Shown: in pieces, positions 1 to 44,037 of the stretch
Layout: each line of letters opens with the position of its first letter
Position numbering within the stretch: the first letter of the stretch is position 1
From: Spirochaetota bacterium
GTDB taxonomy: Bacteria; Spirochaetota; GWE2-31-10; JAFGQB01
Assembly (NCBI GenBank): GCA_016935915.1
Contig: JAFGQB010000200.1
Coordinates: forward strand, 1 to 44,037
Length of the DNA stretch: 44,037 bases
Reading direction: 5' to 3'
Translations under genes and position numbers: made by a program
The notes under the pieces: model-generated
Databases searched by the model: none
The model's input: only the letters and a program-made list of their open reading frames with translations
Told to the model about the DNA's origin: nothing

Positions 1-88
1 GATCACATCAGATACTTGATATATATCAGGGAAAGAATTGTTTGCGGTTAGCGATAGTCTTTCTCGCAAAAAAAAAGAACAGTAAGTG

Positions 89-1942
89 TTATTTCTTTTT
101 GAACATCTCGTCAATTATTTTTTTATATTTTTCATAAATAACATACCTTTTAAGCTTGAGAGACTGAGTGAGCTCTTCTCCGATCTTGAAGGCATCCGGG
201 ATCAGGGTAAATTCAAATATCTTTTCAAATGACTTGAACTCAGGATTTGAATTGACGTTTTCATTAATCTCTTTTCTGATCTGATCGTAAATCTTGTCTG
301 AATTAATAAGGCTTTCATAATCACTGTAGGATATTTTTTTGTCAGCAGCCATATCTATTATCTTTTCCCTGTTAGGAACAACCAGGGCTTTGAGCCTTTT
401 TTGGTTTTGACCTATTACAACTGAGTTTTCGACAAGTTCACTTCTGTTGATGTATGTTTCTATCTTTTCAGGTTCAATATTTTCACCTCCGGAGAGAACT
501 ATTGTGTCTTTTATCCTGCCGAGGATTTTAACTTCACCATAATAGGTTTTCACTGCAAGATCTCCTGTATGAAACCAGCCGTTTGTAAGCACTTTATCCG
601 TTGCAGCTTTGTTGCTGTAATATCCCTGCATTACAATACCGCCTTTGACTATAAGTTCGCCTTTTTGTCCTGCAGGGGCATGGTTTCCATCGGGACTTAT
701 TATTTTCACTTCTATATTTTTAATCGGGGCACCGGAAGTGCCTATTACCGGATGGCAGGGATCCCTTAGGGCTATGATAGGGGAGGTTTCAGTAAGACCA
801 TAACCGTCCACAAGACAAAGTCCTATAAGGTTGAAAAACTTATCAATGTGAATGGGGAGAGATCCGCCGCCGGAAATGACAAGCCTTACTTTTCCGCCGA
901 GAACATTCTTAATAGATTTAAATAGAATCCGTGAAAGAGCGTAAACCGAAAGAAATAGCGGTTTTACAATACTGCATGCTAGAATTACAAGGAAATTAGC
1001 CCTTTTATAAAATATTTTTGTTTTTTTAATATAATTGCCGAGGCTGAAATAAATCATTGACATATTATATACAAAATTAAAAAGTCCTTTTTTGAAACCT
1101 TTCATTTTTGATATGTTTAATTGAACCTTGTCGTAAAATGCCTCCAGAATCCTAGGAACAACGATCACCATTGTAGGTTTGATGATTTTAACGTCATTGA
1201 CAAATGTCTTTATTGAAGAATAATACACATTGGCTCCCGAATAGATCATCACATATTCTACTGTTCGTTCAAATATATGCCAGATGGGAAGAACGGAAAT
1301 AGTTACATCTTTATCTGAAACAGGAAGTGTTAGAAGTGCATTTGTTATGTCGTGTAGAAAATTCTGATGCGACAGCATTACCCCTTTGGGATTTCCTGTT
1401 GTTCCAGAAGTATAGATTATGGTGACAAGATCGGATTCATTTATTGAATATGAGAGGTTTTCAATCCTCTTTCTGTTTTTTTCAAAGTTCTCCTTTCCTG
1501 ATTTCATAATCATATCAAAATAAAAGCTGCACTCTTTGACACCATTTTCTATTGCTATCTTTTTCCCTTTGAATTTGAGTTTGTTGATCTTTTCCTCTGC
1601 TTTTGTATTTTCAATCACCAGATAATTTGATCCACTGTGATTTATAATGAATTCAGCTTCACTTAAACCGGTGTCAGTGCCCCTTGGGACAGTCACCGCC
1701 CCCAAACCCTGAAATGCGAAATCAAGGAGTATCCACTCAAGTCTGTTGTCCGAGAAGAGGAAAATCTTGTCTCCTTTTTTAATCCCTGCTTCAATGAGTC
1801 CTGATATGAGTATTTTAACTTTTTTATAAAAATCGCCGTAACTTATATCTGCATATTTCTCATTGACTTTGCTCGAGAAAACAGCCTTATCCTTGTATTT
1901 GACTGCTGAATTTTCCAGCATCTGAAATAGATTTTTAAGCAT
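89..1942 (-). CDS. Long-chain acyl-CoA synthetase (AMP-forming)
   Basis: This 617-aa protein belongs to the AMP-forming adenylate-forming enzyme family and most likely activates long-chain fatty acids to acyl-CoA through an acyl-AMP. The signature phosphate loop TSGTTGNPKG lies at residues 178-187, the GYGLTETSP motif at 380-388, the GWFHTGD motif at 455-461 and the hinge region LGRIKDTIVLSGGENI at 474-489. The C-terminal domain ends with a lysine-rich SLKLKR stretch where the catalytic Lys is expected. A hydrophobic insert around residues 315-345 is typical of membrane-associated FadD/FAA-type ligases rather than acetyl-CoA synthetase. Length and motif order fit the long-chain ligase subgroup. 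The ATG at 1942 is preceded by AAGAGGG. A perfect palindrome overlaps its likely promoter. Chain-length specificity cannot be read from sequence. Confidence 0.93.
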   Translation of the reverse strand: MLKNLFQMLENSAVKYKDKAVFSSKVNEKYADISYGDFYKKVKILISGLIEAGIKKGDKIFLFSDNRLEWILLDFAFQGLGAVTVPRGTDTGLSEAEFIINHSGSNYLVIENTKAEEKINKLKFKGKKIAIENGVKECSFYFDMIMKSGKENFEKNRKRIENLSYSINESDLVTIIYTSGTTGNPKGVMLSHQNFLHDITNALLTLPVSDKDVTISVLPIWHIFERTVEYVMIYSGANVYYSSIKTFVNDVKIIKPTMVIVVPRILEAFYDKVQLNISKMKGFKKGLFNFVYNMSMIYFSLGNYIKKTKIFYKRANFLVILACSIVKPLFLSVYALSRILFKSIKNVLGGKVRLVISGGGSLPIHIDKFFNLIGLCLVDGYGLTETSPIIALRDPCHPVIGTSGAPIKNIEVKIISPDGNHAPAGQKGELIVKGGIVMQGYYSNKAATDKVLTNGWFHTGDLAVKTYYGEVKILGRIKDTIVLSGGENIEPEKIETYINRSELVENSVVIGQNQKRLKALVVPNREKIIDMAADKKISYSDYESLINSDKIYDQIRKEINENVNSNPEFKSFEKIFEFTLIPDAFKIGEELTQSLKLKRYVIYEKYKKIIDEMFKKK

Positions 1943-1964
1943 AATGGTTAGCCCTCTTTTAGAA

Positions 1965-1982
1965 TATATAATCGATTATATA
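1965..1982. promoter_or_regulatory. Perfect 18-bp palindrome, candidate operator of the acyl-CoA synthetase gene
   Basis: TATATAATCGATTATATA is identical to its own reverse complement and lies 23-40 bp upstream of the acyl-CoA synthetase start. On the minus strand it contains the TATAAT of the likely -10 box. A palindrome covering a -10 box is a typical binding site for a dimeric repressor, but no regulator gene adjoins it. In AT-rich DNA part of this symmetry could be chance; the central ATCGAT is the informative part. Confidence 0.4.
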
Positions 1983-2004
1983 AAAAAAAGCATAAGAAAG
2001 TAAA
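1975..2004 (-). promoter_or_regulatory. Probable sigma70-type promoter of the acyl-CoA synthetase gene
   Basis: Read on the minus strand, TTTACT (1999-2004) is followed after 18 bp by TATAAT (1975-1980), about 33 bp before the ATG. A TTGACA (2028-2033) lies further upstream but has only a poor -10 (AATCAT). The -10 is embedded in the palindrome at 1965-1982. Confidence 0.4.
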
Positions 2005-2126
2005 ATGATTTTTTGTAAAATTGGTAGTGTCAAAATTTTTATGACTTGTACCCTGAGGGTGAAATATGAAAAATATAAATATAAGTAATTCGAAATTCGA
2101 CCTATATAACTCTTATTTTATCATTT

Positions 2127-3914
2127 TTATCTATATTCAGATGCAATTATCTTTTTGTTTTCATAATGAAGAGTAACTCTTGAAATATCATTGATGTCCG
2201 TTCTGTAAATCTCCCTGCCGAAATAAATCGTTACACCATTATAAATTTTTTCTTCGGCTATGATCCTGTTATCCGGATCGGGTTTGAGATTGTGAAAAAT
2301 CTCATTATAATGTTTAATAGTATCATTTTGATGTTTGTTCAATGCAGCCATATTCTTCTTCAGCATTTCAATTTTTAATTTTTCTTCTGCATTATCAGGT
2401 TTTTTAATTGCTTCCTTTTCTATGTGCTGCAGTCTCAATGTTCCTTCCCGTATATCGCTGTTTATTTTTTCAATTTTTTCTTTCAGTTCATCAACTATTA
2501 TTATTAGATCTGGATCTATACCGCAATAAACAACTGTTTCAGTCCCGTTTTTGCTTCCAAGTTTTTTGCATTTTAACAGCTTTTTTGCGATAGTCTTTCC
2601 GCCGATAATTTCCGCTCTTCTTCCCTTTAAAAGGATGCTCCCTGAAGCAAGTACTTTTGAATGCATGATCACTTCATCCACTATAAGATCATTAAAAGTC
2701 CTGATATTAGCCGCTTCAATGAAACGCGCAATAATCATTCCGTCAGCTTCAATGCTTCCTTCATTTTTTCCGTTGATTCCTGATTTTAAAATAACATTAT
2801 GATCCGATTTTATCTGTGCTTTTCCTACACAATCGTGAATTTCTATCAAACCTGTTGCATGTACTTTAAATCCGTCCGCGACAGCTCCCTCGACCTGAAC
2901 TGCACCATCAAAGTTGATGTTCCCTGTACTGTAGTCCACATTTTTCAAAACAATAACAGAGTCAACATTTACAAATCCATCTTTCACATATGCATTGCCG
3001 TCTATCATGCTGTATATTTTATTGCCATTTTGATAGCAGTTTTTCCCGGGCTTTACATGTTCTGACTTCAATGTATCTGCATACATGGTTTTGCCGAAAA
3101 CATCCTTACCGTTTACCGCTGAAACAGGTTCGATCAATTCAGCTAAAAGGGTCTCTTTTTTTACATTGCTTATAAAATTAAGTTCTTTAAGATTGATCCT
3201 GCCGTATCTGTCAACCAGATACGGCTTGCCCGGTTCCGTGTTGAAGTAGTATTTTGTCCTCCCGTGATTGCCAATAAAGGCTTTTTTGCCTTCTGCTATA
3301 AGTATTTCACTGTTGTAAATTTTTTTATTTACTGCTTCTTTTATTTTATTAATTTTAATTCCATAGATTATTCCTTTATCTTTAATGAGTTTCAATAGAT
3401 ATTTTTCATCAATTTCTCCTTCCGTGTAAGCCGGAGGATTAATTACAGCATAGGCTTTGAGATTGTCATTTGAAATATTGAAATGAACTTTTGAGAGTAT
3501 TTTATAACCTTCATGCCATTTGACGATTTTTTTGGGTAAACCATCCGCATTATCGATTATTTTGTCCAAAGCAATTACATTAAAGAAATTTATATTTAAA
3601 ATTTTAAATCTGTTTATAATTTCATCGGAGTAAACCGGTCTGCCGAAGGTTTTTGGCGGTAAAACTACGAGGTAAGCGTAACCATCCCTGTATTGGATCC
3701 TGAAATATCCATCCCTGGATTTTGTATCCGAATAAATATCATCTGAATCTGGTTTTTTAAATATCCTTACCTTAATTGAGTTTTTGAAAAATCCCTTCTT
3801 TTCTTTTTTCAGGATTATGTAATCTACTTCTTTGATCTTCAAGCCGAGCTCTCTTGAACCTAGCTTTAAGGCTTTATGAAGAGTAGATGCATTAACAGTA
3901 ATTTCGTTCAGCAT
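2127..3914 (-). CDS. FapA/DUF342 family protein with Jag-N-like N-terminus
   Basis: A 595-aa cytoplasmic protein of the FapA (DUF342) family. The first ~55 residues (HKALKLGSRELGLKIKEVDY, then KKEKKGFFKN) resemble the Jag N-terminal domain often found at the front of this family. The middle part (about 130-450) has the glycine- and valine-rich repeats of the DUF342 beta-helix, for example the stretch around VKNGNINFDGAVQVEGAV and the following GLIEIHDCVGKAQIKS. A coiled coil (about 470-545, VDELKEKIEKINSDI onward) precedes a short C-terminal beta region. FapA was linked to flagellar assembly and polar localisation in Vibrio, but the family is widespread in species without that role, and no flagellar gene is visible here. 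No strong ribosome binding site precedes the ATG at 3914. Confidence 0.85.
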   Translation of the reverse strand: MLNEITVNASTLHKALKLGSRELGLKIKEVDYIILKKEKKGFFKNSIKVRIFKKPDSDDIYSDTKSRDGYFRIQYRDGYAYLVVLPPKTFGRPVYSDEIINRFKILNINFFNVIALDKIIDNADGLPKKIVKWHEGYKILSKVHFNISNDNLKAYAVINPPAYTEGEIDEKYLLKLIKDKGIIYGIKINKIKEAVNKKIYNSEILIAEGKKAFIGNHGRTKYYFNTEPGKPYLVDRYGRINLKELNFISNVKKETLLAELIEPVSAVNGKDVFGKTMYADTLKSEHVKPGKNCYQNGNKIYSMIDGNAYVKDGFVNVDSVIVLKNVDYSTGNINFDGAVQVEGAVADGFKVHATGLIEIHDCVGKAQIKSDHNVILKSGINGKNEGSIEADGMIIARFIEAANIRTFNDLIVDEVIMHSKVLASGSILLKGRRAEIIGGKTIAKKLLKCKKLGSKNGTETVVYCGIDPDLIIIVDELKEKIEKINSDIREGTLRLQHIEKEAIKKPDNAEEKLKIEMLKKNMAALNKHQNDTIKHYNEIFHNLKPDPDNRIIAEEKIYNGVTIYFGREIYRTDINDISRVTLHYENKKIIASEYR

Positions 3915-3974
3915 AATGGATCATGATAGCATAACGGAAAAACGAATACAACTGATAAAATGTTTAAGAATGGT

Positions 3975-4877
3975 TTATTTCAGCTTAATAATATCAGTAT
4001 TTCCTGATATTATAGGAGCTTCTCCTTCCCACCAGCAGTTTCCGTAAGTATTATATATTTTTTTGTCATTAGCTTTAAATGAATAATAAATATAGTTATT
4101 TGAAAGAATATTAAAAGAGCTGTCTTTATATCCGTCAAAAGCCGGATCAAAAGGGATCCAGCCCAGATCATCCAGATAAATTTCTGTCCAGGCATGAGGT
4201 TTAAAGTTAAAATAACCCATTACATACCTGGCAGGAATGCCTTTTGCTCTGCACAATGCACTAAATAGATATGAATAGTCCGAATAATTGCCCTCCTTAT
4301 TGACAAGTGCAGAAACGGCTCCACTTTTTCCTTCCTCGATTTTAAATTTAATATTGGAACGTAAAAAATCATATAACAGATTGATTAAAACAATTTTATT
4401 CTCCGCATTGATATTTTTTGCTGCAGCAATAATTGATTTATTATCAGATTCAATGAACTGTTCGCTTTGAAGATATTTATAAATATTTTTTTCCGTTATG
4501 CCACGGTTTTGCACGTTCATATTTTTTGCAGTATCAAGATCATATCTATAAATATCAAGAAATATTGTAATGTATATCTCTTCATAACCTCCGATTTTTT
4601 TAAAAAAGAATTCTGCATAATAATTATTATCATCTTCAAAGATTCTGATCGGTTTGAAAGAAAACTGTATTTTCTTAACTTTCTGTCTGTATTTATAATC
4701 CTGAGGAATTAAAATAATGAGTTTTACATTTTTTGTTTTACCCGAAGAATAAATTTCAATTTTCTGGATGCATTTCAATGAAAGCTTTTCAATTTTTTCT
4801 GCTGCTATAATTTGCGGCAAACAACAGAACAAGAAAAATGATAGGGTAATTATAAAAAAAACTTTATTTTTTTTCAT
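3975..4877 (-). CDS. Exported transglutaminase-like fold protein lacking the catalytic Cys
   Basis: The C-terminal half is a transglutaminase-like (SLEI-type) domain. Counting from an upstream in-frame ATG at 4901 (308 aa), the SALCRAKGIPARYVMGY block is at about 214-230, the HAW motif with the catalytic His at 236, and GWIPFDP with the catalytic Asp at 252. In the family the nucleophile sits in a G-x-C-x-D-Y pattern just before this block; here that stretch is GNYSDYS, with Tyr206 (codon TAT) in the Cys position. The protein may therefore be a non-catalytic binding relative. I chose the ATG at 4877 (300 aa) because MKKNKVFFIITLSFFLFCCL makes a compact signal peptide; neither start has a clear ribosome binding site. 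A 12-bp inverted repeat lies in the divergent promoter region upstream. Confidence 0.8.
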   Translation of the reverse strand: MKKNKVFFIITLSFFLFCCLPQIIAAEKIEKLSLKCIQKIEIYSSGKTKNVKLIILIPQDYKYRQKVKKIQFSFKPIRIFEDDNNYYAEFFFKKIGGYEEIYITIFLDIYRYDLDTAKNMNVQNRGITEKNIYKYLQSEQFIESDNKSIIAAAKNINAENKIVLINLLYDFLRSNIKFKIEEGKSGAVSALVNKEGNYSDYSYLFSALCRAKGIPARYVMGYFNFKPHAWTEIYLDDLGWIPFDPAFDGYKDSSFNILSNNYIYYSFKANDKKIYNTYGNCWWEGEAPIISGNTDIIKLK

Positions 4878-4989
4878 TGCTTTAATTTTCAATAAATACA
4901 TTTGTTTAAATTAAAATTATAAATCGTAAAAGTTTTATTGGTCAACTCTCTTATTTATTAAGAATTAGCCTTTTTATCCATTCTAATAA

Positions 4990-5020
4990 TAATGCATAAA
5001 ATTGCAACTTTTATGCATTA
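4990..5020. repeat. Perfect 12-bp inverted repeat between divergent genes
   Basis: TAATGCATAAAA (4990-5001), a 7-base spacer and TTTTATGCATTA (5009-5020) form an exact inverted repeat between the minus-strand transglutaminase-like gene and the plus-strand toroid-protein gene. No U-tract follows on either strand, so an operator for a dimeric regulator is more likely than a terminator. The embedded ATGCAT is itself palindromic. Confidence 0.55.
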
Positions 5021-5144
5021 AACACATGATTTAATATGATTTTAAAATTTTTATTTAAAAAAGTCTATTCATAAAATTAATTTTATTAATAAAGATATTT
5101 ACAAAATAAAAAAAATCAATTAAATAGATAGCTTGAGTAAAAAA

Positions 5145-6245
5145 ATGCTAAAAAAAATAAATATTGATTTGTTAAATAATATTGATTCTCTGTTTAAAGA
5201 TTTTTATGTCTGGCTTAAAGGGTTGTATGATGAGGAAAGCGGCGGTTTTTATTATGCACAAAGTTCCAAAACTGATCCAAAATTTAAACCTGATATTGAA
5301 TCTACGGCGCAGGCTATACACATAATTGAAGATTCTGGATTATTAAAAAAAATGCCTAAGTTGATGAAAAGAAAATTAGTAAGTTTTTTTCATGCCAGAC
5401 AGGATAATGAAACAGGGTTTTTTTATGATCCACATAATGAAATGGATAAAGTGGACAGAATGGTTGCACGTGCTACATCATATGGAATCAAAAGTTTGCA
5501 AAGATTTAATAAAAAGCCTTTATATCCTATACCTGGCAGCAAAGGTAAAGATTCTTTGCCGAATAATATAAATTCTAAAGAGAATTTATTAATATGGCTT
5601 GAGAACAGGGACTGGAGCTATTCATGGATGGCATGTGACAATATTGCCGCTGCAAGGATATATTTCAAACATCTGCCTAGAAAAGAACGGAAAGAATATT
5701 TGAATATAATCTGGGATTTTTTAAAAAACAAGCAGGATGAAGAAACAGGGATGTGGGGAGAAGGCAGACCTTATGTAAAAATTTCCGGAGCATTCAAGCT
5801 TGCAGGATTATATAGCTTTTTCAATAAAAAAATGCCCAATGCAGATAAAATTTATAAAAGCATTTTATTTGCTTTAAGAAATGATATATCGGAAGATATG
5901 TGCTGGACAAGAAATCCTATTGATTTATTAATGTCGATAAAGTCTCAATTGTGTAAAATATCCCGGGAAGAAATTAATGAGATAATTGAAATTACATACA
6001 ATAATTTAAAAGTTTACTTAAAAGAGGACGGTGGTTTTTCAAGGCACAGGTATAATTCTTTAGCGGTTCCCAACAATGTTGAGCTCGGTAAAGGTTTAAA
6101 AGAAGGAGACATGAATGCCGGTACTCAGGCATTGAGAATAAGGAATTTCTGCTATTCATTGGCTGGTAAAAGAGTAAAAAAGTTGAAGCAATATATTGGA
6201 GATTTTTATACAAATTTTAGATACAAAAATGAATATTGGACTTAA
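5145..6245 (+). CDS. Alpha/alpha-toroid (terpenoid-cyclase/prenyltransferase-like) protein
   Basis: A 366-aa soluble protein with no signal peptide. It carries spaced helical repeats ending in Gly-rich turns of the kind seen in alpha/alpha-toroid folds: DEESGGFYYA, QDNETGFFYDP, KQDEETGMWGEG and KEDGGFSRHR. These resemble the QxxxGGF-type repeats of prenyltransferase/squalene-cyclase-like domains and the barrels of some glycosidases. Trp-rich stretches (NRDWSYSWMACDN) could line a ligand cavity. I do not recognise a specific enzyme; no DxDD cyclase motif is evident. The ATG at 5145 follows a weak GAG; an in-frame TTG at 5133 is an alternative. It faces the transglutaminase-like gene divergently and is followed by a sugar kinase 364 bp downstream, which hints at carbohydrate metabolism only by proximity. 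Confidence 0.6.
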   Translation: MLKKINIDLLNNIDSLFKDFYVWLKGLYDEESGGFYYAQSSKTDPKFKPDIESTAQAIHIIEDSGLLKKMPKLMKRKLVSFFHARQDNETGFFYDPHNEMDKVDRMVARATSYGIKSLQRFNKKPLYPIPGSKGKDSLPNNINSKENLLIWLENRDWSYSWMACDNIAAARIYFKHLPRKERKEYLNIIWDFLKNKQDEETGMWGEGRPYVKISGAFKLAGLYSFFNKKMPNADKIYKSILFALRNDISEDMCWTRNPIDLLMSIKSQLCKISREEINEIIEITYNNLKVYLKEDGGFSRHRYNSLAVPNNVELGKGLKEGDMNAGTQALRIRNFCYSLAGKRVKKLKQYIGDFYTNFRYKNEYWT

Positions 6246-6609
6246 AGAAATATAAATATCATATTTGAAATCATTTTTAAACGAATTTAAAAAATTAAAA
6301 CATTTATTGTATTATACATTTTAATTATATTTTTAAGTTTATTTAAGTTAAATATTTCATATTTGCAATTATATGATTTTTATGATATAAATGGATAATT
6401 TTTCAGACTTTAATCTGATAATTATTTTTTTTTAATCTTAAACCAAAAAAAATGCACATAAAAAATGATTATGGCAGCATAATGAGCCGTTGGCTCTCTT
6501 AATATTGTAATATATCTTACAAAAACAAAGCGATTATAAAGTTGGAATATAAAATAATAAAAAATGTTTACTTTGTGTCCTTTGTGAGAAATTTTTTAGA
6601 GGTGATTTT
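6246..6609. other. 364-bp intergenic region before the sugar kinase
   Basis: Almost pure AT sequence without a credible reading frame. It holds a weak hairpin with TCAGA/TCTGA arms (6403-6418) followed by a T-run (about 6425-6433), possibly a terminator for the upstream gene; a tiny GAGCC/GGCTC hairpin near 6485-6497; and, just before the kinase ribosome binding site, one copy of a CTTTGTGTCC...TTGTGAGAAA repeat that occurs again near 43.2 kb. No confident promoter could be assigned. Confidence 0.5.
6571..6598 (+). repeat. Dispersed repeat, copy 1 (CTTTGTGTCC...TTGTGAGAAA)
   Basis: The stretch CTTTGTGTCC followed by TTTGTGAGAAA and a T-run matches the reverse complement of 43151-43181, apart from four extra bases (TGCA in place of T) and one substitution near the end. 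It is GC-richer than its surroundings and directly abuts the GAGGTGA ribosome binding site of the sugar kinase. Its nature (mobile-element remnant or regulatory site) is unknown. Confidence 0.5.
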
Positions 6610-7689
6610 ATGAAAATTGAATTAAAAAAAGGTTGTAAATATTCATTGATAGTACCAACCAGTATGGGAATAAGACTCACTCCGTTTAATGGACAGCCAA
6701 TCCATACAAGTGATATTTTAAAGATGCAGGCAACAAGTGCCGAAACAAATGTAGCAAGTGTAGCCGCATATCTTGGACTACCGGTTAAAGTTTTAACAAC
6801 ATTTGTCAAGGGGAGTCCTGTTGCTCAGTTTATAAAAGATAATCTTAAAAGCAGACACATGGACTATGAAGGCAAAGAAGTTGATCAAGGTGGTCCCTGG
6901 GGTTACAGACATCAGATCAATATAGCGGACAGCGGATACGGTGCAAGAGGACCGAGGGTATGGAATGACCGATCAGGAGAGGTAGGCAGGACTTTAAATG
7001 TTAAAGATTTTGATTTGGATAGGATTTTCGGAAAAGAAGGCGTACAGATTGTGCATCTTTCTGGTCTTATCGGTGCTCTGTCCCCAGAAACAAGCGCTTT
7101 TTGTCTTGAGCTGGCAAAAGCTGCAAAAAAACATGGAACAAAAATATCTTTTGACTTGAACTTCAGAGCATCTTTCTGGAAGGGCAGGGAAAAAGAGCTT
7201 CATAATATATTTAAAGAAATTGCCGGTATTTCTGATATACTTATTGGTAATGAAGAGGACTTCCAGCTGTGTCTAAACATTGAAGGTCCAGAAGCAGGTG
7301 GAAAAAATATCAGTGACAAGATCGAAAGTTTTAAAGCAATGATAAACAACGTGAAAAAAGCATATCCGAATGCTCAAGCATTTGCAACGACTTTGAGACA
7401 GGTAGTTCATACAAACAGTCATCTCTGGGGTGCTATAATGCTTGAGGGTGACAACTGGCATGTTGTGGAACCTAGAGAGATTCATGTTCTTGACAGGATT
7501 GGCGGCGGCGACGGTTTTGTCGGCGGCATGATCTATGCAATTTTAAAGGAATGGGAACCTGAAAAATGGATCCAGTTCGGCTGGGCAACAGGTGCTCTTG
7601 CTACCACAGCATTAACAGATTATGGTCAGCCTGCTGATGAAGAACAGGTATGGAGCATCTGGGCAGGCAATGCAAGAGTTAAGAGATAA
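6610..7689 (+). CDS. PfkB-family sugar kinase, 2-keto-3-deoxygluconate kinase-like
   Basis: A 359-aa cytoplasmic sugar kinase of the PfkB/ribokinase superfamily. The C-terminal signature is DRIGGGDGFVGGMIYA (295-310), with the catalytic base Asp301 and anion-hole glycines; the second residue of the usual GAGD is Gly. Other fold landmarks are ISFDLNFR (179-186) and IGNEEDF (212-218). The overall pattern resembles 2-dehydro-3-deoxygluconokinases, which phosphorylate KDG to KDPG in uronate degradation; substrate assignment is by family resemblance only. The insertion around residues 93-130 (GGPWGYRH, GARGPRVWNDR) looks like a lid or substrate loop. GAGGTGATTTT precedes the ATG. A strong terminator follows immediately, so the gene appears to be transcribed alone. 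No aldolase or isomerase is adjacent. Confidence 0.85.
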   Translation: MKIELKKGCKYSLIVPTSMGIRLTPFNGQPIHTSDILKMQATSAETNVASVAAYLGLPVKVLTTFVKGSPVAQFIKDNLKSRHMDYEGKEVDQGGPWGYRHQINIADSGYGARGPRVWNDRSGEVGRTLNVKDFDLDRIFGKEGVQIVHLSGLIGALSPETSAFCLELAKAAKKHGTKISFDLNFRASFWKGREKELHNIFKEIAGISDILIGNEEDFQLCLNIEGPEAGGKNISDKIESFKAMINNVKKAYPNAQAFATTLRQVVHTNSHLWGAIMLEGDNWHVVEPREIHVLDRIGGGDGFVGGMIYAILKEWEPEKWIQFGWATGALATTALTDYGQPADEEQVWSIWAGNARVKR

Positions 7690-7709
7690 GATAGTCAGAT
7701 ATAATTATA

Positions 7710-7737
7710 GCGTCCCTTAAATAGGGATGCTTTTTTT
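7710..7737 (+). terminator. Rho-independent terminator after the sugar kinase
   Basis: GCGTCCCT, a 5-base loop TAAAT and AGGGATGC form an 8-bp stem (one G-U pair), followed by seven T residues. It starts 20 bp after the kinase stop codon and separates it from the convergent secreted-protein gene. Confidence 0.85.
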
Positions 7738-7773
7738 ATTATACACTCTAAAATAAAACACATCGGAAACAAT

Positions 7774-8367
7774 TTATAAGTTGTCAGTTTTTATCTCTTT
7801 TTTTGCTTTTTTTATGCCCACAACCAATGAGCTATATTCAAAAGCCTTCCATATTCCTTTGTCATTGATTTTTAAAGTTATAGGTCGAGGGCTATCCGCT
7901 CCTGAACAGTTGACAAAGACTTTTACACTTCCTGATTCATCGGTTTGGCTGTATTTATTTCTCCTAAAAGATAGTGATAAGTTGTTTTTCGGAAGTTCGT
8001 AATTGTTTTCAGGACTTGTACCGTTTATATATGAGTTTGGAATATACTTTTGTTTAGATATCTGACTTTCTATAAGACTCATTTTTGAGCTTATTAATTT
8101 ATAGCCTTTATAGTAATTACCCTGGACAATCTGGTCCTGATTTACTGCAACAGTGAGGCATTGTCTGCCGAGATTTTCATCATTTGAGTATAATATCAGG
8201 GCTATAACCATCATAGCACCGCCTCCTTCAGGAGTTTTTGCAATTTCATCACGGAGTGATAAAAATTCTTCAATGCTTTTTGGTAAAGTGTTAAATTTTA
8301 TGTCTGTGGCAAACAGCAAAATATTAAAAATATTTAATAATATAATGATTGCAGCTGTTTTTTTCAT
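7774..8367 (-). CDS. Secreted protein, DUF6935-like
   Basis: A 197-aa protein with an N-terminal signal peptide (MKKTAAIIILLNIFNILLFA). The mature part contains TLPKSIEEFLSLRDEIAKTPEGGGAMMVIALILY, the motif NSYINGTSPENNYELP and the late block VNCSGADSPRPITLKINDKGIWKA. This combination resembles a family I recall as DUF6935, seen in spirochaetes and some gut bacteria; function is unknown. Export to the periplasm or cell surface is likely. The ATG at 8367 is preceded by AAGGAG. It converges with the sugar kinase and has its own upstream promoter-like sequence, suggesting a monocistronic gene. Confidence 0.75.
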   Translation of the reverse strand: MKKTAAIIILLNIFNILLFATDIKFNTLPKSIEEFLSLRDEIAKTPEGGGAMMVIALILYSNDENLGRQCLTVAVNQDQIVQGNYYKGYKLISSKMSLIESQISKQKYIPNSYINGTSPENNYELPKNNLSLSFRRNKYSQTDESGSVKVFVNCSGADSPRPITLKINDKGIWKAFEYSSLVVGIKKAKKEIKTDNL

Positions 8368-8429
8368 TTTTTTTTCTCCTTATTTAAAAATTTGCAGTTA
8401 AATTCATTACTGCTCTTATTTATTTTTTT

Positions 8430-8459
8430 ATTATAGTATAAGAAATATTTAAAAAACAA
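8430..8459 (-). promoter_or_regulatory. Probable promoter of the DUF6935-like gene
   Basis: On the minus strand TTGTTT (8454-8459) is followed after 18 bp by a perfect TATAAT (8430-8435). It lies about 63 bp upstream of the ATG. The -35 is only a partial match. Confidence 0.4.
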
Positions 8460-8644
8460 ATAAAATATTTAAAATTATAAAAAATGAATAAAATTATTTA
8501 TAATAAAGAATAAATAAAATTTTTTGATGACAGTTATCTTAATGTAGAGAATATATATTTTTTTTCAAGGGAATAAATTATTTAACTTGTCTATAAAATT
8601 TTAATATGTTAATATTTGTCAAATTTTTATATGGGGTGAATGCT

Positions 8645-9283
8645 TTGGATAAAACAGAGACTCAGGAATTAATGTTTTCTTTAAAATTGATTTTAATCGG
8701 AGTTTTTTTTTGGGTTATAAAGGTAAAGTATTTTACTTTTTTCTGGCTGTCAGAAAATTATTTTCTAAATGTGATAGGTTTGGAAATTATAGGGACTATA
8801 TTGATCCTGATCGGTATTATTATTATTCACAGAGTTTATCCTTTTGCCTATTCTTCTTTGGCAATTTTGCTAAATTGGTTAATATTAGGGATAAATTTAA
8901 TTGAAATATTAAACTTCTTTCTTTTTAAAAATTATTATATTTTCCTTTTAAATAAATATACTCCTTTTATTATGTCTTTAATGCTTTTTGTTATATCAAA
9001 GTTGTTAAAAAGCGGGACAAAATATTTCGGTAATCTGGAATTGTCAAAGAAATGGGAATATATAGGCATAGTAATCTTTTTCGGATTTTCAATTCCATAT
9101 TATATTTTTATATCTTTGGAAATATGCGGATATATCTCTGTTGATTCAATAAAATTGACTAGGAAATTTATATTGTTTTTTTTACCGCTGACTGTGATTG
9201 TATTATCATTCTTTTTTTATTATTTACATGCGATTATAATGTCATTCAAATTTTTACTTAACATCAAAAAAAATAATAAATAG
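8645..9283 (+). CDS. Polytopic inner-membrane protein of unknown function
   Basis: A hydrophobic protein with about six predicted membrane helices, for example MFSLKLILIGVFFWVI, VIGLEIIGTILILIGIIII, the SSLAILLNWLILGI stretch, YTPFIMSLMLFVIS, IGIVIFFGFSIPYYIF and a final FILFFLPLTVIVLSFFFYY. Loops are short and Lys-rich; no catalytic motif is recognisable. I place the start at the TTG at 8645 (213 codons including the stop, 212 aa) because GGGGTGA ends five bases before it; the in-frame ATG at 8606 would add 13 residues but has no ribosome binding site. It ends 20 bp before the U32-family gene and is probably co-transcribed with it. I do not recognise the family. Confidence 0.65.
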   Translation: MDKTETQELMFSLKLILIGVFFWVIKVKYFTFFWLSENYFLNVIGLEIIGTILILIGIIIIHRVYPFAYSSLAILLNWLILGINLIEILNFFLFKNYYIFLLNKYTPFIMSLMLFVISKLLKSGTKYFGNLELSKKWEYIGIVIFFGFSIPYYIFISLEICGYISVDSIKLTRKFILFFLPLTVIVLSFFFYYLHAIIMSFKFLLNIKKNNK

Positions 9284-9303
9284 CTTTTATCAGGTTAATA
9301 TTT

Positions 9304-11343
9304 ATGGAATTAATGGCCCCTGCAGGAAGTTTAAAAAGTTTTTTAGCTTGCATTGAAAGCGGTGCAGATTCAATATATCTTGGAGTGAAGAAATTTAATG
9401 CCAGGATGCCTGCTGACAATTTTACATTTTTTACTCTTAAAAAAGCTGTAGAATATGCCCATCTTCATAATATCAATGTTTATTTAACTTTGAACATTGA
9501 CTTGAAATCAAATGAATTAAAAGAAGTATGCTGTATTTTAGAATATTTGAAATCAATAAAAATTGACGGAGTAATTGTAAAAGATCCCGCTGTAATTTAT
9601 ATAATAAATAATTTTTACAAAGAAAATTTAAATATTCATCTGTCAACACAATGTGCAATATCCAGTTCATACGGGGTAAAATTTGCCAAGTCCATTGGTA
9701 CAAAAAGAGTAGTGCTTGCAAGGGAATTGGAACTAAAAGAGATAGAGGAAGCATGTAAAGTAAAAAACATAGAATGTGAAGTCTTTACAGAAGGATCAAT
9801 GTGCTTTAGCGTATCCGGTAGATGCCTAATGTCATCCTGGATCGGAGGAAGAAGCGGTAACAGGGGGTTATGTACTGCTCCATGCAGGGTACTGTGGGAA
9901 AGTTCAGCAAGTGAAAAAAATTTTTTTTCCATGAAGGATATGTCCCTGATAAATTATCTGAATGATCTTAAAAAGGCTAATGTCAGCTCTTTAAAGATCG
10001 AAGGCAGATTGAAAAGTCCATATTGGGTAAAACAGATAGTATCCGTTTATAAGAGTGCTTTAAATAATCAAACAATTGAAAAACTTTATGAACAAGTTAA
10101 AAAATATTCAGCAAGAGAGGTCGATTCCGGTCATCTTTTGCGCCATAATAACCTCGTTGGAAAAAATGAGGAGTGGGATGCTTATAAAAAACAGGATGAG
10201 TTTATTATTAGTAGTAATTTTTTTACTTTAAATAATGAAATAATAATAGATCATATTGGCGATAAAATTATCGTTGATTTTTTGATTAATGAGAAAAGGG
10301 AAAAACTTGAAATTAAAATTAATTTAAGAAAAAAAAAGGCTAAACTTCATAATATTGTAAAGATTGTTGATGAATTGAAGATAAATGAGATCAAGGATTT
10401 CAAGGTCAAAATAACAATTAAATCGGATGATCTATTGCTTTCTTCATCAGCTTTGCAGAATTTATCAAAAAGTATAATCAATAAATTAAAAGTTATTATA
10501 AATAAAGAGGAAATTTCATTTGAAGTTAATCATAATGTAATGAAATTTATTACACCAGCCAGAAAAGAACAAAATCGAAAGAAAATTTTAGGAGATTATC
10601 CTGATAAGGTATTAATAACATTAAATCAAACAGAAATTTTAAATAATTTGGATTTACCGATAGATACTTTTTCTGTTTATTTGGATAATTTGTCACATAT
10701 AAATATGCTTGACAGAATCAGGAACAGGGGAAATATCATAATCTCATTGCCAGCTTTGATATATGAAAATGATATTTTAAGATTTGAAGAAGCAATAAGA
10801 GTTTTGTCACTGAAAGGCTTTGAAAATTTTGAGGCAAATTCATATACCGGGATTCAAATATTAAAAAATATTAATTGCAATAAATTTTTGGGTATTGACA
10901 TGGCTGTTTTGAATCATCTTGCAGCGGATTTTTTTTATTCAAACGGAATAAGTTCTTTATATTCAAGCATTGAAGCAGACATGTCATCATTAAAGGCTCT
11001 GAGTAATTTCACACAGGGAAGAATTGAGTGTCTTGTCTTTGGTAAAATTAAATTATTTATTACTAGAGTCCAGTCTGAATATTTTGAAAATGGTTTAAAC
11101 TTCATGGACAAATATAAAACAAATATTGAATGTCACAAAGATGGCTGTTTGAATTTATTTATTTCTGGAACACCTCTATCATTTGTAGATGCAAAATTTA
11201 AAAAGGAAAATATAAGTTTTGATTCATTGACTGCAGATTTAAGATTTTTTAATTACCCAAAAAAAATCTTAAATGATATATTTAATAATAATTATAATTC
11301 TGGTAATTCCTCACAATTCAATCTTTTAAAAAAATTAATTTAA
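9304..11343 (+). CDS. U32-family protein, RlhA-like (23S rRNA hydroxylation)
   Basis: A 679-aa U32 'peptidase' family protein. The N-terminus MELMAPAGSLKSFLACIESGAD and the family signature EVFTEGSMCFSVSGRCLMSS (159-178) are clear. Cys167, Cys174, Cys190 and Cys194 match the four cysteines proposed to hold an Fe-S cluster in U32 proteins. The ~400-residue C-terminal extension is of the kind (DUF3656-like) found in RlhA, which hydroxylates C2501 of 23S rRNA, rather than in the shorter TrhP/TrhO-type tRNA hydroxylation proteins. Older annotations call such proteins collagenases, which is unlikely here. The gene follows the membrane protein after 20 bp, with only a weak ribosome binding site (CAGGTT). 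RlhA assignment rests on length and layout. Confidence 0.85.
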   Translation: MELMAPAGSLKSFLACIESGADSIYLGVKKFNARMPADNFTFFTLKKAVEYAHLHNINVYLTLNIDLKSNELKEVCCILEYLKSIKIDGVIVKDPAVIYIINNFYKENLNIHLSTQCAISSSYGVKFAKSIGTKRVVLARELELKEIEEACKVKNIECEVFTEGSMCFSVSGRCLMSSWIGGRSGNRGLCTAPCRVLWESSASEKNFFSMKDMSLINYLNDLKKANVSSLKIEGRLKSPYWVKQIVSVYKSALNNQTIEKLYEQVKKYSAREVDSGHLLRHNNLVGKNEEWDAYKKQDEFIISSNFFTLNNEIIIDHIGDKIIVDFLINEKREKLEIKINLRKKKAKLHNIVKIVDELKINEIKDFKVKITIKSDDLLLSSSALQNLSKSIINKLKVIINKEEISFEVNHNVMKFITPARKEQNRKKILGDYPDKVLITLNQTEILNNLDLPIDTFSVYLDNLSHINMLDRIRNRGNIIISLPALIYENDILRFEEAIRVLSLKGFENFEANSYTGIQILKNINCNKFLGIDMAVLNHLAADFFYSNGISSLYSSIEADMSSLKALSNFTQGRIECLVFGKIKLFITRVQSEYFENGLNFMDKYKTNIECHKDGCLNLFISGTPLSFVDAKFKKENISFDSLTADLRFFNYPKKILNDIFNNNYNSGNSSQFNLLKKLI

Positions 11344-11378
11344 AAATTAATAAATTTTTAAAACTTTTAAATAAAAAC

Positions 11379-11407
11379 TTGAAAATATAATAAAAAATTA
11401 TTATAAT
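11379..11407 (+). promoter_or_regulatory. Probable sigma70-type promoter before the 121-aa gene
   Basis: TTGAAA (11379-11384), a 17-bp spacer and TATAAT (11402-11407) form a near-consensus promoter about 70 bp upstream of the ATG at 11476. Confidence 0.55.
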
Positions 11408-11475
11408 ATTAATGTTCATAATAAAATGTAAGTAAGTTATAAAAAAGTTTGAGAGCATTATAAAAGGAAGTTAAG

Positions 11476-11841
11476 ATGGTTGAAAATTCAACTGAAATGA
11501 AGAAAAATTTAAAAGAGTTGGTGAAGATTGCTTATGAAGAAGAATTAAAGAAGTATTTGACGCCGCTTTATGAGAATTTTCTTAAATGGAAAGAGAATGA
11601 AGTATCCAGTTTAAATTTAGCTAACCTCATTCACAGATTTCATAACGGTATTTCTAAAAAATTGTTTAGAATTTACAACAATTTGGAAAGCCCTTTATTG
11701 GTTGCCAGAGCAATTGCTTTGACATTGATACCTCAGGATAAAATCGACAAGGATATGATTGAACAGCTTCAGGAGAAGATTGAATTTTATAAGCAGCAGA
11801 TTAATGATATTCAAGATGATGATCTTGATTATGAATACTGA
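11476..11841 (+). CDS. Small charged helical protein, unknown function
   Basis: A 121-aa, highly charged and mostly helical protein. It begins MVENSTEMKKNLKELVKIAYEEE, has a central NLANLIHRFHNGISKKLFRIYNN stretch and a C-terminal helix (KDMIEQLQEKIEFYKQQI) ending in an acidic tail DIQDDDLDYEY. No signal peptide, membrane helix or cysteine is present. The start is well supported by AAAGGAAG upstream and a near-consensus promoter. I do not recognise the family; a role as a small cytoplasmic binding or regulatory protein would be a guess. Downstream, 158 bp of AT-rich DNA leads to the nitroreductase-like gene. Confidence 0.7.
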   Translation: MVENSTEMKKNLKELVKIAYEEELKKYLTPLYENFLKWKENEVSSLNLANLIHRFHNGISKKLFRIYNNLESPLLVARAIALTLIPQDKIDKDMIEQLQEKIEFYKQQINDIQDDDLDYEY

Positions 11842-11940
11842 TTTTTTTATATTTTTTTTAAAAATTTAAATTTATTCGATTGTATAAATCAATATGTGCT
11901 TAATTAATTTGTAATTTTTTATTTTCTTACAAATCTATTC

Positions 11941-11969
11941 TTTACTTAAATCAATAATTATTGTATTAA
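11941..11969 (+). promoter_or_regulatory. Possible promoter of the nitroreductase-like gene
   Basis: TTTACT (11941-11946), a 17-bp spacer and TATTAA (11964-11969) lie about 30 bp upstream of the ATG. The match is moderate and AT-rich background makes chance occurrence plausible. Confidence 0.3.
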
Positions 11970-11999
11970 AATTTTTTAGGTATTTAAAAAGGAGACTAT

Positions 12000-13400
12000 A
12001 TGTCCAAAGATAAGGATAAAATAATTGATATAATTTCTGGTATTGAGAAAATAAGCTTTTTTAGCAATATAACTGAAAAAGAAAGACCGCCTGTCAGTCC
12101 TGTACCTACTGAAACGAGAGAACTGGCAAGGAGGTCATATGAAGATTTTGTTAAAAAAGTTGAAAAAGCAAAAAATAAAGCATTAGAATCACAAAAAGCA
12201 GTTGATGTTGATGGGGCAAGGCTTTCCGGAGTAAAATCCGGTGATATTTGGCATATTGATAAAGACGGTATAATTGGCAGAAGCTTTGAGCCTAATGAAG
12301 GACTTCTGGAAGGACTGCTCCAGAGACGAACCGAAAGAGTCGCAGATCCAGATAAAGATGTTGATTTGGAATTGCTATTAAAAGTTTTATCCTTTTCACA
12401 ATGGGCGCCCAATGCTACAAATGAACAACCTACAAAAATTTTGATTTATAAAAAAGACCATCCATCAATGGATAAAATCGGTAATTTGATGAAAAAAGCA
12501 TTGGAAGAAAGAATCGTCCCAAATATTAACATCAGGAATTTTATAATCAATAAAAAAAGAGAAACTCCGAATTTCTTGCCAGATATCTCCATGAAAGATT
12601 TAACAGATATGGATGATAAGAAATTTTCAAGCTACAGATTTGAGGAAATGAGCGCACCATTGAATGAATTGCCTCAAACAACGGCAAAATTACTCGAAAG
12701 AAATAAAATTGTTTATGAAAATGGGAAATATTATAATAAATTAAATGACGGTTCTAAAGGCAGTGAATACACATTAAAAGATCTGTTATTGAATGATGTT
12801 ATTTTTACAAAGGGCATGGGTAAATTTTTTTTAAAATTTAAAAATACTCATCCTTACCTGATAGTAGTTTTAAGAAAATGGCATTACACATCATTAATGA
12901 CTGAAACTCTCTATAAATATGGCATACAGCTGCCGGATGTAGGGGAAGAATTTATAGATGCAGGTTTTTATTCTGACTATCTTGCTTTAAGTGCAAGAGG
13001 ATTTGGTTTGTCAGGTGTTGTTAAAACAGGTCCTATGGATCTTGCAAAAGATGAATTGACAGAACTTTTCATTGATGATCTTAAGGAAAAACTTGATCTT
13101 TTTACAACGCTGTTAAATGATGAAAACAATCTAATAAAAGATAAAAAGAGACTAATACAGATGGAAATAGAAAAAATTTTTTTGATTTTTAACGGATTGA
13201 AATATGGACTTGAAGCAATGAGATGCAAGGAACAGAACAGACCTATGAGAGATCAGCTTATTGTTGCTTTAAAAAGAGGAGAGGTATATGTACCAGCAAC
13301 TTTTTTTCAATTGGGCTATCCATTGATCGATCCTGAAGAGCGGATTAAAGATCCGAGACAGGGTAAAGATCCGCTTGATAAAATGATGATTTTAATGTGA
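12000..13400 (+). CDS. Enlarged nitroreductase-fold flavoprotein
   Basis: A 466-aa protein with the landmarks of FMN-dependent nitroreductases in order: QRRTERV (108-114) with the phosphate-contacting Arg pair, WAPNATNEQP (135-144), the core strand PYLIVVLRK (285-293), GFYSDYLALSARGFGLSG (322-339) and the closing LGYP ... RQGKDPLDKMMI near the C-terminus. Typical family members have 170-220 residues. Here there is a ~100-residue N-terminal extension and an insertion of roughly 115 residues (about 165-280), both charged and without motifs I know. The reaction is presumably NAD(P)H- or FMN-linked electron transfer; the substrate is unknown. AAAGGAGAC precedes the ATG, and a bidirectional terminator follows the stop. 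Confidence 0.75.
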   Translation: MSKDKDKIIDIISGIEKISFFSNITEKERPPVSPVPTETRELARRSYEDFVKKVEKAKNKALESQKAVDVDGARLSGVKSGDIWHIDKDGIIGRSFEPNEGLLEGLLQRRTERVADPDKDVDLELLLKVLSFSQWAPNATNEQPTKILIYKKDHPSMDKIGNLMKKALEERIVPNINIRNFIINKKRETPNFLPDISMKDLTDMDDKKFSSYRFEEMSAPLNELPQTTAKLLERNKIVYENGKYYNKLNDGSKGSEYTLKDLLLNDVIFTKGMGKFFLKFKNTHPYLIVVLRKWHYTSLMTETLYKYGIQLPDVGEEFIDAGFYSDYLALSARGFGLSGVVKTGPMDLAKDELTELFIDDLKEKLDLFTTLLNDENNLIKDKKRLIQMEIEKIFLIFNGLKYGLEAMRCKEQNRPMRDQLIVALKRGEVYVPATFFQLGYPLIDPEERIKDPRQGKDPLDKMMILM

Positions 13401-13405
13401 AAAAA

Positions 13406-13437
13406 AATGCAGAAGCCTAATTTAGAGCCTCTGCATT
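13406..13437. terminator. Bidirectional terminator between convergent genes
   Basis: AATGCAGA (13406-13413) pairs exactly with TCTGCATT (13430-13437); a run of A on the left and T on the right provide U-tracts for both strands. It lies between the stops of the nitroreductase-like gene and the VWA-FHA gene, serving both. Confidence 0.75.
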
Positions 13438-13457
13438 TTGTATAAAAAGAATTTAAT

Positions 13458-14882
13458 TTATTTCTTTTTTTTATCTTTATCCATGATACCTTTATCAAAA
13501 ACTATTGTAGCTCCTCCGATGCTGATCACATCTCCGTCTTCCAGGTCTCTTGTTGTAACTTTTTTATTGTTAACTTTTGTATCACCATCTGCTATTATTG
13601 TGTAAGTGTCTTTCTTTTTATTGTATTCGATTTTTGCATGCTTATCTTTAATAGTCGGAGAATTAACAATTGTCATATTTGCATTGGAAGAACCGCCTAT
13701 TATTGTTTGACCTTCATTAAGCGAAATGACTTTAGTTACTGCACGCCCGTATTGTGTACTGATAACTTCCAAATTTGCATTCTGATTTGTATTTTTAAAT
13801 TTAATTAAAGACAGTAAAAATAACAACAGGATTGCAAGCGGCAGTAGAAGTAAGAATAGTAAATTGAAAATTCCGGGTTTTCCGAACAATGTACTGGAAA
13901 AATAAAATCTTGTCACTGATAATTTTTTGTTCATATTGTTATAATCCACTTTAACGTATTTCTTATCAGCAGGATCCATTGTTGCTCTATAGACAAAAAT
14001 GTACTCATTTTGTATCTGGGAAATAATTTTTAGATAAACGTCTTTTAATTCTTTGGGATTATAAGCATCAAATATTCTACCTCCTGTTTGAGAAGCTATT
14101 TCCGATAAATTTCTATCTTTGCTCTGTCCCTGCTTTCCAAAGTTGATTCCAAAAACCGAGATTCCACCTTTCTGGCATTCTAAAATAGGTTCATCATGGT
14201 TGTATGTTTTTGTTCCGTATTCTTTATGTGCTTTTTTTGTATATGTATAATAGGGCATGTTTTCACCATCTGAAAGAATAATAATTACATTTCTACCGGG
14301 ATTTTTAAATTCTGCGACTGCTTTATATAAGCTTGCATATATTTCTGTCCAAGCTTCTTCGCCAACCGGTTTTTTTATCTCATCAAGTACATTTACAACA
14401 TTATCCTTATTACCGGTGAAACTTGAGTGAAGATTGTAATATGTATTATATGAAACTACTGAAATAGTGTCTTTTGGATTTTTTATGCTGTTGATAAAAG
14501 TAATTACCGCATTTTTAGCGTGTGTTATTCTCATGTTTTCTGTTTTATCAGTTTTGATTTCATTCATATCATAATACATACTGCCGGAATTATCTATCAG
14601 GAGAAGGAAATTAACACCTTCATCATAATCCTGTTTACTTTTAAATGAGTATATTTTTTCAATTTTTTTAAAGTTTTTATTGTCAACTGATTCATGGATG
14701 GTAAACATATCCTGTTTTAGATTTTTTAACGGATTACTATTAAAATCGGCAACGCTTATATACATTTTAATCTTCTGATTTAACAATAGTTCCGAATTAT
14801 CAATCTGTGAAATCTGAATGGAATCTGAAAACAAATAAAATGAACAAATAATAATAATTAAAGAAAATATTAGTTTTTTCAT
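13458..14882 (-). CDS. VWA domain - transmembrane helix - FHA domain protein
   Basis: A 474-aa membrane protein. After a signal sequence (1-18) comes an exported von Willebrand A domain (about 90-290) with an intact metal-ion (MIDAS) site: DNSGS at 97-101, Thr179 and SDGEN at 204-208. One transmembrane segment (about 338-361) follows, then a cytoplasmic FHA domain (about 375-463). The FHA core (TIIGGSSNANMTI, then TIKDKHAKI) keeps the fold-forming Gly and His, but the usual phosphothreonine-contacting Arg of GRS is Gly and the Ser before the His is Lys, so phosphopeptide binding may be altered. It is the last gene of the kinase/phosphatase operon, only 7 bp after the membrane-FHA gene. It could carry an external or periplasmic binding event to the cytoplasmic phospho-signalling side. 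Confidence 0.88.
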   Translation of the reverse strand: MKKLIFSLIIIICSFYLFSDSIQISQIDNSELLLNQKIKMYISVADFNSNPLKNLKQDMFTIHESVDNKNFKKIEKIYSFKSKQDYDEGVNFLLLIDNSGSMYYDMNEIKTDKTENMRITHAKNAVITFINSIKNPKDTISVVSYNTYYNLHSSFTGNKDNVVNVLDEIKKPVGEEAWTEIYASLYKAVAEFKNPGRNVIIILSDGENMPYYTYTKKAHKEYGTKTYNHDEPILECQKGGISVFGINFGKQGQSKDRNLSEIASQTGGRIFDAYNPKELKDVYLKIISQIQNEYIFVYRATMDPADKKYVKVDYNNMNKKLSVTRFYFSSTLFGKPGIFNLLFLLLLPLAILLLFLLSLIKFKNTNQNANLEVISTQYGRAVTKVISLNEGQTIIGGSSNANMTIVNSPTIKDKHAKIEYNKKKDTYTIIADGDTKVNNKKVTTRDLEDGDVISIGGATIVFDKGIMDKDKKKK

Positions 14883-14889
14883 AATTTAC

Positions 14890-15783
14890 CTACCTATATT
14901 TAAATAAAAATTTTGCTGTGCCAATCTTGATGACATCTTCAAATTTCAGCTCTTTTTCATTTATAACTTCATCATTAACTCTTACAGGACTTGTTTTTGA
15001 AAGATTTTTTATCAGCACCTTATCTTTCTTGACATTTATTAATGCGTGATTATCCTCCATTATTGAAAAATCTTTTAAGATTATATCATTATTTTTAGAT
15101 TTTCCAATTCTCATTCTTCGTTGATTAATTAAATATTCCTTGCCTTTAAAGGCTCCGTTTAAAACTCTTAAAATACCTGCTGATAATGATTTTTCAATGA
15201 ATCCGTAGAATAATCCAATAAAAAAACCGAAAATTACAAGTCCAATAAGTCTTGAAAACAATAAATTGGGTATAAGCATTGTTATGTATTCCAATGCCAA
15301 TCCGCCAAAAATACCACCCAATAATCCACCAATCAGCCCGATAACTATTTTTTTGCCGGATTGTGTTCTGATTCCTTCAATTATTCCGATAAAAATACCC
15401 AATACTGCCCATCCTGCAGCTCTTGAAAGTGGCAGTATAAAAGTAGAGAAACTTTTTGTTGATGTTTGCAGCAGTTTTTCCCCTATGAAAAAAAGTATAA
15501 ACTGGGCAGTTAGAAATCCCAATATTCCTCCTACAGCTCCTAAAATTATTCCAACCAGTATGCTGGAAATTGTCTGCGAGTAGTTCTGTGTAGTGATGCT
15601 TTCGGTTGTGCTGAAAAATGCACCCATAACAATGCCGAATGCCATACCCAGACAGACACTGAAAATTAAATAGGATTGGAAAAATGTTTGATAATTAATC
15701 AATACTTCTGCAATCGGCCAGCTTGCTAAACCGGCTAAAATGCCAATAAGGCATAAAAATAATTTTTTCATTAAACTTGACAT
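14890..15783 (-). CDS. Multi-pass membrane protein with C-terminal FHA domain
   Basis: A 297-aa protein. Residues 1-205 are hydrophobic, with about six helices rich in Gly (for example the GIILGAVGGILGF and GLIGGLLGGIFGG stretches). Residues 215-295 are a cytoplasmic FHA domain: MRIGKSKNNDIIL (224-236), DNHALI (244-249) and a late PVRVND turn. As in the neighbouring VWA-FHA protein, the canonical pThr-binding Arg (GR) is replaced (Lys) and the SxxH Ser is absent, so binding to phosphothreonine is uncertain. The gene sits between the Ser/Thr kinase (27 bp upstream) and the VWA-FHA gene (7 bp downstream). Glycine-zipper-like helices suggest oligomerisation in the membrane. A scaffold or substrate role for the kinase is inferred from context. 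Confidence 0.85.
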   Translation of the reverse strand: MSSLMKKLFLCLIGILAGLASWPIAEVLINYQTFFQSYLIFSVCLGMAFGIVMGAFFSTTESITTQNYSQTISSILVGIILGAVGGILGFLTAQFILFFIGEKLLQTSTKSFSTFILPLSRAAGWAVLGIFIGIIEGIRTQSGKKIVIGLIGGLLGGIFGGLALEYITMLIPNLLFSRLIGLVIFGFFIGLFYGFIEKSLSAGILRVLNGAFKGKEYLINQRRMRIGKSKNNDIILKDFSIMEDNHALINVKKDKVLIKNLSKTSPVRVNDEVINEKELKFEDVIKIGTAKFLFKYR

Positions 15784-15810
15784 GTTTTCCCTCTCTTATA
15801 AATAAAATTT

Positions 15811-17799
15811 TTAATAAGTATCAACAGTTAATTTTTTATTTTTTTTATTATATCTTGTGGAAATAGTTATTTTTTGATAGCTTTTGATTTGAAATTCTTT
15901 TGTAATTTTATTATTCCCTTTTATAATTGTAATTAAATAATTTCCAGGATTTAACGCAATATCCCTGTTAACAAAGAATGTCTTCTGAATTTTAGAGTAT
16001 TTCCCTTTTTCCTGTCCTGTGGAATAATAAATTAAATTATTTAATAAAATTTGAAAGATTGAAGGCTGGATCCTTGAATATTCATTGTTTTTATTTGCAT
16101 CATAGAAATATTTTGAATTATTTATTAGAATTTTTAAATCTTTTTCCTTTGATCTTAAAAGAAATGTTCCTGCAATCGGCTGAAGAAGTACATTTACGGT
16201 ATAATCATTTTGATAAGGAGCAATATATACTTCAACTCTTTTTTCATAAAAATATTGTTTGTTGAATAAAAAGATCAGTTTTTTTCCTGATAGAAGTTCA
16301 TTATAATAATTAGATCTGAAATAATCCCAGTTTACCCATCTGTTATTATAAAGAACAAATTTGTCAACATTGTCAATACCGGAATTGTCAATCGAATTTT
16401 TAAATAAAAAATTTATTTTCAAAGAAAAAACCGGGATTTTGTCATAAATGATTTTTATTAAAGGTTTTTCTTTGTTTGTTCTTATTAAACTTACCGGATT
16501 GACAAAAAAATAATTTTGATGCTTTTCATTTTGTATATTAACATCAAATTTATATAAACCGGATTTTAAATAAATTTTATAGGATTCAAAAGTATTATTT
16601 ATGTTCCGATTCTTTTTTATATTCTTATGAAGTTTTATTTCCTTGACCAGTTTTTCTTTTCCATCAACCCAATAAATATATGATTTTATAACTTCAGGGG
16701 AATTTATATTGGAAAAGCTTTTTGTTTCTACTATTAATTTGTACCATCCGTGAGAATTTGAGTTAAATAATTCGTGATTATATCCAGTTTTAAAGAACAT
16801 AAGTATTAAAGCTAAAAAGTTAATAAATAAAAAAAGAAATAGAAATTTAAACCTTATTACTGTATTTATTATTTTTTTCTTAAAAGGAACCTTTATTTTT
16901 ATATATTCAATTTCTTTACCTGCTATATAATTTTTAATAAGCTCATTTATTATTTTTTTGTTTTCCCTTTCATTTCCCTTTTTATACTTTACTAGACTTC
17001 CTTTTAATGTTCTTATTATCTCGTTAACATCCTTATATCTTTGACTCTTTTTTGGTTTCATGCATTTTGTAATTATTTTTTGGATTTTTGGTATAATTTT
17101 TGGATTTATCTTATTTGGCAGTACATATTTTCCCTTAGAGATCATGGTAATGGTTTCGGGTGAAATGTTAGCAGGGTAGGGGAGTTTACCTGTGACCATT
17201 TTATAAAGTGTTACTCCCAGTGAATATATATCAGCTCTTTTATCGACTTTTTTTGTATCATAAATTTGTTCGGGTGACATATATGCAGGTGAACCTAAAG
17301 TAGAGCCTTCCCTGGTCAAATTTGATTCGATTTCTTTTTTTGAGGTTGCAATGCCAAAATCCGTTAATTTAACTGAACCGTTTTTTGATATCAGGACATT
17401 AGCGGGTTTGATATCTCTGTGTATTATACCTTTATCATGGGCGTGTTTTAAGCCTTTGCATATTTCTGAAAAAATTATAACAGCTGCTTCATTGGATAAA
17501 TACCTTTTGTCGTCAATTAATTCGTCAAGAGATAGTCCGTTAACATATTCCATTGCAATATAAAAATATTTACCTTCTTTAAAATGATCATAAACCTGAA
17601 CAATATGTTCATCCCTTAAATCAAGCATTATCCTTGCTTCTCTTTTAAATCTTTCGATGACATTGGGTTTGGATATGGTTAATTGTTTTATTATTATGTA
17701 TCTGTCAAGGGTTGGGTGTTTTGCTTTTAAAACAGCACCCATACCGCCTTGACCGATTTTTTCAATTATTTCATATTTCCCTATTTTTTCTCTGCCCAT
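15811..17799 (-). CDS. Transmembrane Ser/Thr protein kinase (PknB-like)
   Basis: A 662-aa Hanks-type protein kinase. The cytoplasmic catalytic domain (about 8-268) is complete: GQGGMG loop (16-21), VAIK-equivalent Lys38, HRDIKPANV (127-135), DFG (147-149), an activation segment with several Ser/Thr (TREGSTLGS) and the APE-equivalent SPEQ (175-178). It is followed by a juxtamembrane linker, one membrane helix (about 317-336) and a ~325-residue extracytoplasmic region rich in beta-strand and aromatic residues, without PASTA repeats. Its YFVN, FLLRSKEKDLKILIN and PGNYLITIIKG segments suggest beta-sandwich or PEGA-like modules. The gene follows the PPP-type phosphatase after 12 bp and precedes two FHA-domain genes, forming a kinase-phosphatase-reader cluster. 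Catalytic activity is expected from the intact motifs; the outer ligand is unknown. Confidence 0.95.
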   Translation of the reverse strand: MGREKIGKYEIIEKIGQGGMGAVLKAKHPTLDRYIIIKQLTISKPNVIERFKREARIMLDLRDEHIVQVYDHFKEGKYFYIAMEYVNGLSLDELIDDKRYLSNEAAVIIFSEICKGLKHAHDKGIIHRDIKPANVLISKNGSVKLTDFGIATSKKEIESNLTREGSTLGSPAYMSPEQIYDTKKVDKRADIYSLGVTLYKMVTGKLPYPANISPETITMISKGKYVLPNKINPKIIPKIQKIITKCMKPKKSQRYKDVNEIIRTLKGSLVKYKKGNERENKKIINELIKNYIAGKEIEYIKIKVPFKKKIINTVIRFKFLFLFLFINFLALILMFFKTGYNHELFNSNSHGWYKLIVETKSFSNINSPEVIKSYIYWVDGKEKLVKEIKLHKNIKKNRNINNTFESYKIYLKSGLYKFDVNIQNEKHQNYFFVNPVSLIRTNKEKPLIKIIYDKIPVFSLKINFLFKNSIDNSGIDNVDKFVLYNNRWVNWDYFRSNYYNELLSGKKLIFLFNKQYFYEKRVEVYIAPYQNDYTVNVLLQPIAGTFLLRSKEKDLKILINNSKYFYDANKNNEYSRIQPSIFQILLNNLIYYSTGQEKGKYSKIQKTFFVNRDIALNPGNYLITIIKGNNKITKEFQIKSYQKITISTRYNKKNKKLTVDTY

Positions 17800-17811
17800 C
17801 TTTATACACCA

Positions 17812-18873
17812 TTAATAATTTTTTATTATTTCTTTAGTTCTATCAGGAATTTCAATGATATCCTTATCAAGATTGATCAAACCCTTGGGCTTTATAAAAC
17901 CAACAATAAATTTATTAGGATTATGTATCTGAACATATTTTCCGTTTGCTCTTATATTATATAAAGAATAAACCGGACGATGACCTCCAAAATATAAATA
18001 GTTTTCTATATTATTATTGGGAAAATAGTATTTAAGCATTTTTTCGACGCTGTCCTTTTCAGCCGCATCATTATCAGTCCATGTTAAATTGATAATTAAT
18101 TCAGGATTATTTTTGTATTCTATTATTTCTTCTTTTGTGTAAAATTTTAAAGGCTCGCAATGAGAAACAATAAAATTATTTCCCATTGCTAATAACGGCA
18201 GACTTTTTTCAAAGAATGAATATTTTATCAAAAAGTCTATCCCGTAGAATTTTTCAACAAATCGTAAAACCATTGGTCCTTCCAATGCAAATTTTCTGAA
18301 TGAATAATTTCCGTCAGTATTTTCATTTAATATGTTTTCATGATTACCTTTTAAAAAATGAAAATTGTCAGGAAAAGAATTTTTTAATTCCATAACTATT
18401 TCCATGACTCCGAAGCTTTCCCGCATTTCCTCATCCATATGTGAATGCTTTTCAAAGTCGCTTTTATATTCCTCCAATGCAATCTGCCACCTTTTAACTG
18501 CTCTGGATTCTGCATGAAAACCATCACCGACACATACTATCTGCATGTTATTATCTGAGAGCTCTTCCAATATTGTTTTATTATTAACTTTATAAAACAT
18601 GATATTGATCAAAAAATCGATTCTAGCGTGAATATCCGGGATAATAATTGTTGATATGTCTTTTTTCAATTGTATAAAACCGCCTGGAATGTTTGAGTTG
18701 CTGTAGGGTCTTATTTCAGAATTTTCATGTTCTAAAGTGTATATTATTTTATCAAGAAGATTTGAATAATCTTGAATTTTCGGTAAATTTTTCCTTTTAT
18801 ATATTTGAATTAATTTTTTCTTTAAATAAGTAACCTTATCTGTCTCATAGTTATTTAATTCAATATTTTTCAT
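17812..18873 (-). CDS. PPP/calcineurin-like metallophosphatase
   Basis: A 353-aa metallophosphoesterase. Metal-site motifs in order are PDIHAR (79-84, D-x-H), VGDGFH (115-120), KGNHEN (175-180), SHCEP (237-241) and GGHRP (296-300). This order matches the PPP phosphoprotein phosphatase and calcineurin-like superfamily, although the canonical GDxxDRG is reduced to GDGFHAE. The gene lies in the same operon as the Ser/Thr kinase, 12 bp upstream of it and 20 bp downstream of the 176-aa gene. This placement makes a phosphoprotein phosphatase that reverses the kinase a reasonable inference. A diadenosine-tetraphosphatase-like or other phosphoesterase role is the main alternative. Confidence 0.85.
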   Translation of the reverse strand: MKNIELNNYETDKVTYLKKKLIQIYKRKNLPKIQDYSNLLDKIIYTLEHENSEIRPYSNSNIPGGFIQLKKDISTIIIPDIHARIDFLINIMFYKVNNKTILEELSDNNMQIVCVGDGFHAESRAVKRWQIALEEYKSDFEKHSHMDEEMRESFGVMEIVMELKNSFPDNFHFLKGNHENILNENTDGNYSFRKFALEGPMVLRFVEKFYGIDFLIKYSFFEKSLPLLAMGNNFIVSHCEPLKFYTKEEIIEYKNNPELIINLTWTDNDAAEKDSVEKMLKYYFPNNNIENYLYFGGHRPVYSLYNIRANGKYVQIHNPNKFIVGFIKPKGLINLDKDIIEIPDRTKEIIKNY

Positions 18874-18893
18874 TTAATACTCTTAATTGATTT

Positions 18894-19424
18894 TTAATCA
18901 CCGACTATAGTTTTATTCACTTCGACAAAATCATCAATAATTACAGTTGCAGCTTTAGTAATATTTTTTTCCTGTTCTGTTGCAGATAATTCTTCTTCAC
19001 AGATGCTGATTTTATAAACCGCAGAGGTTCTTTTAACAGGACCAACTTTAAATTCGATAATATCGTCAATATCTATATTTGATTCAAGCTCGCTTAAATC
19101 ATTTGTCGCAAGTTCAGGCACATCCTGTCGTAAACCTATACTTGCATATGATACTTTTCTAACATTATCAACTATAGGTCCTAAATTAATTAATGAACCC
19201 GAATAGGTTAAAATCAAAGCACCTTTTGGATCATCCTTTTCAAAAGAGTTTATCTCTATCATTTTCATATTAGATATTTCCTGTTCAAAGATTCTTTCTT
19301 TTTCAAGCCAGCCTTCTGAAATTTTTTCTAAAGATTCTTCATTATCAGGCATACCAGACCTTTTTGTGATTTCCTTAATATGATCTTTAATATAATCCGG
19401 TATTTTATCAAAAAATTCTCCCAT
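18894..19424 (-). CDS. Conserved hypothetical protein heading the kinase/phosphatase operon
   Basis: A 176-aa soluble protein starting MGEFFDKIPDYIKDHIKEIT. It has a helical, acidic N-terminal third (EESLEKISEGWLEKERIFEQ) and a beta-rich second part with DPKGALILTYSGSLINLGP and the late EFKVGPVKRTSAVYKISIC. No catalytic motif is apparent. The pattern reminds me of an uncharacterised protein in spirochaete genomes, often of this size, but I cannot name a family. AGGAGG four bases before ACATG gives a very strong ribosome binding site, so it is the likely first gene of the five-gene operon and probably well translated. Its role in phospho-signalling is inferred only from position. Confidence 0.75.
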   Translation of the reverse strand: MGEFFDKIPDYIKDHIKEITKRSGMPDNEESLEKISEGWLEKERIFEQEISNMKMIEINSFEKDDPKGALILTYSGSLINLGPIVDNVRKVSYASIGLRQDVPELATNDLSELESNIDIDDIIEFKVGPVKRTSAVYKISICEEELSATEQEKNITKAATVIIDDFVEVNKTIVGD

Positions 19425-19770
19425 GTAACTCCTCCTAATTAAATAAAAATTTAATAAAAATTATTTTTTCTTTGTGATCCTAAAGACAAAATAAAGAAAT
19501 GCAAAAAAAAACGGATATTAATTGACAATTAATTCCCTTGAAAAAAAACTTTAATATTAGTTAATGAAGAACATTAACTAAAAATATTAAATAAATCTCC
19601 TTTAAAAAATACTTTAATAAATTATTCTATTGTAAGAATATCTTTAAAATTAAAGTCATATACTTACAATTTGTACAATTGCCAGTATAATTTATTATTT
19701 AAAATTATTTTAATTCTTTTAATTTAATTTTACAATAAAATTTTAAATTTTTGAAATTTTATGTTGATTT
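19425..19770. other. 346-bp intergenic region upstream of the kinase operon
   Basis: AT-rich DNA with no credible gene. It must hold the promoter of the kinase operon and the 3' end of the HD-domain transcript. The only strong structure is the 10-bp inverted repeat at 19557-19581. I could not choose a convincing -35/-10 pair on the minus strand. Confidence 0.5.
19557..19581. repeat. Perfect 10-bp inverted repeat
   Basis: TTAGTTAATG, a 5-base spacer AAGAA and CATTAACTAA form an exact inverted repeat. On the minus strand it is followed after about 8 bases by a run of T (complement of 19541-19548), so it could end the HD-domain transcript about 190 bp past that gene's stop; alternatively it is an operator of the downstream kinase operon. 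Confidence 0.45.
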
Positions 19771-20679
19771 TTAAAAATTTATATAGCTGAATATACCTCT
19801 TCTCAGTTTTTTCCTGAAATTTGTGGTGTTATCAGCAAGGATTTTTCTTGCATATTCTATATTTTTATTGATTTCCGAAATATATAGATTTTTTTGAATG
19901 CCGTATCTTCTTTTAAAATGATAAATAGAATACATATATGCATCATCAAAGACCTTGATTAATCTTATTTTTATTTTTTCATAAAAAATTATAGTATTTT
20001 TAATTATATCAAATTCTGTTTTATAACCGGGTATTCCGGCTTCCTTAAATTCATAATATAAAAATAACAATCTTTCAAGATACTCCCTGTCTGCCATCTG
20101 TCCTATAATATCCGCTGTTCCTAAAAACGAATAAGCAAGCTTTTCTTCTTCTAATTCTAAATGATTTTTGTTCTTTTCATTTTCAATATCCGTTGATTGT
20201 ATGATCCTGGCTATGATTTTTACATCTTCTGATTTTATATTGAATTTTTTATATTCTTTTTCTAAAAAACTTATGCTTCTCAAAACATGCTTATCAGTAT
20301 ATTTTGCACCAGTGCCAGTATTATCCCAAATTTCCTGAATATAGCCGGTATCATGAAATAAAGCAGCTAAAAGAATATAAATGGCAAATTCTTTTGATAA
20401 TTTATTATTATTTATATAATTATAACCGTCAATCAGCCTCATGCTTGCAAGAAAGACATCAATAGTATGATTGAAATTATGATACTGAGTATTACATTCT
20501 TTATATCCGCTGAATTTCCCTTCAAATAAATTTGATATTAAATAATAAGCTTTATCAATTGTCTCAAAAGATTTTTTGTCATAATTGTCGGAAAAAAAGT
20601 TTTTTACGTTATTATATACTTCAGTTATAATTTTTGAATTAATTAACTCGGATAACTTGAAATCTTTTCTCTCTTCCAT
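19771..20679 (-). CDS. HD-domain phosphohydrolase, cyclic-nucleotide phosphodiesterase-like
   Basis: A 302-aa cytoplasmic HD-superfamily protein. The segment YHNFNHTIDV (66-75) followed by LAALFHDTGY (104-113) and a later TADIIGQ matches the HNxxH...HD...D metal site typical of class I cyclic-nucleotide phosphodiesterases and their bacterial relatives. No GAF, PAS or receiver domain is attached. Hydrolysis of a cyclic nucleotide or another phosphoester is likely; the precise substrate is not readable. It is followed upstream on the same strand by a metallo-beta-lactamase-fold gene (135 bp gap), a fold that also includes class II cyclic-nucleotide phosphodiesterases. The ATG at 20679 lacks a strong ribosome binding site. 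Confidence 0.8.
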   Translation of the reverse strand: MEERKDFKLSELINSKIITEVYNNVKNFFSDNYDKKSFETIDKAYYLISNLFEGKFSGYKECNTQYHNFNHTIDVFLASMRLIDGYNYINNNKLSKEFAIYILLAALFHDTGYIQEIWDNTGTGAKYTDKHVLRSISFLEKEYKKFNIKSEDVKIIARIIQSTDIENEKNKNHLELEEEKLAYSFLGTADIIGQMADREYLERLLFLYYEFKEAGIPGYKTEFDIIKNTIIFYEKIKIRLIKVFDDAYMYSIYHFKRRYGIQKNLYISEINKNIEYARKILADNTTNFRKKLRRGIFSYINF

Positions 20680-20814
20680 TGAATTAATCCATATTATTTA
20701 AAAAAAGAAAAAATGTTTCATTTTTTAAAAGAATAATCTATTATTTAATATTTATTATATCTCAATTTTTATACTTTTCAATTTAAATAATAAAAAATTT
20801 TTAGACTCATAAAT

Positions 20815-21666
20815 TTATAAAAATGTATAATAATAGCCTTCTTTAGTAAATCCTGCAAAGCCGTCTTTTTCAGCATTAAATTTTTTAAAGTTATCCTGAT
20901 AATGTGTTAAAAAAATTTTATTTTTTATTTCTCTTGGAAATTTTTTAAGCTCTTCATAAGATGCATGGACTCCACCTTTAAACAATTGACAGTCATGGAA
21001 AATATATTGAATGTTTTCATATTTATCAACAAGAAATTTAATTAATTCTGGATCATGTTTCGTGTCGGATGTAAATAATATTTTTTCATCAATAATTAAA
21101 CCATATGATAAAAATGCATCTTTCCATGATTTTGACGAGTCCGGGACATGATTGGTTCTAAAAAATTTCAGATTAATATTTTTAAACTCCAATTCATACA
21201 TTGTTCTCTCTGAATTTTTAATTTTTGACGGATATATTGGATTAAAAAGATCATTAAAGGTCAAATAATCACCTTTAATTATTTCATTAAAGGCGCAGCC
21301 TCCTTTTAATGAATAATCCCATAATATTTTTTCATATTCTTTTACAATTATTATATTCGGTTTTAATTTGGCTATATATCTGTTGATCAAGGCTACTTCT
21401 TCTAATCCACCGATATGATCTGCATGTGAATGAGTAATTAAATAATTTTTAATTTCCATAACTGATGAACCATAATTATTTAAAGCTAAAGGACATTTTG
21501 TACCGCAATCAACAAGCAAATGCGTATCACTTTTAATTATTAAAAAATTATTTTGAAATAATATTTTAGAAAATGCACTGCCTGTACCCAGCCAGAATAA
21601 TGATAATTCTCCGTTGTTTTTCAGTATTAATTTTTTTTTGAATTTATAAATTTTGGGGAAAAACAT
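20815..21666 (-). CDS. Metallo-beta-lactamase-fold hydrolase
   Basis: A 283-aa protein of the metallo-beta-lactamase superfamily. The zinc motif THSHADH is at 78-84, preceded by LGTGSAFS (26-33) and LLVDCG (50-55), with further ligands expected in TNHVPDS, the FTSDTKHD segment, FHDCQ and LTHYQD. The GTGSA opening and HSHADH pattern are closest to the RNase Z / cyclic-nucleotide phosphodiesterase-like branch rather than true beta-lactamases. RNase Z activity on tRNA 3' ends is possible but the extra exosite arm is not evident. AAAGGACAT precedes the ATG. The gene diverges from the Nudix gene and lies upstream of the HD-domain gene on the same strand. Confidence 0.82.
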   Translation of the reverse strand: MFFPKIYKFKKKLILKNNGELSLFWLGTGSAFSKILFQNNFLIIKSDTHLLVDCGTKCPLALNNYGSSVMEIKNYLITHSHADHIGGLEEVALINRYIAKLKPNIIIVKEYEKILWDYSLKGGCAFNEIIKGDYLTFNDLFNPIYPSKIKNSERTMYELEFKNINLKFFRTNHVPDSSKSWKDAFLSYGLIIDEKILFTSDTKHDPELIKFLVDKYENIQYIFHDCQLFKGGVHASYEELKKFPREIKNKIFLTHYQDNFKKFNAEKDGFAGFTKEGYYYTFL

Positions 21667-21755
21667 TGATATGTCCTTTTTTATAAATTATTAATTAAAT
21701 AATAATATAAATAATTTTAATAGTCTATAATAATTAATTGAATTATAATAATTTA

Positions 21756-21784
21756 TTGACATGACTTAAAATTATTATTAATAT
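21756..21784 (+). promoter_or_regulatory. Sigma70-type promoter of the Nudix gene
   Basis: TTGACA (21756-21761), a 17-bp spacer and TAATAT (21779-21784) lie about 33 bp upstream of the ATG at 21818, giving a short leader. Confidence 0.5.
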
Positions 21785-21817
21785 TTAAATTATTATACCA
21801 TCAAATGGAGTCATATT

Positions 21818-22237
21818 ATGGACAATGAAATTCAAATAGTTGGAATTGCTGCCGGTTTTTTCATAGATAAAGGGAAAATTTTTATTGCGCAAAGAAAAGC
21901 GGATGATGAGGATGGTTCTAAATGGGAATTCCCGGGTGGAAGATTACTGGATGATGAGTTATATGATGATGCTTTAAAGAGAGAATTTAAGGAAGAATTT
22001 AATATAGATATAGATGTTATACAGGAAGTAGGCGGAGCAGAATTTGAAAAAGATAATAATAAGATAGTTATTACTTTTTTTTTAGTTGAAGGAGATTTTA
22101 ATAAAATAGAATTGAAAGTTCATCAGCAGACGAAGTTTGTTTCTTTCATTGAATTGGAGAAAATGGATCTATGCAATCCTGATAGAGATTTTATCACAGT
22201 TTTTAAGGAAGAAATCAAAAAACTATTGGTAAATTGA
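21818..22237 (+). CDS. Nudix hydrolase, MutT/8-oxo-dGTPase-like
   Basis: A 139-aa single-domain Nudix protein. The Nudix box is nearly complete: GRLLDDELYDDALKREFKEE fits G-x5-E-x7-R-E-x2-E-E, preceded by KWEFPGG, a pattern typical of MutT and CTP-pyrophosphohydrolase relatives. The usual Gly near the end of the box is Asn (FNI). The late NPDRDFI segment is also MutT-like. The likely role is removal of oxidised or non-canonical nucleoside triphosphates, though Nudix substrate prediction is unreliable. TGGAGTC precedes the ATG, and a TTGACA-type promoter is visible. It converges with the HEAT-like gene with 17 bp between the stops. Confidence 0.88.
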   Translation: MDNEIQIVGIAAGFFIDKGKIFIAQRKADDEDGSKWEFPGGRLLDDELYDDALKREFKEEFNIDIDVIQEVGGAEFEKDNNKIVITFFLVEGDFNKIELKVHQQTKFVSFIELEKMDLCNPDRDFITVFKEEIKKLLVN

Positions 22238-22254
22238 TTGAAATTATTAATTAT

Positions 22255-23652
22255 TTAATTGTTTTTTATATCAGCAGTTTCATCTTTTACATTTTTAAAT
22301 TTTGTATTTAAGAGATTTTGCGCTTTTGTTCTGATATTCTGATCTGGATCTAATAATAATTCTTTTAAATAAGGTATCCCTGTTGCTAAATTAAAATAGT
22401 CAATATATTTTAATCCAATTTCTTTCAATTCTTTGTTTTCCAGACTTTCCTGTCTTTTTAATCTATAGAGAACAGCACTGCTGTTGGAATTAATATTATT
22501 GGCAAGGTTAAATTTAATACATTCCAGTATAAGCATGTCCTTATCCATATTAACAAGGATATAATTGATGGTTCTCTGGACATCTAAAGGTTTGGAAGCT
22601 GCTGTTGTCAAAAAAATACTTTTTAAAGCAGTTACATTAATTTTATCATCATAAGTGGATTGAAGATAAGGTTTTAAAAATTCATAAAAATAATCATCGC
22701 CATATTCTCCGATTTTTTCTAAAGCAGTTATTATTACGCTTTGGCTGCCGCTTCGTATTAAACTGCTGATTCTCCCTATATCTTTATGTTTAATTGACAA
22801 TAATAAGTATTTATCCAAAGCCAAATTATTTATTTCCTTAGATATGTTTTTTTTATATATATTTAATATCAAGTCTGTATAATATAAAAAATCATCTTTG
22901 TTTATTGAATTCAATGTATTGATAAGTATTTGTTCATTTGTTTCATTGAAAAAAGATATATAAATTTTTTCTTTTTCGGTTTTATTAAAAGCAGGAAGCA
23001 TTAATGATAATTCTAATTTTTCATTATCATTCATTTCATTTATAGGTTTTGTATTAATTATATCCTTTGTTATTTCTGATATTAAAAGAGGAGTTCTTTG
23101 CGCGATTAAATAAACCAATTCTCGCTTATAATTTTTATTTGATTTATTTATTTTAGATTTATAGGCATTCAATAAAATCGGGGAAATTTGATTAAAAAAA
23201 TTATCATCCAATTTTGCTATTAATTTTTCAGGAGTTTTTGCTATCAATAATAATATTGCATGACCTAGATCTGAATTTAATATTTTTGTATTTTTATCGA
23301 TCACTATATTTACTTTTTGCTGACTGGTCAATAAATTTTCCAAATGAGTTAATGCTTGTGTTTTATTATATCGTAAATAGGAACAAAAAGCATAAAATTG
23401 TCCTATAGGATCTTCATTTTTATTGATTATATTATTAATTACATTCATGTTATTTGAAGTAATAAAGTTTTGGACTTTTTCCATTGATGAACTGTCTTCA
23501 ATTAATGAAGGATCAAAGTAGATTGCATTTAATTTAAATGATAATAAATTTGAGGGAGTTCCTTTGCTGTTAATATAATACATATTCATGCCAAAGGCAA
23601 TTGAAAGCATAACAATATAAAATAATATTGAAAATTTTTTCATTAATTTCAT
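22255..23652 (-). CDS. Exported or membrane-anchored HEAT-repeat-like protein
   Basis: A 465-aa, Asn/Lys/Ile-rich helical protein. The N-terminus MKLMKKFSILFYIVMLSIAFG is an uncleaved anchor or signal peptide. The rest is a series of amphipathic helix pairs; the last repeats (ALEKIGEYGDDYFYEFLKPY, and GIPYLKELLLDPDQNIRTKA) resemble HEAT repeats. No enzymatic motif is visible, so a protein-binding scaffold in the periplasm is plausible. I place the start at 23652 because AAGGTGA lies five bases upstream; an ATG at 23688 would add 12 residues but destroy the signal-like N-terminus. It diverges from the DnaQ-WYL gene. Confidence 0.72.
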   Translation of the reverse strand: MKLMKKFSILFYIVMLSIAFGMNMYYINSKGTPSNLLSFKLNAIYFDPSLIEDSSSMEKVQNFITSNNMNVINNIINKNEDPIGQFYAFCSYLRYNKTQALTHLENLLTSQQKVNIVIDKNTKILNSDLGHAILLLIAKTPEKLIAKLDDNFFNQISPILLNAYKSKINKSNKNYKRELVYLIAQRTPLLISEITKDIINTKPINEMNDNEKLELSLMLPAFNKTEKEKIYISFFNETNEQILINTLNSINKDDFLYYTDLILNIYKKNISKEINNLALDKYLLLSIKHKDIGRISSLIRSGSQSVIITALEKIGEYGDDYFYEFLKPYLQSTYDDKINVTALKSIFLTTAASKPLDVQRTINYILVNMDKDMLILECIKFNLANNINSNSSAVLYRLKRQESLENKELKEIGLKYIDYFNLATGIPYLKELLLDPDQNIRTKAQNLLNTKFKNVKDETADIKNN

Positions 23653-23788
23653 TAATGTCACCTTGAAAAATTTTTTGTATATTATCAAAACTATTATGTA
23701 ATGTCTATAATAATTTTTAATTAAAAAACAAATTTAATCTTGATTAAAAAAAGAATAACTGCTAATTTAAAAAAAAATGGAGAAATTA

Positions 23789-24610
23789 ATGGGATTATTT
23801 TCGTTGTTTTCCCAGTCACTTGCTAATGAAAAATATGTTTTTTTTGATTTAGAAACAACTGGTCTTAATCCTCTGTTGGGGGATAAAATTGTTGAAATTG
23901 CAGTTATTAAAACTCATAAAGGAAAAGTTATTGACACATTTTCTTCAATGATTAATCCGTTGATTAAGATACCAGAAAGTGCCACAAAAATCAATAATAT
24001 TACAAATGACATGATCAAAGATTCTCCCGTTTTTGATAATAATTTTTGTTTAAAAATAATTGATTTTTTACAGGATTCTATTTTAATTGCTCATAATGCA
24101 AGTTTTGACTTAGGTTTTTTATCTATAGAACTTGGAAGAAGCGGAATTACGTTTGAAAGGTGGAAAGCTATAGATACATTAAAAATTGCAAATAAATTAT
24201 TTAATGGACAAAAAAACAAATTAGAAAATATAATGAGAAGATATAATATAATGCCTGACGGATCTTTGCATAGAGCGCTAAATGATACAGATATATTAAG
24301 AAAAATTTATTTTGAATTAATTGAAGAAACTGAAATCAGATCAATGAACATTGATGACATAATTAAAGAATTTGGATATCAGGGCAATAATATTCAAAGA
24401 TTTATTCCTGCAATAATCAGAGAAGCAATTGTTGAAAAAAAAATATTAAATGGACAATATAGAACAAGGGATAATAATTTAATAGATTTATCTGTATTGC
24501 CTGTTTCTTCTGTTTGGTTTGACGGTAAATGGTATCTCTATGGTAAGAGAATCGACAATAAGGATAATATTTTTTTATTTTGTGATAATTATTTTAATGT
24601 AACTGTTTAA
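23789..24610 (+). CDS. DnaQ-family DEDDh 3'-5' exonuclease fused to a WYL domain
   Basis: Counting from an ATG at 23777, all DEDDh residues are present: FFDLETTG (22-29, Asp24 and Glu26), AHNASFD (105-111, Asp111) and HRALNDT (165-171, His165 and Asp170), so this should be an active 3'-5' exonuclease like the epsilon subunit of DNA polymerase III. After a linker comes a ~60-residue C-terminal domain (213-272) with IREAIVEKKILNGQYRTRD, then SVLPVSSVWFDGKWYLYGKR; it contains the literal W-Y-L (252-254) of WYL domains, which bind nucleic acid or nucleotide ligands and regulate partners. I prefer the ATG at 23789 (273 aa), as GGAG precedes it by six bases. The next gene, ssb, is on the same strand, which supports a DNA repair or processing role. 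Confidence 0.85.
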   Translation: MGLFSLFSQSLANEKYVFFDLETTGLNPLLGDKIVEIAVIKTHKGKVIDTFSSMINPLIKIPESATKINNITNDMIKDSPVFDNNFCLKIIDFLQDSILIAHNASFDLGFLSIELGRSGITFERWKAIDTLKIANKLFNGQKNKLENIMRRYNIMPDGSLHRALNDTDILRKIYFELIEETEIRSMNIDDIIKEFGYQGNNIQRFIPAIIREAIVEKKILNGQYRTRDNNLIDLSVLPVSSVWFDGKWYLYGKRIDNKDNIFLFCDNYFNVTV

Positions 24611-24624
24611 AAAATAAAAAATTT

Positions 24625-24679
24625 TTGTAATTAATTATCACAATTTAGTGCTTTATATATATATAAAATATATAAGGAG
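24625..24679 (+). promoter_or_regulatory. ssb leader: conserved 19-mer plus hairpin covering the ribosome binding site
   Basis: TTGTAATTAATTATCACAA (24625-24643) is followed by CTTTATATAT (24651-24660), which can pair with ATATATAAGG (24668-24677; one G-U pair). The right arm includes most of the AAGGAG ribosome binding site of ssb. The same arrangement, with 18 of 19 bases of the first element conserved, precedes the gene at 28254. The 19-mer has imperfect dyad symmetry (TTGT...ACAA) and could be an operator; the hairpin could limit translation. Confidence 0.5.
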
Positions 24680-24685
24680 CTAAAT

Positions 24686-25054
24686 ATGGTAAATGAATTG
24701 AATCTAAGTTTAATTGAAGGAAGATTAACCAGGGATCCTGAGTTGATCTTTACGAAAAACGGCAATCAACTCTGCAAGTTTGATATTGCAGTGAATTTTA
24801 ACTGTAAAACTGATGATAAAGTTTACAGTGAAGTAAGCTTTATAACAGTTAATACATGGAGAAAAATTGCTGAAGTATGTTCCCAATATTTAAAAAAAGG
24901 ATCAAAAGTCAGGGTAAGAGGAAGAATAAAACAGGACTCATGGACCGACAATGAGGGTAAAAAGAAAAATAAGATTCATATTGAAGCATCTAATGTTGAT
25001 TTCTTAGGTTCACCGAAAAAAGAAGAACAGTCTTTTAAAGAAGTAATTGCATAA
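24686..25054 (+). CDS. ssb: Single-stranded DNA-binding protein, short form
   Basis: A 122-aa Ssb with an OB fold. It starts NELNLSLIEGRLTRDPEL and has the family's VNTWRKIAEVCSQYLKKGSKVRVRGRI core (54-81, approximate) and a closing KIHIEASNVDFLG strand. It binds single-stranded DNA in replication, recombination and repair, presumably as a tetramer. The C-terminus is very short (SPKKEEQSFKEVIA) and lacks the acidic tip ending in D-I-P-F that recruits partner proteins in typical bacterial Ssb. This may be a secondary Ssb or a lineage-specific variant. AAGGAG supports the start, and it may be controlled through the leader hairpin. A terminator follows. Confidence 0.92.
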   Translation: MVNELNLSLIEGRLTRDPELIFTKNGNQLCKFDIAVNFNCKTDDKVYSEVSFITVNTWRKIAEVCSQYLKKGSKVRVRGRIKQDSWTDNEGKKKNKIHIEASNVDFLGSPKKEEQSFKEVIA

Positions 25055-25084
25055 TCATAATGAATTATTATTTTTTAAAAAAAA

Positions 25085-25113
25085 GGGATTGCATTTTTGC
25101 ATTCCCTTTTTTT
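25085..25113 (+). terminator. Rho-independent terminator after ssb
   Basis: GGGATTGCA and TGCATTCCC pair with a single T-T mismatch around a short T loop, followed by seven T residues and preceded by a run of A. It lies 30 bp after the ssb stop. Confidence 0.8.
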
Positions 25114-25194
25114 ATATATGGGTGATAGAGAAAGTTCATAAATTATAAATATCAGAACAGTTTTATTATTAATATGTTAAAATTTATAAAACTA

Positions 25195-25224
25195 TTGACT
25201 AAATTTATATAAATTGAGTATAAA
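25195..25224 (+). promoter_or_regulatory. Sigma70-type promoter of the HDOD gene pair
   Basis: TTGACT (25195-25200), an 18-bp spacer and TATAAA (25219-25224) lie about 30 bp upstream of the first HDOD gene, directly after the ssb terminator. Confidence 0.5.
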
Positions 25225-25252
25225 TTTATTTATATACAAATAAATTTTGGAT

Positions 25253-26713
25253 ATGTTTATGACTGGTTTTAATAAAGAATTAATTTTTGACTCAATTGAC
25301 CATAATAAAGAAACAATAATAGAAACAACTTTAAAAGATTATTTAACTTTAATTAAAAAACCAAATTTATTTCAGCATTTATCCTATATATTAAAAGAAA
25401 TGGTTGGGAATGCAAATAAGGCAAATTTAAAAAGAGTTCATTTTATATTAAATGAGCTTAATATTAATATAGATAGTGATTATAAACAAGGTATGGAAAC
25501 ATTTAGGGAATATTTGACTTTATATAATACAAGATATTTTGAACATTTAAAGAAAAGAGGATTCTATGTCAAAGTGACTTTAACTGTATCTGAAGAAAAC
25601 TTAGTGATAATTGTCCAAAATAATTCCAAAATGCTTCCAATAGAAAAAAACAGGATAGATGAAAAAATTAAAAAATCCATCAGATTTACATCTATGGAAG
25701 AAGCATTGACTCAAGGACTTGATCAAACAGAAGGTGCAGGTTTTGGTTTGATATTATCTTTAATGCTGTTAAGAAAAATAGGATTGGATGAAAGAATGTT
25801 TAAAATATTTGAAAAAGAAAATGTGACAGAGGTGAGATTAATTGTTCCTTTATCATTATTAGATAAAGAGCAGGAAGAGTTTATTGCAGAAAGTATTAAG
25901 AATGAGATAAGAGTTATACCGCAATTTCCGCAGCATATTATGGAGTTACAATCAAAATTATCAAATCCAAATGCAAATTTTAAAGACTTATCGTCAATAA
26001 TTAATAAAGACCCGTCTTTAATTGCAGATATATTAAAGGTTGCTAATTCAAGTATTTATATGATGCCTCACAGAGTTAAAACAATTGAGGAAGCAGTCAG
26101 ACAAATAGGTTTTAAAGGAGTGAAGAATTTAGTTTTTACCTATTCAGTGCAAAAATTATTATTAGAGAAGTATAATACAAATATTATTAAGGAAATTATG
26201 GAACATTCATCCGAAGTTGCATTTTATGCATATGAAATTGCAAAATATTTTAAACTTAACAATATTATAGATGAAACTTATACAGCTGCCATATTACATG
26301 ATTTTGGTAAAATCATAATAAATTCTTTGAATCCTTATTTAATAAAAAAAATTGAAAATTTATGCCATGAAAAGGAAATCAATATAAATTTAGTTGAAAA
26401 TTTAACTAATGGATTTAATCATTCATTAATTGGTTCTTCATTAGCTATAAAATGGAAATTTTCTGAAAATATTATAGAAACAATTAAATATCATCATTTA
26501 CCTTTGGATTGTAAGGAAGAGTTTAAGGATTTAGTATATGTAGTTTATTTATCAAATGAACTATATTATTATAAAAGGAATGAAGTCCAATTTGATAATA
26601 TAAATTACAATGTATTGAAATATTTTAAGATAGAAGAAAAAAACAATTTTGATATAATAATAATGAAAATGTATAATTTATTAGAAAAGATTAAAAATGA
26701 GAAGTTAAATTGA
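25253..26713 (+). CDS. HATPase-like / HDOD signalling protein, first paralogue
   Basis: Numbering here starts at an in-frame TTG at 25247 (488 aa). The N-terminal ~205 residues look like a divergent GHKL ATPase: LKEMVGNANKAN (49-60) resembles the N-box (Glu51, Asn55) and TEGAGFGL (161-168) the glycine-rich G2 box, but the DxGxG motif is replaced by VQNNSK. The C-terminal part is an HDOD domain: RVIPQFPQHIMEL (222-234), NKDPSLIADILKVANSS (253-269), KTIEEAVRQIGFKGVKNL (278-295) and AAILHDFGK (347-355) with an HD pair retained. HDOD proteins act in bacterial signalling, often without hydrolysis. The ATG at 25253 or 25259 fits the promoter better than the TTG; the ribosome binding site is weak. 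A paralogue follows directly. Confidence 0.85.
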   Translation: MFMTGFNKELIFDSIDHNKETIIETTLKDYLTLIKKPNLFQHLSYILKEMVGNANKANLKRVHFILNELNINIDSDYKQGMETFREYLTLYNTRYFEHLKKRGFYVKVTLTVSEENLVIIVQNNSKMLPIEKNRIDEKIKKSIRFTSMEEALTQGLDQTEGAGFGLILSLMLLRKIGLDERMFKIFEKENVTEVRLIVPLSLLDKEQEEFIAESIKNEIRVIPQFPQHIMELQSKLSNPNANFKDLSSIINKDPSLIADILKVANSSIYMMPHRVKTIEEAVRQIGFKGVKNLVFTYSVQKLLLEKYNTNIIKEIMEHSSEVAFYAYEIAKYFKLNNIIDETYTAAILHDFGKIIINSLNPYLIKKIENLCHEKEININLVENLTNGFNHSLIGSSLAIKWKFSENIIETIKYHHLPLDCKEEFKDLVYVVYLSNELYYYKRNEVQFDNINYNVLKYFKIEEKNNFDIIIMKMYNLLEKIKNEKLN

Positions 26714-26749
26714 TTTAAAAACTGTTTTAAAATTTTGACCGGAGTTGTT

Positions 26750-28159
26750 ATGGAAAAATTAAAATTTAATTATATTAATAATGATAAAGAAAAATTAATA
26801 GAAAATGAGTTGAAAAATGCTTTAAAGATCATTGGCAGAAGATACTTTTTTGATGATTTAAGTTTTATAGTAAAAGAGATGATTAATAATGCCAATAAAG
26901 CAAATTTCAAATCAGTTTTTTATAGTTTAAATAATTTAAATATCGCATCAAATGAAGATTATAAATCTAATATTAATAAATTTAAAGAAGAAGTTGAAGC
27001 AGATATTACAAAATTTTTTGATCAACTTAGTAGATTGGGATTATATATAGAAGTTTTTTTTGTGGTAGAAAATAATCATTTTATCATTTCTGTAATAAAT
27101 AATAGACCATTGACAAATATTGAAAGAGAAAGAATTAAAGCAAAATATTTTGAAGCTGATAAATTCGGTTATATAAATGAAAATTTATTGAGCTGTGTTG
27201 ATACATCAGAAGGTGCCGGTCTGGGAATAATTTTGATTATTTTGATGTTGAAGAAAATTGGATTGGATAATAATTATTTTAAATTTATTGAACATGGTAA
27301 TTATACAGAATCAAAGGTTTTAATACCATTGACAATATTAGAAAAAAGAGAACAAGTCGTAATCGCAGAAATTGCGCAAAAAGAAATCGAAGAAATCCCG
27401 CAACTTCCTGAAAATATAAGTTTATTGCAGATGAAAGTAGATGATCCAAATTCGAGTTTTAATGACCTTGCTAATGTAATAAGAAAAGATGCTTCTATAA
27501 TAGCAGAATTATTAAAAATTGTTAATTCCGGTTATTATCTTGTAATGAATAAGGTTAAAACTGTAGATGAGGCTATAAGGATAATTGGATTTGATGGAAT
27601 TAAAAATATGGTATTAGCTTATAAGGCAAAAGAGATATTAATTGACAGATATAATATCGATATTGTAAAAGATCAACTGGATCACTCAACTGAGGTCGCT
27701 TTAATAGCCTGTTCCATAGCAAAAATATTAGGGAGAAAAAACAATATTGATGAAATATATACTGCCGCTATTTTACATGATATCGGGAAAATAATTATAA
27801 ATTCTTTAAATCCAAATGTTTTAAATCAAATATCCAATGTTTGTCATAAAAAAGGTCTAAATGTGAATATTGTTGAAAATTTTACAGAAGGTTTTAATCA
27901 TTCAATTATAGGTGCATTATTAGCAGAAAAGTGGCAATTTTCTGAAAATATTATATCTGTAATAAAATATCATCATTCACCAAATGATATGAAAGGTAAT
28001 ATGTCAGATATTGTCAATATTGTTTATTTATCAAATATTATATACTATTATAAAAGAAATGAATTTTTGTATAATAATATTGAACTAAATGTCTTGTTAA
28101 ATTTTAATATAACAGAAGAAAAAGCGTTAAAGGAATTATTAAGTAAAATTAAAATTTAA
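26750..28159 (+). CDS. HATPase-like / HDOD signalling protein, second paralogue
   Basis: A 469-aa paralogue of the preceding gene with the same two-part layout: an N-box-like VKEMINNANKAN, a G2-like SEGAGLGIIL, then an HDOD domain with EIPQLPENISLLQMKV, RKDASIIAELLKIVNSG, VDEAIRIIGFDGIKNM and AAILHDIGKIIINSLNP. By eye about half the residues match across the HDOD part, with lower identity in the N-terminal part, so this is an old tandem duplication. Both keep the HD pair and both replace DxGxG with an Asn-rich turn (VINNRP here). I choose the ATG at 26750 because GGAG lies five bases before it; a TTG at 26735 is in frame. The 36-bp spacing indicates co-transcription and possibly a heteromeric complex. 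Confidence 0.85.
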   Translation: MEKLKFNYINNDKEKLIENELKNALKIIGRRYFFDDLSFIVKEMINNANKANFKSVFYSLNNLNIASNEDYKSNINKFKEEVEADITKFFDQLSRLGLYIEVFFVVENNHFIISVINNRPLTNIERERIKAKYFEADKFGYINENLLSCVDTSEGAGLGIILIILMLKKIGLDNNYFKFIEHGNYTESKVLIPLTILEKREQVVIAEIAQKEIEEIPQLPENISLLQMKVDDPNSSFNDLANVIRKDASIIAELLKIVNSGYYLVMNKVKTVDEAIRIIGFDGIKNMVLAYKAKEILIDRYNIDIVKDQLDHSTEVALIACSIAKILGRKNNIDEIYTAAILHDIGKIIINSLNPNVLNQISNVCHKKGLNVNIVENFTEGFNHSIIGALLAEKWQFSENIISVIKYHHSPNDMKGNMSDIVNIVYLSNIIYYYKRNEFLYNNIELNVLLNFNITEEKALKELLSKIKI

Positions 28160-28195
28160 AAATAATCAAATTTTTTAAAATATTTTTTAAAAAAA

Positions 28196-28248
28196 TTGTA
28201 ATTAATTATGACAAAAAACTCCTTTAATTAATAAAAATATTAAAGGAG
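28196..28248 (+). promoter_or_regulatory. Leader with conserved 19-mer and perfect 10-bp inverted repeat over the ribosome binding site
   Basis: TTGTAATTAATTATGACAA (28196-28214) matches the ssb leader at 18 of 19 bases. It is followed by CTCCTTTAAT (28219-28228) and ATTAAAGGAG (28239-28248), an exact inverted repeat whose right arm is the ribosome binding site of the gene at 28254. In RNA the left arm would be a complete anti-Shine-Dalgarno sequence. Depending on the transcription start, the element could work as an RNA switch or as a DNA operator. Confidence 0.6.
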
Positions 28249-28253
28249 CATTC

Positions 28254-28775
28254 ATGTATCATCGCTATCATTTTGTTTTATCTTTAGAATTGAAGAAAGA
28301 TTTAATAAAGATATCAAAAATATTTAATAAAAGTCTTTCAATGAGTATTGCTTTAATGATAAAATTAATAAATCCTGTTTTGGATAATTTTTTATTTTTT
28401 GATAATAAAGTATTATTAACAGGATATAGTTACTTAAATGCAGAAGAAGAATTATACATTAATATTAATGAAAAATATTTTAATATACTGCGTATAATAC
28501 AATGCAATAAAAAAATTTTTAGCAAGGCAATAATTTTAAGGAAAATAATTGAATTTTTTATTATAAAACATAACAAATATGGATTGAAAAGATTAATTAA
28601 GATTTTAAAAAGATATAAGAAGATAAATTTTAATAATACAAAAATAAATAAAATTTATAAAAAAATAAATATTGATACACATATGTGTAACAGAAGTTAT
28701 ATAAAAAATATGTTTTGCTTAATTTATTCAAAGGAATATGAATTAACAACCTTTAAATTTTTAGATTTTTTATAA
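28254..28775 (+). CDS. Small basic protein of unknown function
   Basis: A 173-aa protein very rich in Ile, Lys, Asn and Phe. It begins MYHRYHFVLSLELKKDLIKISKIFNKSLSMSIALMI, a beta-strand plus helix pattern that could be a ribbon-helix-helix-like or other DNA-binding N-terminus, but I cannot confirm this. The remainder is helical and strongly basic (KRLIKILKRYKK). There is no signal peptide. Codon use is extremely AT-biased even for this window. AAAGGAG precedes the ATG and is sequestered in an inverted repeat. It lies 13 bp before the MurC-like gene and is probably co-transcribed with it. The leader shared with ssb suggests co-regulation with that gene. Confidence 0.65.
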   Translation: MYHRYHFVLSLELKKDLIKISKIFNKSLSMSIALMIKLINPVLDNFLFFDNKVLLTGYSYLNAEEELYININEKYFNILRIIQCNKKIFSKAIILRKIIEFFIIKHNKYGLKRLIKILKRYKKINFNNTKINKIYKKINIDTHMCNRSYIKNMFCLIYSKEYELTTFKFLDFL

Positions 28776-28788
28776 TTAAGGGAGATTC

Positions 28789-30237
28789 ATGAGGGATAAA
28801 TTTTCAGATATTAAAAATATTCACATTATAGGAATTGGCGGTTGTGCTAGTAGTGCAATAGCAGAATTTTTAATTGGAAATAACTTTTCAGTTACTGGTT
28901 CAGAATTAAAAAAACGAGATGATATTAATCATTTGATCGAAAAAGGAATAACAATTTATTGGGGACATAATAAAAATAACATTTGTAAAAAAAACAAACC
29001 CGATCTTGTTTTATATTCTCCGGCGATTACTGCTTTAAATCCTAACAATCCAGAGATTATTACAGCTAGAAATTTAAATATTCCTTTAATGAGTTGGGAG
29101 GAGTTCATTGGAAATTATTTTGATGTTATTGGAAAAAAAGGAGTGGCAGTTTGCGGCAGTGAAGGAAAGGGAACTACAGCAGGTGTGTTGACAATTTTAT
29201 TGAAAAATACTGAATGGGATCCTGTTTCAATTTTAGGGGCAAAAATTAAAAATTTAGAAAAAAATATTAATTCAAATATATATTTGGGAAAAGGTAAGTC
29301 TTATATACTGGAAGGTGATGAATACAACAGGAATTTTCATAATTACCATCCGTCAATTTGTATAATGCTGAATTTTGAATTTGAACATCCTGAAACCTAC
29401 AAAGATTTTAATGATTATCAGGAATCTTTTTTTAAATTTTTCAAAGGAATGCAAAAAGATAAAATTCTAATTTTACGGGCGTCAAAAAATATAATAAATT
29501 TCGTTAAAAAATATGATCTGGAAAAAAGCCATGATATAATATGGTTTGAAAAAGAGGAAAAATTTAATTCTTTGAATTTTAAAAATTGTTGCATAATTAA
29601 AAATCATATTTTAAATGAAAACGGTAATTATTTCAGCTTGAATTATAACGGCAGAATATATGATTTTTTTCTGCCTGCATTACCCGGATTTATGGTTTAT
29701 AATAGTACAGGCGCGATTTTAACTGCATTAATGCTTGGGGTAGGTTATGGCGCCATAAATAACGCTTTGCTCAACTTCAGGGGAATGATAAGGAGATTTG
29801 ATGTTTATAAGACTAAAAATAATGGAACTATAATTACTGATTATGGGCATTCTCCGGAATCTATTAATAATATAGTTAATGAAATCAGGACAATTTATAA
29901 AGGCAAAATAATACATTTGATTTTTCAGCCGCATCTATATTCCAGAACTTTTAATTTTTTTAAAGATTTTATCAAAGCTTTGTCCAATGCAGACAGAGTG
30001 ACATTGATTGATATTTATCCTGCAAGAGAAATATCTGAAGATTGGCAGGATAAAATATCCAGTTTGATGCTATATGAAGCATTAAAAAAAATGGGTATTG
30101 AGGTATATTATGCTGGTAAAAGCTCTGATATTTCAAAAAATTTAATTAATAAAATATCCGAAAATGAAATTAATTGTTTTATAGGTGCAGGGGATATGGA
30201 TCAATATTATGGGGAAATAATTAAATATTATACTTGA
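28789..30237 (+). CDS. MurC-like Mur ligase (UDP-MurNAc:L-alanine ligase)
   Basis: A 482-aa Mur ligase. The N-terminal IHIIGIGGCASSAIAEFL (11-28) with VTGSELK matches MurC rather than MurD/E/F, as do IFQPHLYSRT (MurC: FQPHxYSR), the RRFDVY segment, YPAREIS and the late GAGDMDQY. The enzyme would add L-Ala to UDP-N-acetylmuramate in peptidoglycan synthesis. Two usual hallmarks are unusual: the ATP loop reads GSEGKGTT (123-130) instead of GTHGKTTT-type, with Lys127 kept, and the DDYAHHP-type motif reads TDYGHSP. It is therefore either a divergent MurC or a MurC-related ligase with another acceptor, such as Mpl-type recycling. AAGGGAG precedes the ATG. It converges with ileS with only 6 bp between stops. 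Confidence 0.8.
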   Translation: MRDKFSDIKNIHIIGIGGCASSAIAEFLIGNNFSVTGSELKKRDDINHLIEKGITIYWGHNKNNICKKNKPDLVLYSPAITALNPNNPEIITARNLNIPLMSWEEFIGNYFDVIGKKGVAVCGSEGKGTTAGVLTILLKNTEWDPVSILGAKIKNLEKNINSNIYLGKGKSYILEGDEYNRNFHNYHPSICIMLNFEFEHPETYKDFNDYQESFFKFFKGMQKDKILILRASKNIINFVKKYDLEKSHDIIWFEKEEKFNSLNFKNCCIIKNHILNENGNYFSLNYNGRIYDFFLPALPGFMVYNSTGAILTALMLGVGYGAINNALLNFRGMIRRFDVYKTKNNGTIITDYGHSPESINNIVNEIRTIYKGKIIHLIFQPHLYSRTFNFFKDFIKALSNADRVTLIDIYPAREISEDWQDKISSLMLYEALKKMGIEVYYAGKSSDISKNLINKISENEINCFIGAGDMDQYYGEIIKYYT

Positions 30238-30243
30238 AATCAT

Positions 30244-33200
30244 TTATTTTTTTTCTATACCGATTTTTATTTCTTCATCCTCAATATTGACATTTAAATC
30301 TGCCTTGCTGTTTTTCGAAATATCCAGCGCCAGTGTTTCTTGTTTGATTAATTCATACCATTTTTTCAATGCATTTTCTATATCATTTGATGATTCATTG
30401 TAATAGATTGAGATTTTATCTATAACATTTAAATCTTTGTCTTTTCTTAAATTTTGAACATGTCTGATAAATTGTCTTGCAATGCCTTCATCAATTAAAT
30501 CCTGGGTCAAATGTGTGTCCAGAGCTACCGTCAAAGTGCTTTGGTTCATTACTGTTAAACCTTCTTTTTCTTCCCTGTTTATAATTATATCTTCATTTGT
30601 CAATTCAATTTTCTGATCTTCTATTTCGATTTGAATTGTTTCATTATTTTCTAACTGATTAATTTCTTTTATGGTAAATTTATTTATTATATCGGCAGCC
30701 TGTTTCATATATTTCCCGATCTTTTTACCCAAAACTTTGAAATTTGCTTTACATGAGAGATTGACTAGTTTTTGTTCATCTTCTTCATAAGTGACACTTT
30801 TTACATTAAGCTCTTCCTTGATGATTTCTTCCATTTTTAAAAGAAGCTTTTTTTCATCCATATCCTTTGTGACCAATACAACAGAATTTAAAGGTCTTCT
30901 TAAATTTATTTTTACTTTAGCTCTAATACTTCTTCCCATTTCAGTTGTTTTCTGAATCAGCTCCATCTCTTTTTCCAAATCAAGATTTCTTAATTTTTTA
31001 TTTTCAATCGGATAATCGCATAAATGAATTGTTTCTGGCATATTTTTAACTTTTAAATTTTGATATATTTCTTCTGTTAAAAAGGGAACAATCGGACAAG
31101 CTAATATAGAGAATTTCAATAAAGCCTGATATAGTGTTGTGTAAGCCTGCTTTTTATCAGCATCGTTCTCCGATTTCCAGAATCTTCTTCTTGACCGTCT
31201 TATATACCAGTTAGTCAGATCGTCCAAATATTTATATAAGTTTCTTACGGTTTTCTGCAGATCATATTCATTTAAACTTTTTTCCATATCATTAACAAGT
31301 TTTTCAGTATTGCTTGCTAGCCAGATATCTAAAGGATTTGATTTTTCAGAAACTATATCCTTTTCCGGATCCCAACCGTCAACAACAGAATAAGTGACAA
31401 GAAAAGAATAAGCATTCCATAGCGGAAGATGAAAATTCCTTAAAACTTCTTTTACACCATCTTCACTAAAAAAAAGATCGCCGGCTTTTACTAATGAGCT
31501 GTTCATTAAATATAATCTTAATGCATCTGCACCATATTGATCGAAAATATAATCAACTTCCGGATAATTTCTTAATCTTTTTGACATTTTTTTGCCGTCT
31601 TCTGCAAGAACCAGCCCGCTTACAACAACATTTTGAAATGCATTTTTATCGAACAAAGCTGCGCCCAGAACAACAAGTGTATAAAACCAGCCTCTTGTCT
31701 GATCCAGACTTTCAGCAATAAAATCAGCCGGATAAGTTTTTTCAAACTTTTCTTTATTTTCGAATGGATAATGATTTTGAGCATAAGGCATTGCGCCTGA
31801 TTCGAACCAGCAGTCAAGTACTTCATTGATCCTATGCATAGTTCCATTGCATTTATCACATTTAACAGTAAGCGGATCAACATAATGTTTATGCAGATCA
31901 TTTACTTTTTTACCGCTTAATTTTTCAAGTTCGCTTATACTACCTATGCATTTTACATTTTCACATTTATCACATTTCCAGATCGGTATCGGACATCCCC
32001 AGTATCTGTTCCTGCTAATGGACCAATCTATTGCTTGCTCTAACCATTTGCCGAATCTTCCTTCTTTTAAATGTTCAGGAACCCAGTTGATTTTTTTATT
32101 TGCATTTATCATGCTTTGTTTTATTTTTTGAATATCAACAAACCAGCTGGTAATTGCTCTGTATATCAAAGGCTCGTCGCATCGCCAGCAGTGAGGATAT
32201 GAGTGTTGATAAGTTTCATGTTTAATAAGTTTTTTTTCATCTTTCAGTCTTTTAATTATTGATTTGTCTGCTTCTTTTACATTGATGCCTGCATAATCTG
32301 AAACTTCTTTTGTGAATTTACCTTCTTCGTCAACCGGACATACAGAAGGAAGTTTATTTGCCTTGCCGATTTCAGCATCATCTTCACCAAAACCGGGAGC
32401 AGTATGAACAACACCTGTTCCTGTTTCAATGGTAACATGATGACCTGCAACAATCGTAAATGCGTTTTCCTTTTCCAGTTCCTTAAAATAAGGGAATAAC
32501 GGTTCATATTTTAACCCAATTAATTTTTTCCCTTTAAACTGCTCTGTTATTTTTATTTTTGAAACATCCTTGTAATATCTTCCGATCAAAGCTTTTGCAA
32601 GTATAAAATAATTTCCTTCATCTTCAATCTTAACATAATCTATATCTTCGCCAACTGCTAAAGCCAGATTTGAAGGCAGTGTCCAGGGAGTAGTTGTCCA
32701 TGCAAGTACATATGTGCTTTTTTCGTTTTTAAGTTTAAAGCTAACAGTTATTGCCGGGTCCTGAACATCTTTATAGCCCAGATTTGTTTCAAAATTGGAT
32801 AAGGGTGTTGCACATCTGTAACAGTAAGGCAGTATTTTAAATCCTTCATAGACAAGTTTTTTATCCCAAAGGCTTTTGAAAACCCACCATATTGATTCCA
32901 TGTATGACGGATTCATTGTCAGATAGGCATTTTTAAAATCAATCCATCTTCCCATCCTGTCAACGGTTTTTTCCCATTCTGCTACATAGCGTAATACGCT
33001 AGAACGGCAGGCTTCATTGAATTTATCGATACCGAAATTTTCTATTTCTTTTTTGCTGTTAAGATTAAGTTCTTTTTCTATTAAGTTCTCAACAGGCAGA
33101 CCATGACAGTCCCATCCCCAGACTCTTTCAACATATTTACCTTTCATTGTCTGATATCTCGGGATTATATCTTTTATTGTGCCGGGCAGCAAATGTCCGT

Positions 33201-33369
33201 AATGCGGCAGTCCTGTAGCAAAAGGAGGACCGTCATAAAAAACGAACTGATTGATTTTTTTGTTCTTATCCAGTGTCTTTTTGAAAGCATCGATTTTATG
33301 CCAGAAATCGAGTATTTTTTCTTCTAATTTTGAGAAATTGACCTGTTTATCAACATTTTTTAAAGGCAT
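30244..33369 (-). CDS. ileS: Isoleucyl-tRNA synthetase, type 2
   Basis: A 1041-aa class I aminoacyl-tRNA synthetase charging tRNA-Ile. The HIGH motif is HYGH (56-59) within PPFATGLPHYGH, and KMSKR is at 594-598. The editing (CP1) domain has TWTTTPWTLPSNLALAVG (about 224-240) and GHHVTIETGTGVVHTAPGFGEDD. Two CDKC zinc-type pairs occur at 466-469 and 504-507. Length and the style of the HIGH region and C-terminal half match the eukaryote-like type-2 IleRS, which is naturally insensitive to mupirocin, rather than the ~930-aa bacterial type 1. GGAGC lies nine bases before the ATG. No T-box leader is visible upstream. It is divergent from the TRAP operon. Confidence 0.96.
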   Translation of the reverse strand: MPLKNVDKQVNFSKLEEKILDFWHKIDAFKKTLDKNKKINQFVFYDGPPFATGLPHYGHLLPGTIKDIIPRYQTMKGKYVERVWGWDCHGLPVENLIEKELNLNSKKEIENFGIDKFNEACRSSVLRYVAEWEKTVDRMGRWIDFKNAYLTMNPSYMESIWWVFKSLWDKKLVYEGFKILPYCYRCATPLSNFETNLGYKDVQDPAITVSFKLKNEKSTYVLAWTTTPWTLPSNLALAVGEDIDYVKIEDEGNYFILAKALIGRYYKDVSKIKITEQFKGKKLIGLKYEPLFPYFKELEKENAFTIVAGHHVTIETGTGVVHTAPGFGEDDAEIGKANKLPSVCPVDEEGKFTKEVSDYAGINVKEADKSIIKRLKDEKKLIKHETYQHSYPHCWRCDEPLIYRAITSWFVDIQKIKQSMINANKKINWVPEHLKEGRFGKWLEQAIDWSISRNRYWGCPIPIWKCDKCENVKCIGSISELEKLSGKKVNDLHKHYVDPLTVKCDKCNGTMHRINEVLDCWFESGAMPYAQNHYPFENKEKFEKTYPADFIAESLDQTRGWFYTLVVLGAALFDKNAFQNVVVSGLVLAEDGKKMSKRLRNYPEVDYIFDQYGADALRLYLMNSSLVKAGDLFFSEDGVKEVLRNFHLPLWNAYSFLVTYSVVDGWDPEKDIVSEKSNPLDIWLASNTEKLVNDMEKSLNEYDLQKTVRNLYKYLDDLTNWYIRRSRRRFWKSENDADKKQAYTTLYQALLKFSILACPIVPFLTEEIYQNLKVKNMPETIHLCDYPIENKKLRNLDLEKEMELIQKTTEMGRSIRAKVKINLRRPLNSVVLVTKDMDEKKLLLKMEEIIKEELNVKSVTYEEDEQKLVNLSCKANFKVLGKKIGKYMKQAADIINKFTIKEINQLENNETIQIEIEDQKIELTNEDIIINREEKEGLTVMNQSTLTVALDTHLTQDLIDEGIARQFIRHVQNLRKDKDLNVIDKISIYYNESSNDIENALKKWYELIKQETLALDISKNSKADLNVNIEDEEIKIGIEKK

Positions 33370-33779
33370 AAGGTTTGCTCCTATTTGGATAATTCTATGA
33401 TTTATTTGATAACATCAAGGATAACTTAAATCCTTATATAGCTTTTTTAATAAATATTAATTAGTTATTTACTGACTTAAGTTCAAAATGGTCAGTTTAT
33501 ACTTAAAAGTTATAATGATTAACTCTTTTTGTTATAACAAATTAGTTTATTTGCACAAATATTAAAAAAAGATCAAAATCATGACTTTTTATGTATATAT
33601 CATTTAATAATCTATTTTTCAATAATTTTTTATTATTTTGATTATGAAATATTATAAACTAATTGAATTTTATTTATTTGAATTTATTTGATTAATTTAA
33701 AAAATTTTTATTGATTAATTTTATATTTTATATTTATATAAAATATTCTCATAAATTTAATTTTTTTTGAGGTGTTTAA
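33370..33779. other. 410-bp divergent intergenic region, ileS / TRAP operon
   Basis: Extremely AT-rich DNA that should hold the promoters of ileS (minus) and dctQ (plus). No T-box motif or credible small gene is present. A 7-bp inverted repeat GTTATAA (33509-33515) / TTATAAC (33532-33538) is the only notable structure and is weak given the base composition. The dctQ ribosome binding site GAGGTG lies at its right end. Confidence 0.5.
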
Positions 33780-34319
33780 ATGGTTAATTTACTTAAAAAG
33801 GTTTTTAATGCAATATTAATATTTTCTGTTGCAATTTCAGATTTGATGTTATTAGGTATTGTTGGGATTGTAACATATAATGTTTTTTTAAGATATTTTT
33901 TTGGAGGAGGCTTACCTTGGGGAGAAGAAATGCCTTCTTTTGTATTGCTGCCCGGATATGTAGCTATAGCTATTGTTATCGGAGTAAAAGAGGACCTCCA
34001 TATAAATCTTAATATTCTCCCTAGGAAATTACCAAAAATGTTTGAACTGTTTTTGCATATATTGAAATATGTCTGTATTATATTTGTCGGCTGCATCCTG
34101 TTTTATTATGGTATATATTTATCTGTTTTTTTCAGAGGTTCTATATTACCTTCATTAAATATGCCTAACAGTATTCAATTTATTTTTTTTCCGGTTGGCG
34201 GAGTTTTGATGGTATTAAGCGGTATTATCAAATTATTTAATTTAGAAAAAGAAGAAGAGCATTTAAAAAGTATATGGACCGGTTATAATCCGGATGATGA
34301 AAAAAAAGGAGAAATATAG
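33780..34319 (+). CDS. dctQ: TRAP transporter small permease, DctQ type
   Basis: A 179-aa membrane protein with four hydrophobic helices (the VFNAILIFSVAISDLMLLG, SFVLLPGYVAIAIVIGV, LKYVCIIFVGCILFYYGIYL and FIFFPVGGVLMVLSGI regions). The conserved RYFFGGGLPWGEEMPSF loop corresponds to the RYvf...ltWseEls motif of DctQ proteins. It forms the membrane complex with DctM for Na+-coupled uptake of carboxylates bound by DctP. GAGGTG precedes the ATG. The gene ends three bases before the start of dctM. Confidence 0.92.
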   Translation: MVNLLKKVFNAILIFSVAISDLMLLGIVGIVTYNVFLRYFFGGGLPWGEEMPSFVLLPGYVAIAIVIGVKEDLHINLNILPRKLPKMFELFLHILKYVCIIFVGCILFYYGIYLSVFFRGSILPSLNMPNSIQFIFFPVGGVLMVLSGIIKLFNLEKEEEHLKSIWTGYNPDDEKKGEI

Positions 34320-34322
34320 TTT

Positions 34323-35663
34323 ATGATAGAAGCTTATGGTTTAAATGTTGATGCAATTGCGATTTCTATTTTATTAGGATCATTTTTTTTATTATTATTT
34401 TTAAAACTACCTATAACTTTTTCGATTTTAATTTCTGCATTTGCTACTGGAATTTATATAGATCCGAGTTTTAGAATTTTAAGTGGACTTGTTCTAGCAA
34501 TGGGTAAGGGGATTACAAATTTTTCTCTTTTAGCCATACCTTTTTTTATACTGGCAGGGCAGATAATGGGTGATGGGGGCATCACCAGAAGAATCATTGA
34601 CTTTTCAAATGTAATAATTGGCAGATTCAGGGGTGGACTTGCTCAAGTTAATGTACTAGCCAGTATGTTCTTCGGCGGTATTTCCGGTTCTGCGGTTGCG
34701 GATGTATCTTCAATCGGCGTTATGCTAATACCGATGATGAAGAAAAAAGGGTATCATGCAGATTTTTCAGTTGCTGTAACTGTTTCTTCAGCATGTCAGG
34801 GAGTATTGATACCACCGAGTCATAATATGATAATTTATTCATTTGCTGCAGGAGGATTGTCTGTAGGTCGTCTGTTTTTAGGAGGAATGATACCGGGTAT
34901 TATGCTTGGAGTTGCATTGATGGTATATTGTGCAATTATTTCTATTATTAGAAATTATCCTAAAGAACCGAAATATCCGTTTAAGGAAGCACTTTCAATT
35001 ACATTAAATGCCAGTTTGGGACTTTTTACATTTGTCATTATTATGGGTGGTGTAATTTTAGGAGTTTTTACAGCTTCAGAATCTGCAGCTATAGCCAGTG
35101 TTTATGCCTTTATTGTAGCATTTTTTATTTATAAAGAGTTAAGTTACAGGGATGTTTTTAAGGTGTTATACAACAGCTTAAAAACTCTGGCAGTTGTAAT
35201 GAGTCTTATTGCTGCAGCAAGTGCATACAGCCATTTGCTGGCATGGTTGAAAGTACCTGAACTTGCTACAAGAGCATTATTATCTTTGTCCGATAATAGA
35301 GTAGTATTAATTTTATTGATAAATATTCTCTTATTAATATTGGGTTGCATTATGGACATGGCCCCTTTAATTCTTATAGTTACTCCAATATTATATCCTG
35401 TTATGGTCGGACAGCTTGGTATGGATCCGGTACATTTCGGCATTATGCTGATTTTTAATTTGGCAATAGGTTTATGTACGCCTCCAGTCGGTTCAGCTCT
35501 TTTTGTCGGATGTGCCGTGGGTAAAATAAGTATAGTGGAAGCATCAAAAGGATTAATTCCATTTTATATTGCTATGTTGGTTACTTTAGTATTGATTACT
35601 TTTGTTCCTTTTTTTTCTATGTTTATGCCGAATTTAATTATGCCCGAATTAGTTGCAAGATAG
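34323..35663 (+). CDS. dctM: TRAP transporter large permease, DctM type
   Basis: A 446-aa polytopic membrane protein with about twelve helices and the two DctM elevator repeats. Characteristic stretches are IPFFILAGQIMGDGGITRR, FGGISGSAVADVSSIG, the ASCQG/VLIPPSHNMIIY region and the late NLAIGLCTPPVGSALFVG. It is the ion-coupled transport subunit. It follows dctQ by three bases with GGAGAAATATAG upstream of the ATG. The last helices are followed by a stem-loop terminator before dctP. Confidence 0.95.
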   Translation: MIEAYGLNVDAIAISILLGSFFLLLFLKLPITFSILISAFATGIYIDPSFRILSGLVLAMGKGITNFSLLAIPFFILAGQIMGDGGITRRIIDFSNVIIGRFRGGLAQVNVLASMFFGGISGSAVADVSSIGVMLIPMMKKKGYHADFSVAVTVSSACQGVLIPPSHNMIIYSFAAGGLSVGRLFLGGMIPGIMLGVALMVYCAIISIIRNYPKEPKYPFKEALSITLNASLGLFTFVIIMGGVILGVFTASESAAIASVYAFIVAFFIYKELSYRDVFKVLYNSLKTLAVVMSLIAAASAYSHLLAWLKVPELATRALLSLSDNRVVLILLINILLLILGCIMDMAPLILIVTPILYPVMVGQLGMDPVHFGIMLIFNLAIGLCTPPVGSALFVGCAVGKISIVEASKGLIPFYIAMLVTLVLITFVPFFSMFMPNLIMPELVAR

Positions 35664-35675
35664 ATATTATTTAAT

Positions 35676-35711
35676 TTTTGCAAAGGTTTTTATAGCCTTT
35701 GCAAAATTTTT
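35676..35711 (+). terminator. Stem-loop terminator between dctM and dctP
   Basis: TTTTGCAAAGG (35676-35686) pairs exactly with CCTTTGCAAAA (35696-35706), an 11-bp stem, followed by five T residues. It separates the permease genes from dctP and may also stabilise the permease mRNA 3' end. Confidence 0.75.
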
Positions 35712-35722
35712 ATTTAATTTTA

Positions 35723-35752
35723 TTGACAAATTTAATTATATTGTTTTATAAT
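35723..35752 (+). promoter_or_regulatory. Consensus sigma70-type promoter of dctP
   Basis: A perfect TTGACA (35723-35728) and a perfect TATAAT (35747-35752) with 18 bp between them. Transcription from here would give a leader of about 170 nt before the dctP ATG at 35932. The leader holds an inverted repeat with ATAACTT/AAGTTAT arms and a short TAATATT-TTTT-AATATTA hairpin just upstream of the ribosome binding site. Confidence 0.7.
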
Positions 35753-35931
35753 GGTTCAATTTTAAAAAAAGATTTTATATTATGCATATAAATAACTGCT
35801 TTTTTATTTATTTAACAAAAAAAAATAATTTTTTTTCATAAATTTTTATTGTTTGTCTCTAAATAACTTTTTTTAATAGAGAAGTTATATAAAATAAAAT
35901 AATATTTTTTAATATTAAAAAAGGAGGATGT

Positions 35932-36912
35932 ATGAAAAAAATTATTACACTTTTATTAGTGATAGTAATTGCTTTAGTATTAATGATTGGCTGTGCGCCA
36001 AAAAAAATCGTTATGAGATTAGCTGAAACTCACCCGGCTGATTATCCAACAACAATAGGTGATATGGAATTCGCTAAATTGGTTGGCGAAAGAACAAACG
36101 GCAGAATTACTGTTGAAGTATATCACAGCAAACAGCTTGGAGAAGAAAAAGCTGCAATTGAACAAGTTCAGTTAGGTGCTATCGATTTTACAAGAGTAAG
36201 CTTGGCTCCTGTAACTGCTTTTGTTAAAAAACTTGATGCTTTACAACTTCCATATATGTACAGAGATGCTGATCATATGTGGAAAGTTTTAAATGGACCT
36301 ATTGGTGAAGAAATGTTAAAAAGCGTTGAATCTGCTAACTTCGTAGGACTTTGCTGGTTCGATCCAGGTTCAAGAAATTTCTATAATTCAAAAAGAGAAG
36401 TTAAATCAGCAGCTGATTTAAAAGGTTTAAAAATCAGAGTTCAGCAGAGTGATCTTATGATCAAAATGATTAAATATCTTGGCGCTAATCCGACACCGCT
36501 TCCATACGGTGAAGTTTATTCAGCTTTAAAAACAGGCGTTATCGACGGCGCTGAAAACAACTGGCCAAGCTATGACACTCAGAGCCATTTTGAAGTTGCA
36601 AGATACTATGTTGTTGACGGGCACTTAAGAATTCCGGAAATTTTAATCGGCAGTAAAATCGTAATGGACAAATTATCCAAAAAAGATCAAGAAATTATCA
36701 AACAGGCTGCTAAAGACGCTGTTCCTCTCCAGATCAAATTATGGGCAGAAAAAGAAAAAGTTTCTGAAGATAAAGTTACAAAAGCCGGATGTAAAATTTA
36801 TTATCCAACTCCTGAAGAAAAGAAAACTTTTATGGACGCTATGGCTCCATTATATGCTGAGCAACCGGCAGAAATTCAGGAAATCATCAAACAGATTCAG
36901 GCTGTTCAATAA
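35932..36912 (+). CDS. dctP: TRAP transporter substrate-binding lipoprotein, DctP type
   Basis: A 326-aa DctP-family solute receptor. The signal peptide ends in LVLMIGC, a lipobox with Cys21, so it is probably a lipoprotein. The mature part carries ETHPADYPT (32-40), PGSRNFYNSKREV (145-157), LKGLKIRVQQ (163-172) with the conserved carboxylate-binding Arg169, and YGEVYSALKTGVIDGAENN (192-210). It delivers an organic acid to DctQM; sialic acid, uronates and dicarboxylates are all possible and not resolvable by eye. AAGGAGG supports the start. Codon use looks more biased toward C-ending codons and GC-richer than its neighbours, consistent with high expression from its own promoter. Confidence 0.95.
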   Translation: MKKIITLLLVIVIALVLMIGCAPKKIVMRLAETHPADYPTTIGDMEFAKLVGERTNGRITVEVYHSKQLGEEKAAIEQVQLGAIDFTRVSLAPVTAFVKKLDALQLPYMYRDADHMWKVLNGPIGEEMLKSVESANFVGLCWFDPGSRNFYNSKREVKSAADLKGLKIRVQQSDLMIKMIKYLGANPTPLPYGEVYSALKTGVIDGAENNWPSYDTQSHFEVARYYVVDGHLRIPEILIGSKIVMDKLSKKDQEIIKQAAKDAVPLQIKLWAEKEKVSEDKVTKAGCKIYYPTPEEKKTFMDAMAPLYAEQPAEIQEIIKQIQAVQ

Positions 36913-36930
36913 TATATAATAAAATTATAT

Positions 36931-36959
36931 AAAAAAGGCAGGAATTACCTGCCTTTTTT
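36931..36959. terminator. Bidirectional terminator between dctP and rmuC
   Basis: A6-GGCAGG and CCTGCC-T6 pair perfectly around the loop AATTA. The symmetric A and T runs make it usable by dctP on the plus strand and rmuC on the minus strand. Confidence 0.85.
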
Positions 36960-37044
36960 GTTTAAATTACATTTTGCTGGATATTAACTTATAAGCTATA
37001 TAAAATTTTTAAGCACACGGCAAGTCTTGCGGATAAAATTTAAT

Positions 37045-38364
37045 TCAATTTTCTTCACTATCAATAATATCTTCAAAATCAATATCGTTTGGTATGAGTT
37101 TTTCCGATTTTTCCTTTGGAAGCTCCTGAACGTTTTTCAATTTTCTTTCTATGGCCCTTGATTTTACTCCTGCTGATTCTATTACATTACTTGCTTCATC
37201 GAGTTTTTTCTTGGTCTTTTCCAAAATAGAGCCGAAGTTACCGAATTCTGTTTTTACTGCTCCCAGAAGTTCCCATACTTCGCTTGATCTTTTTTCAATG
37301 GCTAAAGTTCTGAAACCCATCTGGAGACTGTTCAACAAAGCAGAGATTGTGGTAGGCCCTGTTATTATTACTTTATAGTTTTTTTGAATGTTTTCAAATA
37401 ATCCGTGTATCCTTAGTATTTCGGCATACAAGCCTTCAAACGGTAAGAACATAATGGCGAAGTCGGTGGTATTTGGAGGATCAATATATTTTTCCCTGAT
37501 ATCTTTTGCAAAAGCTTGCAGTCTTTTTGTCAGTCTGGTTTTTATCTCTTCTATTATAGTAATATTTCCCTGTTCATAAGCATCAAGGAGCATCTGATAA
37601 TCTTCAGTTGGGAATTTGGAATCAATAGGAAGCCAGACAGATTTATTTATATTTTCCCTGCCCGGAAGTTTTATCGCAAACTCAACTATGTTATTTGACT
37701 CTTTTTTAGTCTTGACATTTTTTGAATACTGATCTTTTGTCAGAAGCTGTTCTAAAATATTCTCAAGCTGATATTCTCCCAGCACCCCTTTTGTCTTAAC
37801 ATTTGATAGTACTTTTTTCAAATCACCAACACCGTTTGCAAGAGTTTGCATTTCACCCAAACCTTTATGAACAAGCTCAAGTCTTTCACTTACGATTTTG
37901 AATGATTCACCGAGGCGCTGTTCCAGTGTTTTATGCAGCTTTTCATCAACTGTTTCACGCATCTTTTCCAATTTACTGTTGTTGTCATCCTGAATTGACT
38001 TTAATTTATTTTCGATCATATCTCTCATTTTTGTCAGCTCTTCACGGTTGTCTTTTGAGCCATTAATGATGCTGTCATAGAGATTTTTAAGCTTCATTTC
38101 AAAAATACCCGAAAAGTTTTTAAATGTATTACTTAGTTCCTCTCTGGAATCTTTTGAATTTTTATTAAAATCATTTCTGTTTCTTTCAAATTCGTCTTTG
38201 ATAAGATGTTCAAACTTTTCAATGCTGTTTTCAAAAATTTTCAGCTTATTTCTTACTTCATCAAGATAGCTGTTTGTCCCGCGTTTTATTATAAAGAGAG
38301 TGAAAATGAAATTCAATAACAAAAAAAATAAAATTATTCCTAAAAATATATATGTGTACATCAT
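37045..38364 (-). CDS. rmuC: RmuC-family DNA recombination protein
   Basis: A 439-aa protein with an N-terminal membrane anchor (YIFLGIILFFLLLNFIFTLFII), a coiled coil (about 35-170) and the RmuC nuclease-like domain: NVKTKGVLGEYQLENIL, the LPIDSKFPTEDYQMLL strand with the acidic residue of the PD-(D/E)xK-like core, EDIREKYIDPPNTTDFAIMFLPFEGLYAE and ISALLNSLQMGFRTLAIEKR. RmuC limits recombination at inverted repeats in E. coli; its biochemical activity is not settled. Its ATG overlaps the stop codon of the upstream gene (TAATG), so translation is coupled to the kinase-like protein, and the two probably form one operon. Confidence 0.93.
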   Translation of the reverse strand: MMYTYIFLGIILFFLLLNFIFTLFIIKRGTNSYLDEVRNKLKIFENSIEKFEHLIKDEFERNRNDFNKNSKDSREELSNTFKNFSGIFEMKLKNLYDSIINGSKDNREELTKMRDMIENKLKSIQDDNNSKLEKMRETVDEKLHKTLEQRLGESFKIVSERLELVHKGLGEMQTLANGVGDLKKVLSNVKTKGVLGEYQLENILEQLLTKDQYSKNVKTKKESNNIVEFAIKLPGRENINKSVWLPIDSKFPTEDYQMLLDAYEQGNITIIEEIKTRLTKRLQAFAKDIREKYIDPPNTTDFAIMFLPFEGLYAEILRIHGLFENIQKNYKVIITGPTTISALLNSLQMGFRTLAIEKRSSEVWELLGAVKTEFGNFGSILEKTKKKLDEASNVIESAGVKSRAIERKLKNVQELPKEKSEKLIPNDIDFEDIIDSEEN

Positions 38365-40055
38365 TAAAGCCTTTTTAAAAGTTCAAAATTACATATTCTG
38401 GTTTCCGGAAAACCATTTTCATCATTTATAACATTATTTTTATCGTCAAGAGAAAGCAATATATGTCTTCCTCTTAAATTCAGATCTTCAAAGCCTGCAT
38501 CTAATAACTTTTTTTTCTTTCTGGTCAATAATTCAAAATATTTATGCTTATTTATAAAACCTTCCTTAAAAGCCTGCAAAGCGTTGATTCCGCGTAAATA
38601 ATTCCCGTCCTCCTGTGCCAGTTTATCATCAGGACCGTTCCAGTAACCCCAGATTATTATATAAGCATGATCTTTATTTAACAAAGGAATATTATCGGGA
38701 GTGAATAAATCTTTGTATTTTTCATATCTTGAAACATCAAATACTTCTTCGGATATTTTTGCCCTTTTACCTGACATATAAATCGCCCTCGGGTAAATGG
38801 TACGTATATTTTTACTGTTCAGTTCAAGAGCAATGCTGACTTCTTCAAACGGGCTGTTGTATCCGTATTCTATGATTTTTCTCTCATCTTTTAAGAACGG
38901 ATCATAGTCCGGTGTGATTCCCATTTTTGAAACTCTCCAGACAAGATGTATATTATCTTTTGTCACTGTATAATAAATATTATTATATGGAGATAGTTTG
39001 ATCCTTTTTGTGGTCTGCCATCTTTCAGGAAGAAAATAATCAAACAGTTCTTGATCATTACCGACAACCCAGAGAAGTCCTTTGGTGCTTTCAGTATGAC
39101 CGTAAACATAATCGGTTTTCATTATGTTTACAATTTTTAAGTTAGGTATAACATCTAATTTTTTAAAAGAGAATCTTTCCTTTTGTTTTTTCAAATATTT
39201 CTGCCGTTTTAATTTTTTGATTATTTCATCTCTTTCTTTTGTCCTGTGGAGCAGTTCAAAGTCAACCATACCATAGAGAGGATAGCCTGTTTTATCTTTA
39301 ACAATGCTGTTTTTTTTATTGAACCTTATTATAATATGATTGGGTTTTCTGTCTGTAACTTTGAAACCTTTTTTTATCATATTGCTTTCAGCACTTAAGG
39401 TAAGATTTATCATCTCTTCCTGTTTCAATTTTTTTTCTTTAAAAGCATTTACGCAATCAATTCCTTTGATCCATTCATAAATAACCAGATAGGAACGGAA
39501 CATATCGATATGAATATCCTTATGACGCTTAATGACTTTTTTCATTAAATACTGCTTTCTGCCAAGTTTCCATAATTCATCTTTTTCAGAGGGCACATAA
39601 ATTGCCAGCGGTTTATGTGTAATAATTTTGCCTGATGATTCATACTTACTATTTCTTAACTCCATTACCATAGAAAATTCCTCAAAAGGGCTGTTAAATT
39701 CGGCATTGATAAATAATTCGTCTTTATTTGTATCCGGTATGTCCTGTCCCATTCTATTCCATTTAATGACAATTTCAATCACTTTATCATCAACTTTTTT
39801 GGTTTTGACCTTGTATAAACAGCTTGTGCCTTCGAGTCTTATTGAGTTTTTATCAAACCAATTTTCATCGGTTAGAAAATTTTCCGGCAATAGGTTTTTG
39901 ATAAATGGCAGTCCGTACTTGGTTATATATAAATCTGCCTGATTATCAAGGTTTAAATGGAAATAATAAACATCAAGGATTTTAAGAATATTGTAATCAT
40001 ATTTTAATGTATAATTTTTAATGTGATTAAAGAATTTTATAATATCATCTGTCAT
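38364..40055 (-). CDS. Protein with two tandem kinase-like repeats (second degenerate)
   Basis: A 563-aa soluble protein I cannot name. It contains an internal duplication. Repeat 1 (about 92-269): VIKWNRMGQDIP with Lys98, EFNSPFEEFSMVMEL (119-133), VIYEWIKGIDCVNAFKE, then TDRKPNHIII (234-243) and VDFELL (264-269). Repeat 2 (about 368-560): LVWRVSKMGITPD, GYNSPFEEVSIALEL (398-412), GINALQAFKE, LNLRGRHILL and CNFELL. The order Lys, Glu-rich helix, D-x-K-x-N-x-I-I, then DFE resembles the VAIK, alpha-C, HRDxKxxN and DFG motifs of protein-kinase or APH-like folds. In repeat 2 the D/K/N and the DFE aspartate are lost. This reading is an inference; it could be another duplicated fold. Its stop overlaps the rmuC start. 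Confidence 0.6.
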   Translation of the reverse strand: MTDDIIKFFNHIKNYTLKYDYNILKILDVYYFHLNLDNQADLYITKYGLPFIKNLLPENFLTDENWFDKNSIRLEGTSCLYKVKTKKVDDKVIEIVIKWNRMGQDIPDTNKDELFINAEFNSPFEEFSMVMELRNSKYESSGKIITHKPLAIYVPSEKDELWKLGRKQYLMKKVIKRHKDIHIDMFRSYLVIYEWIKGIDCVNAFKEKKLKQEEMINLTLSAESNMIKKGFKVTDRKPNHIIIRFNKKNSIVKDKTGYPLYGMVDFELLHRTKERDEIIKKLKRQKYLKKQKERFSFKKLDVIPNLKIVNIMKTDYVYGHTESTKGLLWVVGNDQELFDYFLPERWQTTKRIKLSPYNNIYYTVTKDNIHLVWRVSKMGITPDYDPFLKDERKIIEYGYNSPFEEVSIALELNSKNIRTIYPRAIYMSGKRAKISEEVFDVSRYEKYKDLFTPDNIPLLNKDHAYIIIWGYWNGPDDKLAQEDGNYLRGINALQAFKEGFINKHKYFELLTRKKKKLLDAGFEDLNLRGRHILLSLDDKNNVINDENGFPETRICNFELLKRL

Positions 40056-40140
40056 AACCGGTATAATTATAAATTAATTTAATGATTAATTATATAATAT
40101 TTAATAATTTATTATAAATTGATATCTTTTTTTTAAAGTT

Positions 40141-43053
40141 TTAAATTACCGATTTTTCTTTTTCTAAATGCTTTTTTTCCTGAAAGAGGATCATTTTTGC
40201 AGTTTTATATCCCGAACTTATGACAGATGAATAACCGCCTCCAGGATAGATTGAGGAACCGACAATCATGATTCCTTTTACAGGGCTTAACGGCTGAAGT
40301 CTGTTCATTCCAGACTGCTCAACTATCTGGCTTGGTCCGTAGATTGATCCTTCCTGGTTAAGTGTATATCTGTTCATTGTCATTGGTGTTCCTAATTCTT
40401 TTACTATTATATGATCTTTTAAACCGGGGATAAATTTTTCAACCTTATTGATTATTGTTTCCATTGTTTCTTTTTTCTTTTTGTTGTATTGATTTTTGCT
40501 CAAATTTTTCCATTTATCTATATGATCCAGGCTGAATATGTTCAGTATGCTTTTACCTTCGGGAGAGAGTGTTTTATCAAAGAAAGAATAATTGGAACAG
40601 CTGAAAAAAGTCTTGTCATATTCTCCGTTTAATATATACTGATAGTTTAGATCATGGTCATAGCTGAAAAAAACAGTAAAACTATGATCAGTGATGCCTA
40701 ATTTTTCCGGTTTGCAGTCAAGACCCAGATAAAGCTGGATTGCCGACAATGAGAGTTCCTGATTTTCGACTTTTCTTATATATCGTTTTTTAACATTTTC
40801 AGGATCCATTAGCTTTAAGAATGTGTTCTTTGCTCCTGTATTTGAAATTATCAGATTGGAATAAAAGATTTCACCTTGATCTGTTAGCACTCCTTCTGCA
40901 TTATTATCTTCCGAGAGTATCTGTTTGACTTCAGTATTTAAAATGATCTTTCCGTGATTTCCAGTTATAATGTCTGCAAAAGTGTTAGAAAGATTCTGCG
41001 AAGTGCCTTCTACATAACCGCCTGCATGTTCGAAATAATTTGCGCTTGGTACAGAATAAAGTATCGATGCCACTTTGCTCGGGGGCAGACCGAAGTACCA
41101 CCAGAGATTTGCAATGATTCCCTTTAATTCTGGATTTTCTATATATCTGTTCATCAATTCATCAAAGGTAACACTGACCAATTCGACAAATTGAGGGTAT
41201 TGTACAGCCATCATGGGATTTATCATTTCCTCGGGATTGCCGCTGAGAGAAAGATCTTCAAAATCATCAAAACCTTTTCTGATATATTTGATCTCTTCCA
41301 ACAGCTCCTTGATCCCTCTCTTTTCATCTGGGAATTCTATGGAAAGCATTTCGATGAATTTATCAATCCCTTTGGGTATATTTATATTATGATGAGGGAA
41401 AATAATTCTCTGGAAATTATCAAAAGGGATATAATTGATGTTATCTGTAATTCCAAGATCATTGAATATCTTGACTATGGAACTATTTATAGGACCAAGA
41501 TTATGGAGAGATACATCAAATTTAAATTCATCCCTTGTAAATGAAGTTGCATATCCTCCAACTTTGTCATGCTTTTCTATAACCAGAACCTTTTTGCCGT
41601 TTTTTGATAAAGTTGCTCCTGCAGTCAATCCACCTAAACCTGCTCCAACAACAATAACGTCATATGTATTGTCAATAATTGATTGTATCCTGTTCTTGCA
41701 TGTTCCGCATGAGGTGCCAGCTTTTGTAACTTTTACGATTTTATCAAGTTCTTTACCTTGCGTTTTTATCGCTTCTCTGATTTTTTTGCATGATACTCCA
41801 TTACAGTCGCAGATCGTTACGCTGTTGGGCCAGTAAACAGCAAGGCTTGAGCTGCCTTCTTTATGCACTCCAGGAAACAGCATCTGTTCGATCCGAAGAG
41901 GAAGGGGGAGTTTTGCAGTATAATATACTCCAAGGGCATCGGAGTTAAGATCTTCGCCCACAAGGTGAGCTCCGATCAGTTTATTGTCCTTGATTATAAG
42001 TTTTTTAAATATTTTTGCTAAAGGATTTTTATAATAAACAACTTCATCCTCTGTCTCTTCGTTTATTTTGCCCATTGCAATTGCTGCAATTTCACTTTTG
42101 AGCTTTACAGGAGGCAAAGTGGAATCAGGATAGCTAATATCCTCATCGTTTAAGATTTTTGCAAGGGTTCTTGCCTGTTCATAGATCGGAGCAATAACGC
42201 CGTAGGTTACTCCATTATACTCAATGCATTCACCCAATGCATAAATATTTTTATCGGAAGTCATAAGTTTTTCATCTACTATTATCCCTTTATTTGTATT
42301 TAATCCGCATTCTGCCGCAAGGGTTTTTTCAGGAACAATCCCGCAATTTATTATAATTGCTTCAGTTGCAAGAATCTCAGAACTTTTAAAATCAACCTTA
42401 AAACTTCCGTCATTATTTGCAATGATGTTGGTGGCATATGTGTTAATTATAAAATGTATGCCCATCTCTTCAAATTTTTTTTCAAGATAACAGCTTACTT
42501 CTTTATTTAACTGCTGTTCCATTAGAGAATCCATCAGATGAGAAACAGTCACTTCTTTTCCGATCTCATATAGGGTATAAGCAAGTTCCAGACCTAAAAG
42601 CCCTCCGCCTATTACCAGCACCTTATTTTTATCTTTAATATAGGCTTTGATTTTCTTTACATCATCTAAATTCCTGAGTGTAAAGACACCGTTTTGGTCT
42701 GTGCCTTCAATATTTGGAATAAAAGGTTTTGATCCGGTTGCAAGAATCAATTTATCATAATTTATATTTTTCCCTTTTGAAGTTTCAACGACTTTGTTTT
42801 TACGGTCGATTCTTACTGCTTTTTGCCCCAATTGAGCATTTATATTATTTGACTTATACCATTCTTCCGGATTTATCCAGAAATCCTCGACCATCTCTTC
42901 CTTCAGCAGCATAGAGAGTTTTATTCGGTCATAATTACCGTAAGGTTCTTCACCTATTATTGTGATCTTATGGTCAAAAAGATTATTTTCTGTTAATTGT
43001 GTTGCCAATTTACCGCCAGCCATGCCGCTGCCGATAATAACTAGATTTCCCAT
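40141..43053 (-). CDS. Three-module flavoprotein: NirB-like reductase, BFD [2Fe-2S], phytoene-desaturase-like oxidase
   Basis: Numbering starts from an upstream ATG at 43065 (974 aa). Module 1 (about 7-410) is a pyridine-nucleotide-disulphide-type reductase like the N-terminus of NirB and rubredoxin reductases: FAD-binding IIGSGMAGGKLA (10-21), LILATGSKPFIP (106-117), NAD-binding VIGGGLLGLELA (151-162). Module 2 is a BFD-like [2Fe-2S] domain with Cys419, Cys421, Cys453 and Cys456. Module 3 (about 467-970) starts with VIVVGAGLGGLTAG (470-483) and KVGGYATSF, and ends with GGGYSSVISSG, as in CrtI/carotenoid isomerase/retinol saturase-like enzymes. One chain could pass electrons from NAD(P)H via Fe-S to a desaturase-like flavin. 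GGAG before the ATG at 43053 supports that start (970 aa). The substrate is unknown. Confidence 0.88.
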   Translation of the reverse strand: MGNLVIIGSGMAGGKLATQLTENNLFDHKITIIGEEPYGNYDRIKLSMLLKEEMVEDFWINPEEWYKSNNINAQLGQKAVRIDRKNKVVETSKGKNINYDKLILATGSKPFIPNIEGTDQNGVFTLRNLDDVKKIKAYIKDKNKVLVIGGGLLGLELAYTLYEIGKEVTVSHLMDSLMEQQLNKEVSCYLEKKFEEMGIHFIINTYATNIIANNDGSFKVDFKSSEILATEAIIINCGIVPEKTLAAECGLNTNKGIIVDEKLMTSDKNIYALGECIEYNGVTYGVIAPIYEQARTLAKILNDEDISYPDSTLPPVKLKSEIAAIAMGKINEETEDEVVYYKNPLAKIFKKLIIKDNKLIGAHLVGEDLNSDALGVYYTAKLPLPLRIEQMLFPGVHKEGSSSLAVYWPNSVTICDCNGVSCKKIREAIKTQGKELDKIVKVTKAGTSCGTCKNRIQSIIDNTYDVIVVGAGLGGLTAGATLSKNGKKVLVIEKHDKVGGYATSFTRDEFKFDVSLHNLGPINSSIVKIFNDLGITDNINYIPFDNFQRIIFPHHNINIPKGIDKFIEMLSIEFPDEKRGIKELLEEIKYIRKGFDDFEDLSLSGNPEEMINPMMAVQYPQFVELVSVTFDELMNRYIENPELKGIIANLWWYFGLPPSKVASILYSVPSANYFEHAGGYVEGTSQNLSNTFADIITGNHGKIILNTEVKQILSEDNNAEGVLTDQGEIFYSNLIISNTGAKNTFLKLMDPENVKKRYIRKVENQELSLSAIQLYLGLDCKPEKLGITDHSFTVFFSYDHDLNYQYILNGEYDKTFFSCSNYSFFDKTLSPEGKSILNIFSLDHIDKWKNLSKNQYNKKKKETMETIINKVEKFIPGLKDHIIVKELGTPMTMNRYTLNQEGSIYGPSQIVEQSGMNRLQPLSPVKGIMIVGSSIYPGGGYSSVISSGYKTAKMILFQEKKHLEKEKSVI

Positions 43054-43150
43054 TAAAAGCTCCATATTAGTTTTTATAATTTGAAAATTATAACATAATA
43101 ATATTTATTATTGAAAATGTTAATACTTTTTTTACGTTAGGGGGCTGTCT

Positions 43151-43181
43151 TAAAAAGTTTCTCACAATGCAGGACACAAAG
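43151..43181 (-). repeat. Dispersed repeat, copy 2 (CTTTGTGTCC...TTGTGAGAAA)
   Basis: Read on the minus strand this is CTTTGTGTCC, TGCA, TTGTGAGAAA, CTTTTTA, closely matching 6571-6598. It is immediately preceded on the plus strand by GGGGGCTGTCT (43140-43150), which resembles the terminal sequence of several insertion sequences, so a transposon or MITE relic is possible. No transposase fragment is visible. Confidence 0.5.
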
Positions 43182-43344
43182 GTATTTGAATAATTATAAT
43201 AAATAACAATTTTAATCAAAATAATTTAAATATGTAATTATTAAGGAAAAATTGATTAAAAATTTAATTATTCTTGAGTGCCGGAGTTTATAACCGTTAA
43301 TACGGGTATAAGGAATTTAAAACTTTCAGGACATCTTGTAACAA

Positions 43345-44037
43345 TTAAGAAACATCCTTAATATCAAGATATGTCAAAGTCTGATTTAATAGCTGATATG
43401 CGATCTCGCCGAAAGTAATGGGACCGGTGATATTTCCGGTTTTTTTGTTTTCAAGCTCGGAATATAGATAGTTCAATATGCAGTTGCATGAAAAAACTGG
43501 ATTGATATTTTGAGAATCCATGTTAGTTATGAATTGCTTTACATAATCTTTTACAGGCTCTGCGATTTTATACTTGATGCCTTTAAATACCGGTGCGTAA
43601 AGGTCAACTGTTTTTTCCTTTTCATTTACAGCCTGAAAGCTTACATTTACCATGGCTCCATAATAATTTGCAACAAGCGGCAGTTTAATGTCGATTTTAT
43701 TGTTAAGAATGTAATCTGCAAAATTTTGCTTTTTGCCGTTTATAAGACAATCCTTAACTTTAAATCCTTCCGCATCAAACTCAATGGAATCACCTTTACC
43801 CTGATTGAAAATATTTATTATACCGATTTGAGCGATTTTGTTTTTTGGAAGGGTAAGGTGCATGACTATAGCCCTGCTGTTTGATTTTTCAAGAGTCTGT
43901 CCGTTGAATACTTTCGGAGCAATCTTTCCCAGATCATTAAGATGAACACCGGATATCCAGCCTATCATGGGTTTTAAAAATAAATTCTTATATGAAGGCG
44001 CATTCTGAGCATACATGATATGAACCTTGCTTGTTGC
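43345..44037 (-). CDS. Conserved protein of unknown function, N-terminus beyond the window
   Basis: The frame stays open from the stop at 43345 to the window edge; 223 residues follow an internal ATG at 44016 and the codons before it (reading ATSKVHI) are also coding, so the true start is probably outside. Recognisable stretches are PMIGWISGVHLNDLGKIAPKVFNGQTLE, SRAIVMHLTLPKNKIAQIGIINIFNQG and the C-terminal ITGPITFGEIAYQLLNQTLTYL. There is a CNC motif (SCNCILNYLY). The GWxxGVHL and VFNGxT patterns suggest a conserved family, but I cannot assign a function. No membrane helix is present in the visible part. Confidence 0.6.
   Translation of the reverse strand, partial: ATSKVHIMYAQNAPSYKNLFLKPMIGWISGVHLNDLGKIAPKVFNGQTLEKSNSRAIVMHLTLPKNKIAQIGIINIFNQGKGDSIEFDAEGFKVKDCLINGKKQNFADYILNNKIDIKLPLVANYYGAMVNVSFQAVNEKEKTVDLYAPVFKGIKYKIAEPVKDYVKQFITNMDSQNINPVFSCNCILNYLYSELENKKTGNITGPITFGEIAYQLLNQTLTYLDIKDVS

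Follow-up and report, generated by a model that had tools for sequence, protein, structure and literature searches.

A predicted Ser/Thr phosphorylation cassette of the Spirochaetota combining a transmembrane kinase, a PPP-like phosphatase and FHA-domain membrane proteins

The presence of a transmembrane (TM) Ser/Thr kinase, a metallophosphatase and two membrane proteins ending in FHA domains in one tightly packed run of genes raises the question of whether they constitute a conserved signalling unit and, if so, how that unit relates to established kinase-phosphatase-FHA systems and upon what it might act. Such a run occupies positions 13458-19424 of the window, the whole 44,037-nucleotide stretch of Spirochaetota DNA that was analysed. 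An open-reading-frame check confirmed five intact reading frames, all on the minus strand and separated, as originally predicted, by gaps of 7-27 bp (20, 12, 27 and 7 bp in transcription order). The first gene, preceded by a ribosome-binding site (aggagg), codes for Unk (18894..19424, minus strand), a cytosolic protein of 176 aa from a family that has HU-fused paralogues and is unnamed in Pfam. It is followed on the same strand by genes for a PPP-like metallophosphatase of 353 aa (17812..18873), a TM Hanks-type Ser/Thr kinase of 662 aa (15811..17799), a membrane FHA protein of 297 aa (14890..15783) and a VWA-TM-FHA protein of 474 aa (13458..14882). Behind the VWA gene lies an intrinsic terminator hairpin with a U8 tail (~13395..13450, minus strand; -19.1 kcal/mol, z = -6.3), which was absent from the list given by a simple consensus scan.

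Upstream of the operon are a gene (19771-20679) whose HD-domain product matches PDEase weakly and, just upstream of that, a minus-strand gene (20815-21666) for a metallo-beta-lactamase-fold protein with a match to Pfam Anti-Pycsar Apyc1 (3.5e-32). Assignment of the operon itself as a defence system was rejected, PADLOC having returned only generic kinase-domain matches (PD-T4-6, mad6) together with a weak CARF_2M match to the membrane FHA protein.

A first search of 60 related genomes recovered relatives of the phosphatase in 16, with the complete five-gene order at several loci. A named scan yielded 218 relatives, the best 80 of which gave 79 loci titled nearly throughout as Spirochaetota or Spirochaetes, Treponema among them; the outlying titles (one Deferribacteres, one Neomarinimicrobiota and two 'bacterium' only) may represent either mis-binned sequences or real outliers. 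All five genes were present with their order intact at 47 of the 79 loci, contig ends having cut most of the remainder, and the contrary expectation that the genes would not be neighbours in related genomes thereby fails. Mean pairwise identity of the cassette proteins across the phylum was 35-45%, a sign that the arrangement is of long standing, and its conservation at such identities is beyond chance. Pairwise distances of the five proteins correlated at r = 0.73-0.92, values uncorrected for species phylogeny and highest for the membrane FHA with the VWA-FHA protein; since these tests ignore phylogeny, the co-inheritance of the cassette genes could reflect shared lineage. Judged by these comparisons, the five genes are a real conserved unit.

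The modularity of that unit was surveyed across 198 evenly drawn Spirochaetota genomes, taking in the phosphatase, membrane FHA, Unk and a small soluble FHA protein described below. Phosphatase was detected in 38 genomes (strong matches plus one fragment), Unk in 26 (E<1e-40) and membrane FHA in 24; every one of the last 24 also carried Unk, and 22 of them the phosphatase. Several genomes within the window's own order retained the phosphatase and kinase alone, and one genome (G029) presented a Unk-kinase-membrane FHA locus in which a restriction-enzyme-like open reading frame separates kinase and membrane FHA and both phosphatase and VWA are absent; the kinase and phosphatase are thus the usual core, and Unk and membrane FHA (plus VWA) an accessory set. 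No phosphatase was detected in a further genome (G007), the contig of which begins at the kinase. An open reading frame for an NgoPII-like restriction endonuclease lies between the kinase and membrane FHA genes at a locus devoid of phosphatase and VWA genes (L135:6901-7755, minus strand).

The kinase matched Pfam Pkinase (PF00069, 7.5e-57), and consists of a kinase domain (residues 9-256), one predicted TM segment (317-335) and an outer domain of ~325 aa. The Lys, HRD, Asn, DFG and PE motifs of a Hanks-type enzyme were all present, with K38, HRD, K131, N134 and DFG 98-100% conserved in 67 kinase sequences, in agreement with the original prediction of an intact Hanks kinase devoid of PASTA repeats. 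None of these repeats was found in the Pfam scan, and identification as a PASTA kinase (PknB/Stk1) was dismissed on that account, NF033483 also falling below its cut-off and covering the kinase domain only. The outer domain gave no Pfam family match in the three homologues scanned. Three Hanks kinases were recorded in the window's genome (~78% complete), and that same incomplete assembly returned no match to the PP2C_2 phosphatase family (PF13672). A second TM kinase in this genome, also of 662 aa and with the layout of the operon kinase (G000:C234; L144:7223-9211, minus strand), lies between mutS2-like and metK genes, with phosphatase and FHA neighbours absent.

The phosphatase matched Pfam Metallophos (PF00149) at 2.6e-4, and residues D80, H82, D117, N177, H238 and H298, which from their motif positions are the expected metal ligands, were invariant in 73 phosphatase sequences. 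The signature motifs of the PPP family include GDXHG (PMC535813), and the motif GDXXDRG carries the R-clamp arginine (PMC535813, PMC10214084). In the present enzyme the first of these reads PDLHAR (D80, H82 and R84 invariant) and the second GDGFHAE (G116, D117, H120 and E122 invariant in the 73 sequences); the third, GNH(E/D), is represented by LKGNHEN, in which GNHE is invariant. Because only one of the three signature motifs is present, the protein is not a PPP member by signature, and the PPP motif order claimed for it holds for the succession of metal ligands but not for GDXHG and GDXXDRG. By eye, no D(S/T)G corresponding to the bacterial-PPP motif (I/L/V)D(S/T)G was seen towards the C terminus of the consensus, where VQIHNP follows the last metal His, and NCBIfam gave no family match. 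An AlphaFold2 model of the enzyme (mean pLDDT 96.4) was nevertheless matched among its best 50 PDB structures by PPP enzymes throughout (PP5, PPZ1, PP1, PP2A, RDGC), the best at E 1.1e-11 with a TM-score of 0.59 by query, and a sequence profile found PPP chains only, as weak matches via the GNHE region. An ApaH-type Ap4A hydrolase was rejected as a candidate, there being none among those 50 matches and no NCBIfam match, and the concern that the enzyme might belong with such hydrolases thus fails. On the strength of the model, the phosphatase is best described as PPP-like, closest in fold to the eukaryotic PPP Ser/Thr phosphatases (PP5, PP1, PP2A) rather than a strict member of the family.

Pfam matches and TM predictions upheld the presence of two membrane proteins each ending in an FHA domain. 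The membrane FHA protein (PF16697, Yop-YscD_cpl, 8.7e-17; PF00498, 1.7e-8) has six glycine-rich predicted TM segments followed by a C-terminal degenerate FHA domain, and the VWA-TM-FHA protein (VWA_2, PF13519, 4.5e-13; FHA, PF00498, 6.3e-7) has a predicted signal peptide, an exported VWA domain, a TM segment (342-360) and a cytoplasmic degenerate FHA domain. The DxSxS, Thr and Asp elements of a MIDAS are present in the VWA domain, D97, S99, S101 and D205 being 100% and T179 98% conserved in 51 VWA-FHA sequences, so the description of an exported VWA domain with an intact MIDAS stands. Its nearest solved counterparts were 4rck and the Bat proteins (BatB 3ibs, 2.4e-9). In the FHA domains, the fold core (G227, N270, D283, G288) was strictly conserved and the pThr contacts (the Arg after IG, the Ser of SRxH and the first NG) varied freely in 52 membrane FHA and 51 VWA-FHA sequences, with the result that neither protein has the Arg, Ser and Asn-Gly contacts of a canonical pThr reader. 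The lack of the canonical Arg and Ser, already remarked upon in the original prediction, is therefore a family property and not a defect of this genome. As the pThr-binding residues have been lost family-wide, docking appears likelier than phospho-reading, and the domains are unlikely to be canonical readers. From its topology and co-inheritance, the VWA protein may sense outside and couple to the kinase.

The window's genome holds a second FHA and VWA-TM pair (G000:C259:111-1643; L133), comprising a zinc-ribbon FHA protein and then an exported VWA-TM protein, followed by two small genes that read from their sequences as phage-tail-assembly-like; a link to a contractile injection system is possible. 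A separate gene (G000:C258:316-1413; L132) codes for an FHA domain and a lytic-transglycosylase-like domain with a TM segment between them.

A T-x-S-G-S core was invariant in the 64-member Unk alignment, no Pfam family scored above cut-off for Unk, and single-member Pfam matches were unreproduced across the family. Its model (pLDDT 91.4) gave 0 matches in the PDB at E<=1e-3; weak structural matches to galectin and RanBP1 folds were judged meaningless, and a PDB sequence match to a proteasome subunit (0.093 only) was unconvincing. A Unk paralogue that carries in addition a bacterial HU DNA-binding domain (PF00216) was recorded beside the operon at 33 loci, the HU domain having been scanned in examples and not at all 33, and of the four Unk copies in the window's genome one is HU-fused, away from the operon. 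Only this fusion suggests that Unk may relay the signal to DNA. The fourth Unk paralogue of the genome (G000:C243; L044:8194-9105) has an unrelated C-terminal extension of ~130 aa with no Pfam match.

The small soluble FHA protein, of ~114 aa, adjoins the cassette at many loci. Its FHA domain is canonical (IGR, SRxH and STNGT, with GR, SRxH and SxNGT invariant), and its N-terminal tail contains an invariant Thr5 within the consensus DETI; the layout is accordingly that of GarA/OdhI, a canonical FHA domain plus an N-terminal tail with a candidate phospho-Thr, and the ETT-type tail motif of those proteins is absent. FHA domains usually read the residue at +3 from the Thr, which in these tails was not uniformly hydrophobic. 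The protein was detected in 30 of the 198 Spirochaetota genomes (E<1e-30); the phosphatase accompanied it in 28 (Fisher p = 2.0e-23, uncorrected for phylogeny), and the kinase was present in the remaining two (G007 and G029). Ten genomes of one family (f19), apparently a Treponema family, have the small FHA and phosphatase without Unk and membrane FHA. The order small FHA-phosphatase-kinase occurs at two loci, L118 (Treponema) and L119, and by coordinates the small FHA adjoins the phosphatase in several further genomes; the window's genome has one copy, on another contig. Four genomes (G038, G129, G138 and G167) combined phosphatase, Unk and membrane FHA with the small FHA undetected, and hence it would not be the only target, unless it was missed in incomplete assemblies. 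Taken together, the protein is a probable reader or substrate of the kinase/phosphatase pair.

Among genes recurring around the operon at 86 loci, the most prominent were Unk-HU and two families of small FHA proteins, ahead of minor others, many further neighbour clusters were antisense frames of the same genes, and no secretion gene families were recognised. The GarA-like protein recurred beside the operon at 13 loci of this survey, and a second small soluble FHA family (motif DLGSLNKT) was found beside it at seven, examples being L060:6814-7248, L062:6984-7355, L081:7001-7432 and L100:13580-14035.

Comparison with established systems served to place the cassette. The TerY-P and YegI-K-L triads consist of a kinase, a PP2C and a cytosolic VWA protein in one cluster; the cassette shares with them the clustering of kinase, phosphatase and VWA, but its phosphatase is PPP-like and its VWA protein an exported VWA-TM-FHA protein. 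BatB being among the nearest solved VWA domains, there is also a likeness to the Bat (aerotolerance) proteins, from which the cassette VWA differs in its C-terminal FHA domain and its place with a kinase and phosphatase. The archaeal Arn proteins control the archaellum, are cytosolic, and are not known to be encoded in one operon. Their network comprises ArnA-ArnB (FHA, VWA), the kinases ArnC/ArnD and the phosphatase PP2A (PMC6509490). FHA, VWA, Ser/Thr kinase and PPP-type phosphatase are joined in both cases, whereas the cassette encodes an exported, membrane-anchored VWA protein and has all its parts in one operon. The PppA phosphatase of the T6SS threonine phosphorylation pathway is a PP2C. 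In that pathway, PpkA-PppA-Fha, the TM Ser/Thr kinase has a periplasmic domain and is combined with an antagonist phosphatase and an FHA target (PMC6082577). The cassette likewise combines TM kinase, phosphatase and FHA; by way of difference, its phosphatase is PPP-like (PF13672 being unmatched in the genome), no T6SS genes were recognised beside the operon, its membrane FHA domains are degenerate, and Unk and Unk-HU are extra. GarA/OdhI and DgcB are small canonical FHA proteins with an N-terminal tail Thr (PMC2784874, PMC6733907), which binds the protein's own FHA domain (PMC6733907); the associated small FHA has the same layout, but a DETI tail with invariant Thr in place of ETT, and belongs to another phylum. 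The literature searched yielded no report of the cassette, no study of Hanks kinases with FHA/VWA in spirochaetes, and no description of a spirochaete Ser/Thr phospho-signalling pathway. In its predicted mode of action the cassette resembles kinase-phosphatase-FHA systems such as the T6SS threonine pathway, the Arn network and GarA/OdhI.

Our preferred reading, to which we assign an even prospect, is that of a Spirochaetota-wide TM Ser/Thr phosphorylation module that includes sensing, a scaffold, a tail-FHA switch and an output to DNA. Its core would be the kinase and phosphatase, to which full systems add the six-TM FHA protein, the VWA-TM-FHA protein and Unk, a composition shown by the gene sequences compared. 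The VWA domain and the outer domain of the kinase would meet an envelope or surface cue, and the two degenerate-FHA membrane proteins would form a scaffold on which kinase and phosphatase dock and are brought together at the membrane. The kinase would then phosphorylate, and the phosphatase reset, the tail Thr of the small soluble FHA protein, whether encoded adjacently or elsewhere; as with GarA/OdhI and DgcB, that tail may be bound by the FHA domain of its own protein, freeing or blocking partners. Unk and its HU-fused paralogue could, by means of the domain they share, convey some of the output to DNA or the nucleoid. The fuller proposal, a phylum-wide signalling system of new layout in which a TM kinase and, acting against it, a divergent PPP-like phosphatase sit on a degenerate-FHA scaffold with an exported MIDAS VWA sensor, a GarA-like switch is toggled, and the nucleoid is reached via the unnamed HU-fused domain, is offered as a tentative and rather doubtful one.

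Three other explanations were weighed against this module. The membrane FHA and VWA-FHA proteins might be altered-specificity phospho-readers that are drawn to the kinase by its autophosphorylation, with the small FHA protein incidental; both retain recognisable FHA folds with a strictly kept core (G227, N270, D283, G288) and are encoded with a kinase. We consider this unlikely in view of the free variation at their pThr contact positions in 52 and 51 sequences, the tracking of the kinase-phosphatase pair by a canonical small FHA free of such defects, and the ten genomes that retain that protein and the phosphatase without Unk and membrane FHA. It is similarly improbable that the phosphatase is a nucleotide or phosphodiester hydrolase serving another process and held in the operon for co-expression: the single retained PPP motif, the GDGFHAE in place of the R-clamp motif GDXXDRG and the lack of an NCBIfam family would suit such an enzyme, but the best 50 structural matches were all PPP Ser/Thr phosphatases, the sequence profile found, albeit weakly, only PPP chains, and the gene stays beside the kinase where the remaining cassette is lost.

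More doubtful still, and in our estimation very unlikely, is regulation by the cassette of a secretion or surface machine in the manner of threonine phosphorylation in T6SS. The kinds of parts are indeed those of PpkA/PppA/Fha (PMC6082577), and in the same genome the C259 FHA-VWA pair adjoins phage-tail-like genes; against this, no secretion family was recognised among the genes recurring at the 86 loci.

Under the preferred reading of a Ser/Thr phosphorylation module, the phylum-wide cassette and its smaller three-gene Treponema form provide a defined set of partners for such signalling in the Spirochaetota. The cassette would add to the phosphatases a PPP-like branch that lacks GDXXDRG and remains beside a kinase, to the FHA domains conserved examples that appear to have evolved away from phospho-binding, and to the repertoire of these bacteria a new domain that occurs in a signalling operon as well as in an HU-type DNA-binding protein.
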